The notes below the pieces were generated by a model. It was not told the DNA's origin and did no database searches. It worked only from the letters and a program-made list of their open reading frames with translations. Made by a program: the position numbers and the translations under genes. Shown one piece after another: positions 1-44,228 of a stretch of DNA of 44,228 bases. Each line of letters begins with the position of its first letter. The stretch's first letter is position 1. The stretch is from Bacteroidales bacterium (GTDB lineage: Bacteria; Bacteroidota; Bacteroidia; Bacteroidales; JAAYJT01), in assembly GCA_012522795.1 (NCBI GenBank), contig JAAYJT010000077.1, positions 1 to 44,228 of the forward strand. Reading direction: 5' to 3'.

Positions 1-2
1 AC

Positions 3-332
3 AAGAACAGGGATGAAATAGAACAATACTTCGATCATTTCAAGAATACTATAGATGCTGCATGTTCCCACATGCAAAGGGAAGAATCGCTTGAGGGGTG
101 GATGTTCATAAACCACATAAGCATGCAAATCATATACAGGCTATTCCGCATACTGAAAACCATTCCTCTGAACAAGAAGCAAATGCTGATACACAAATAT
201 TCGATAAACGATGCAATAGAACATATGAAGTCGATCAAGCAAATCAGATTTGCTCCGGGAGAGTTCGTATTTTCAGAAATGAACAAGTCAACCAAAATAT
301 TACTTAATCAGATGAAAACATCGATTATCTAA
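3..332 (+). CDS. IS4-type transposase, C-terminal fragment (runs off left edge)
   Basis: The reading frame is open from the first bases of the window to a TAA at 330-332, so this is the 3' end of a longer gene. The first visible residues read KNRDEIEQYFDHFK. They give R-x3-E-x6-K with the spacing of the IS4-family signature Y-x2-R-x3-E-x6-K. The Tyr would fall on the codon cut by the window edge (?AC, compatible with TAC). The Glu is the last acidic residue of the DDE catalytic triad. The rest is basic and helical, as in transposase C-termini. Whether the element is intact cannot be judged because its left part is outside the window. An IS1634-like subgroup is possible but not proven. Confidence 0.72.
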   Translation, partial: KNRDEIEQYFDHFKNTIDAACSHMQREESLEGWMFINHISMQIIYRLFRILKTIPLNKKQMLIHKYSINDAIEHMKSIKQIRFAPGEFVFSEMNKSTKILLNQMKTSII

Positions 333-486
333 AAAATTAAGATTTGGGATTAACCTTGATTTCAGTCATATCCGGGACTAAATCCAGAATTTAGGAGAGT
401 GAAATGAAGTAATTTTAAAGTTAATTGTATGTTTGTGAATTAAACAGGTAATAAAATCAAAAATGGAAACAGCACATATAATACGA

Positions 487-529
487 ATTGTATTTACAAA
501 ATAGTCCAAGCTGTTTTGTAAATTACAAT
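487..529. promoter_or_regulatory. Long imperfect inverted repeat between transposase end and osmC-like gene
   Basis: ATTGTATTTACAAAA at 487-501 is mirrored by TTTTGTAAATTACAAT at 514-529. Ten central base pairs (492-501 with 514-523) are perfect and one base is bulged in the outer part. The spacer is 12 nt. It sits about 50 nt upstream of the OsmC gene. It could be an operator for a dimeric repressor, a transcript hairpin, or part of the IS end. The sequence alone does not decide. Confidence 0.5.
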
Positions 530-578
530 CGTTAATGCCGGTGGTTAAAATATTCAGAACAATTGAGCGGAGCGATAA

Positions 579-1001
579 TTGGTCTGTTATATTTTTCCAA
601 CCGGTATAATTTATACCGGCGACTTAAGAACCCATGCCGTTCACTTACAGTCAGGTACTGAAATCATTACCGATGCTCCTACCGATAATCAGGGTAAGGG
701 CGAGGCATTTTCGCCAACTGATCTGGTTGCAACCGCATTAGGAAGTTGTATGATGACCATCATGGGTATTGCAGCCCGGAGTCATGGATTAAATCTTGAA
801 GGTACCAGATTGAAAATCACCAAAATAATGCATTCTGAGCCCCGGCGCATTGAAGAAGTTAAAATAGAAATAGATTTTCCTGAAGGAGAATACACTGAAA
901 AACATAAAAAGATATTACAGCATTGTGCTGATACCTGTCCTGTGGCTCTTAGCTTACATCCGGATGTAAAACAAACAGTAAAATTAAATTTCACACACTG
1001 A
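579..1001 (+). CDS. OsmC/Ohr-family redox protein
   Basis: A 140-aa OsmC-fold protein. Members are thiol-dependent peroxidases that reduce organic hydroperoxides in the cytoplasm. The family core is clear: GDLRT near residue 14, [17 protein letters not shown] at 41-57, and a second motif [11 protein letters not shown] at 118-128. Cys57 and Cys120 match the redox cysteine pair, and Arg17 and Glu42 are the expected partners. There is no ATG in a sensible place. The frame opens right after a TAA at 576-578 with TTG at 579, and a GGAG six bases upstream supports TTG as the start. The stop is 4 nt before the thioesterase gene, so the two are probably cotranscribed. The physiological substrate (peroxide or another electrophile) is not predictable. 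Confidence 0.88.
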
Positions 1002-1005
1002 TAAT

Positions 1006-1392
1006 ATGGAATTCAATATAAACAAAGGTGTTAAAGGTAGATTGGAAATACTTGTTGAGTATAAAAATACTGCAGCAAGCTATGGTTCAGGTCTTGTTGA
1101 GGTTTTTGCAACACCTGCAATGGTGGCTCTAATGGAAAAAACCTGTCAGGAAAGTGTTCAGCAATTTTTGCCGGATTCTTATGTAAGTGTGGGTACTGAA
1201 GTCAGTATCAGGCATCTGAAAGCCACACCAGTGGGTAAAAAAGTCTGGTGCGAATCGGTTCTTATTGATATTGACGGACGAAAACTAAGCTTTGAAGTAC
1301 AAGCCTGGGACGAAGAAGGAAAAATAGGAGAGGGAACTCACCAGCGCTTTATTGTTAATAAAGATAATTTCATGAAAAGGTTGAGGAAATAA
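1006..1392 (+). CDS. FlK-like hot-dog acyl-CoA thioesterase
   Basis: A 128-aa single hot-dog domain protein of the fluoroacetyl-CoA thioesterase-like (FlK) group. It starts with [21 protein letters not shown] and has the conserved [10 protein letters not shown] helix. Thr36, Glu44 and His70 have exactly the relative spacing (8 and 26) of the FlK catalytic residues Thr42, Glu50 and His76, so hydrolytic activity on a small acyl-CoA is likely. Fluoroacetate resistance itself is not implied, since this branch is widespread in bacteria with unknown substrates. It lies 4 nt after the OsmC gene, suggesting a two-gene operon dealing with reactive or toxic small molecules (inference). Confidence 0.82.
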
Positions 1393-1419
1393 GGATGTGA
1401 ACAAGGAATATAGGGCGTT

Positions 1420-2772
1420 TTATTCATCTTCAGCACTCTTCAGCGTAACATAAATACGCTTTATCCTTCTTTTATCCACTGCTTTAACTCTGAAAACAAT
1501 ATTTTCAAATTCAAGGCTTTCGTCTTTAACAGGTATTCTTCCTAATATTTCAAGTAAAAGACCGGCAAGTGAATCGGAATCACCTTTAACTTTTGCAAAT
1601 ATCTTATCTTCAATGCCCACGATTTTACAAAAGTCATTCAGTCGTGTCTTACCTTCAAAAATATAATTTGAGTCATCCAGTTTTGAGAAAGTTACCTCAG
1701 CGTCTTCTTCGTCCAGTTCATCATTAATCTCTCCAATAATTTCTTCAATAATATCTTCAAGAGTTACTATTCCGGATGTACCGCCATATTCATCAACCAC
1801 TATGGCAAGATGAATTTTTTTTGTTCTGAATTCCTGTAACAGATCGTTGATATGTTTGTTTTCGGGTACAAAAAATGCAGGTCGCATCAAATCAGACCAA
1901 TTAATGGCATCGGGCTTTTTAAGGTGAGGAAGCAGGTCCTTGATATATAAAACCCCCTTTACATTATCAAAGGTTTCTTCATAAACCGGTATTCTTGAGT
2001 AACCTGAATCTAAAATGACCTTCATCAGATCATTAAAAGACGTTTTTAGATCTACTGAGGTAACATCAATACGCGGGCTCATGATTTCCTTTACTTCAAT
2101 TTCACCGAATTTAACGATGCTTTTTAGTATTTTTTTGTCTTCTTCTGGAGTAGAGCTGTCAGATGTTATCTCTATTGCGGCTTCAAGCTCGGTAAGCGAC
2201 ACATCGTGCCCTTTTCGCTTTATATGTTTGTCAATAAACGAGGTAGAGTTAATAAGCAGAGTGCTCAAAGGATGAAAGAACACCGTTAATGATCTCATAA
2301 ACCCTGAAATACTTTGAACATACCTTAATGCATAATGCGAGGCAAACATTTTGGGTAAGATCTCACCAAACAACAGGATAAGAGCAGTAACTAGAATCAC
2401 TTGAATTATGAATGCCAGAATGGGTGAACCATTGAAAACAAATAGCCTGGTGGTGATAAGGGTGGAAATGACAATAATTGAAACATTAACAAAATTATTG
2501 GCTATAAGTATGGTTGCCAAAAGTTTTTTAGGTGACTCAAGCAAAGTAAGTATTCTTTGGTTAGTCCGACCCGAATGACTTTTAATATTCTTTAACTGAG
2601 CAGGAGTTAAAGAAAAAAAAGCAACTTCAGAGCCTGATATCAAAGCCGATAACAGTAGCAGCAAGCCCATAGCCAAAAAAAGCATTAGGAGCTGAAATGA
2701 AAAAGGCTGCACCAAAATATTTGGAATTACTTGAAATGCCCGTATATAAGGCTCAGGATCTATAGCGTCCAA
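1420..2772 (-). CDS. gldE: GldE-like CNNM/CBS/CorC-HlyC membrane protein
   Basis: A 450-aa protein with an N-terminal DUF21/CNNM membrane domain (hydrophobic segments near residues 27-48, 80-105 and 113-140), a CBS pair around 210-335, and a CorC_HlyC domain at the C-terminus. The segment IVVDEYGGTSGIVTLEDIIE is the hallmark of the HlyC/CorC family. In Bacteroidota the N-terminus starting MDAIDPEP and the overall layout match the gliding-associated protein GldE, which is linked with GldD and T9SS-dependent gliding. It is transcribed alone from a promoter at 2811-2838 and is not next to ssb or mutY as in some relatives. A plain Mg/Co efflux-type CNNM protein is the alternative. Confidence 0.8.
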   Translation of the reverse strand: MDAIDPEPYIRAFQVIPNILVQPFSFQLLMLFLAMGLLLLLSALISGSEVAFFSLTPAQLKNIKSHSGRTNQRILTLLESPKKLLATILIANNFVNVSIIVISTLITTRLFVFNGSPILAFIIQVILVTALILLFGEILPKMFASHYALRYVQSISGFMRSLTVFFHPLSTLLINSTSFIDKHIKRKGHDVSLTELEAAIEITSDSSTPEEDKKILKSIVKFGEIEVKEIMSPRIDVTSVDLKTSFNDLMKVILDSGYSRIPVYEETFDNVKGVLYIKDLLPHLKKPDAINWSDLMRPAFFVPENKHINDLLQEFRTKKIHLAIVVDEYGGTSGIVTLEDIIEEIIGEINDELDEEDAEVTFSKLDDSNYIFEGKTRLNDFCKIVGIEDKIFAKVKGDSDSLAGLLLEILGRIPVKDESLEFENIVFRVKAVDKRRIKRIYVTLKSAEDE

Positions 2773-2810
2773 TACTAAAGAATTTTAGTTTAAGTGATTG
2801 AATAACACTG

Positions 2811-2838
2811 CAAAAATATATATTTCTTTGAAATACAA
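2811..2838 (-). promoter_or_regulatory. Bacteroidota-type promoter for gldE
   Basis: On the minus strand TTG (2836-2838) is followed after 17 nt by TATTTTTG (2811-2818), which fits the Bacteroidota sigma-70 consensus TTG-N17-20-TAnnTTTG. It lies about 40 nt upstream of the gldE start. Confidence 0.55.
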
Positions 2839-2953
2839 GACATCTTTTTCGGTAATGATTTTTTTAAAAGCTTATTTTCTGATACCGCTTATGCCGTTTT
2901 TCTTTTTATTTTTGGCATTTCATTAAACTCATAATTGATCCTGAATATCAGAT

Positions 2954-3532
2954 ATGTTTCTTGAACATCCATATAATCGTCAAAACCGCCGTGGCTGGAT
3001 TGAAGTTATTGTTGGCTCAATGTTTTCGGGTAAAACCGAAGAACTTATCAGACGATTGAAACGGGCAAAAATAGCAAAGCAAAAAGTGGAGATATTTAAG
3101 CCTGTTGTTGATTATCGTTATCATGAAAGCAATGTTGTTTCGCATGATGAAAATGTTGTTCCGAGCACTGCTGTCCAGTCTTCATCGCAAATTCTGCTTT
3201 ATGTTAACGATGCAGATGTAATTGGTATTGACGAAGCTCAATTCTTTGACAATCAACTCTCCGATGTGTGTAATAGTCTGGCTAACAGTGGAATAAGAGT
3301 CATTGTCGCAGGACTTGACATGGATTTTCAGGGGAACCCTTTTGGTCCTATTCCGGCATTAATGGCAACAGCAGAATATGTTACCAAAGTACATGCTGTA
3401 TGTATTGAATGTGGCAATCTTGCCCAGCATTCTCATCGTACTGTTGATGATAAAAGCCTTGTTGTACTTGGCGAAAAAGATATTTACGAACCTTTATGCC
3501 GGTCATGTTTTAACAAAAAGCGCCAGAAATGA
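2954..3532 (+). CDS. tdk: Thymidine kinase (type II)
   Basis: A 192-aa cytosolic enzyme that phosphorylates thymidine and deoxyuridine with ATP. The P-loop GSMFSGKT is at residues 21-28 and the Walker B-like DEAQFFD near residue 96. The C-terminal lasso domain carries two CxxC pairs (CIECGN and CRSC) that bind structural zinc, as in the TK1/bacterial type II family. Length and motifs are complete. With the deoxynucleoside kinase at 23767 it would give the cell salvage of several deoxynucleosides. Confidence 0.95.
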
Positions 3533-3631
3533 TAAGAATGTGATTTTATTCCAACTAGGAAAATCCACAGGCTTAAAGTACAGGTTCATGATTAAAAAAT
3601 CTAATTTTGCGTCTTATTAAATTTTCAAACT

Positions 3632-4933
3632 TTGAAAGTATTCAAATTTGGCGGAGCTTCAATTAAGGATGCTGTTTCAGTTAAAAACGTGGCAAATATT
3701 TTAAGGGATAATTTGTACGAACCTCTGGTAGTGGTGATCTCGGCAATGGATAAAATGACCAATGCCTTTGAACTACTTGCTGACAACGCTTTTGCGAACC
3801 GCATGAAAGAAGCTGATGAACAATTGAAAAGGATAAAGGATTTTCATCTGAACATTTTAAATGAATTGTTTCAGGATACAAGCCACGCCATATTCAAAAA
3901 GGTTGATCTTCTTTTTGAAGAAATTGCTGGTATTACAACATTAAAAGAGAAAGGTAGCTTTGATTCATTTTACGATTTGCTTGTTCCTTACGGCGAACTT
4001 CTTTCTACTTCAATTACGTCAGCCTGTCTGAAAAAAAGTGGTTTTGAGCATACCCTTGCCGATGCACGTACATTTATCCATACTGATAATAACTACAGAA
4101 ATGCCGGGGTGAAATGGGAAGATACCATTACATCGGTAAATCAAAAAATTCTTCCTCTTATCTCAGGTAATAATCAGCCTTATCATTTTGTTCTTAGCCA
4201 GGGTTTTATCGGTTCTGACCCCGATGGTCATTCCACTACGCTCGGACGTGAAGGCTCTGATTATACTGCTGCTATTCTTGCCTTTGCCCTTAATGCTGAC
4301 GAGGTTGTAATATGGAAAGATGTGCCGGGACTTATGAATGCAGACCCTAAAATTTTTCCGGAGTCAGTTAAAATTGATAAACTCTCGTACAGCGATGCCA
4401 TTGAGCTTGCATACTACGGCGCCAAGATCATTCATCCGAAAACTATAAAACCATTGCAAAACAAGGATATACCGTTAATTGTTAAATCATTTGAGAATCA
4501 TACTGATACCGGAACTTATATCAGCGAAAGCGAAGAAAGGTATGAAACGGTCCCACAGTACATTTTTAAATTCAACCAAATACTGATAAGTTTAACTCCT
4601 CGCGATTTTTCATTTATCAATGAAGAAAATCTGTTCGACATTTTCGGAATTTTTACAAAACACCGTGTTCATATCAATCTGATGCAGAATTCAGCGATCA
4701 GTTTCTCGGTATGTATTGACGATAAGGCTGATTTTGAATTGTTTATCACAGCATTACAGAAAAATTACATGGTAAAATATAATCGCGGACTTGAGCTGAT
4801 AACAATTCGCAACTATAATGAGCTAAGTATTGAAAATGTGGTTAACAAACGTGTTATACTACTTGAACAAAGAAGCAGAGCAACCGTTCAGCTTGTTACA
4901 GCTTCTGAAAATGATAATTATTTACAAGGATAG
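3632..4933 (+). CDS. Aspartate kinase (monofunctional)
   Basis: A 433-aa aspartokinase catalysing the first step to lysine, threonine, methionine and diaminopimelate. The N-terminal KFGGAS motif (residues 5-10) and the substrate-binding segments GREGSDYTAA and WKDVPGLMNADP identify the amino-acid kinase fold. The region after residue 310 is consistent with ACT regulatory domains. No homoserine dehydrogenase domain is attached. No ATG is available upstream: the frame is open from a TAA at 3602, and TTG at 3632 places the KFGGAS motif where the family has it. Which end product inhibits it is unknown. Confidence 0.92.
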   Translation: MKVFKFGGASIKDAVSVKNVANILRDNLYEPLVVVISAMDKMTNAFELLADNAFANRMKEADEQLKRIKDFHLNILNELFQDTSHAIFKKVDLLFEEIAGITTLKEKGSFDSFYDLLVPYGELLSTSITSACLKKSGFEHTLADARTFIHTDNNYRNAGVKWEDTITSVNQKILPLISGNNQPYHFVLSQGFIGSDPDGHSTTLGREGSDYTAAILAFALNADEVVIWKDVPGLMNADPKIFPESVKIDKLSYSDAIELAYYGAKIIHPKTIKPLQNKDIPLIVKSFENHTDTGTYISESEERYETVPQYIFKFNQILISLTPRDFSFINEENLFDIFGIFTKHRVHINLMQNSAISFSVCIDDKADFELFITALQKNYMVKYNRGLELITIRNYNELSIENVVNKRVILLEQRSRATVQLVTASENDNYLQG

Positions 4934-5003
4934 CTTTATTTGAACCTAATACCTGAAATCTAACGAATCTTATTGAATAACTGATACTTAACAAATATTG
5001 AAT

Positions 5004-6302
5004 ATGGGAAGTAAAGAAAAATCAAAATCAAGTCTCAGATCTTTCCCGAGAAATTTCTGGACAGTCATCATTATGGAGTTTTTTGAACGCGGGTCATATT
5101 ATGGTGTTATGTCGGTGCTGTCAGTATATCTGGTTATGAATGTTAACGATGGCGGGCTTGGATTTTCAAAAGAGAGTGTAGGAGTTATCAAAAGCACTAT
5201 CACACCTTTGCTTTATCTCCTTCCGATTTTATCGGGTGCTATTGCCGACAGGTTTGGTTACCGCAAAGTTCTGATGTTTGCTTTTGTGATAATGAGCCTG
5301 GGTTATTTCCTTACCAGTACAGTTACAAGCTATTCCCTTGTTTTTCTGAGCCTTACTCTTATGGCTGTTGGTGCGGGTTTTTTCAAACCAATAATTTCAG
5401 GAACCATTGCCCGCGAAACTGATGAAAGCAACAGTACTCTTGGTTTCGGGATTTTTTACTGGACTATAAATCTTGGTGCTTTTATTTTTCCTCTCATACT
5501 GGTTCCATATCTGAAAGGAATTTCATGGTCGTATATTTTTATAATGGCAGCAGTAGGAACCGGATGGCTCTTAATTCTGAATGTTTTTGTTTATAAGGAG
5601 CCTCCCCGCCCCGAGAGCACAAAATCCATCGTAGAAGTGCTTAAGGGTGTGGTGCTGGTACTTAAGGACTATCGTTTTGTTATTATGATAGTGATATATT
5701 CAATGTTTTGGATACTTTATTTTCAGATGTTCGACACTGTTCTATGGTATCTGAAAGAGCATATTGATATGTCGCCGGTAAATAAAGTTGTAAATAGTTT
5801 TCTTGGAATTTTTGTGAATGAGCCTTCCTGGAAATTCGATGCCGAACATGTAACAGTTATCAATGCCGGAACAATAATCCTGCTTCAGCTTATAATTTCT
5901 AATATAGTAAAAAATACCCGCGCCTTGCCTACAATGATAGCAGGTATTGCACTGGGAACCATAGGAATGGGAATTCTTGCCATTTCAACCCATGCCTGGG
6001 TATTTATGGCGGGGATAATTATTTTCTCAATCGGCGAGATGACAGCTCATCCAAAATTTATTTCTTATGTGGGTTTAATTGCTCCTGCCGATAAAAAAGC
6101 CCTGTATCTTGGCTATTCGTTTTTATATGGAGTGATTGGTAGTGCAATAGGAGGTATTCTTGGCGCAACCATGTATGTATATTTTGTTGACGGATTAAAC
6201 CGTCCGGGATTGTTATGGTTCATTTTCAGCCTGATAGGGGTGGCTACTATTATCGGACTTATATTGTATAATAAATTTCTTGCCCCCCGTAAGGAAATAT
6301 AA
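5004..6302 (+). CDS. POT-family (proton-dependent oligopeptide) MFS transporter
   Basis: A 432-aa inner-membrane protein with about 12 hydrophobic helices. The first helix carries EFFERGSYYG (residues 25-34), which matches the ExxER-x-x-YYG motif of proton-coupled peptide transporters. In that motif the E and R residues take part in proton coupling. GYRKVLMF after helix 2 is the MFS loop motif. The ATG at 5004 is preferred over an in-frame TTG two codons upstream. Uptake of di- and tripeptides is the family role. The protein is slightly short for the family and its central loop is unusual, so the substrate remains uncertain. Confidence 0.85.
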   Translation: MGSKEKSKSSLRSFPRNFWTVIIMEFFERGSYYGVMSVLSVYLVMNVNDGGLGFSKESVGVIKSTITPLLYLLPILSGAIADRFGYRKVLMFAFVIMSLGYFLTSTVTSYSLVFLSLTLMAVGAGFFKPIISGTIARETDESNSTLGFGIFYWTINLGAFIFPLILVPYLKGISWSYIFIMAAVGTGWLLILNVFVYKEPPRPESTKSIVEVLKGVVLVLKDYRFVIMIVIYSMFWILYFQMFDTVLWYLKEHIDMSPVNKVVNSFLGIFVNEPSWKFDAEHVTVINAGTIILLQLIISNIVKNTRALPTMIAGIALGTIGMGILAISTHAWVFMAGIIIFSIGEMTAHPKFISYVGLIAPADKKALYLGYSFLYGVIGSAIGGILGATMYVYFVDGLNRPGLLWFIFSLIGVATIIGLILYNKFLAPRKEI

Positions 6303-6412
6303 AACCTACATTTCAGTGAACAGTTTTTTTATGATCCGGGTACTTTTTAATCTTTATTGGGAATGTACATAATTGAGTGTTCCTATCTTGTTTTATAGGA
6401 TGCAATGCTCTA

Positions 6413-7852
6413 TTATTCAGCAAGCTTTCGTGTAATTCTGAACCCTAATCTTACAATAGCTTCAAAAAGCCCGGGGTTAAGTGTTTCAGGTTTGTCTTCA
6501 GGTGTGTGCAGGTATGTATAACTATTGGTACTGACCATATAAAGCCCAGGTATTCCGGCATTGAAAAATGGTGTAAGATCAGCTCCTCCACCACCCCAGG
6601 ACCTGTCGACGACTAATTTCTCATTATCTGATTTTCGGGCAAGTTCCCATAATTCCGGTGAACTTTTTCCATTACCGATCTGAATACTGTCGCCATGTGC
6701 AATACAATCGAAATTTAACATGGCAATGATGTTTTTATGAGGTTCAGGGAAATTTTCTACAAAATGTCCAGCACCGAGAAGCCCTTGTTCTTCGGACGTA
6801 AATAATACAAATATCAGCGATCGTGAAGGTTTTATTTCTGATAAGCTGAAAGCTCTTGCAATTTCAAGCACTGCAGCAGAGCCTGAGGCATTATCATTAG
6901 CTCCCGGATAAATAGTTCCGCACTGGCTTCCAACATGGTCAAGATGCGCTCCGATAACAATAAATTCATTTTTCCTTTTAGCATCATTACCTTCAATCAT
7001 TCCTATAATGTTAAATGTAGAAGCTTCGGGGTTATATTCGGTTCTTACACTTATATGAGCCTTGGTACCGGTTTCAAATGATATGGGCTGCTGCTTGTTT
7101 TTCAGTTCATTATACAGCGTTTCAAGGTCATTGCCCGATTCGGCAAGTATTTTGTCAGCTAGTTCCCGACTTATCATCAGTTGTAGAAAATCTGCCGGAT
7201 GATCACCTGGGCCATGCAGCACACTGCCTATTACTTCGGGTATTCCGATCCTTTCAAATGGTGCTGATACAAAAATGATAGCTCCGGCACCATGTTCACG
7301 GGCGGCATTGGCTTTTTCGCGCGGTAATGCACCAGGCCAGGAAGTTTCAGGTAATTTCCAGTCCGGATTATTTTTGAAAACCATCACAATCTTTCCTTTC
7401 AGATCAAGTCCAGCAAAATCATCATAACCATATTCAGGCATGCTGATACCAAATCCGGCAAAGACAACCGGAGCAAATAAATCGCCGCTACCGGTAAAAC
7501 CCCTAAAAGTATAATCAATTCCATGCCGTGGCATGATAATCTGACTTCTGAGATGCAGTTCAAAACCACAAGGCTCAGGAATAGCATTGTATTCAACCTT
7601 CATATGCTGATAATATCCATCATCGCCTGCCGGAATAAGACCCAGGTTCTGAAATTGTTCAGTCATATATAATGCAGCCCTTGTAAAACCGGCATGACCG
7701 GGCAATCTACCTGCCATTTCGGCTGAAGTGAGAATCTCAACAGTATGCATCAGTGCTTCGCGACTTATCAAACTGTCAGACAGGGCTGAGACTGGGTTCT
7801 GAAAATTCAGGAAAAGAAAGATAAAAATCAGGATTCTTGTGATATGGTTCAT
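6413..7852 (-). CDS. Secreted M28-family metallopeptidase with PA-domain insertion
   Basis: A 479-aa exported peptidase. Residues 1-23 form a signal peptide. The catalytic domain has all di-zinc ligands of clan MH: His303 (GAHLDHVG), Asp320 (GANDNASG), Glu354/Glu355 (TSEEQG), Asp382 (NFDC) and His449 (YLHTPEDKP). Residues about 130-270 fit a protease-associated (PA) domain inserted before the catalytic domain. Family members release N-terminal amino acids from peptides or split glutamate-containing substrates. The cell location is periplasm or surface; no lipobox or T9SS signal is seen. It converges on the POT transporter gene, which might take up its products (inference). Confidence 0.9.
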   Translation of the reverse strand: MNHITRILIFIFLFLNFQNPVSALSDSLISREALMHTVEILTSAEMAGRLPGHAGFTRAALYMTEQFQNLGLIPAGDDGYYQHMKVEYNAIPEPCGFELHLRSQIIMPRHGIDYTFRGFTGSGDLFAPVVFAGFGISMPEYGYDDFAGLDLKGKIVMVFKNNPDWKLPETSWPGALPREKANAAREHGAGAIIFVSAPFERIGIPEVIGSVLHGPGDHPADFLQLMISRELADKILAESGNDLETLYNELKNKQQPISFETGTKAHISVRTEYNPEASTFNIIGMIEGNDAKRKNEFIVIGAHLDHVGSQCGTIYPGANDNASGSAAVLEIARAFSLSEIKPSRSLIFVLFTSEEQGLLGAGHFVENFPEPHKNIIAMLNFDCIAHGDSIQIGNGKSSPELWELARKSDNEKLVVDRSWGGGGADLTPFFNAGIPGLYMVSTNSYTYLHTPEDKPETLNPGLFEAIVRLGFRITRKLAE

Positions 7853-7878
7853 TTACAAAAGCTTAATAGGTTGAACAG

Positions 7879-7886
7879 CAAAAATA
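7879..7886 (-). promoter_or_regulatory. -7 element for the M28 peptidase gene
   Basis: The minus strand reads TATTTTTG here, 27 nt upstream of the start codon. No clear -33 TTG is present at the right distance. Confidence 0.35.
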
Positions 7887-7957
7887 AAGGTTTTTAAAAT
7901 ATATGCTGTTCTTAATGTAACACGACTGTGAAAAAGCTCTCGTTCGTTCAATTTTTA

Positions 7958-7965
7958 TATTTTTG
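7958..7965 (+). promoter_or_regulatory. -7 element for the phosphofructokinase gene
   Basis: TATTTTTG fits TAnnTTTG and lies 26 nt before the ATG. The -33 region is not convincing. Confidence 0.4.
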
Positions 7966-7991
7966 CCTTAACTTTAAAACCAATAGAAATT

Positions 7992-9209
7992 ATGATAGAA
8001 AGCATTGCAATTTTATGTGGCGGAGGTCCTGCTCCCGGAATTAATACAGTTATAGGAACCGTTGCCAAAGTTTTTCTAAAAAATGGTTATCGTGTTTTAG
8101 GTTTACATAGTGGCTTTAAAATGCTTTTTACACCTGCTCCAAAAATTCAGGAAATTGATTTTCCGATGGCAGATAAAATTTATAATCAGGGTGGGTCAGC
8201 CCTGGAAATGAGTCGCTACAAACCGGCTGACACCGAATTTAATGTTGATTTCTTTGTGAAAAACAATGTCAAACTGCTTGTTACCATTGGTGGAGACGAT
8301 ACTGCTTCAACAGCTAACCGCATAGCCCAGTTTCTTGGAAAACAAAATATTAATATCCGGAATATTCATGTTCCCAAAACCATTGATAACGATTTACCTT
8401 TGCCTGAAGGTCAGCCAACGTTTGGTTATCAGAGTGCTAAGGAAGAAGGTGTTAAAATTGCCAGTACCGTTTATGAAGATGCAAGAACCAGTGGCAATTG
8501 GTTTATAGTATCAGCTATGGGGCGCGAAGCAGGACATCTGGCTTTTGGAATTGGTGCGTCGTGTCATTATCCTATGATAATTATCCCTGAGATGTTTAAT
8601 AAAGTTGAAATAACTTACAACCGTATTATCAATCTTATTATTTCTTCAATCCTTAAACGCCAGATACTGGGCATATCATACGGTGTAGCCATTGTGAGCG
8701 AAGGCGTATTTCATTTTATGACTGATGAGGAAATAAAGAATTCAGGGATCCAGTTTACTTACGATGATCACGGCCATCCTGAACTTGGTAATGTTAGTAA
8801 GGCTCATATTTTCAATGTTTTACTTCAGCAAAAGCTTAAAGCTTTAAAATTGAATGTTAAAAGCCGCCCTGTTGAGCTGGGATATGAAATTCGTTGTGTG
8901 AGACCCATTGCGTTTGACCTGCTTTATTGTGCTTTGCTTGGTCTGGGAGTTAAAAAATTGTTTGATCAGGGGCATACTGCCTGCATGGTTACTTCTGACC
9001 ATACCGGAGAAATAAGACCGCTGTTTTTGAAAGATGTCACCAATGAAAAGGGAAAAGTAATGCCACGTCTGGTAAATATGGATGGCGCTAAAGTAAAACT
9101 GGTATTTGAAAACGGACTTCAGTTCATTACTAAAAGCGATTATGAGTTGGCAGGAAAATATGTTGCTAATCCTGCTGAATTTGATTTTATGAAAATATTG
9201 AACTGGTAG
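7992..9209 (+). CDS. 6-phosphofructokinase, PPi-dependent type
   Basis: A 405-aa phosphofructokinase of group A. Two residues that distinguish pyrophosphate users from ATP users are visible. GGDDT at 100-104 has Asp103 where ATP enzymes have Gly. PKTIDND at 128-134 has Lys129 where ATP enzymes have Gly. Both block the ATP site and favour PPi, so the predicted reaction is reversible PPi plus fructose-6-phosphate (EC 2.7.1.90). Length is typical of the non-allosteric PPi-PFK clade. It works in glycolysis and gluconeogenesis and would link with the PPSR regulator at 31222. The gene stands alone, facing the dehydrogenase gene. Confidence 0.9.
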   Translation: MIESIAILCGGGPAPGINTVIGTVAKVFLKNGYRVLGLHSGFKMLFTPAPKIQEIDFPMADKIYNQGGSALEMSRYKPADTEFNVDFFVKNNVKLLVTIGGDDTASTANRIAQFLGKQNINIRNIHVPKTIDNDLPLPEGQPTFGYQSAKEEGVKIASTVYEDARTSGNWFIVSAMGREAGHLAFGIGASCHYPMIIIPEMFNKVEITYNRIINLIISSILKRQILGISYGVAIVSEGVFHFMTDEEIKNSGIQFTYDDHGHPELGNVSKAHIFNVLLQQKLKALKLNVKSRPVELGYEIRCVRPIAFDLLYCALLGLGVKKLFDQGHTACMVTSDHTGEIRPLFLKDVTNEKGKVMPRLVNMDGAKVKLVFENGLQFITKSDYELAGKYVANPAEFDFMKILNW

Positions 9210-9261
9210 TAATCAGCTTAGGTTCAATAATCTAAGTTTAAGACTTAAAACAGTCATCATT

Positions 9262-10218
9262 TTATTTAGCCCGGAAGTTTTCCAGGATCTTTTTCACCAG
9301 AACCTCAGCCAGTTTTGCAGATGATTCTTTGGTCCAGCCGGCAATATGAGGTGAAAGAACTACTTTATCACTTTGAGCAAGAAATTGAAAATCAGCGGGG
9401 ATGTTTTCCAGGTTTTCAAGAGTTTTCTTTTCGTATTCAATAACATCAAGGGCAGCTCCTGCAACTTTCCCTTCCTCTATTTTTTTGATCAGATCAGAAG
9501 TTTTCACAACCCTGCCACGTGAAGTATTGATCAGCCGGATGGGTTTTGAAAAATTAGCAAGATATTCGTTATTTACCAGATAATCAGTTTCGGCAGTTAA
9601 CGGAACATGCAGACTGAGGATATCCGTTTCATTGAAAACAGTATGCATATCACATTCTTCCACAAAATTGCTAGAATAACCTGTTTTGTATTTATCATAT
9701 GCAATCACTCTGGCTCCGAAGCCTGAAAGTCTTTGTGCAAAAGCACTCCCCATATTCCCATAACCAATTATACCTATAGTTTTTCCCATTATTTCTTCAC
9801 CACGGTTCTCCTCACGTAACCATTGTCCTTTTCTCACCTGAGTGTCGGCACGTAACAGGTTATTCATCAGAACCAGCAACATGCCAAGAGTATGTTCTGC
9901 CACTGCATCGCGGTTGCCTTCAGGAGCATTAAAACAAATTATCCCTCTGGATCTTGCAAATTCCTCATCAATATTTTCCATGCCGGCTCCAACACGGGCT
10001 ATAAATTTCAGATTTACTGCTTTTTCAAGGAATTGCCTGTCGGGGCTGATACCACTTCTGATTATTATACCGGAATATTTTCCAATTATTTTCAAAAAAT
10101 CGTTGTATTTATATCCCGGATACTGTTCACAAATAAAACCCGCCTGCTCAAGTGATTCAGGTAGTAAAGGATGAGTGCTGTCAATAAAAAGTATTTCCGG
10201 ATCAGATAAATTCATCAT
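9262..10218 (-). CDS. D-2-hydroxyacid dehydrogenase (phosphoglycerate dehydrogenase-like)
   Basis: A 318-aa NAD-dependent dehydrogenase. The nucleotide motif GYGNMG is at 152-157, and the catalytic Arg234 (NTSRG), a Glu near 263 and His291 (SPHIAG) are present. The substrate domain segment RVGAGMENID resembles 3-phosphoglycerate dehydrogenases, but there is no C-terminal ACT domain and no serC neighbour. It could start serine synthesis or act as a hydroxypyruvate/glyoxylate reductase. Two adjacent ATG codons (10218 and 10215) make the start uncertain by one residue. Confidence 0.85.
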   Translation of the reverse strand: MMNLSDPEILFIDSTHPLLPESLEQAGFICEQYPGYKYNDFLKIIGKYSGIIIRSGISPDRQFLEKAVNLKFIARVGAGMENIDEEFARSRGIICFNAPEGNRDAVAEHTLGMLLVLMNNLLRADTQVRKGQWLREENRGEEIMGKTIGIIGYGNMGSAFAQRLSGFGARVIAYDKYKTGYSSNFVEECDMHTVFNETDILSLHVPLTAETDYLVNNEYLANFSKPIRLINTSRGRVVKTSDLIKKIEEGKVAGAALDVIEYEKKTLENLENIPADFQFLAQSDKVVLSPHIAGWTKESSAKLAEVLVKKILENFRAK

Positions 10219-10280
10219 ATGTAATTAAGAACTTAGTTAGTAAAATTGTGCAAATTTCCTTAATTTCTGCCTGAAAGGTT

Positions 10281-10305
10281 TAATTTTGCCAAACTTTTAA
10301 TTTTG
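10281..10305 (+). promoter_or_regulatory. Tandem -7 elements before the RND exporter gene
   Basis: TAATTTTGCCA occurs twice (10281 and 10298), each copy matching TAnnTTTG, 17 bp apart. They lie 46-63 nt upstream of the ATG. This suggests two overlapping promoters or a repeated operator; -33 elements are weak. Confidence 0.4.
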
Positions 10306-10350
10306 CCACAGCAATTTTATAATTCTTTTTACAGAAATCAAATCTGTTAA

Positions 10351-12750
10351 ATGACACATTTTTTCATTCGGATTATTTTAAAATATCGTCTTACCCATCT
10401 TATTGTAATTGGGCTTATTACGGTTTTTATGGCTTTTCAGACGACAAAAATAAAACTGTCGTACGAAATGGCTCAGATACTCCCTGATTCTGATTCAAGC
10501 CAGATAGCATACCGGCAGTTTAAGGAAATATTTGGAGAAGACGGAAGTGTACTGTTCGTAGGGATAAAGGATAAGGATATTTTTGAGATCGAAAAATTTC
10601 GTACATGGTATGATTTAACTCATAAAATCAAATCCATTGACGGAGTCCAGGAAGTTGTCTCGTTAGCCCATATTTTTGAGGTTGTTAAGAATGACAGCCT
10701 TCAGCGGTATGACTTTGTACCTGTTTTTAAGAATTTTCCGGATTCTCAGCTGGAACTTGATTCATTGAAAAATAAAATTCTTAGCCTTCCTTTTTACGAT
10801 GGACTGCTTTTTAATCTGGAAAGCGGTGCCACACTCATGGCAGTTACCCTTGATAATGCCATTCTTAACACCAAAGGAAGATTACCTATTGTAAAGGAAG
10901 TAACTGATGCAGTGGAATATTTTAATAAAGAATCGGGAATTGAGCATCATTTATCAGGTCTGCCATTTATCCGTACCAGCGTTATGAAAAAAATCCAGTC
11001 AGAACTAAAGCTGTTCATGTTTCTGGCTGTTCTAATTGCCTCAGTGGCATTGTTTATCTTTTTCCGCTCTTTCAAAGCAGTGATCTTCCCAATGATAATT
11101 GTTGGTATTACTGTGGTAATAGCAATGGGTATGATGGTGCTGTTCGATTATAAGATCACTATTCTTACAGGGGTATTTCCACCTTTGCTTATTGTGATCG
11201 GAGTTGAAAATTGTATTTTCCTACTTAATAAATTTCATCAGGAATACCGCGCACACGGAAACAAGGTAAAAGCATTGTCGAGGATGCTGCACAGGGTCGG
11301 GAATGCTGCATTTCTTACAAACCTTACCACTGCTACAGGATTTGCAACTTTTATCCTTACAGGAAATAAAATACTGGTTGAGTTTGGCACTATTGCGTCA
11401 ATTAATATTATGGTTATTTACCTGCTTACCATCGTACTCATTCCAATATTTTTCTCTTATCTCGATCCTCCAAGCCAAAAGCATGTACGCCATCTTGATA
11501 ATAATTTTACAATCAGACTTCTTGATAAGATTGTATACATAGTACTTAATCACAGACAAAAGGTATATGTAACTGCTATAGTTATTACCCTAATTGGGAT
11601 CGTTGGTGTTACCCGGCTTAAAACTTCAGGGAATGTTGTGGACGACATTCCTCAAAAAGATAAATTATATCAGGATCTTTTATTTTTTGAACGCGAATTT
11701 AATGGAGTACTTCCTTTTGAAATTCAAATTGATACCGGAAAGAAGCGAGGAGTAACACAATTGACAACCATTCGTAAGATCAATCAGTTACAGGATTCGC
11801 TGGCCCTTTATTCTGAGTTTTCACGACCTTTATCGATAGCTGAGATCACAAAGTTTCTTAGACAGGCTTTTTATAATGGTAATATGGCAATGTATGATTT
11901 ACCCACTCCTAACGAGCAGGGTTTTATTTTGCGTTATGTTCCGGGAATGGAAGACCAACGTCGGAGCCTTATGAATTCCATTATGGATAAAGACATGCAG
12001 ATAACCCGTATTAGTGTTCAGATGGCAAATTTGGGAACACATGAAATAAAACGCATTACTGATGAAATTACACCTACGATAAATAGTGTTTTCCCTCCTG
12101 ATCAATACAAGGTGATACTTACCGGTACCAGTGTGGTATTTCTGAAAGGAACAGATTATCTGGTTAAAAATTTAATAACTAGCCTCATTTTTGCTATCAT
12201 TGCCATATCACTGATGATGCTGATGTTGTTTACATCTTTTAAAGTAGTTGCTATTTCAATGGCTCCCAACCTGCTACCGCAAATTCTTACCGCAGCAATG
12301 ATGGGTTTTCTGGCAATATCAATCAAGCCTTCTACTATTTTAATATTCAGTGTAGCATTGGGTATTTCAGTTGATAATGCCATTCATTACCTGTCGCGCT
12401 ACAGGTTGATATTAAAACAAACCAACTGGAATATTCATGACTCGGTAATTGCTGCACTTCGTGAAACCGGATTCAGCATGATTTATTCATCTATTGTGCT
12501 TTTCTTCGGCTTTGCCATATTTACCCTATCAACTTTTGGCGGAACCGAAGCCATGGGTTTCCTTATTTCTTTTACCCTTCTTATTGCAGTACTTTCAAAC
12601 CTGTTTGTATTGCCTTCGTTATTGCTGAGTTTTGATAAAAGAATAACAACCAAAAAGTTTGAAGAACCTATTATTGAGATATTTGATGCTGAATATGAAT
12701 TTAAGGGCAGGGAGAATACTCAAAAGTTAGCTGAAACAAATAAAGCCTGA
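10351..12750 (+). CDS. RND/MMPL-family exporter (HpnN/Patched-like)
   Basis: A 799-aa inner-membrane protein. The layout is helix 1 (about 15-32), a large periplasmic domain, five helices (about 215-370), helix 7 near 405, a second periplasmic domain and five more helices (about 610-770). This is the duplicated 12-helix RND layout. It belongs to the MMPL/sterol-sensing branch that moves lipids or hopanoids, not to the AcrB drug pumps, which are longer. Segments GVENCIFLLNKFH and GISVDNAIHYLSRYR are the paired proton-relay helices. No adaptor protein or outer-membrane channel is adjacent. Cargo unknown; a hydrophobic envelope compound is likely. Confidence 0.85.
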   Translation: MTHFFIRIILKYRLTHLIVIGLITVFMAFQTTKIKLSYEMAQILPDSDSSQIAYRQFKEIFGEDGSVLFVGIKDKDIFEIEKFRTWYDLTHKIKSIDGVQEVVSLAHIFEVVKNDSLQRYDFVPVFKNFPDSQLELDSLKNKILSLPFYDGLLFNLESGATLMAVTLDNAILNTKGRLPIVKEVTDAVEYFNKESGIEHHLSGLPFIRTSVMKKIQSELKLFMFLAVLIASVALFIFFRSFKAVIFPMIIVGITVVIAMGMMVLFDYKITILTGVFPPLLIVIGVENCIFLLNKFHQEYRAHGNKVKALSRMLHRVGNAAFLTNLTTATGFATFILTGNKILVEFGTIASINIMVIYLLTIVLIPIFFSYLDPPSQKHVRHLDNNFTIRLLDKIVYIVLNHRQKVYVTAIVITLIGIVGVTRLKTSGNVVDDIPQKDKLYQDLLFFEREFNGVLPFEIQIDTGKKRGVTQLTTIRKINQLQDSLALYSEFSRPLSIAEITKFLRQAFYNGNMAMYDLPTPNEQGFILRYVPGMEDQRRSLMNSIMDKDMQITRISVQMANLGTHEIKRITDEITPTINSVFPPDQYKVILTGTSVVFLKGTDYLVKNLITSLIFAIIAISLMMLMLFTSFKVVAISMAPNLLPQILTAAMMGFLAISIKPSTILIFSVALGISVDNAIHYLSRYRLILKQTNWNIHDSVIAALRETGFSMIYSSIVLFFGFAIFTLSTFGGTEAMGFLISFTLLIAVLSNLFVLPSLLLSFDKRITTKKFEEPIIEIFDAEYEFKGRENTQKLAETNKA

Positions 12751-12808
12751 TACACTGTCGTTTTAATTTGATAATTACCTATTTTTACAAGCAAAATAAT
12801 AAAAAAAC

Positions 12809-13672
12809 ATGAAAGGAATTATTTTGGCAGGCGGAGCCGGAACACGCCTGCATCCGTTAACAATGGCTATTAGTAAACAACTTATGCCTGTTTATGATAA
12901 ACCTATGGTTTATTATCCGCTGTCAGTTCTTATGATGGCAGGAATTCGTGAAATCCTGATTATTTCCACACCACATGATTTGCCTCATTTTGAGCATCTG
13001 CTGGGTGACGGGAAACAGATTGGATGTTCGTTCTCATACGCTAAACAGGAAATTCCCAATGGTTTGGCACAGGCTTTTGTAATTGGTGAAAATTTTATCG
13101 GAAAAGATAAGGCAGCTCTTGTTTTAGGCGATAATATTTTTTACAGCACAGGCCTTCCTAAGCTATTACAAAGAAATAATGATCCCGATGGAGGAGTAAT
13201 CTTTGCTTACCATGTTTCTGACCCGCAACGTTACGGAGTAGTTGAATTTGATAAGAAGATGCGTGCTATATCAATAGAAGAAAAACCTCAGAACCCAAAA
13301 TCAAATTATGCAGTTCCGGGTTTGTATTTTTATGATAATTCGGTAGTTGAAATTGCTAAAAACCTTAAACCCAGCGCCCGTGGCGAGTATGAGATCACTG
13401 ATGTGAACAGGGAATTTCTGAAAATGGGAAAACTGAAAGTTGGTTTACTTGGCAGGGGAACAGCCTGGCTGGATACCGGCACTTTTGCATCGCTGATACA
13501 GGCTTCGCAATTTGTTCAGGTTATTGAAGAACGACAGGGTTTGAAAATAGGCTGTATAGAAGAGGTAGCCTACAGAATGGGATTCATTGATGCAGCCCGT
13601 CTTGAAGAATTAGCACAGCCACTGCTTAAAAGCGGATATGGACAGTATCTTCTCGAAATCCTGAAAGCTTGA
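12809..13672 (+). CDS. rmlA: Glucose-1-phosphate thymidylyltransferase
   Basis: A 287-aa nucleotidyltransferase that joins dTTP and glucose-1-phosphate to dTDP-glucose, the first step of dTDP-rhamnose and related deoxysugars. The N-terminal [13 protein letters not shown] loop, [24 protein letters not shown] and [20 protein letters not shown] are nearly diagnostic of RmlA. Length is typical. The usual partners rmlB, rmlC and rmlD are not in this window. A cytoplasmic role in surface polysaccharide precursor supply is expected. Confidence 0.95.
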
Positions 13673-13746
13673 TTTTATTGAACTATTTTGTTTTGTGAAT
13701 TTTCAATCAGGGAAAAACTACAATTTAAAAACTGATCGTATTTATT

Positions 13747-14718
13747 ATGGATCACAATTTATATCTCGAAAAAATTGAAGAGGTTATCCAAAGTATTAAC
13801 TATCCCGATTATCCTTCTGAGCTTTATGCTCCCATACGCTACACTCTTTCCAATGCCGGCAAACGTTTCAGGCCTGTTGCTTCAATGCTCGCCTGCGATC
13901 TGGTAAATGGCGATTGTAACGAAGCCTTGTATCCGGCAGTAAGCCTTGAATTATTACATAATTTCACACTTATCCATGATGATATAATGGATCAGGCTCC
14001 TTTGCGGAGGGGCAAAGAAACAGTGTATCGTAAATGGAATACTGATATAGCCATACTTTCAGGAGATACGCTTTTTGCGATGGCATATGATTTTTTGATT
14101 AAAACTGACCCTAAGATGTTACCCCAGATTCTTCATGCTTTTAACCGTATTGCAATCCAGATTTGTGAAGGGCAGCAAATGGATATGAATTTTGAAGATA
14201 GCTACGATGTGAGCATTGAAGAATATATTGAAATGATACGTCTGAAAACGGCTGTGTTTTTCGGAGGATGTATGCAGATTGGTGCTATAATTGGAGACGC
14301 ATCTCAGCAACAGATTGATTTGCTGTATGATTATGGCGAAAAGCTTGGTATTGCATTCCAGCTCCAGGATGATATTCTTGATGCTTTTGGTTCAGAAAAG
14401 GAAGTAGGAAAGAAAAAAGGTGGTGATATAGCAACAAATAAAAAAACCTTTCTTTACCTTAAAGCTCTGGAAATTTCTGACCCTGAAACTTCCGGACGTC
14501 TCAGGCATTTGTTTTCTGTTCCTGCCGCTAGCGAAGCTGAAAAAATTGAAGAGGTACTTGGAATATTTGAAAAACTGAAAGTAAGAACCTATGCTGAAGA
14601 AATGATAGAACAGTATTATGAGGCAGCCCTTACGGTTCTTGAAAAGGTACAGGCTAATCAGCACAAAAAGGAAGTTTTTCGCAATTTTGGCATGCGACTG
14701 ATGAAAAGGAACAAATGA
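13747..14718 (+). CDS. Polyprenyl diphosphate synthase (short-chain type)
   Basis: A 323-aa trans-isoprenyl synthase. The two aspartate-rich motifs are DDIMD at 78-82, followed by the basic RRG, and DDILD at 208-212. They bind Mg and the allylic substrate. The residue five positions before the first motif is Phe73, with Thr at -4. An aromatic residue at -5 limits chain length to about C20 in characterised archaeal GGPP synthases, so GGPP is a reasonable product, although octaprenyl types cannot be excluded. The product may feed menaquinone side chains or the GGGP synthase homologue at 32230 (inference). Confidence 0.88.
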   Translation: MDHNLYLEKIEEVIQSINYPDYPSELYAPIRYTLSNAGKRFRPVASMLACDLVNGDCNEALYPAVSLELLHNFTLIHDDIMDQAPLRRGKETVYRKWNTDIAILSGDTLFAMAYDFLIKTDPKMLPQILHAFNRIAIQICEGQQMDMNFEDSYDVSIEEYIEMIRLKTAVFFGGCMQIGAIIGDASQQQIDLLYDYGEKLGIAFQLQDDILDAFGSEKEVGKKKGGDIATNKKTFLYLKALEISDPETSGRLRHLFSVPAASEAEKIEEVLGIFEKLKVRTYAEEMIEQYYEAALTVLEKVQANQHKKEVFRNFGMRLMKRNK

Positions 14719-15217
14719 CGGTTCGGAAACTGCTGTGATGCAGACAAAAAATCAAAAAACACAGTTTTTAGTTGCTACAATAATTATTTCCTGCTTTCCG
14801 ATATTGTAATTCCATTTACGGGTGAACCCCGATCTGATGAACAGGATCCGATTTCAGAAAAGCGACCAATAATTCCATAGTCAGGTTATAAATTTTTATT
14901 ATGATTCCTGAACCAGATAAATCATAAGCTGTTTTAAACCTGTGAATTTCCAGTACTTTCTCACTATTGGCGATGTGGATGGATTAAAGTCAGAAAAAGT
15001 CATAATTTTGCTTCACTTTAAAAAGCTACTGCTAATCTCTCAAATATGAATACTCACAATCTTGACAACATTTTTAAACTCTGGTGTATAATATTTATGA
15101 TCCATATAAGAAAAAGACATTAAAAAAAAGAGAGCTTAACGTAAAAGCTGATGATGGACAAGTGGATGTTGTTCTGGAATTAAGATAAACAAAGATCAAT
15201 GAATTGATAATATTTTT
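14719..15217. other. Gene-free stretch with possible gene relics
   Basis: No intact gene is seen in about 500 nt. On the plus strand, 15124-15186 reads KRELNVKADDGQVDVVLELR before a TAA. The preceding frame, separated by an A8 run at 15122-15129, reads VYNIYDPYKKKTL. Together they look like the end of a decayed protein. The part near 14740-14930 reads in protein-like but broken frames on the minus strand. I could not assign a family. Confidence 0.35.
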
Positions 15218-15225
15218 TAGCTTTG
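15218..15225 (+). promoter_or_regulatory. -7 element for pyrH
   Basis: TAGCTTTG fits TAnnTTTG about 74 nt upstream of the pyrH start. A TTG lies only 11 nt upstream, so the -33 element is unclear. Confidence 0.35.
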
Positions 15226-15298
15226 AACCATGTTTCAGAGCCAATATTCTGAATTGTTTACGTTTCAATACAGCATTTAATAATAACTGAGATCAATA

Positions 15299-16015
15299 AT
15301 GCACAATAAAATGAAATATAAAAGAATACTTTTAAAACTTAGTGGTGAGTCGTTGGCAGGCAGCCTGCAATACGGTATTGAAGTTGAAAGACTTGAAGAT
15401 TATGCCAAAGAAATAGCATCAGTTTATAAGTTGGGTACTCAGATTGCCATTGTACTGGGCGGAGGAAATATTTTCAGGGGTTTTCAGAACAATACCACCA
15501 AAATTGACCGTGTTCAGGGCGATTATATGGGAATGCTTGCTACGGTTATCAATAGTCTTGGCTTGCAAGCGGTTCTTAAAAACATGAATATACCTTCGGT
15601 AGTAATGGGTGGAATTGCTATTGATCCTTTATGTGAAAAGATCAGCCGTGAGCGGGCATTCAGGGAACTTGAAACAGGTAGGGTGCTGATCATCAGCGGA
15701 GGTACCGGAAATCCATTTTTTACAACTGATTCAGCTGCTGCCTTGCGTGCTGTAGAAATAAAAGCCGATGCTATTTTAAAAGGTACCAGAGTGGATGGCG
15801 TTTATAGTGCCGATCCTGAGAAAGATCCCAATGCAGTAAAATATGATAAAGTGAGCTTTAGCGAAGCACTTGAAAAACAGCTCAGGATAATGGATCAGAC
15901 AGCTTTTACTCTTTGCCGCGAAAATAATTTGCCTATCATTGTTTTTAATGTGAACCAAAAAGGTAATGTGAAAAGGATTGTAGAAGGAGAACAGGTTGGC
16001 ACACTGATTTTCTGA
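15299..16015 (+). CDS. pyrH: UMP kinase
   Basis: A 238-aa hexameric amino-acid-kinase-fold enzyme that phosphorylates UMP to UDP. Signatures are YKRILLKLSGESLAG at the N-terminus, VLGGGNIFRG, DYMGMLATVINSL and the C-terminal part with MDQTAFTLC. Two in-frame ATGs (15299 and 15311) are possible; the second gives MKYKRILLKLSGE, the more usual family N-terminus. It is followed by frr, the pairing found in many bacteria where pyrH and frr lie close together. Confidence 0.95.
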   Translation: MHNKMKYKRILLKLSGESLAGSLQYGIEVERLEDYAKEIASVYKLGTQIAIVLGGGNIFRGFQNNTTKIDRVQGDYMGMLATVINSLGLQAVLKNMNIPSVVMGGIAIDPLCEKISRERAFRELETGRVLIISGGTGNPFFTTDSAAALRAVEIKADAILKGTRVDGVYSADPEKDPNAVKYDKVSFSEALEKQLRIMDQTAFTLCRENNLPIIVFNVNQKGNVKRIVEGEQVGTLIF

Positions 16016-16046
16016 TAAAACCTGAGCATATTAAGCGTAATTACAC

Positions 16047-16054
16047 TATTTTTG
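16047..16054 (+). promoter_or_regulatory. -7 element for frr
   Basis: TATTTTTG 27 nt before the frr ATG fits TAnnTTTG, so frr may have its own promoter in addition to readthrough from pyrH. Confidence 0.4.
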
Positions 16055-16080
16055 CCGTCTGAACCAAAATTCTAAACGCC

Positions 16081-16644
16081 ATGAACGAAGAAATTCAGTT
16101 CGTACTTGACGAAACTGCAGAAAGCATGCAAAATGCTTTAAAACATTTTGAACGTGAACTCCAAAAAATAAGAGCAGGAAAAGCAAGTCCTCAAATGCTT
16201 GAAAGGGTGATGGTTGATTATTACGGCACCCTTACTCCTATTGATCAGGTATCGAATATAAACACACCCGATCCACGACAAATCATAGTTCAGCCATGGG
16301 ATAAAAGTATGTTGCCGGTGATCGAAAAAGCAATTATGGCTGCTAATCTGGGTTTTAATCCACAGAATAATGGTGAAGTTCTTCGTATTCAGGTGCCGCA
16401 ACCTACTGAAGAACGACGTCGTGAATTGGTGAAAATTGTTAAAAACGAAGCTGAAAATGCCAGAATTGCTGTACGCAATATTCGCCGCAGCTCAAATGAA
16501 GCAGCCAAAAAGCTTGAAAAAATGGGTGCTCCCGAAGATGTAGTTAAACTACTTGAAAAAGATATTCAGGTTATTACTGATAAGAATATAGCTTTAATTG
16601 ACCAGATGATGGAAGCTAAAGAAAAGGAAGTGATGACAGTATAA
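16081..16644 (+). CDS. frr: Ribosome recycling factor
   Basis: A 187-aa factor that, with EF-G, splits post-termination ribosomes. Conserved segments are KIRAGKASPQMLERVMVDYYG (about 30-50), QVSNINTPDPRQIIVQPWDK and the C-terminal helix with EERRRELVKIVKNEAENARI. It is full length and complete. It ends 5 nt before the convergent radical SAM gene. Confidence 0.97.
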   Translation: MNEEIQFVLDETAESMQNALKHFERELQKIRAGKASPQMLERVMVDYYGTLTPIDQVSNINTPDPRQIIVQPWDKSMLPVIEKAIMAANLGFNPQNNGEVLRIQVPQPTEERRRELVKIVKNEAENARIAVRNIRRSSNEAAKKLEKMGAPEDVVKLLEKDIQVITDKNIALIDQMMEAKEKEVMTV

Positions 16645-16649
16645 TTTCA

Positions 16650-17678
16650 CTATTCAGTACAGTTCCTGCAAATTTCCTGATCCTTTCTTGCAGTTAGTAT
16701 TTTTTTACGAAAAGCATCTGACTTTTCGCCGTTCCATATTGTACTAAAATCGTTATACAGCAGATTCCCATAACTGTACTGTGCATCTTTGTCGTAGCAG
16801 CAGGGAATAATATTCCCGTCCCAGGTTATAACACATGAACTCCACATGCGGTAACAACGGTTACGCAAGGCATTCTTAATAATGTATTTTCCGTCTTTTG
16901 TTTTCCTGTACCTCGAATATTTGTCAAGGCTGGTCATGAAAGGATTTCCATCTTCAAAATCGTAATGTTGTGCTGATTTGAATTCCAGAATATCTGCTTT
17001 TAATTTTTTGCTTAAAGAAACAGCATGTTTTAAATCATTCTGATTATGGCTGAACACTATGAACTGCAATCTGATCAGAGGAGTAGCAGACTTAAGCGAA
17101 TTTCTGGCATCAACGAGATTTTGTATGCCCTGAATTAACTTGTTAAAATCACCTCCAATGCGGTATTTAAGATAAGACTCCGGTGTGCTTGCATCCAGAG
17201 AAATAATGACCTCATCAATGCCCGAAACAACAGTTTTTTCAGCATTTTCAGGATCAAGGAAGTGTCCGTTTGTAGAAGTGCTTACAAAAAGCTTTTGTTT
17301 TTTTGCCTGCTTTATCATTTCAAAGATCAGGGTGTTCAGATAAGGTTCACCCTGAAAATATAGAGTTAGGTACAAAGTTTCCGGGGGTAGTTTTTTAAGT
17401 ATGGTTTTGAAATTTTCAATATCCATTCTTCCCGGTTTGCGGGTTAGCTTTCCCGAACCCACCGGACATTCCGGACAATGCAGATTGCAATGATTAACAG
17501 GCTCTATGGAAACAGAAAGAGGCTTGCCCCGATGAATATTCTTGCCTAAAAGTGCTGAAATCCAATAGCTTGCCTTTAATTTCAGAATGTTTCCAATACG
17601 CCTGAAAGAAAGTGTTGACAGAATCCGGCGATAATACGATAATAAATTACATAACCCTTTAAATGAAAGTATTTTCAT
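16650..17678 (-). CDS. Radical SAM protein with SPASM-type C-terminus
   Basis: A 342-aa protein. The radical SAM cluster motif CNLHCPEC has Cys64, Cys68 and Cys71 (CxxxCxxC). The C-terminal part carries further cysteines (CYRMWSSC, IPCCYDKD and a final CRNC), fitting a SPASM domain that binds auxiliary iron-sulfur clusters. Such proteins modify peptides or other substrates. The product ends immediately after the last Cys pair. Its start overlaps the stop of the AI-2E gene by 4 nt (ATGA), so translation is probably coupled. No precursor-peptide gene is recognised next to it, so the substrate is unknown. Confidence 0.88.
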   Translation of the reverse strand: MKILSFKGLCNLLSYYRRILSTLSFRRIGNILKLKASYWISALLGKNIHRGKPLSVSIEPVNHCNLHCPECPVGSGKLTRKPGRMDIENFKTILKKLPPETLYLTLYFQGEPYLNTLIFEMIKQAKKQKLFVSTSTNGHFLDPENAEKTVVSGIDEVIISLDASTPESYLKYRIGGDFNKLIQGIQNLVDARNSLKSATPLIRLQFIVFSHNQNDLKHAVSLSKKLKADILEFKSAQHYDFEDGNPFMTSLDKYSRYRKTKDGKYIIKNALRNRCYRMWSSCVITWDGNIIPCCYDKDAQYSYGNLLYNDFSTIWNGEKSDAFRKKILTARKDQEICRNCTE

Positions 17679-18775
17679 GTTCCACGTATTCGTTCAGTAA
17701 GCTTTTGTACGATCCTGAAACGATTCAGAAACTGGCTTGCTATCACGCGGATAACAGTATATGCAGGAATTGCCAGCACCATTCCAATCACTCCGGCCAT
17801 ACTTCCTCCCATTAGCAATACAATGAAAATTTCGAGAGGATGGGCTTTTACACTGCTGGAATAGATAAAGGGTTGTAAAAGTATATTGTCAATCAGATTG
17901 GCTACCAGAAAAGTAGATACAATAATAATTATTACAGGAATAAGCTGATCGTATACACCTTCGCCGAGCACAGAGGTAATCCCCAGTACCACACCTATTG
18001 AAGCTCCTATAAGCGGTCCAAGATAAGGTATAACATTCATAATACCCCCTATAAAACCAATCAGCAGGGCATTTTTAATTCCAAGAATTGATGTGCCTGC
18101 ACTTATAAGCGTGATCATGCTGGCTACTTCAATAAAAATACCAATAAAATATCGTGATAATAAACGCTTGCTCTCTGAGAACACGGTAATTGTTTCTTTA
18201 CTGTAGCGTTCCGGAACCATCAGCAATACGAGACCGGAAATCAGACCCTCTTCCTTTAACAAGAAAAATGTTATGAAAAATATTGAAAAAACACCAACAA
18301 AAAATGAACCTGTAAACGATAGCATGTCGTTTAAAAAATTGAAGATCCTTTTTGTATTGGCAAAATTACTGACGCTTTCATTTAAAAAGGCTATCAATGT
18401 TTGATCGCGTTTCAAAAATCCTGTATTATACAGGATAACTTCCAGACGTGCAAGTAATTCACGCAAATTTGCACTCAGGCTTTCGGTATCAATTTGTGAG
18501 ATAAGGGCAGCCTGTTTTGAAACTAAAGGAATAAAAACAATGATAAAAAGCCCGAAAGTCGCTATAATTATCAACAAAGCAAGAATACAGCTCAAAGTTC
18601 TTGGAAGATGGAACCTGCCTATATGCAAGCTGGATAAAAATCTTACTATAGGTGCTCCTATCATTGACAATACAATTGCAACCAGAAAATATGTTACAAT
18701 ATTGGAAAAGTACCACAGTAAAAAACCGGTAATGATCACTCCGGCAATGGTTCCTGCAATTCGTGTATTATTCAT
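17675..18775 (-). CDS. AI-2E/PerM family permease
   Basis: A 366-aa inner-membrane protein with about eight hydrophobic segments. Residues 220-300 contain the family signature (LIGFIGGIMNVIPYLGPLIG) and the tail has GSMAGVIGMVLAIPAYTVIRV. Members include the AI-2 exporter TqsA and sodium/proton antiporters, so the cargo cannot be named. It is the middle gene of a minus-strand operon with the outer-membrane peptidase-like protein 49 nt upstream and the radical SAM gene overlapping downstream. Confidence 0.9.
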   Translation of the reverse strand: MNNTRIAGTIAGVIITGFLLWYFSNIVTYFLVAIVLSMIGAPIVRFLSSLHIGRFHLPRTLSCILALLIIIATFGLFIIVFIPLVSKQAALISQIDTESLSANLRELLARLEVILYNTGFLKRDQTLIAFLNESVSNFANTKRIFNFLNDMLSFTGSFFVGVFSIFFITFFLLKEEGLISGLVLLMVPERYSKETITVFSESKRLLSRYFIGIFIEVASMITLISAGTSILGIKNALLIGFIGGIMNVIPYLGPLIGASIGVVLGITSVLGEGVYDQLIPVIIIIVSTFLVANLIDNILLQPFIYSSSVKAHPLEIFIVLLMGGSMAGVIGMVLAIPAYTVIRVIASQFLNRFRIVQKLTERIRGT

Positions 18776-18824
18776 TAAGGGTCTAATGTTTGGTTTAAGC
18801 GAAGAGCAAAGATATATAAATCTT

Positions 18825-21800
18825 TTACCATCCGGGCAGAAAATTCAATCCCCAAAAACCCTGACTTAATCCCTTGTGTATGAATGGAAAAGCATAATAA
18901 GGTTCAAGAACCATAGCACCAAAAAGATTTATACGCATACTCATACCTGTGCTGAATACCGGAAATCTTTTATTATCGGCTATTTTACCTGAATTGAACG
19001 AAATATCATCAACTTTATCCCATGCCAGACCTGCATCAAAAAACAATGTTAATTCAGTAAAAAAAATTCCAGAAGTAATTAAAGCAAGGCGCTTTGGACC
19101 TGTGAACGGCAGACGGATCTCGGCAGAGGTCAATGCAATGCGTTTGCCAATAAGCATATGAGTTAATGAATCATTCTCTAAGAACATTTCATGCTTGTTT
19201 AAACTCCCTGATGTATAACCTCTTACAAAACCCGGATAACCTAAAAACAAAGGATAAAATAGCTCTCTTTCAGAATTATCTGCATAACGACCATAATGCA
19301 TAAGCCTGAAAGCAAAAGAAAAAGGTTTTACATAGTAGTATTGTCTGTAATCGGCATAGGCAGAAAACAGTTGCATGGTGCCAAAATACTGATCGGCTTG
19401 CAATCTCATTCTGTGTCCCATCATTGGAGAAGCCAGCCCAAAAAATGAATTATCGCTGACGTAGGCAGTTGATATTTTTTGAAGGTTAAAACCGTCAGGC
19501 TCATAATCTTTTAGCCGTTTACGTTTATGCCCGATTAAATAGCCACCCTGATAATAATTTGTAAAGGCATCAATTCTGTAATAATAAAGCGATGTAGAAG
19601 CCGAAGCTTCAAATCTGCGCGTAGTTGATAAAGGAAGCCATGCAAACAAAGACACCTGATCCTCAAAGGTTCTGAGTTTTCTCAGTTCAAGGGTTTCAGC
19701 AAATATGGGTTCTTTGGGGGTACCAATATTTTCTACACCATACGAAAGATATGACAGTTGATAGGGAATATGTGAAATTCCACCACCCCATTTTATTTTT
19801 CGTTTTTGATTTGCATAAGAAACCTGAGCTCCAAAATCATAAAATTCCCCGTTTAAGGCAAGCATGGTGAATAGCTGCTGATTTCCCAATATGTCGCCAA
19901 AAATCATATATACACTACCAGCCATGCCGGTACCGTAAGCACTTGCTGAAACTCCCACTCCGGTATTCCCGATATAATCCAGTTTGAATTGCGGACGATA
20001 AGGACGAATTGAGAAAGAATCGGGAGGGAAAACAGGGGCGCTGTAATTTTGGTGCAGATCATGGTCAATGAACGAATCAGTGCTGCGCTGCAGAGGTGGT
20101 AAAATTGCAGCCGTAAAATCTATTGAGTCACGGTCAACTTCGCGATGATTAAATTCATTAATCCCGGCAGAAAAAATAGTAAAGCTGCCTTTTTCAAAAA
20201 ATGAATATGCGATTGTATTATTTTTCCATGAAATACTTATTGCCGGTGATAATTCAGTAATTCCACTGATACCTGTTGAATAATTGGTAAGTTGATATAC
20301 TTTTTCTGAATCTGTGTTATATTCATACAGGTTTCGTAATCCGTCACGGTTTGAAAGAAAATAAATGGTCTTTCCATCAGCTGAAAAAACCGGATTGAGA
20401 TTATTGGCACCTTTAAAAACCTGAACTACTTTGATATCATGAGGTTTGTCAATATTCAGATATCCAATATTGAAATTGTAATTTACCTCCTTGCTGCTGT
20501 CACCCGGTTGTTTGCGGTCAGTTGAAAAGATCAGATGTTTACTGTCGGGTGCCCATGCCGGATGAACATAGGAATAATAATCATCAGTTAAATTAGTGAG
20601 TTTACCTGTTTCGGGGTAATACACATAAAGGTCAGAACGCCCGTTTTGCTGACCGGTAAATGCAATTTTTTTACCATCGGGCGACCAGGCGGGGTTATTG
20701 ATAGAAGAAATATTCTCAAACTCAACAAGTGTTGGCTTTTTCAGATTTTTCACCTGTTTTATGGCAAGTTTATTCTTCCCTTTACTTACCACCACGTAAG
20801 CAAAATATTTACTGTCGGGCGACCAGCTTCCAACTGATTCAAAAAAATTAAAACCATCAATATCCTGATTACGCGAATTGCTCGTAAGTCGTTGTTTTAT
20901 TCGCCCTGTTGAGGCATCGGCTATGTAAAGATCGAGGCTGAACAAGCGTTTTTCAGAAAAAAATGCAATATATTTTCCATCAGGACTGTATGAAGGTGAT
21001 ATATTCATTTCTCCCGCATTCTTTTCAAATATCAGTTGTTTTCCGGAATATTGCCTCAAAGAGTCGCCCTGGAATGAAGAATAATGCTTCTTAAATGATT
21101 CTTTCCACATTTCCGATACTTCTTCTTCAGTCTTTTTCAGAACCATTTTAAAAGCTGCTTCATATCCCATCATTGCTGTGCGAAAAAACAATGGTTTTAT
21201 AATGGTATCGCCCCAGGTTCCTGCCACAAACGACCAGAATGCATGTCCGAACCGGTATGGGTTATATTTGTATTGACGGGTCATTTGCTTAATAGTGGGA
21301 AAATCATCATTCGCCAAAGCATCACGCATGATCATTGCAGTATATACATCTGTACTGCCAATTGATAAATATTCAGCCATACCTTCCACCATCCATAATG
21401 GCAGGTTTTCAATATTCCTCAACGATAGTGAATCGTTGTTCATAAGTACATTAAACTGGAATGCATGAACCAGTTCATGACCTAACACATGGTTGGTCTG
21501 TGCATTGGTTTCAAGAATCGGCATTACAACCCTGTTTTTTAATGCTTCGGTAACCCCTTGCGTTCCAATAGAAATAGAGCCGCTTATTGCTGTAGTCTGC
21601 TGAAATTCAGGATGCGACTCATACACAATTACCGGATTATGGAATGGTATAGTGTCGTTAAATATTTTTTGATGCCTTTTATACCATTTTTCGCTTAGGT
21701 TACCCAGTAGCGATACTATTGAATCATTTGTCAGATAATGGTAAATTTCAAAATTTGGGGTTTGATATACATTGAAATCAAACCGCCTGTAACTTGGTTT

Positions 21801-21905
21801 GTTTTGCCCGAAATTCTGTGAATATAAATTGAATGAAAACAATAACAGAACTACTATGAGCAATATATGAGGCAACCTTGATTTTTCTGAGAAATAAGCA
21901 TTCAT
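18825..21905 (-). CDS. Outer-membrane protein: zinc-peptidase-like domain, TolB-like repeats, C-terminal barrel
   Basis: A 1026-aa exported protein with a signal peptide ending near residue 29. Residues 90-190 hold a gluzincin motif, HELVH at 143-147, with WMVEGMAEYL giving Glu174 as likely third zinc ligand (peptidase-MA-like layout). Residues about 300-570 contain at least five PD40/TolB-type repeats (for example YSPDGKYIAF, WSPDSKYFAY, WSPDGKKIAF). From about 640 to the end the sequence is beta-rich with alternating aromatic residues, consistent with an outer-membrane barrel of the bacterial surface antigen type. The role is unknown. The fusion suggests a peptidase or chaperone anchored in the outer membrane, facing the periplasm or surface. 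First gene of the operon. Confidence 0.8.
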   Translation of the reverse strand: MNAYFSEKSRLPHILLIVVLLLFSFNLYSQNFGQNKPSYRRFDFNVYQTPNFEIYHYLTNDSIVSLLGNLSEKWYKRHQKIFNDTIPFHNPVIVYESHPEFQQTTAISGSISIGTQGVTEALKNRVVMPILETNAQTNHVLGHELVHAFQFNVLMNNDSLSLRNIENLPLWMVEGMAEYLSIGSTDVYTAMIMRDALANDDFPTIKQMTRQYKYNPYRFGHAFWSFVAGTWGDTIIKPLFFRTAMMGYEAAFKMVLKKTEEEVSEMWKESFKKHYSSFQGDSLRQYSGKQLIFEKNAGEMNISPSYSPDGKYIAFFSEKRLFSLDLYIADASTGRIKQRLTSNSRNQDIDGFNFFESVGSWSPDSKYFAYVVVSKGKNKLAIKQVKNLKKPTLVEFENISSINNPAWSPDGKKIAFTGQQNGRSDLYVYYPETGKLTNLTDDYYSYVHPAWAPDSKHLIFSTDRKQPGDSSKEVNYNFNIGYLNIDKPHDIKVVQVFKGANNLNPVFSADGKTIYFLSNRDGLRNLYEYNTDSEKVYQLTNYSTGISGITELSPAISISWKNNTIAYSFFEKGSFTIFSAGINEFNHREVDRDSIDFTAAILPPLQRSTDSFIDHDLHQNYSAPVFPPDSFSIRPYRPQFKLDYIGNTGVGVSASAYGTGMAGSVYMIFGDILGNQQLFTMLALNGEFYDFGAQVSYANQKRKIKWGGGISHIPYQLSYLSYGVENIGTPKEPIFAETLELRKLRTFEDQVSLFAWLPLSTTRRFEASASTSLYYYRIDAFTNYYQGGYLIGHKRKRLKDYEPDGFNLQKISTAYVSDNSFFGLASPMMGHRMRLQADQYFGTMQLFSAYADYRQYYYVKPFSFAFRLMHYGRYADNSERELFYPLFLGYPGFVRGYTSGSLNKHEMFLENDSLTHMLIGKRIALTSAEIRLPFTGPKRLALITSGIFFTELTLFFDAGLAWDKVDDISFNSGKIADNKRFPVFSTGMSMRINLFGAMVLEPYYAFPFIHKGLSQGFWGLNFLPGW

Positions 21906-22102
21906 CGTCCTGGGGTGTTTATCTGAAACATACAGAAGAAATCGTATTAAAACCTCAAAATATATGCCAATACATTAATACATAGAAGAATTCTTAACAA
22001 CCTGACTAAAATTATTTACTTCATTTTATGGTTTTTCGTTAAAAAAATGCTGAAATCAGCCATTTAATGATATCTGAAAGCAGATTGTTGAAAAATTCTG
22101 TT
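21906..22102. other. Divergent intergenic region
   Basis: This is the space between the divergent outer-membrane protein gene and the GH3 gene. It is AT-rich with no ORF of note. Apart from the GH3 promoter at its right end (22103-22131), nothing is recognised. Confidence 0.5.
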
Positions 22103-22131
22103 TTGTATTCTTAAATTTCGTTGTACTTTTG
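22103..22131 (+). promoter_or_regulatory. Bacteroidota-type promoter for the GH3 gene
   Basis: TTG (22103-22105), 18 nt spacer, TACTTTTG (22124-22131). This is a near-ideal match to the Bacteroidota housekeeping promoter. It places the transcript start near 22138 and supports the ATG at 22196 as the translation start. Confidence 0.65.
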
Positions 22132-22195
22132 AGCCTTTGCAGTTGTATTGTATTTAATACCCCAATTTGCAACAGTTAATCAGAATTTATTGAAA

Positions 22196-23722
22196 ATGCC
22201 AATAATCAAATCATCTGTTTCGTGGTATATAAAAAGACGAATCAGCCAGATTGAGGAGTTTATGAACAACCCTTGTGAGGTGCAGTTAAAGTTGTTTCAT
22301 AACCTTATTGACAAAGCTGCAAATACAGAGTGGGGCAGGAAATACGAATATTCTTCAATAAATACACCGGAGGAATACAGGCAAAGAGTTCCTGTTAGCA
22401 ATTACGAGGTATTTAAACACTATATTGAGCGTTTACAAAAAGGGGAGCAAAACCTGCTATGGCCTTCTAAAATACGATGGTTTGCAAAATCATCGGGAAC
22501 CACTGCCAATAAAAGCAAATTCATTCCTGTAAGTCGTGAAGCAATTACTGATTGCCATTTCAAAGGCGGAAAAGACTTATTGTCAATTTATTACAACAAT
22601 AATCCGGATGCTCAGCTTCTTGGCGGGAAGATACTTGGTTTGTCAGGGTCATTATTGCCGGTAGGAAAAAATGGCAATGACTCATTTAACGGTGATATTT
22701 CTGCCGTTTTACTTAAAAACCTGCCTGTATGGATAAGTAAAAACCGGGTTCCGCATCAATCACTGGCTTTGTTGGAAGATTGGGAATTGAAAATTGAAAA
22801 AGTTTCAAAAGCCGTAATCAACGAAGATGTCAGAAATATAACAGGCGCTCCTTCATGGATGCTGCTGATGATGAAAAAGGTGTTGGGAATTTCTGGGAAA
22901 GCCAATTTATCGGAAGTGTGGCCACGGCTTGAGCTTTTTATTCATGGAGGTATGAACTTTGAACCATACCGCAGGCAGTTTGAAAATATTACTCCGGCAA
23001 ACATGCATTATATGGATGCATATAATGCATCAGAAGGGTTTTTTGCTGTGCAGGACCGCCCTCAGTATGAAGATCTTCTGCTTTTTCTTGATCATGGTAT
23101 CTATTACGAATTTGTTCCTTTGGATGAACTGAACAATGAGTATCCAGGATCTTTGACACTTGACGAGGTTCAGAAAGATATAGTGTATGCCTTGGTAATT
23201 TCTACCAATGCCGGATTGTGGCGGTATCTTATTGGCGATACTGTCCGGTTTACTGAAATAGCTCCGTACAGGATAAAAATAGCAGGACGGACAAAAAATT
23301 TTATCAATGCGGTAGGAGAAGAGCTAATGATTGATAATGCCGAGAAAGCCTTAAGTATTGCATGCGAAAGAACAGGTGCTGTTTTGTCAGAGTTTACTGC
23401 TGCCCCGGTTTATTTTCAGGAAAATGAAAATGCAGCCCACGAATGGATTATTGAGTTTGAAAAAGAACCTGTTAACATGAAAAGCTTTAGCCAAATACTT
23501 GATACTGAGCTTAAAAAACTTAATTCTGATTATGAAGCCAAGCGATATAATAATATGATACTTCGCAAACCGGTAATACACTCAGCTCCGGAAGGAACGT
23601 TTTACTTATGGCTCAAAAGTAAAGGTAAGCTCGGAGGTCAGAATAAGGTTCCGCGATTATCAAATAATCGCAATATCCTTGATGAGATAGCCAATATTAC
23701 GAACAAGAGAACTGAAAGTTAA
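22196..23722 (+). CDS. GH3-family acyl-acid-amido synthetase-like protein
   Basis: A 508-aa adenylate-forming enzyme of the GH3 family, best known in plants for joining auxin or jasmonate to amino acids. The phosphate-binding loop SSGTTANKSKFIPVS is present, as are MHYMDAYNASEGFFAVQ and the hinge and C-terminal domain region GDTVRFTEIAPYRIKIAGRTK. Bacteroidota commonly carry such a gene with no known substrate. The ATG at 22196 gives the family N-terminus MPIIKSSVSWYIKRRI. An upstream in-frame TTG at 22148 is less likely. The deoxynucleoside kinase follows 44 nt later and may be cotranscribed. Confidence 0.88.
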   Translation: MPIIKSSVSWYIKRRISQIEEFMNNPCEVQLKLFHNLIDKAANTEWGRKYEYSSINTPEEYRQRVPVSNYEVFKHYIERLQKGEQNLLWPSKIRWFAKSSGTTANKSKFIPVSREAITDCHFKGGKDLLSIYYNNNPDAQLLGGKILGLSGSLLPVGKNGNDSFNGDISAVLLKNLPVWISKNRVPHQSLALLEDWELKIEKVSKAVINEDVRNITGAPSWMLLMMKKVLGISGKANLSEVWPRLELFIHGGMNFEPYRRQFENITPANMHYMDAYNASEGFFAVQDRPQYEDLLLFLDHGIYYEFVPLDELNNEYPGSLTLDEVQKDIVYALVISTNAGLWRYLIGDTVRFTEIAPYRIKIAGRTKNFINAVGEELMIDNAEKALSIACERTGAVLSEFTAAPVYFQENENAAHEWIIEFEKEPVNMKSFSQILDTELKKLNSDYEAKRYNNMILRKPVIHSAPEGTFYLWLKSKGKLGGQNKVPRLSNNRNILDEIANITNKRTES

Positions 23723-23766
23723 ACACATACTGAAAACATAATTGTTGCAATTAAAACAAGATTAAC

Positions 23767-24387
23767 ATGCATCACATAGCTATTGCCGGAAACATAGGTT
23801 CGGGGAAAACTTCCCTTACACAGTTATTATCAAAGCATTTCGGATGGGAAGCTCATTATGAGGATGTAGAATCCAATCCTTATTTACATAGTTTTTATGA
23901 CGACATGCAGCGCTGGTCGTTCAATTTGCAGATTTATTTTCTGAATAGCCGTTTCAGGCAGGTTATAAATATTCGTAACAGTGGTAAAACAGTTATTCAG
24001 GACAGAACAATTTATGAAGATGCCCATATTTTTGCACCTAATCTTCATGCAATGAATCTTATGTCAACACGCGATTTCGATAATTATAGCTCTCTTTTCG
24101 AGCTGATGGGTTCGTTTTTGAAACCACCTGATCTTTTAATTTATCTGAAAGCAAGCGTTCCTACTTTGGTACATCAGATCCAGAAAAGAGGCAGGGATTA
24201 TGAAAATGCTATTCGTCTGGATTATTTAAAATCCCTGAACGAAAGATATGAGCAATGGATTGAATCATATAATATTGGTAAATTGCTGATAGTGGATGTG
24301 GATAAGATCAATTTCATTGAAGATCCTGAAGGATTGGGAACTATCATTAATCGTATCAACGCTGAACTGCACGGACTTTTTGGCTGA
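23767..24387 (+). CDS. Deoxynucleoside kinase (dAdo/dGuo kinase type)
   Basis: A 206-aa dNK-family enzyme that phosphorylates deoxynucleosides for salvage. The P-loop GNIGSGKT is at 8-15. The DRTIYED segment holds the catalytic and substrate-binding acid, and KRGRDYE is the LID arginine region. The family length is complete. The 3' end, with its stop at 24385-24387, lies inside a segment that is duplicated at 31141, where a relic of the last 26 codons remains. Specificity (dA/dG versus broader) cannot be read from sequence. Confidence 0.92.
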   Translation: MHHIAIAGNIGSGKTSLTQLLSKHFGWEAHYEDVESNPYLHSFYDDMQRWSFNLQIYFLNSRFRQVINIRNSGKTVIQDRTIYEDAHIFAPNLHAMNLMSTRDFDNYSSLFELMGSFLKPPDLLIYLKASVPTLVHQIQKRGRDYENAIRLDYLKSLNERYEQWIESYNIGKLLIVDVDKINFIEDPEGLGTIINRINAELHGLFG

Positions 24388-24430
24388 TCATCCTAAAATT
24401 TGATTAGCCTGCATTATAGCCATGATTTCA
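24308..24430. repeat. Island boundary repeat A, left copy (dNK/PPSR junction)
   Basis: About 123 bp aligning without gaps to 31141-31263 with roughly 16 mismatches (~87% identity by eye). It contains the end of the deoxynucleoside kinase gene and, on the minus strand, the last 13 codons plus stop of a PPSR gene. Confidence 0.85.
24388..24430 (-). pseudogene. Relic of the PPSR gene 3' end
   Basis: On the minus strand this reads EIMAIMQANQILG and stop, matching EIMAIMHANQISG and stop at the end of the intact PPSR gene (31222). The homology stops at 24430. It shows that the dNK and PPSR genes once abutted end to end. Confidence 0.8.
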
Positions 24431-24436
24431 TTCCCA

Positions 24437-24535
24437 CCTGTCCATTTTAGTGCGACAGGTTTAGAGTATTCGTTCAACAACTAATTTAATATCAATGTAA
24501 TGACTTTGGTGCTTTAATAAAGTGGACAAGTCAGG
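24437..24535. repeat. 99-bp MITE-like repeat B, left copy
   Basis: A 99-bp element starting CCTGTCCATTTTAGTG and ending AATAAAGTGGACAAGTCAGG, ~84% identical by eye to 31040-31138 in the same orientation. The ends share an inverted TGTCCAyTTTA core, and CCTGTC...GACAGG forms a small hairpin at the left end. No coding capacity. It looks like a MITE or a remnant of an IS end. Confidence 0.7.
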
Positions 24536-24567
24536 AGATTTGCAAAAGTTGCCTGGAATCAGACTTT

Positions 24568-25251
24568 TTATCTCATGTTCATAATAATATTTACCGTACT
24601 AATTACATCAGTAATGTCTATGTTTCCATCACCATTAACATCGGCGTTTTCAAAACAGAAAGGCTGTGGGTTGTCGCCAAGCATATATTTAACTGTTGTT
24701 ATTACATCCATGACATTAACACTTCCATTACAATTTGAATCTCCGCTTGTAAGGGGTATGGATTCAATAATTGAAACCATACCATGAATACAGTCCTCAA
24801 TGCCATTTACACAGTGCGGGCATCCCATAATACAATTTTCAGGTTCTAACATATAATTACCGGTCTGAGTAGGTGTAGTAAGCTTAAACGATATCACTAT
24901 ACCGGTATATCCTAAAAATGTTGCATTAGTTAAACTATAAACTAAAGCCCTGAGAATGTTGGTATCTGGTAATGTATTGGCATAAACATTATGATCAACA
25001 CGTCGCATCGGATTAAGTACGACTGAACCGTCAATATAAGAAAACCCGGATGGTAACGGAATATCAAGCTGAAAAGAGTTCATAATGTCGTTAATTTGCA
25101 TTTCAACATCAATAACTACAGTTGACTGTGGCAACCCAACAGCATCATGAATTTCCAGGATGTTAAGTTCTGGAAGCTGAGCTTTACCCGCAAAAGGGAT
25201 CAATAACAGTGCAAACAGAAGCAATTTTGGGATTTGGGTAATTTTTTTCAT
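24568..25251 (-). CDS. Secreted cohesin-like plus type I dockerin protein (copy 1)
   Basis: A 227-aa protein from the ATG at 25251 (MKKITQIPKLLLFALLL, a signal peptide ending near AGKAQ). An in-frame ATG ten codons upstream would spoil the signal peptide. Residues about 25-150 form a cohesin-like beta domain (VVIDVEMQINDIMNSFQLDI, LPSGFSYIDGS, GIVISFKL). The last 60 residues are a dockerin with two EF-hand-like loops, DSNCNGSVNVMDV and DVNGDGNIDITDV. It has no T9SS sorting domain. It is paralogous to the protein at 29976. Proteins with both partners of the cohesin-dockerin pair could link into chains (inference). Last gene of the island's minus-strand series. Confidence 0.8.
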   Translation of the reverse strand: MKKITQIPKLLLFALLLIPFAGKAQLPELNILEIHDAVGLPQSTVVIDVEMQINDIMNSFQLDIPLPSGFSYIDGSVVLNPMRRVDHNVYANTLPDTNILRALVYSLTNATFLGYTGIVISFKLTTPTQTGNYMLEPENCIMGCPHCVNGIEDCIHGMVSIIESIPLTSGDSNCNGSVNVMDVITTVKYMLGDNPQPFCFENADVNGDGNIDITDVISTVNIIMNMR

Positions 25252-25441
25252 TGTATTTATTTTTTGGCGGTTAATAATCAAATTAGCGTTAAATTTCAGT
25301 AAACCTAATCAAAGATCATCGTAAAATAAAGCTTTTTTGTCAAATTGTTGTTTTAAAAGCAGTGAACTAATTTGCGAACTATGTTTTTATAAATATCATG
25401 TAATAAAAATCAACCGGCATTATCATTATTTCTGATTGAAA

Positions 25442-27055
25442 TTATTGTACCACAAACTTCCCCCTTCCCACTGGATTGCCATCGCTGTAAACCACGGCAA
25501 TATATATTCCCGGTGCCCAGTTTTTTATGTTAGCACTATATTGCTGCTGCCCCCTATGCACTTTTATTTGATGCTGCAATACACCAAGCAGATTAAAACA
25601 CTTTAGCTCAATGTTTTTATGATGCTCCGTGTTTTCAAAGGTAAAGGTTATCTGGTCTTTTGCGGGGTTGGGGTAAATTGTAATTGGAATTGCGCTTATG
25701 CGTGCATAATACTCTTTAGGAGTAGGTATCCAGTCTGTAGATGTTAATACCATACAATCACTCAAATCTATGGTGCCTGATTGAATAGGGTATGGACAAA
25801 GACTATCATAAACGTAGGTTGTAGAATCAAAAGGAACATACTGGAGGTTTTGGTCTATTTTGTAAAGAAATGCCTTTAGAAAACCGTCTGACCCCATTAC
25901 TGGAACTCCTATAACGTAATTAGAATCATAGCTTATAGTTATTTTCGGCACCCACTCACGGCTACCTCTGACAGTATAATCATAAATATTGCCCGAAATA
26001 TCAAAAACCATATCGCCAAACATATTTACACCACCAATACCAAGATGAAGAAGAGATAAAAACGTTGTATCGTTAATTTGATACATCGTCCGGATAGCAT
26101 TATAGTCAATATCTGGATTTATTGAAGAACTCTGAATTTCAGTATAACTTATTTCATTTCCATCAACATCAAAAAACATTATCAAAGAATTATACCAATG
26201 GGGTGTTGGAAGCCAGCGGCTTCCAACACCCATAAGCAGTCTATCATTAATTGGTAGAATATTCCATGCATCGCCAATAATATTTTGTCGAGTACCAAAA
26301 GGCAGAATCCATTTTTCCTCGAAATTTGAATCAATTCCAACATAAAATGCCCTGTGATAAAAAATTGATGGGTTGCTTGGATAAGCATAATAACAACGAC
26401 CTGAGATATAATATTCACCTTTGTAATATGTTATTTTAACTGCCATAGGATCATGAAGCAATGGATATTTATCTGGCGATGCGAACACTTTTTCCCACAG
26501 TAATTCACCGTTATTACTTAATGCTGCAAGATAAATTCTATCCTTAATTTCTGGTAAAACAGGATAAAGATACTGAAGCAAAACAATTATTTCATCCCTC
26601 TCATCAGTTATCAGAATGTCAACGACTATACCTTGATTATATTCACCTTTCTTTAAAATTCTGCACCACTCAGTTTCACCACAAGCATTATATTTTGAAA
26701 TAATTGGACTATCGGAGCCTGCTTTGTATAAAACACCACCGGTATATCGGTTCCCTTCATTATCTGAAGCAACTGCATATGTCTCAATATATCCTGAATT
26801 ATATATAATATAATTTTGTCTCAATAGTTCAAGGTTTATTCCAGTCTTGGCACTCCAACTTCCTAGTCCAAAATTCTGATTCGGATTTATATAATGAGAA
26901 CCCTCCATGAAATATCCTTTATCATAGTATTCAATTAATCCCTCAATCATAACATTTTTACCGGGTAATCCAAAATAAATTCCATTAGGTGTATGTTGAG
27001 CATAGCTTGTTAAAACAAGAAAAAAGCTTATTAATATAAATTGAATGTTTTTCAT
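25442..27055 (-). CDS. T9SS-sorted surface protein, propeller-like
   Basis: A 537-aa exported protein. Residues 1-20 are a signal peptide. The middle has repeating beta-rich segments (for example ISKYNACGETEWCRILKKG and LAALSNNGELLWEKVFAS) like those of beta-propeller proteins in this phylum. The last 80 residues are a type A T9SS sorting domain beginning ITIYPNPAKDQITF and ending GIYIAVVYSDGNPVGRGKF. Expected route: Sec, then the PorT-dependent T9SS to the surface, with tail removal. No catalytic motif is recognised. It lies between the beta-helix protein and cohesin-dockerin copy 1. Confidence 0.82.
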   Translation of the reverse strand: MKNIQFILISFFLVLTSYAQHTPNGIYFGLPGKNVMIEGLIEYYDKGYFMEGSHYINPNQNFGLGSWSAKTGINLELLRQNYIIYNSGYIETYAVASDNEGNRYTGGVLYKAGSDSPIISKYNACGETEWCRILKKGEYNQGIVVDILITDERDEIIVLLQYLYPVLPEIKDRIYLAALSNNGELLWEKVFASPDKYPLLHDPMAVKITYYKGEYYISGRCYYAYPSNPSIFYHRAFYVGIDSNFEEKWILPFGTRQNIIGDAWNILPINDRLLMGVGSRWLPTPHWYNSLIMFFDVDGNEISYTEIQSSSINPDIDYNAIRTMYQINDTTFLSLLHLGIGGVNMFGDMVFDISGNIYDYTVRGSREWVPKITISYDSNYVIGVPVMGSDGFLKAFLYKIDQNLQYVPFDSTTYVYDSLCPYPIQSGTIDLSDCMVLTSTDWIPTPKEYYARISAIPITIYPNPAKDQITFTFENTEHHKNIELKCFNLLGVLQHQIKVHRGQQQYSANIKNWAPGIYIAVVYSDGNPVGRGKFVVQ

Positions 27056-27135
27056 TTCAACAAAAGTTTAAAAAATTGCTTCGCCAATGATGCACCGCTT
27101 AGTGATATATCATCAGCGAAGCAACCCTGACGTTA

Positions 27136-29784
27136 TCAGTCAGTAATTATAAATTTAACACTTTCCATTGTTTTTGTTTGGATTTTCAGGCTGGCGACAT
27201 ACCAGCCGGATTTCCAGTCACGAGTATTAATTATTTGCTGGTTTACAGGTCCGCTTACCTCCATGGTGTGAACCAACCTGCCGGTATCATCCGTAAACTC
27301 AAGCCGACCTTTGGCTTCGGCATCCATAACGTATTCCACAATCAGAAAATCGCGTGCCGGAAGCGGATATACATTCAGGCTTTTCGTGGGCAGGTTTTCA
27401 AGCATTGTTTGGTATGTTGTTTCCATTGCCCTTGATTTCAGTAAATCGGGCAGTAGAATGGGTTCGTTGTAGGTAAGCGCTTGCAATGCCAACAAGGCGT
27501 TCCTGGCATAAACAGCGGCAGGTCCTGTTGATTCGCTTTCGATGTCCAGCAGCATGGAAATATGCTGGCTTTCGGCATTCTGGATTCCCTTTCCTTCCTG
27601 AGCTAAACTTGCCAGTATGTCATATAATATCTGTATTTGCTGGTATTCTGATTGCTGTAAGTTACTTAGGTTTATCTGTGAAGGAATATTGTTTAAAACC
27701 GCAGTTCCCTGGACAGACTGCCCCATTTCAAGGTACATGAAAGCCAGATTATACTTAGACGCCAAACTATTGTCGTTTTCCCATAACCATATAAGGCTGT
27801 CGTTATCATTTTGAAAGATTCTTGCCAGTGAGCTTACCGCAATCGCCTTATCAAGTAGATGGCGTGCCAGTTTTGATTCTATTTTTTCCCTTAATGAAAT
27901 AAAGTTCTTCCCCTGCAAAATCTGTGCTTTCATATAATCCGGCAAAGGAGTCCAGCGTTGATTAAGTTCGTCCATCAATTTTGCTGATTTGGCCGTTTGA
28001 GGATTTGCAACCATAATATCACGAATCATGGCATTTATTAATACATCTTCTTTGTATATTGCATTGCTTACTACAGTATCACTTAGCCAGGGCGATATTG
28101 CCATCAATTCGTCATATAATTCCATGGCTTCGGGTGATGTGCTCATGTACACATCCCAACTAAGTTCATTGGTATTCCCTCCGTCAACCATCAAGGCAAG
28201 CATACCACGGATCTCCTCTTCCTGTTGACTGCTCTCTGCCATCTGCTGCATTAGTTCTTCCTCGTTTCCTCCACCACCGATTGATAGTTTACAGGGACAA
28301 CCTTCGGAAAAAGACCATGGAAAATTTAATAAAACAGATGTAATAGTTACTGTGTTGGCAGTGAAACTTTGCGGGATAACTCTTTGAAATACCTGATCGT
28401 AATTATAAGGTACAAAATAGGTGATATGTTCCCCTTCATTATTGATATCATTGTATGGCACTCCGGTATGATGGTGGAAAAGATTGCCTGCCATAAAGGT
28501 GCTATCGCCCTGCCAGGCGGCTATGCCAAGCCTGCGGTCAGATTCAGATTTAGGAATCAGGATATCAGCCCAGGTATCAGTAAAATCGTTGCAAAGTAGC
28601 TGTAAGCCAATATTTGTGTTGTAATCTTTATTGGTTCCCTGCGCCGAGATACCCTGCTCCAGCCTGATAAAGCGGTTGCGATAAACCTCGTTGGGGTTAG
28701 TTCCTGAATTATTTACAATCAGCCCTATACCTGTGGCACTTGTTCCATTATGTCTGAACTCGTTGTCCTCTACCCAGTATCCGGTACAGCCGTCAAGGTA
28801 CATGCCGTAGCCGCCGTTTTCTTCAAACGGAGTGTTGATAATAAAATCATTTGAGGTAACCCGTGCATTTGTAACTCCACTTAAATAAAGGCTGCGGTAG
28901 TTGTTCTCAAATTCATTCTTAATAACCGATATATAGCTGTTTTGCCCTGCACTCAGCACATAAATGCCGTAGTAAAGGTTTGTGAATTTGTTTGGGTAGT
29001 ATTCAGTAGGCGGGCAGGGAGTTATCAGTGAAGAGCATTTGTTTTTAAGATTTGAATTAAACACATAGATTCCGTTACCGCGGGCTAAAGAGTTAGGTTC
29101 AAGAACATTGCGGTAGTTTTTAAAAGTACAACCGCTGATGTCCTGAATATTGTTAGTAATGAGCTTTATAAAATAGTCAGGAACAACAGTATTAAGAACC
29201 GTAGCTTTGGTTTCGAAAGTGCTGTGTCTGATATAGCTTATATTAGTATTGTTATAAGGCAGCATTTCAATGGCAGTTTGGTTATTGCTGAAAATGGCAT
29301 TTTCAACCTGAACAATACCACCGGTTTGTGTATAATTGAACCTCTCTTCTGAAAATGTTTTAATTCCAGCACGAATAGCAGTTTCAGCATTTGCGATTGT
29401 TCCTCCGTTAATCACCTGCACCCACCCCTGGTTAGATGTTGGGGACTGGTTAAGGTCAGGATTTCCGAGAACTTCAATACCGAGCCATGGATCAAGACAT
29501 TCAGTAGTTATGGTTCCGCCGTCAACCACAAGTTTGCCACCAGGTTCAACGGTTATTTTGGTACCGGCATCCATGTAAAGCGTGGAGGTGATGGTTAGTA
29601 CGGTGCCAGGATTCATCCTGATGTTTTTGGTTTGTGCGCGGGGCAAGTCCCACACTTCTGAATCACGGATAATGGTTTCATTCTCGTTACCAAATCCAAC
29701 GGGTGGAAATAAAAGAACAAGCAAGAATACAATGACAATTCGCCGGCTCGCATATGAAATAAATCGTTGTTTTTGTTTAATCAT
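27136..29784 (-). CDS. T9SS-sorted right-handed beta-helix protein
   Basis: An 882-aa exported protein with a signal peptide at 1-32 (VIVFLLVLLFPPVGFG). Residues about 60-420 are right-handed parallel beta-helix repeats with NxF and GI-type rungs (YRHSTFETKATV, IKNEFENNYRSLYLSG, YWVEDNEFRHNGT). Residues about 510-790 are helical and low in motifs. The last 80 are a type A T9SS sorting domain starting LNVYPLPARDFLIVEY and ending WYVASLKIQT. Beta-helix folds in secreted proteins often bind or cleave polysaccharides, but no lyase or hydrolase active site is evident. Adhesion or glycan binding is the best guess. Confidence 0.82.
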   Translation of the reverse strand: MIKQKQRFISYASRRIVIVFLLVLLFPPVGFGNENETIIRDSEVWDLPRAQTKNIRMNPGTVLTITSTLYMDAGTKITVEPGGKLVVDGGTITTECLDPWLGIEVLGNPDLNQSPTSNQGWVQVINGGTIANAETAIRAGIKTFSEERFNYTQTGGIVQVENAIFSNNQTAIEMLPYNNTNISYIRHSTFETKATVLNTVVPDYFIKLITNNIQDISGCTFKNYRNVLEPNSLARGNGIYVFNSNLKNKCSSLITPCPPTEYYPNKFTNLYYGIYVLSAGQNSYISVIKNEFENNYRSLYLSGVTNARVTSNDFIINTPFEENGGYGMYLDGCTGYWVEDNEFRHNGTSATGIGLIVNNSGTNPNEVYRNRFIRLEQGISAQGTNKDYNTNIGLQLLCNDFTDTWADILIPKSESDRRLGIAAWQGDSTFMAGNLFHHHTGVPYNDINNEGEHITYFVPYNYDQVFQRVIPQSFTANTVTITSVLLNFPWSFSEGCPCKLSIGGGGNEEELMQQMAESSQQEEEIRGMLALMVDGGNTNELSWDVYMSTSPEAMELYDELMAISPWLSDTVVSNAIYKEDVLINAMIRDIMVANPQTAKSAKLMDELNQRWTPLPDYMKAQILQGKNFISLREKIESKLARHLLDKAIAVSSLARIFQNDNDSLIWLWENDNSLASKYNLAFMYLEMGQSVQGTAVLNNIPSQINLSNLQQSEYQQIQILYDILASLAQEGKGIQNAESQHISMLLDIESESTGPAAVYARNALLALQALTYNEPILLPDLLKSRAMETTYQTMLENLPTKSLNVYPLPARDFLIVEYVMDAEAKGRLEFTDDTGRLVHTMEVSGPVNQQIINTRDWKSGWYVASLKIQTKTMESVKFIITD

Positions 29785-29975
29785 GTTTATATTATGGTCA
29801 TAAAGTTAATGAATAAAAAGTTATGTGTTGAATTATTTTTATCATTTAAGGATTTTCTGTACTAAAAAAGTATCATTAAATTTTCACCGCATCTATCATT
29901 AATCCAACAGTTTGCGCATTTGGGCAGGCGATAACTGAGGGACAAAAAGTAGCGGACATAAGGAAGATTTCTGCT

Positions 29976-30653
29976 TCAATTCAAAATAATATCAATTGTA
30001 TCCACCACATCTAATACATTGATAATTCCATCACCATTAACATCGGCGTTTTCAAAACAGAAAGGCTGTGGGTTGTCGCCAAGCATATATTTAACTGTTG
30101 TTATTACATCCATGACATTAACGCTTCCATTACAATTTGAATCCCCGCTTGTAAGAGGCATGGATTCAATTATTGAAACTATGCCATGAATACAGTCCTC
30201 AAGGGGATCTGAACGATACGAGCCTGCCATACTACAATATACAGGTTCTAACATATAATTACCGGTCTGAGATGGTGTATTAAGCTTAAACGACACCACT
30301 ATACCGATATTTCCTAAAAATGCTGCCCCTGTTTCACTTACAGCAACAACTTCGAATATGTTAGTACCTGGTATTGTATTGGATCCAACAATATGATCTA
30401 CCTGTCGTAAGGGATTAAGTACGGCTGAACCGGCAATATATGAAAAACCGGATGGTAACGGAACATCTAACAGAAAGGCAGTTATAGGTTCTTTAATTTG
30501 CATTTCAACATCAATAACCACAGTTGACTGTGGCAACCCAACAGCATCATGAATTTTCAGGATGTTAGTTTCAGGAAGCTGAGCTTTACCCGTAAAAGGG
30601 ATCAATAACAGTGCAAACAGAATTGTTTTTGGGATTTGGATATTTTTTTTCAT
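29976..30653 (-). CDS. Secreted cohesin-like plus type I dockerin protein (copy 2)
   Basis: A 225-aa paralogue of the protein at 24568. Start is the ATG at 30653 (MKKNIQIPKTILFALLL, signal peptide), not the upstream in-frame ATG at 30716. The cohesin-like domain has diverged (GSAVLNPLRQVDHIVG), while the first dockerin loop and linker (GDSNCNGSVNVMDVITTVKY) are identical to copy 1. The DNA over about 95 nt around that linker is also identical. The last helix differs, with GIINVLDVVDTIDIILN at the end. No T9SS tail. First gene of the island's minus-strand set. Same-nucleotide identity suggests recent duplication or gene conversion. Confidence 0.8.
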   Translation of the reverse strand: MKKNIQIPKTILFALLLIPFTGKAQLPETNILKIHDAVGLPQSTVVIDVEMQIKEPITAFLLDVPLPSGFSYIAGSAVLNPLRQVDHIVGSNTIPGTNIFEVVAVSETGAAFLGNIGIVVSFKLNTPSQTGNYMLEPVYCSMAGSYRSDPLEDCIHGIVSIIESMPLTSGDSNCNGSVNVMDVITTVKYMLGDNPQPFCFENADVNGDGIINVLDVVDTIDIILN

Positions 30654-31039
30654 AAAAATTTTATTTATAAGATTTAAGAATAATAATGATAAAAAAGTTG
30701 GGTACGGGCAATTCATTTTATTTTATGGCGGATAGATTTTATCATACCCTATAACATCAAATAAATAAATAGCAAAATTATTTTTAAATAGTAGGAAATA
30801 ATGTGTGATCGTGCCTGTGTGCCAACGTACTTGCGTATTTGCGTAACTGCGTAACATAGGTTAAAATTTGGGTTACTAAGATAATACAAAAAATTGAGAA
30901 GCAATCAAAATAGCCCCGATTTTTAGGAGGTAATTTTACTTTTCAATATACTTTATTAACAAAACAGGTTTTAAGATTAGTCTGTTATTTCAGTATTTTA
31001 AAAAATAGGTGTTTATCCCGGAAATACTGTACTACTTAA
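30654..31039. other. Intergenic region upstream of cohesin-dockerin copy 2
   Basis: About 385 nt without a gene. It contains a -7-like TAATTTTG on the minus strand at 30773-30780, about 120 nt before copy 2. It also holds a small tandem of TTGCGTA/CTGCGTA words at 30829-30856. Confidence 0.5.
30773..30780 (-). promoter_or_regulatory. -7 element for the cohesin-dockerin island
   Basis: The minus strand reads TAATTTTG, matching TAnnTTTG, about 120 nt upstream of copy 2. No good -33 TTG is seen. This would be the only candidate driving the four-gene minus-strand series from its first gene. Confidence 0.3.
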
Positions 31040-31138
31040 CCTGTCCATCTTAGTGCGACAGATTTGAATTTTTTATCCGACAACTAATTGAATATCAATG
31101 TAATATTTTGGGTGCTTTAATAAAGCGGACAAGTCAGG
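31040..31138. repeat. 99-bp MITE-like repeat B, right copy
   Basis: Same length and orientation as 24437-24535, with about 16 differences. It starts CCTGTCCATCTTAGTG and ends TAAAGCGGACAAGTCAGG, two bases before boundary repeat A begins. Confidence 0.7.
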
Positions 31139-31140
31139 AA

Positions 31141-31221
31141 ATTAATTTCATTGAATACACTGAAGGATTGGGAGCTATTGTTAATCACATTAACGCTGAA
31201 CTGCACCGACTTTTTGGATGA
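31141..31221 (+). pseudogene. Relic of the deoxynucleoside kinase 3' end (in boundary repeat A, right copy)
   Basis: Reads INFIEYTEGLGAIVNHIN, then AELHRLFG and stop, matching the last 26 codons of the intact kinase ending at 24387. The whole repeat runs on to about 31263, into the intact PPSR gene. The stop of this relic directly abuts the PPSR stop on the other strand, preserving the original convergent arrangement. Confidence 0.85.
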
Positions 31222-32034
31222 TTATCCTGAAATTTGATTAGCATGCATTATAGCCATAATTTCACTTGCAATTTCTTCAATGGGTTTATTTGTAACCTTT
31301 ATAATTGGCCATAATGGCTGTCGCTGAAAAAAAGAGTTGGCATAGTTTAGTTCTCTTTTAACATAATCGAGCCCGGCATAATTTTCAGGATCAATACCCA
31401 GATGATGCTGCCTTGCCTGCCGAAGCGAGGAAAGATTATATGCGTAATTAGTGAGACAGAAAACTTTTTCGGGAGATATATTAAATAATTGTTCGGGAGG
31501 ATCAATATTCAGTATAATCGGAACATTTGCCACAAGCCAGCCTTTAAAAGCAAAATAAATACTTAAAGGGGTTTTAAAGGTTCTTGAAACACCCAGTAAT
31601 ATAATTTCAGCTTTATATAGCTCATCGGGTCGTTGTCCGTCGTCGTGCTGAAAAGCAAATTGCATGGCATCAATGCGTTTAAAATATTCAGCATTTATTT
31701 TGTTAAAAAGCCCCGGTTCCTCTGTTGGCGAGTGCATTAATTTTTCAGAAAGCCTTGCAAGAAGAGGTCCCATCAGGTCAATGGTTTCAACATTATGATT
31801 TCTGCCGGCTGTAATCATGAAATTTCGTAAATCATGAGTAACAATCGTATGCACAATGAAAGCATTATTGTCGGCAGCTTCTTTTACAGCCTCTTCAATT
31901 TCATGCTTATGTCTCACTTCTTTTTTGGTTTCAATTTCAACTTCATGAGAAGGGAACTGAAGAAGAGCTGCTCTTAATGCCTGAGTAGCAGTTCGCCCTG
32001 TACCATCAGAAACTATGTAGATTATTGACTTCAT
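31222..32034 (-). CDS. PEP synthase/PPDK regulatory kinase-pyrophosphorylase (PPSR, DUF299)
   Basis: A 270-aa bifunctional regulator. Family members phosphorylate a Thr next to the catalytic His of PEP synthase or pyruvate phosphate dikinase using ADP, and reverse this with Pi to give PPi. Visible features are IVSDGTGRTATQAL at the N-terminus, HTIVTHDLRN, DLMGPLL and the P-loop-like GVSRTFKTPLSIY, where the family usually has GVSRTSKTP. It is complete. A -7 element TATCTTTG on the minus strand (32114-32121) lies about 80 nt upstream. Target enzyme is not in the window; PPDK is plausible given the PPi-type PFK. Confidence 0.92.
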   Translation of the reverse strand: MKSIIYIVSDGTGRTATQALRAALLQFPSHEVEIETKKEVRHKHEIEEAVKEAADNNAFIVHTIVTHDLRNFMITAGRNHNVETIDLMGPLLARLSEKLMHSPTEEPGLFNKINAEYFKRIDAMQFAFQHDDGQRPDELYKAEIILLGVSRTFKTPLSIYFAFKGWLVANVPIILNIDPPEQLFNISPEKVFCLTNYAYNLSSLRQARQHHLGIDPENYAGLDYVKRELNYANSFFQRQPLWPIIKVTNKPIEEIASEIMAIMHANQISG

Positions 32035-32113
32035 AAAATGGTCATTTAACAGGTTAGGAATATAATAGCTCGAAAGCCGAAGAACGATTTAGCAATACCA
32101 CTTTCATTTCAAG

Positions 32114-32121
32114 CAAAGATA
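32114..32121 (-). promoter_or_regulatory. -7 element for PPSR gene
   Basis: The minus strand reads TATCTTTG, matching TAnnTTTG, about 80 nt before the PPSR start codon. Confidence 0.35.
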
Positions 32122-32229
32122 ATCAATGAAGTGAAGGCAGTATCATAGAAAAATAAAAAAATGAAACTTAAGAGAGAGATTATGTATTTTCGCAAAAAAT
32201 TCGATTAAAATAAAATTGCTCTGATCGTC

Positions 32230-32964
32230 ATGGAATTATATTCAGCAATGATCAATAAAAAACAAGCCGGAGAAAAACAATTTGCAATATTGTTTGATCC
32301 TGACAAGGTTGATCATAAAAAAATACTAAAAACAGCAAGGCTTGCCCAAAAATCCGGTGTTGACTGGTTTTTTGTTGGAGGTAGCCTGCTTATTCAGAAT
32401 TCTCTGGACAGTTGTATAAAAGTGTTAAAAGAAAATTGCGATATTCCTGTTGTTTTGTTTCCGGGCAATACTCTGCAGATGAGCAGCAAAGCAGATGCAA
32501 TTCTGTTTCTGTCATTGATCTCAGGAAGAAATGCCGAAATGCTCATAGGAAGGCATGTTATTGCTGCACCTTATCTTAAGTTAAGTTCATTAGAAGTGAT
32601 AAGTACGGGATACATGCTTATTGAAAGTGGAAAACCAACAACAGTTTCATACATGAGCAATTCAGCTCCCATTCCTGCCGATAAAAACGACATAGCAGCA
32701 TGTACTGCTATTGCAGGCGAGATGCTTGGAATGAAGCTGATTTTTATGGATGCCGGTAGTGGTGCAACAAATCCTGTTCCTGAACCCATGATAGAAATGG
32801 TTGCAAAGTCAGTGAATATTCCTCTGGTAATAGGTGGTGGTATTAATACTCCTGAAAAAGCTGCAGGTGCATGTGCAGCCGGTGCTGATATTATTGTAAT
32901 TGGAAACGCAATTGAAAAAGATCATGAACTTATCCCGAAAATTTCGGCTTCCATAAAAAGATGA
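32230..32964 (+). CDS. Geranylgeranylglyceryl phosphate synthase family (GGGPS/PcrB)
   Basis: A 244-aa TIM-barrel prenyltransferase. Archaeal members join GGPP to glycerol-1-phosphate in the first step of ether lipid synthesis. Bacterial members use varied chain lengths. Conserved segments include LFDPDKVD (about 21-28), FFVGGSLL, ISTGYMLIESGKPT, DAGSGATNPVP (usually EAGSG, here with Asp) and IGGGINTPEKA, which binds the phosphate. The related Flavobacterium-type proteins belong to group II GGGP synthases. A glycerol-1-phosphate dehydrogenase is not in the window. Together with the GGPP-type synthase at 13747 it suggests an isoprenoid-ether or glycerol-prenyl product. Confidence 0.88.
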   Translation: MELYSAMINKKQAGEKQFAILFDPDKVDHKKILKTARLAQKSGVDWFFVGGSLLIQNSLDSCIKVLKENCDIPVVLFPGNTLQMSSKADAILFLSLISGRNAEMLIGRHVIAAPYLKLSSLEVISTGYMLIESGKPTTVSYMSNSAPIPADKNDIAACTAIAGEMLGMKLIFMDAGSGATNPVPEPMIEMVAKSVNIPLVIGGGINTPEKAAGACAAGADIIVIGNAIEKDHELIPKISASIKR

Positions 32965-33007
32965 ATTTCAAATTCTTACAACTCATTTTTCCTGTTTTGA
33001 AACTGCT

Positions 33008-34639
33008 ATGATTAAATTCAAAAAAATACCTCACACCTTTGCAATCGTCTTTTTTATTATTCTTTTTTCAGCCATACTTACATGGATAATCCCTCCGGGT
33101 AAATACACAGCCGGGAAACAGGTAATCAACGGAAAAGAGCAAACAATAATGGTTTTCAGGTATGATCATTCACTTCCTGAAGAAGATAGGTCAACACTTG
33201 GCAGCGGAGGCGAAAAACAAACCTGGCAGGTATTTGCAGCACTTTTTAAGGGATTTGTAAAACAATCCAATATCATTATTTTCATCATTATGATAGGGGG
33301 TGCCTTTTGGATCATGAATCAAAGCAGGGCAATAGATGTAGGTATTCTGGCATTTTTGCAGTTTACCCGCCGGCTTGAACGTTTCAGCCTGATTAAAAAA
33401 ATCGGGATAAACAACATTGTGATGGTGCTTATTATGCTGATGTTCAGCTTGTTTGGTGCAATTTTCGGAATGAGTGAAGAAACTATTGCTTTTGTAATTA
33501 TTTTAGTACCTCTTGCCATACGTATGGGTTACGATTCAATTATTGGAGTTTGTCTTGTATATGTGGCAGCACATATTGGATTTGCAGGTGCTGTATTAAA
33601 TCCTTTTACAATTGGCATTGCGCAAGGTCTTGCTGAAATACCACTGTTTTCAGGTATTGAATATCGTGTTTTTTGCTGGGTAGTGATTAATATTGTTGGC
33701 TTCGCATTCATTTTACATTATGCCCGTAAAGTAAAAAAGAATCCGGAATTATCCCCTGTTTTTACTGAGGATGCCTACTGGCGCGAGAAAGGTGAAAGCG
33801 ATATTGAACATATTGAATATTATACTCCTAAAGCTGCCTGGTTTGTATTTGTAGCAATTCAACTGGTTTTAACAATATTTGCATTTATTTATCCTGTTTC
33901 AACCCTTAATATTGGCAATTCTTCTGTTACTTTCAGCATTATACCTATAACTGCTGTATTATTTGCAGTTGGCGGAGTTATAACATTGCGCAGATCAGTT
34001 CATTTTTTCATTCTTCATATACTGGCTTTCACTATCCTTTACCTTATTGTAGGAGTAATGGGTTATGGATGGTATGTTATGGAAATTGCAACATTGTTCA
34101 TGGCTATGGGTATAGCTTCAGGACTTGCAATGTCTCATTCAGCCGATAGAATTGCGCGTCTTTTTCTTGAAGGGGCAAAAGATATTCTTGGAGCTGCTGT
34201 TATAGTTGGTCTTGCCGGTGGAATTATTGTAATCTTTGATGATGGAGGCGTTATTGACACCATTTTATACAAACTCTCAAGATCAATGTCAGATTTTGGC
34301 GAGATTGCTTCGATAGGAATTATGTATCTTATTCAAACAGTTATAAATATTGTTATACCATCAGGTTCGGCAAAAGCAGCTATCACCATGCCAATAATGA
34401 CTCCTTTTTCCGACCTCATTGGTATTTCACGACAAGCTACTGTAATGGCATTTCAGTTTGGCGATGGTTTTACCAATATGATCACACCTACATCAGGAGT
34501 GCTGATAGGAGTGCTGGGAGTTGCACGCGTTCCATACGAAAAATGGGTAAAATGGGTCTTACCAATGCTTCTGACGCTTATTGTTTTGGGATTCCTTCTG
34601 CTTATACCCACTGTAACAATGAAGTTAAACGGTTTTTAA
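33008..34639 (+). CDS. YfcC/DcuC-like carrier
   Basis: A 543-aa inner-membrane protein with about 12 hydrophobic segments, starting PHTFAIVFFIILFSAILTWIIPPG. It fits the C4-dicarboxylate/basic amino-acid anaerobic carrier group (YfcC type, DcuC superfamily) with the two-half structure and a helix hairpin motif GSAKAAITMPIM near residue 455. Substrates in this group include dicarboxylates, arginine-ornithine exchange and others, so none is assigned. It follows the GGGPS gene by 43 nt in the same direction, possibly as an operon. Confidence 0.82.
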   Translation: MIKFKKIPHTFAIVFFIILFSAILTWIIPPGKYTAGKQVINGKEQTIMVFRYDHSLPEEDRSTLGSGGEKQTWQVFAALFKGFVKQSNIIIFIIMIGGAFWIMNQSRAIDVGILAFLQFTRRLERFSLIKKIGINNIVMVLIMLMFSLFGAIFGMSEETIAFVIILVPLAIRMGYDSIIGVCLVYVAAHIGFAGAVLNPFTIGIAQGLAEIPLFSGIEYRVFCWVVINIVGFAFILHYARKVKKNPELSPVFTEDAYWREKGESDIEHIEYYTPKAAWFVFVAIQLVLTIFAFIYPVSTLNIGNSSVTFSIIPITAVLFAVGGVITLRRSVHFFILHILAFTILYLIVGVMGYGWYVMEIATLFMAMGIASGLAMSHSADRIARLFLEGAKDILGAAVIVGLAGGIIVIFDDGGVIDTILYKLSRSMSDFGEIASIGIMYLIQTVINIVIPSGSAKAAITMPIMTPFSDLIGISRQATVMAFQFGDGFTNMITPTSGVLIGVLGVARVPYEKWVKWVLPMLLTLIVLGFLLLIPTVTMKLNGF

Positions 34640-34666
34640 CATAAACTTACATATCAATAGATTTTA

Positions 34667-34674
34667 TATATTTG
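34667..34674 (+). promoter_or_regulatory. -7 element for the lipoprotein peptidase gene
   Basis: TATATTTG fits TAnnTTTG about 32 nt before the ATG. The -33 element is not clear. Confidence 0.4.
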
Positions 34675-34705
34675 CGAATAATAATCCCACTAAATTTATT
34701 TTATC

Positions 34706-36751
34706 ATGAGAAAGCTTATTATTTTATTAATTATGCCTTTGCTTATAGCAGGCTGCGGAGGGCAGCAAATGAAAAACAATGAAACAAAAGAAATGCCCGT
34801 AACTAAACCGGTTGTGGAAAAAACGATGAATGTTCTGATTGACAAATACGGACAACAACAGAAGTTCAGAATTGAGCGCGGTGTGAACCAGGTTGCACAG
34901 CTTTGGCGCAATAGCGACGGAACTACAGAAGAGTTCACTGAATTCTGTACAGATAACTTTATCGCTGACGAAGCAGAATTAAACAATGTATTTGATAAAC
35001 TCATGGTCAATTTTGAGATCCTTAGAGGTAATATGCTTAGGATCAAAAAAGACCTGATGAGGCCTCTGCATCTCGATATGGGACCCATGCATGATATTGA
35101 TGTTATGTTTGGCAGTTATGAACCCGGTGCCCATATGCGCGAAGATTTCTTTGAGAACAAAATAGCTTTTTATATTGCCTTAAATTTCCCGTTTTATTCG
35201 CTGGCTGAAAAAAATGAATTCGGTTCAGAATGGACAAGAAAAAAATGGGCTAAGGCAAGAGTAGGCGACTATTATACATCAAGGGTGCCGGCAGCTTTGA
35301 TCCAGGAAGCATCAGCGGTCGAAACACAATCCGATAATTATATTGCTGAATATAATATTTATATGGGAAAGCTGGTAAACGACCAGGGTGAAACCTTATT
35401 TCCCGAAGATCTTCGGTTAATAACCCATTGGGGATTGCGCGATGAACTGAAATCAAATTACAGCGATGAGAACGGACTGGAAAAGCAAAAAATGGTTTAT
35501 GAAGTAATGAAACGCATCATTGATCAAAGCATCCCTCAACAGGTCATCAATAACAATGAATATACTTGGAACCCGTTCAGCAATACCTTGTATAAAGACA
35601 ATCAGAGCATTACTTTCAGATCAGAACCTGATACACGATATGAGCATTTGCTGAATAATTTCATTTCAAACAAGAAACTCGATCCGTATTATCCAAATTA
35701 TCCGACTTACCTTCGTCGTCAGTTTGAATCAAATATGGAAATTCCTCAGGAAGATGTATGGAAACTTTTTACTGAATTTATTTCCAGTGCACAGGTCAAA
35801 GAAGTTGCTGAGCTTATAAGCCAGCGTCTGGGAAGACCATTGGAGCCATTTGATATCTGGTATAATGGTTTCAAGCCCCGCGGAACTTATACTGAAGAAC
35901 AGCTTGATAAAATTGTGGGACAGAAATATCCCGATGTTCAAGCTTTTCAGAAAGGACTTGAACAATTATTGCTGAAACTTGGCTTCACCAAGGAAAAAGT
36001 TGTGCATCTGACCTCGAATATCAAGGTAGAAGGCTCACGAGGCGCAGGTCATGCCTATGGTTCGCTCATAAAAACTGATAACGCATTGCTTCGTACAAGA
36101 ATAGGAGCAAGCGGAATGGATTATAAAGGGTATAATATTGCAGTACATGAATTCGGGCATAATGTTGAGCAGGTTATCACCTTGCACGATATTGATTATT
36201 ATACTTTAAGCGGAGTTCCCAATACAGCCTTCACTGAAGCACTGGCATTTATTTTCCAGAAACGAGATATGGCTTTACTTGGTCTGGAAGAAAAAGACCC
36301 ATTGAAAGAACATATGGAAGCATTGTCAAATTTCTGGTCGTGTTATGAGATTATGGGAGTATCACTGGTTGATATCAAGGTTTGGGAATGGATGTATGCA
36401 AACCCAAATGCAAATCCCGCTCAGTTAAAGAATGCCGTTATATCAATTGCCAAAGAAATCTGGAACGAATATTATGCACCTGTTTTTGGAGTTAATGATG
36501 AGCCTATTCTTGCTGTTTATTCGCATATGATTGCAAGCCCGTTATATCTTTCAAATTATCCTCTGGGACATTTAATTGATTTTCAGATAGAACAATACAT
36601 AAAAGGTAAGAATTTTGCCACTGAAATACAGCGAATATACCTGCTTGGCAGCATAATCCCTCAGGAATGGATGCGTCAGGCAGTTGGAATGGAGTTATCA
36701 ATTCAGCCTACTCTGCAGGCTGCTGCTGAAGCAGTGAAGACTGTACGCTAA
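34706..36751 (+). CDS. Lipoprotein zinc metallopeptidase (gluzincin, M3-like)
   Basis: A 681-aa protein with a lipobox IAGC at residues 14-17 (Cys17 lipidated), so it is anchored in a membrane, most likely outer. The zincin motif HEFGH is at 481-485 and Glu511 (FTEALAFIF) is a suitable third ligand 26 residues on. The long helical N-terminal part and this layout recall M3/M2-type oligopeptidases, but overall similarity to named families is not evident. A role in peptide degradation outside the cytoplasm is likely. It stands alone with its own -7 element. Confidence 0.82.
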   Translation: MRKLIILLIMPLLIAGCGGQQMKNNETKEMPVTKPVVEKTMNVLIDKYGQQQKFRIERGVNQVAQLWRNSDGTTEEFTEFCTDNFIADEAELNNVFDKLMVNFEILRGNMLRIKKDLMRPLHLDMGPMHDIDVMFGSYEPGAHMREDFFENKIAFYIALNFPFYSLAEKNEFGSEWTRKKWAKARVGDYYTSRVPAALIQEASAVETQSDNYIAEYNIYMGKLVNDQGETLFPEDLRLITHWGLRDELKSNYSDENGLEKQKMVYEVMKRIIDQSIPQQVINNNEYTWNPFSNTLYKDNQSITFRSEPDTRYEHLLNNFISNKKLDPYYPNYPTYLRRQFESNMEIPQEDVWKLFTEFISSAQVKEVAELISQRLGRPLEPFDIWYNGFKPRGTYTEEQLDKIVGQKYPDVQAFQKGLEQLLLKLGFTKEKVVHLTSNIKVEGSRGAGHAYGSLIKTDNALLRTRIGASGMDYKGYNIAVHEFGHNVEQVITLHDIDYYTLSGVPNTAFTEALAFIFQKRDMALLGLEEKDPLKEHMEALSNFWSCYEIMGVSLVDIKVWEWMYANPNANPAQLKNAVISIAKEIWNEYYAPVFGVNDEPILAVYSHMIASPLYLSNYPLGHLIDFQIEQYIKGKNFATEIQRIYLLGSIIPQEWMRQAVGMELSIQPTLQAAAEAVKTVR

Positions 36752-36950
36752 GATGTATTTATACTGCTTTATTAAGAGAGTCATTATTTGTTCGAACCGA
36801 ATAACTGAAGATTGAAATCCTGGTACAGTACTAAAGATAAATGATGCAATAGAGCAGTTGACTTTTGCAATATTTTATTGGGCTAAACCATAAAAACCTT
36901 ATTTTCTTCATATTCGTGAAAAGACAAAGCTGCCAATTAAAATCTTCATG
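36752..36950. other. Intergenic spacer
   Basis: Two hundred AT-rich bases between the peptidase gene and the aminotransferase gene. Only the promoter at its right end (36951) is recognised. Confidence 0.5.
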
Positions 36951-36958
36951 TATCTTTG
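36951..36958 (+). promoter_or_regulatory. -7 element for aspartate aminotransferase gene
   Basis: TATCTTTG fits TAnnTTTG, with CTG in the -33 place 18 nt upstream. It overlaps a TTG (36956) that opens the reading frame. That TTG would be at or before the transcript start, so the ATG at 36989 is the real start. Confidence 0.5.
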
Positions 36959-36988
36959 CCAGCATATTTACTCATTAAAACTACAGAA

Positions 36989-38191
36989 ATGAACTGGATT
37001 TCGAAACGAATACAGAATTTATCAGAATCGGAGACCCTTGCCATGTCGAAAAAGAGCCGCGAGTTAAAGGCTCAGGGTCATAAAGTTATTAATCTCAGCA
37101 TTGGAGAACCCGACTTTAACACCCCTGAATTTATCAAGGAAGCTGGAAAGGAAGCAATTGATCAGAATTTTACCCATTATCCGCCGGTGTCAGGTTATCC
37201 TGAGCTTCGTGAAGCTATCAGCCAGAAACTCAAGCGCGATAATGATCTTGATTTTCCACCCGATCAGATTGTGGTTTCAGCCGGTGCTAAGCATTCCATA
37301 GCTAATGTAATTCTTGCTTTGGTTGATCCGGGAGATGAAGTTCTGATTCCGGTTCCTTACTGGGTTTCGTATAAAGAACTAGTTAAGCTTGCCGAAGGGA
37401 AACCAGTGTTTATTCAGGCTCCTATCGAACAGGATTTTAAAATCACTGCCCAACAGCTTGAAGCTGCAATTACTCCCCGTACCAAGCTGATGATATATAG
37501 CAGTCCGTGTAATCCTTCAGGCTCAGTGTACACAAACGAAGAGTTGAAGGCTATTGCTGCTGTATTGAAAAAGTATCCGCGTGTACATGTGATCTCTGAT
37601 GAGATTTACGAACACATTAATTTTACAGGCAAACACTACAGTCTCGCTTCTTTTCCTGAAATCAGGGATCAGGTGATAGTTATAAACGGAGTTTCAAAAG
37701 GATTCAGCATGACCGGCTGGAGACTTGGTTATATGGCTGCAACAAAATCAATTGTTCAGGCATGTGATAAGTTACAGGGACAGGTAACCTCCGGTATCTG
37801 TACTATTTCGCAACGTGCTTCAATTGCTGCCTTGCTTGCCGATCCGGCCAAATCAGAAGACCTTATCAATATGCAGCGTGCTTTTCTTAAACGTCGTGAT
37901 CTGGTACTCGATCTTCTTGGTCAGATTCCTGATATAACTGTGAATAAACCGGCAGGAGCTTTTTACGTTTTTCCTGATGTAAGTGCATATTTCGGTAAAT
38001 CTTTTGGTTCGGGGAAAATAGAAAATAGCACAGAACTCTGTGATTATCTGCTTAACGAGGTTCATGTTGCTTTAGTGGCGGGTTCGGCGTTTGGAAACAA
38101 TAATTGCATCAGATTATCATATGCTACTTCTGAGGATTTGTTGATTGAAGCGATTGAACGTATTCAGAAAGCACTGGAGAACCTTAAATAA
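36989..38191 (+). CDS. Aspartate/aromatic aminotransferase (class I)
   Basis: A 400-aa PLP enzyme of the I-gamma type. Visible signatures are INLSIGEPDFNTPEFIKEAG near the N-terminus, the SSPCNPSGSVYT loop, ISDEIYEHINF with the PLP-contacting Asp and Tyr, and VSKGFSMTGWRLGY with the Schiff-base Lys. The reaction is amino transfer between aspartate (or a similar amino acid) and 2-oxoglutarate. It starts at ATG 36989 (MNWISKRIQN) for the reason given at 36951. The kinase gene follows 35 nt later. Confidence 0.92.
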   Translation: MNWISKRIQNLSESETLAMSKKSRELKAQGHKVINLSIGEPDFNTPEFIKEAGKEAIDQNFTHYPPVSGYPELREAISQKLKRDNDLDFPPDQIVVSAGAKHSIANVILALVDPGDEVLIPVPYWVSYKELVKLAEGKPVFIQAPIEQDFKITAQQLEAAITPRTKLMIYSSPCNPSGSVYTNEELKAIAAVLKKYPRVHVISDEIYEHINFTGKHYSLASFPEIRDQVIVINGVSKGFSMTGWRLGYMAATKSIVQACDKLQGQVTSGICTISQRASIAALLADPAKSEDLINMQRAFLKRRDLVLDLLGQIPDITVNKPAGAFYVFPDVSAYFGKSFGSGKIENSTELCDYLLNEVHVALVAGSAFGNNNCIRLSYATSEDLLIEAIERIQKALENLK

Positions 38192-38226
38192 ACAAATTTA
38201 GTTTAAGTTTTTTATTATTTCACAAC

Positions 38227-39249
38227 TTGATATCACACAAGCAAATAGACTTATTATTTGGTAGATTTCGCGATGTTAATGTTATGGTAATAGGCGATGT
38301 CATGATTGATGCCTATTTGTATGGCGATGTCGAACGAATTTCACCTGAAGCACCAGTTCCGGTTGTATCTCTTACTAAGCGTATAAATATGCTTGGAGGC
38401 GCTGCCAACGTGGCTTTGAATGTTAAAGCCCTCGGTGCTGTTCCTTTACTTTTTTCAGTTATAGGAACCGATCTTAAAGGTAGCGAATTCCTTGAACTGC
38501 TTGAAAAGGAAAATATGTATACAGAAGGAATTATTCAGAGTACCGGACGTATTACAACAACAAAATTCAGAATAATTGGGAATAAAAACCAGATGCTGAG
38601 GGTTGACGAAGAGATCATAACCGATCTTGATACTGAAACCGAAGACTTATTACTTGAAAATATCAGCCGCACAATCAATCAGAAAAATATCCACGTTATT
38701 ATCCTTCAGGATTATAATAAAGGTGTGCTGACAAAAAGAGTAATTGAAAGTGTTATTAAACTGGCTGATGAAAAACATATTCCGGTTGTAGTAGATCCCA
38801 AAAAGAAGAATTTTGATGCATATAAAGGTGTTAAGCTGTTCAAACCTAATTTAAAAGAGCTTAAAGAAGGGTTGAAAACCGATTTCCCGACTTCTGACCA
38901 GCAGGCTTTGTATGACAGTATAGCATTGTTTCAGGATAAGCAAATGCATGAAATAATAATGGTGACTTTGGGCGATAAGGGCATGGTGATAGGATATATG
39001 AAGGATGGACAACGGCATTTTTATTCTCAGGCAGCGCATGTAAGAACCATTTCTGATGTTTCCGGAGCCGGCGATACTGTAATTAGTGTAGCAGCCCTTT
39101 GTTTGGTTCTTGATTGTGATGTTCAAACCATTTCTTTTTTATCTAATCTTGCCGGAGGCATAGTTTGTGAATATGTTGGAGTGGTTCCGGTTGACAGGGA
39201 ACGCCTTATTCGCGAATCAAAGGCTTTGGCAAATTCTGATACCGAATGA
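38227..39249 (+). CDS. RfaE/HldE N-domain-type sugar kinase (heptose-7-phosphate kinase)
   Basis: A 340-aa PfkB/ribokinase-family protein. The motif VMVIGDVMIDAYLYGDVERISPEAPVPVV (residues about 20-47) marks the D-glycero-D-manno-heptose 7-phosphate kinase branch, and SGAGDTVIS holds the catalytic Asp of the anion hole. The adenylyltransferase domain fused in HldE is absent. The start is TTG at 38227: there is no ATG upstream, and this one gives the usual N-terminal length. Likely role: ADP-heptose for LPS core. Its stop overlaps the ubiE start by 4 nt (ATGA), coupling the two genes. Confidence 0.88.
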   Translation: MISHKQIDLLFGRFRDVNVMVIGDVMIDAYLYGDVERISPEAPVPVVSLTKRINMLGGAANVALNVKALGAVPLLFSVIGTDLKGSEFLELLEKENMYTEGIIQSTGRITTTKFRIIGNKNQMLRVDEEIITDLDTETEDLLLENISRTINQKNIHVIILQDYNKGVLTKRVIESVIKLADEKHIPVVVDPKKKNFDAYKGVKLFKPNLKELKEGLKTDFPTSDQQALYDSIALFQDKQMHEIIMVTLGDKGMVIGYMKDGQRHFYSQAAHVRTISDVSGAGDTVISVAALCLVLDCDVQTISFLSNLAGGIVCEYVGVVPVDRERLIRESKALANSDTE

Positions 39250-39974
39250 ATAAGATAAATAGCAGCAAACCGCCTCCTGAAAAGCATAAAGAAAAAATAA
39301 GGAGCATGTTTAACAGCATTGCTCATCGTTACGATTTTCTTAATCATTTTCTTTCTCTGGGTATTGACCGATTGTGGCGAAAAAAACTCGTAAAACTCGC
39401 TTCTGGGTCAAAACCGAAGCATATTCTTGATGTTGCCACCGGTACTGCTGATCTTGCCATTGAATTTGCAAAGACTAAACCAAAAAAGATCACCGGTATT
39501 GACATATCAGAAAATATGTTAAAGATAGGACAAGAGAAAATAAATAAACTTGGTTTAGATCAGATAATAGTGTTAAAACAAAGCGATGCTGAAAAGCTGC
39601 CTTTCAGCGATCGTTCGTTTGATTTGGTATCGGTTGCTTTTGGTGTAAGAAATTTTGAGAACCTCGATAAAGGATTAATGGAGATTAAAAGGGTGTTACG
39701 ACCAAATGGAAATATTGCTGTTCTTGAATTTACCATGCCCAGATATTTTCCTGTAAAACAATTGTATAAATTTTATTTTCATTCTTTGCTTCCTCTTATA
39801 GGTCGCTGGGTTTCAAAAGATTCTGGTGCATATTCCTATCTTCCCGAATCGGTTGAAGCTTTTCCACAAGGAAAGGCTTTTATTGCTGAACTTACCAAAG
39901 CAGGTTTTGCCGATCCGCAGATATACCGGCTTACCTTTGGAATAGCAAGTATTTATCTTGCAAGGAAACTATAA
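39246..39974 (+). CDS. ubiE: Demethylmenaquinone methyltransferase (UbiE/MenG)
   Basis: A 242-aa SAM-dependent methyltransferase that methylates demethylmenaquinone. SAM motif I is ILDVATGTADLAIEF. The family motif is VSVAFGVRNFENLDKGLMEIKRVLRP, with KDSGAYSYLPESVEAFPQGK near the C-terminus. Bacteroidota use menaquinone, so MenG activity is likely. It overlaps the sugar kinase gene and is followed 50 nt later by porT, an arrangement known in this phylum. Confidence 0.95.
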   Translation: MNKINSSKPPPEKHKEKIRSMFNSIAHRYDFLNHFLSLGIDRLWRKKLVKLASGSKPKHILDVATGTADLAIEFAKTKPKKITGIDISENMLKIGQEKINKLGLDQIIVLKQSDAEKLPFSDRSFDLVSVAFGVRNFENLDKGLMEIKRVLRPNGNIAVLEFTMPRYFPVKQLYKFYFHSLLPLIGRWVSKDSGAYSYLPESVEAFPQGKAFIAELTKAGFADPQIYRLTFGIASIYLARKL

Positions 39975-40024
39975 AAATAAAATCATGCTGCTTCCGTTTA
40001 TGATAAGTCACTTACCAGAAGCAA

Positions 40025-40801
40025 ATGATTCTGAAAAAGCATCCGTATTTAATAGCCGCATTTTTTATTTTACTGTTGATATCAAATCTTCAGGCTCAAA
40101 AAAGCAGACCTCTTAATTTGATACAGTACGACCATAACCCCTATAATTTTGGTTTTACTCTTGGTTTGAACCAAATGCTTTTCACTATTAATCATATGCC
40201 TTTGTATAATGACAGTGTATATTCAGGTACGGCAATTAACGATATCACTCCTGCTGATTCTGCCTCTTTGCAATCAGTGGAATCAAATTCGAATTTTGGT
40301 TTCACTATTGGTATTGTTTCAAACCTGAGGCTTGGACAGTATTTTGATCTTAGGTTTATTCCTTCTCTTTCGTTTGGCGAACGCGATTTAACATATACAG
40401 CAGCTACTACTTTCTATACTGCACATGATACAGTTTTAATCCGAAAACCTCTTCAATCAACATTTGTAGAGTTTCCATTCTATATAAAATATAAATCAAA
40501 ACGAATGAACAATACAAGAGCATATCTGATTGGAGGTGCAAAATACTCTCTTGACCTTATATCAGATGCCCGTCGTAAGGAAAAAGCAGGTGGGGCTGAA
40601 ATTGTAAAGTTACATCGTAATGACTTATACCTGGATTTAGGAGCCGGTTTTGATTTTTATAATGAATATTTTAAATTGGGGGTTGAAATAAAAATGTCCT
40701 ATGGTTTAAATAACCTTATTAAGAAGGAAGGCACTATTTATACCGAGGGAATTGATAGGCTCAGAAGCAAAATATTTACTCTTTCATTGACTTTTGAATA
40801 A
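40025..40801 (+). CDS. porT: T9SS component PorT
   Basis: A 258-aa outer-membrane beta-barrel with a signal peptide (residues 1-24, ending SNLQAQ). PorT is needed for type IX secretion and, in gliding species, for motility. Supporting features are the NYNFGFTL-type start of the mature barrel (DHNPYNFGFTLGLNQMLF), an aromatic strand VEFPFYIKYKSKR and the location directly after ubiE, as in other Bacteroidota. A generic PorT-fold porin is the alternative. The presence of T9SS cargo proteins in the same window supports function. Confidence 0.82.
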   Translation: MILKKHPYLIAAFFILLLISNLQAQKSRPLNLIQYDHNPYNFGFTLGLNQMLFTINHMPLYNDSVYSGTAINDITPADSASLQSVESNSNFGFTIGIVSNLRLGQYFDLRFIPSLSFGERDLTYTAATTFYTAHDTVLIRKPLQSTFVEFPFYIKYKSKRMNNTRAYLIGGAKYSLDLISDARRKEKAGGAEIVKLHRNDLYLDLGAGFDFYNEYFKLGVEIKMSYGLNNLIKKEGTIYTEGIDRLRSKIFTLSLTFE

Positions 40802-40819
40802 AAAAGATTGCCTCAACAC

Positions 40820-40848
40820 TTGTAATATTAAAAAAAATACTACTTTTG
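40820..40848 (+). promoter_or_regulatory. Bacteroidota-type promoter for tRNA-Glu (and rpsT)
   Basis: TTG (40820-40822), 18 nt spacer, TACTTTTG (40841-40848), 18 nt before the tRNA. It is a close consensus match. Confidence 0.65.
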
Positions 40849-40865
40849 CACTCCAAAAATATAAT

Positions 40866-40937
40866 GGCCCGTTCGTCTAGGGGTTAGGACGCCAGGTTTT
40901 CATTCTGGTAACAGGGGTTCGATTCCCCTACGGGCTA
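40866..40937 (+). tRNA. tRNA-Glu (anticodon TTC)
   Basis: A complete 72-nt cloverleaf. The acceptor stem GGCCCGT pairs with ACGGGCT (one G-U at the end). The anticodon stem CCAGG/TCTGG closes a loop with TTC, and the T-arm has GGTTCGATTCC. The discriminator is A73 and CCA is not encoded. It lies 22 nt upstream of rpsT and shares its promoter, so a joint transcript is likely. Confidence 0.95.
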
Positions 40938-40959
40938 CAAAGAACATAATTTTGAATTA

Positions 40960-41211
40960 ATGGCAAATCATAAATCAGCTCTTAAAAGAATTAGAGCAAA
41001 CGAAAAAAAAAGGCTTTATAACAGGTATTACGCCAAAACTATGCGTAACGCTATTAAATCATTTCGTTTGCTTACCGAAAAGGAAGAAGCTACTACAAAG
41101 CTTCCCGGTATGATATCAATGATTGATAAGACATTAAAAAGAGGTATTATTCATAAAAATAAAGCTGCTAACCTTAAGTCAAAGCTGACTATGAAGGTTA
41201 ATGCTCTATAA
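40960..41211 (+). CDS. rpsT: Ribosomal protein S20
   Basis: An 83-aa basic small-subunit protein that binds 16S rRNA early in assembly. It begins MANHKSALKRIRANEKKRLYN and has the lysine-rich C-terminus KGIIHKNKAANLKSKLTMKV-like helix of the family. A factor-independent terminator follows at 41239. Confidence 0.97.
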   Translation: MANHKSALKRIRANEKKRLYNRYYAKTMRNAIKSFRLLTEKEEATTKLPGMISMIDKTLKRGIIHKNKAANLKSKLTMKVNAL

Positions 41212-41238
41212 GTAATTCTTTTTCCATGGTTTGTTTTG

Positions 41239-41269
41239 GGGTCTTTATTTATTTATAAAGACCCTTTTT
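41239..41269 (+). terminator. Rho-independent terminator after rpsT
   Basis: GGGTCTTTAT pairs perfectly with ATAAAGACCC across a TTATTT loop (41239-41264), followed by T5. It ends the tRNA-Glu/rpsT transcript. Confidence 0.88.
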
Positions 41270-41290
41270 CTCATTTAATTTTAAAGTATT

Positions 41291-41989
41291 ATGGAGCCTT
41301 ATGAAAAAAAGTCATCCATACGTTTTTGGGCAGAAGATGAACGTCCGCGTGAAAAACTTGCGCTCAAAGGTAAAATGGCATTGAGCGATGCAGAATTGCT
41401 GGCTATACTTATAGGTTCAGGAAATAAAAAAGAGTCTGCTGTTGATCTGAGTAAGCGCATACTTAAATCAGTAAATAATAACCTTATAGAATTATCGAAA
41501 ACTGACATTGAAGGCTTGTTGAAATTCAAAGGTATCGGGCAAGCTAAAGCTTTAACAATAATTGCAGCCCTTGAACTTGGCCGTCGCAGAAGAGCTGCAG
41601 AGCCTCTCCAAAAACCTGGAATACGCTCAAGCAAAGATGCTTACGAAATTATTCAAAGTCTTGTTGGCGACAGTAATTACGAACAATTTTGGGTTTTGTT
41701 GTTAAATCGTGCAAATAAGCTTATACGTTCTGAATGTATAAGTCAGGGCGGGATAGCAGGCACAGTTGCCGATCCCAAACGGATTTATAAACTTGCCCTC
41801 GAGCATAATGCGAGCTTTATCATTCTTGCTCATAATCACCCTTCAGGGAATCTTAATCCCAGTGAAGAAGATATAAAAGTGACAAGAAAAATGAAGCAAG
41901 CCGGTGAAGCTCTTGACATTAGAGTCATTGATCATATAATTGCCGGCGAGAACGACTATTATAGCTTTGCTGATAAAGGTGTTTTGTAA
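41291..41989 (+). CDS. radC: RadC/JAB-domain protein
   Basis: A 232-aa protein with an N-terminal helix-hairpin-helix part (LLKFKGIGQAKALTIIAALELGRR) and a C-terminal MPN+/JAMM domain. AHNHPSGNLNPSEED gives the His-x-His...Ser...Asp metal site. The historical DNA-repair role is not well supported, and JAB-type hydrolase activity is likely but its substrate unknown. Complete and of usual length. Confidence 0.92.
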   Translation: MEPYEKKSSIRFWAEDERPREKLALKGKMALSDAELLAILIGSGNKKESAVDLSKRILKSVNNNLIELSKTDIEGLLKFKGIGQAKALTIIAALELGRRRRAAEPLQKPGIRSSKDAYEIIQSLVGDSNYEQFWVLLLNRANKLIRSECISQGGIAGTVADPKRIYKLALEHNASFIILAHNHPSGNLNPSEEDIKVTRKMKQAGEALDIRVIDHIIAGENDYYSFADKGVL

Positions 41990-42096
41990 ACCTTACCTTA
42001 ATCTGTTTCTGGTATTCCTGTGAACACCTATTTTTTATTGCTGATACATTCATAAAAGCAAAAATCCTTCGTTGGTTTTCTGAACCGGCTTTATAG

Positions 42097-42502
42097 TTAT
42101 TCCTTAAGAAACTTAATGCTGTACGAATGATTAGTTTCTGTGGTTATTTTAAGATTATAAATACCATTTTTAAGATCACTGATATTTATTGTATGATCCT
42201 TCCTCGTGTTTTTCAGCAATCCGGTAATCATATTTTCTCCTCTGGCATTGTAAATCAAAAATAGTTTAGCAGCCGATTCTGTTTTTAAATAAAGAAAGAG
42301 TGTTTCCGGCCGGATTGGGATAAACAGTTGTTATCTCTCCAGGTTCTGTATCATTTATTCCTGTTAGATCAATATTGAGAGTTTTATTAATACTGGTTTT
42401 CTTATTGCAATCATTCTCAATTGCTACAAGCTTTGCTTCATCATGTGGCAGAGCATAATCGTATTTAGTCAGTGCAGGATCTTTACCAAACATTATTTTA
42501 CC
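42097..42502 (-). pseudogene. Broken C-terminus of a T9SS-sorted protein
   Basis: On the minus strand an ORF reads MFGKDPALTKYDYALP and then TTVYPNPAGNTLSLF, the start of a type A T9SS sorting domain. It then hits a stop at 42266 after a frame change in a T5 run (42282-42286). In the next frame the domain continues with KLFLIYNARGENMITGLL, ISDLKNGIYNLKITTETN and SIKFLKE, to a stop at 42097. An in-frame TAG at 42503-42505 cuts off the upstream side. One indel and one stop therefore disrupt it. Nothing of the protein's body is left. Confidence 0.75.
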
Positions 42503-42545
42503 CTACTCCTGAGTCTTGGTCTTAATTGTAATAATGACAAAATGT

Positions 42546-42574
42546 TTGCAATATATTGATTATCCGTATTTTTG
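42546..42574 (+). promoter_or_regulatory. Bacteroidota-type promoter for the leader ORF and wecB
   Basis: TTG (42546-42548, within TTTG), 18 nt spacer, TATTTTTG (42567-42574). It lies about 27 nt before the leader ORF start and 95 nt before wecB. Confidence 0.6.
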
Positions 42575-42600
42575 TGCCTCGCCTTAATTTTGTGTTGAAG

Positions 42601-42672
42601 ATGACAATAGATTTTAGTTCCGAACTCGTTGAATGGGCGATGATTAATATTCGAAGTAATAAAATAACATGA
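42601..42672 (+). CDS. Short leader ORF (23 aa) overlapping wecB
   Basis: ATG at 42601 opens MTIDFSSELVEWAMINIR followed by SNKIT and a TGA at 42670-42672. That stop overlaps the wecB ATG at 42669 (ATGA), a layout typical of translational coupling. The sequence resembles the N-terminus of FtsX/MacB-type permeases (residues AxxNIRSNK), so it may be the stub of a deleted permease. Alternatively it is a regulatory leader peptide. Expression is not proven. Confidence 0.4.
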   Translation: MTIDFSSELVEWAMINIRSNKIT

Positions 42673-43823
42673 TTAAAACTCTGACTATAATAGGTGCGCG
42701 ACCCCAGTTTATTAAAGCAGCCGCATTGAGTCGCGCCATTAAAAATTCATTTTCTCACAGGATCAGGGAATTGATTTTGCACACCGGGCAACATTACGAT
42801 GAAAATATGTCAGATGTGTTTTTTAAAGAATTACAGATTCCAAGTCCTGATTTCAATCTTAATGTAGGTTCGTCTTCACATGGTGTTCAAACTGCTCAGA
42901 TGATCGAAGGAATTGAGAGAATATTAATTGCTGAAAAACCCGATTGTGTGATTTTGTATGGTGATACTAATTCAACGCTGTCAGGTGCCGTAGCAGCTTC
43001 AAAGCTTCATGTTCCGGTGGTACATATAGAGGCAGGAATGCGATCATTTAATAAATCAATGCCAGAAGAAATTAATCGGATTATATGTGACCATTGTTCC
43101 ACACTTTTATTCTCGCCAACAAAAACCGGGATAAACAATCTTATAAAAGAAGGTTTTAACGTTAACAATAAGCCTCCATTTACTGCTGATAATCCCGGGG
43201 TCTTTCATTGTGGAGATGTGATGCTGGACAATACTTTGTTTTTTTCAAAAACAGCCAAAACAAATACTACAATAATAAAACAACTTGGTATTGAAAATAG
43301 GAAATTTGTGTTAGTAACCATCCATCGTCCTGTAAATACTGATGATATAAAGCGACTAATGAGTATTCTTAAGGCACTTATAAGTTTAGCAGAAACAAAA
43401 GATATTAATATTGTTATTCCGTTACATCCCCGGACTTCAAAAATCATACAGTATATTCCGGATATTTCTTTAAAGGAAAAGCTTAGTCAGAATGATAAAA
43501 TAAAATTAATCCCGGCTGTTTCATTCCTTGAGATGGTTGTACTTGAAGAAGCATCTTCAATGATAATTACCGATTCGGGAGGAGTACAGAAAGAAGCCTG
43601 TTTCTTAAATAAACCCTGTATAATTTTACGTCAGGAAACCGAATGGGTTGAAATAGTTGAAAGCGGTTGTGCTATTCTTGTTGATGCCGATGAAAAAAGG
43701 ATCATCAATGCGTTTTCGCAATTAAATGATATCAGGAAATTCAATTTTCCTGATATTTTTGGGGATGGAAAAGCCGCTGAATTTATAGTAAATGAAATAA
43801 TTAGTTGTTTTGGACGGCTTTAA
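42669..43823 (+). CDS. wecB: UDP-N-acetylglucosamine 2-epimerase (non-hydrolysing)
   Basis: A 384-aa enzyme that interconverts UDP-GlcNAc and UDP-ManNAc for surface polysaccharides. Motifs are GARPQFIKAAALSRA at the N-terminus, HTGQHYDENMSDVFF, YGDTNSTLSGA (catalytic Asp), HIEAGMRSFNKSMPEEINR (two catalytic Glu) and SGGVQKEACF. The usual HRxEN segment reads HRPVN here: the His is kept but the Glu is replaced. It has a promoter at 42546 and a 23-aa leader ORF in front. Confidence 0.93.
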   Translation: MIKTLTIIGARPQFIKAAALSRAIKNSFSHRIRELILHTGQHYDENMSDVFFKELQIPSPDFNLNVGSSSHGVQTAQMIEGIERILIAEKPDCVILYGDTNSTLSGAVAASKLHVPVVHIEAGMRSFNKSMPEEINRIICDHCSTLLFSPTKTGINNLIKEGFNVNNKPPFTADNPGVFHCGDVMLDNTLFFSKTAKTNTTIIKQLGIENRKFVLVTIHRPVNTDDIKRLMSILKALISLAETKDINIVIPLHPRTSKIIQYIPDISLKEKLSQNDKIKLIPAVSFLEMVVLEEASSMIITDSGGVQKEACFLNKPCIILRQETEWVEIVESGCAILVDADEKRIINAFSQLNDIRKFNFPDIFGDGKAAEFIVNEIISCFGRL

Positions 43824-43886
43824 AATATTGAATATTAAAGTGTTATAAATATTTTAGTTTTTGTGTAATAGAATTCAAAAAATGTT

Positions 43887-43894
43887 TAATTTTG
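43887..43894 (+). promoter_or_regulatory. -7 element for the tRNA-like array
   Basis: TAATTTTG fits TAnnTTTG and lies 12 nt before the first degenerate unit. A TTG is 23 nt upstream, longer than ideal. It would transcribe both degenerate units with tRNA-Val. Confidence 0.4.
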
Positions 43895-43906
43895 CGCCTT
43901 GAAATT

Positions 43907-43982
43907 GGGAGTCTAACTCAGTTGGTTCATATCATCCCGACTTTAGGTCGGGAGGGTCACAGGAAAACTGAATTGAAATATT
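43907..43982 (+). repeat. Degenerate tRNA-Val-derived unit 1 (76 bp)
   Basis: Shares the 5' part (GGGAG..TA.CTCAGTTGGTTCA) and GGGTCACAGG with the true tRNA-Val at 44059. The anticodon arm is replaced by the hairpin TCCCGACTTTAGGTCGGGA, and the T-arm and 3' acceptor strand are lost. 74 of 76 positions match unit 2. Confidence 0.85.
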
Positions 43983-44058
43983 GAGAGCCTAACTCAGTTG
44001 GTTCATATCATCCCGACTTTAGGTCGGGAGGGTCACAGGAAAACTGAATTGAAATATT
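43983..44058 (+). repeat. Degenerate tRNA-Val-derived unit 2 (76 bp)
   Basis: The second copy of the same unit, starting exactly 76 nt after the first and 76 nt before the real tRNA. It carries the same TCCCGAC-TTTAG-GTCGGGA hairpin and the spacer GAATTGAAATATT that also precedes the real tRNA. It is not a functional tRNA because the T-arm and acceptor 3' strand are missing. Confidence 0.85.
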
Positions 44059-44133
44059 GGGAGCATAGCTCAGTTGGTTCAGAGCATCTGCCTTACAAGC
44101 AGAGGGTCACAGGTTCGAATCCTGTTGCTCCCA
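44059..44133 (+). tRNA. tRNA-Val (anticodon TAC)
   Basis: A 75-nt complete cloverleaf. The acceptor GGGAGCA pairs with TGCTCCC, the D-arm is GCTC...GAGC, the anticodon stem TCTGC/GCAGA closes loop CTTACAA with TAC, and the T-arm has AGGTTCGAATCCT. A73 is present and CCA is not encoded. It is the third unit in phase with two degenerate copies. Confidence 0.95.
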
Positions 44134-44137
44134 CCCT

Positions 44138-44163
44138 AAAACCGCAGTACTGCGGTTTTTTTT
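44138..44163 (+). terminator. Rho-independent terminator after tRNA-Val
   Basis: AAAACCGCAGTACTGCGGTT is a perfect palindrome completed by TT, followed by a T run. It ends the tRNA transcript just before the next gene's ATG. Confidence 0.88.
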
Positions 44164-44166
44164 GTT

Positions 44167-44228
44167 ATGGCTTATTTCTACATATTACATTCATCTACAC
44201 TTGATAAGTATTACATTGGAGCTACCTC
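44167..44228 (+). CDS. GIY-YIG-family protein, N-terminal fragment (runs off right edge)
   Basis: The last 62 bases open with ATG and read MAYFYILHSSTLDKYYIGAT, continuing past the window. YFYIL and YYIGAT fit the two halves of the GIY-YIG nuclease motif, as in small UPF0213/YhbQ-like proteins common in this phylum. Those are short DNA-binding or nuclease-like proteins of unclear role. Only 20 residues are visible, so domain content beyond this is unknown. Confidence 0.65.
   Translation, partial: MAYFYILHSSTLDKYYIGAT

Follow-up and report, generated by a model that had tools for sequence, protein, structure and literature searches.

Gene cargo lying between two short non-autonomous repeats is a described arrangement, as in the TIME-COMPs and the MITE-flanked blaPER-1 region of Acinetobacter johnsonii (PMC13367494, PMC4133298, PMC3934969), and such MITE-bounded composites are, in the available part of the published account, mobilized by transposases of autonomous relatives (PMC13367494). 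In the IS1202 family insertion is accompanied by target duplications of 16–28 bp, according to the portion of the source at hand (PMC10132070). Cohesins or dockerins are mentioned for rumen Bacteroidetes in an extract of one report (PMC6071333), and a cellulosome-like complex has been outlined in Candidatus Stygibacter (Cloacimonadota), for which the available text describes dockerins on C25 and S8 peptidases and on GH18, together with a large scaffold carrying tandem cohesins and a C-terminal surface-attachment domain (PMC8542988). A Bacteroidales peptidase scaffold was not met in the extracts at hand of the literature on dockerins with gingipains and type IX secretion, and may exist in print.

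The window analysed here, a stretch of 44,228 nucleotides from an uncultured Bacteroidales bacterium, contains an island of four genes that likewise lies between two short, apparently non-autonomous repeats, but for which no transposase was recovered and whose flanking duplication is ~123 bp. As in the IS1202 family, to judge from the excerpt available, an unusually long target duplication accompanies the insertion, although at ~123 bp against 16–28 bp, and with no related transposase shown here. The genome resembles Candidatus Stygibacter, so far as the accessible text of that report goes, in having dockerins on C25/S8 peptidases and GH18 and a large scaffold with tandem cohesins; it differs in being a Bacteroidales-type genome in which small cohesin-dockerin proteins are encoded in dispersed cassettes. 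The island is a true insertion and not a new class of element. Gene names were tested with profile searches, and the features of the locus are as follows.

23767–24387, plus strand: dNK (deoxynucleoside kinase), intact, 206 aa (PF01712, E 9.6e-57)
24307–24430, unstranded: A1, left copy of the duplicated target, comprising the dNK end and the last 13 PPSR codons
24436–24540, plus strand: X1, a MITE-like dispersed repeat at the left island edge
24568–25281, minus strand: D1, predicted cohesin fold plus dockerin (PF00404), likely start ATG 25248
25442–27055, minus strand: T, 537 aa, with a T9SS sorting domain (PF18962, TIGR04183)
27136–29784, minus strand: B, an 882-aa beta-helix protein with a T9SS sorting domain (PF13229, PF18962), with relatives on contigs C59, C56 and C65
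29976–30653, minus strand: D2, a paralogue of D1, readable as an ORF from 30716, likely start ATG 30653
30826–30998, unstranded: P, a block upstream of D2, also present on C56, C58, C59 and C33
31039–31143, plus strand: X2, the second X copy, at the right island edge
31141–31264, unstranded: A2, right copy of the duplicated target, comprising the apparently decayed last 26 dNK codons and the PPSR end
31222–32034, minus strand: PPSR (PEP synthase regulatory kinase/pyrophosphorylase), intact, 270 aa (PF03618, E 4.7e-85; NF003742)

The original prediction, that the ends of dNK and PPSR each occur twice in copies about 87% identical, was borne out: a direct repeat of 124 bp, A, aligns 24307–24430 with 31141–31264 without gaps at 87% identity (blastn E 2e-37), and the two gene ends meet stop to stop within it. 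At the left junction intact dNK stops at 24387, after which come the final 13 codons of PPSR and its stop, while at the right junction 26 dNK codons (stop included) adjoin intact PPSR. Nested flush inside A at both ends is X (24436–24540 against 31039–31143, 105 bp, 84%, direct), with a few bases separating A1 from X1 and with X2 overlapping the start of A2. Two copies of one terminal element thus bound the cargo in the same orientation, on the overall plan A-X-cargo-X-A, which resembles a composite transposon with a very long target duplication. The 8-mer ATTTCATT is found at both ends of A1 (24311–24318 and 24425–24432) and adjoins the island on both sides, with 3 bases intervening at the left. 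At its right end A2 has AATTTCACTT instead, one base different. The four genes between the junction copies all lie on the minus strand, and in the five gaps around them no reading frame stays open for more than 55 aa, leaving no space for a recombinase, in agreement with the first reading of the sequence. No Rfam match was found in 24200–31400 at E 0.1. A separate, overlapping direct repeat (~116 bp, 92%, offset 74) occupies 43899–44088, close to the window end.

The empty site was tested in related genomes. A PPSR search at E 1e-20 gave matches in 9/60 genomes, that of the window included. In both same-genus genomes found, G001 and G002, the order GH3-dNK-PPSR is unbroken and dNK and PPSR are convergent; their dNK orthologues are 205 aa (87% identical) and 206 aa (90% identical), respectively. 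The dNK query had no match in PPSR flanks of up to 1.5 kb in the other six PPSR-bearing genomes. Since dNK/PPSR is uninterrupted in 2/2 congeners, the island is an insertion, and it is well supported that the four-gene block truly entered a formerly stop-to-stop pair of housekeeping genes. This had been proposed from the window alone, with the uninterrupted junction in relatives named as the place to look, and the comparison upholds it.

The insertion is not recent, as had also been suggested, the copies of A differing at 16/124 sites. Eleven of the differences fall in the dNK part. Six of these can be polarized, the two congeners sharing one base that is also present in one copy of A, and in 5/6 the change lies in the right-hand stub (four at first or second codon position). 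The stub looks like a decayed, dead copy of the host's own sequence, which would make the event old and disfavours the other origin first entertained, import from a diverged relative. X1 and X2 differ at 17/105 sites, a divergence indistinguishable from that of A (Fisher p 0.57), so that one duplication event could have produced both pairs. By raw counts X1 and X2 are mutually nearest among 7 X copies; the tree of X copies is weak, and there the two are not exclusive sisters. The dS between D1 and D2 is 0.26, whereas the corrected divergence of A is 0.14, and the D gene pair may therefore predate the insertion.

X is dispersed in its own genome. A DNA search listed near-full copies on contigs C70, C43, C33 and C97 and a partial copy on C93, and a further copy on C40, unlisted in that search, was found by sequence pattern. 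By eye, the termini of X look like imperfect inverted repeats, and one X end resembles stubs, apparently insertion sequence ends, at which contigs C49, C79, C96 and C20 break off, although the body of an autonomous element behind these stubs was not recovered in the genome. We infer that X is a non-autonomous relative (MITE) of an insertion sequence; as the island has no transposase and the autonomous element was not recovered, the mobility of X is argued from its dispersal and from the similarity of its ends. On C70 (locus L068, 7752–8950) a transposase gene in two frames, presumably of IS4 type, has an X copy directly downstream, and by eye its 3′ end resembles the 3′ flank of D1 beside X1, so X may reach beyond 105 bp. 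No short target duplication was readable by eye at the other X copies, and at the island the duplicated stretch is ~123 bp instead of a short one of fixed length. A search of G001 and G002 for X, run with no positive control and of the type that missed the C40 copy, gave no match. The intergenic place of X and its partly palindromic sequence had raised the idea of an integron attC-like site; an integron cassette array was rejected by eye because the attC core motifs were not seen and no integrase lies inside. X copies adjoin unrelated genes as well.

The island cargo is one member of a cassette family found on other contigs. Its outer genes, D1 and D2, are paralogous (629 bp at 86% DNA identity; proteins 73% identical), and the transcription order D2-B-T-D1 matches the D-B-T-D of C59, while D-B-T spans C56 from contig end to contig end. 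The B proteins of C59 and C56 are only 32% and 30% identical to that of the window, and the family is therefore old. On C40 the 3′ end of a D gene, its 3′ flank and X are joined in the same way as D1 and X1. The layouts are not alike throughout, since P lies upstream of D2 in the island, whereas on C59 and C56 it separates D from B. The relative of T on C59 lacks a T9SS domain and ends in a weak dockerin-like match that stays below cut-off (E 0.022). The ends of C59 (L076) are identical over 83 bp (1–83 and 6258–6340), as would be expected of a tandem D-B-T-D array or a circle; the same 83 bp also equal the reverse complement of the head of C78 (L075). A cassette with adaptor-like cohesin-dockerin genes has thus spread within one genome, and one empty site is still readable in its congeners. 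At the contig ends of C33 (L070) and C58 (L152), P runs into a repeated 8-mer, TTACGCAG, of which the window has a short, degenerate run ahead of D2; this might be a promoter repeat of variable length.

How the cassette arrived is best explained, in our view and with moderate confidence, by a single old insertion of an X-bounded block, the target duplication being made in repair. The block would have arrived either as a composite with X on both sides or as a circle holding a single X, whose fusion into the site duplicated X. Least sure is the source of the ~123 bp duplication, which might have come from repair of a widely staggered break or, alternatively, from illegitimate joining at sites that lie ~123 bp apart on two sister copies. 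It would have been kept because, at a stop-to-stop junction without spare bases, it leaves both genes whole, which suggests how an insertion can survive at such a place: the duplicated junction spares both genes. Counting against this account, the longest target duplication met in the literature, in the part of the source available, is the 16–28 bp of IS1202 (PMC10132070).

The best rival, to which we give a rather low probability, divides the history into two events: slippage between two ATTTCATT copies first made a tandem duplication of the junction, and an X-bounded cassette later entered the middle ATTTCATT with an 8-bp target duplication. Familiar processes suffice for this, and it would account for the presence of ATTTCATT at both ends of A1 and beside the island on both sides, bar the 3 bases at the left; a match of at least 8 in such paired windows arose in only 153/20000 random placements. 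Against it, the insertion must strike one point among ~120 dispensable bases, and, since A2 ends at the right in AATTTCACTT, the 8-mer at the right of A1 may have arisen by a later substitution from a shorter ancestral match.

Less probable again is a history in which a solo X entered first, duplicating A, and a circle with one X and the cassette later recombined between X copies. That another cassette is X-edged (C40) and that the C59 ends are identical over 83 bp, as a tandem array or circle would give, would fit such a course, but the long duplication is left unexplained by it and the solo-X state is absent from both congeners.

A second insertion of this kind may exist, and it would speak for the account preferred here. 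C33 carries, in order, a gene which we take to be thiolase-like, X, a segment Z′, an X-like end (by eye), P and the contig end; C40 carries a D gene end, X, a segment Z and a gene assumed to be FAD-oxidase-like. Z lies directly upstream of the C40 oxidase gene, and elsewhere in the genome it recurs almost in full once, as the Z′ of C33 (108 bp, 91%; 13/112 sites differing), with otherwise just a 25-bp scrap listed. The X copies beside Z and Z′ differ at 31/110 sites, more than Z and Z′ themselves (p 0.002), and therefore only Z seems duplicated. If the contigs face each other, C33 and C40 may represent a second X-edged insertion on the plan A-X-cargo-X-A, with a duplicated target of ~110 bp. 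Counting against this, the two contigs are unjoined in the assembly, and the model does not account for the X lying exactly at the outer edge of Z′ on C33. In G002 the 1.5 kb preceding the orthologue of the C40 gene contain no thiolase; in G001 the contig starts 388 bp ahead of the orthologue. On C58, where P follows a chromosomal ORF, presumably AsnRS-like, the adjoining flank recurs elsewhere in the genome only as scraps of 24–34 bp. When 421,941 bp of the genome (the window and a further 377,713 bp) were compared with themselves, many repeats came up, but by eye none outside the island looked like a duplicated gene end around cargo, with L168, L071 and L086 examined closely; the comparison missed the C33/C40 case because the two sides lie on two contigs.

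Duplication of ~110–125 bp of target far exceeds usual transposase staggers. Its recurrence would point to an insertion route not seen described, yet that X-bounded cassettes move by such a route, duplicating targets of this length regularly (A ~123, Z ~110), is considered quite doubtful. Least likely of all, and highly improbable, is integration of a circle carrying the dNK/PPSR junction by one homologous crossover, the mechanism of the original prediction: it yields A-cargo-A, but the nested X, unseen at first reading, makes the structure target-X-cargo-X-target and would oblige the circle to hold A flanked by X on both sides (X-A-X), for which there is no known source, and the stub resembles decayed host sequence, not a working donor allele.

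The cargo encodes what are predicted to be surface or secreted proteins. The ‘cohesin’ label first given to some of them is supported by predicted fold, though not by Pfam. Neither D1 nor D2 matched the Pfam cohesin family (PF00963) at E 0.001, and a D profile searched against solved structures found dockerin chains in the PDB (best E 1.9e-5) and no cohesin domain by sequence. The label was instead recovered when the fold was tested on a predicted structure. The D1 model (7 sequences) has a mean pLDDT of 67, with ten-residue blocks at 80–95 over residues 31–160 save one at 67, and its ten best PDB matches are cohesin or cohesin-dockerin entries (6kgd_A, E 4.5e-9, TM 0.76 by target), supporting a cohesin beta-sandwich for D1. 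Another dockerin protein, L181, scores 23.1 bits with PF00963 against a cut-off of 24.1. The dockerin itself is clear (type I, PF00404: D1 35.4 bits, D2 33.0 bits, cut-off 22.9), and with a dockerin beside a predicted cohesin fold D1 is probably an adaptor in a cohesin-dockerin system. D1 and D2 would bridge a dockerin-tagged protein to a cohesin-bearing scaffold. Between D1 and D2 the cohesin half shows dN 0.20 and dS 0.24, and the dockerin half dN 0.10 and dS 0.42, so that the binding half seems the faster-changing.

In the examined stretches of the genome (G000) at least 52 ORFs encode dockerins, and 16 ORFs together carry 30 cohesin-like domains, a single C85 ORF having ten of them. A Pfam scan (E thresholds 0.05 to 0.0001) of 47/52 dockerin ORFs, the remainder being four D-type proteins and one 84-aa frame, found peptidase domains on 13 (C25 four, S8 four, M14 three, M28 one, C10 one) and other enzyme-type domains on four (PAD, GH18, PNGase F C-terminal and CotH, one each); no cellulase family was seen among the 47. 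Several peptidase-bearing dockerin ORFs also have T9SS sorting domains. The peptidase and scaffold loci lie on C85, C47, C13, C92, C2, C49 and C50 (L078, L079, L159, L160, L172, L168, L174, L155, L163).

Matches to D1 at E 1e-12 occur in 17/295 genomes of the order, that of the window included. Within the genus, the D1 query matched 74 times in G000 (E 0.001), 9 times in G001 and not at all in G002 (E 1e-5), and the system therefore seems to be gained or lost quickly; the island offers a means of studying how cohesin-dockerin systems expand in this group. On C92 (L168), an 88-bp intergenic repeat (85%) stands before and after two dockerin genes (429–515 and 7020–7107), and is possibly a shared regulatory site.
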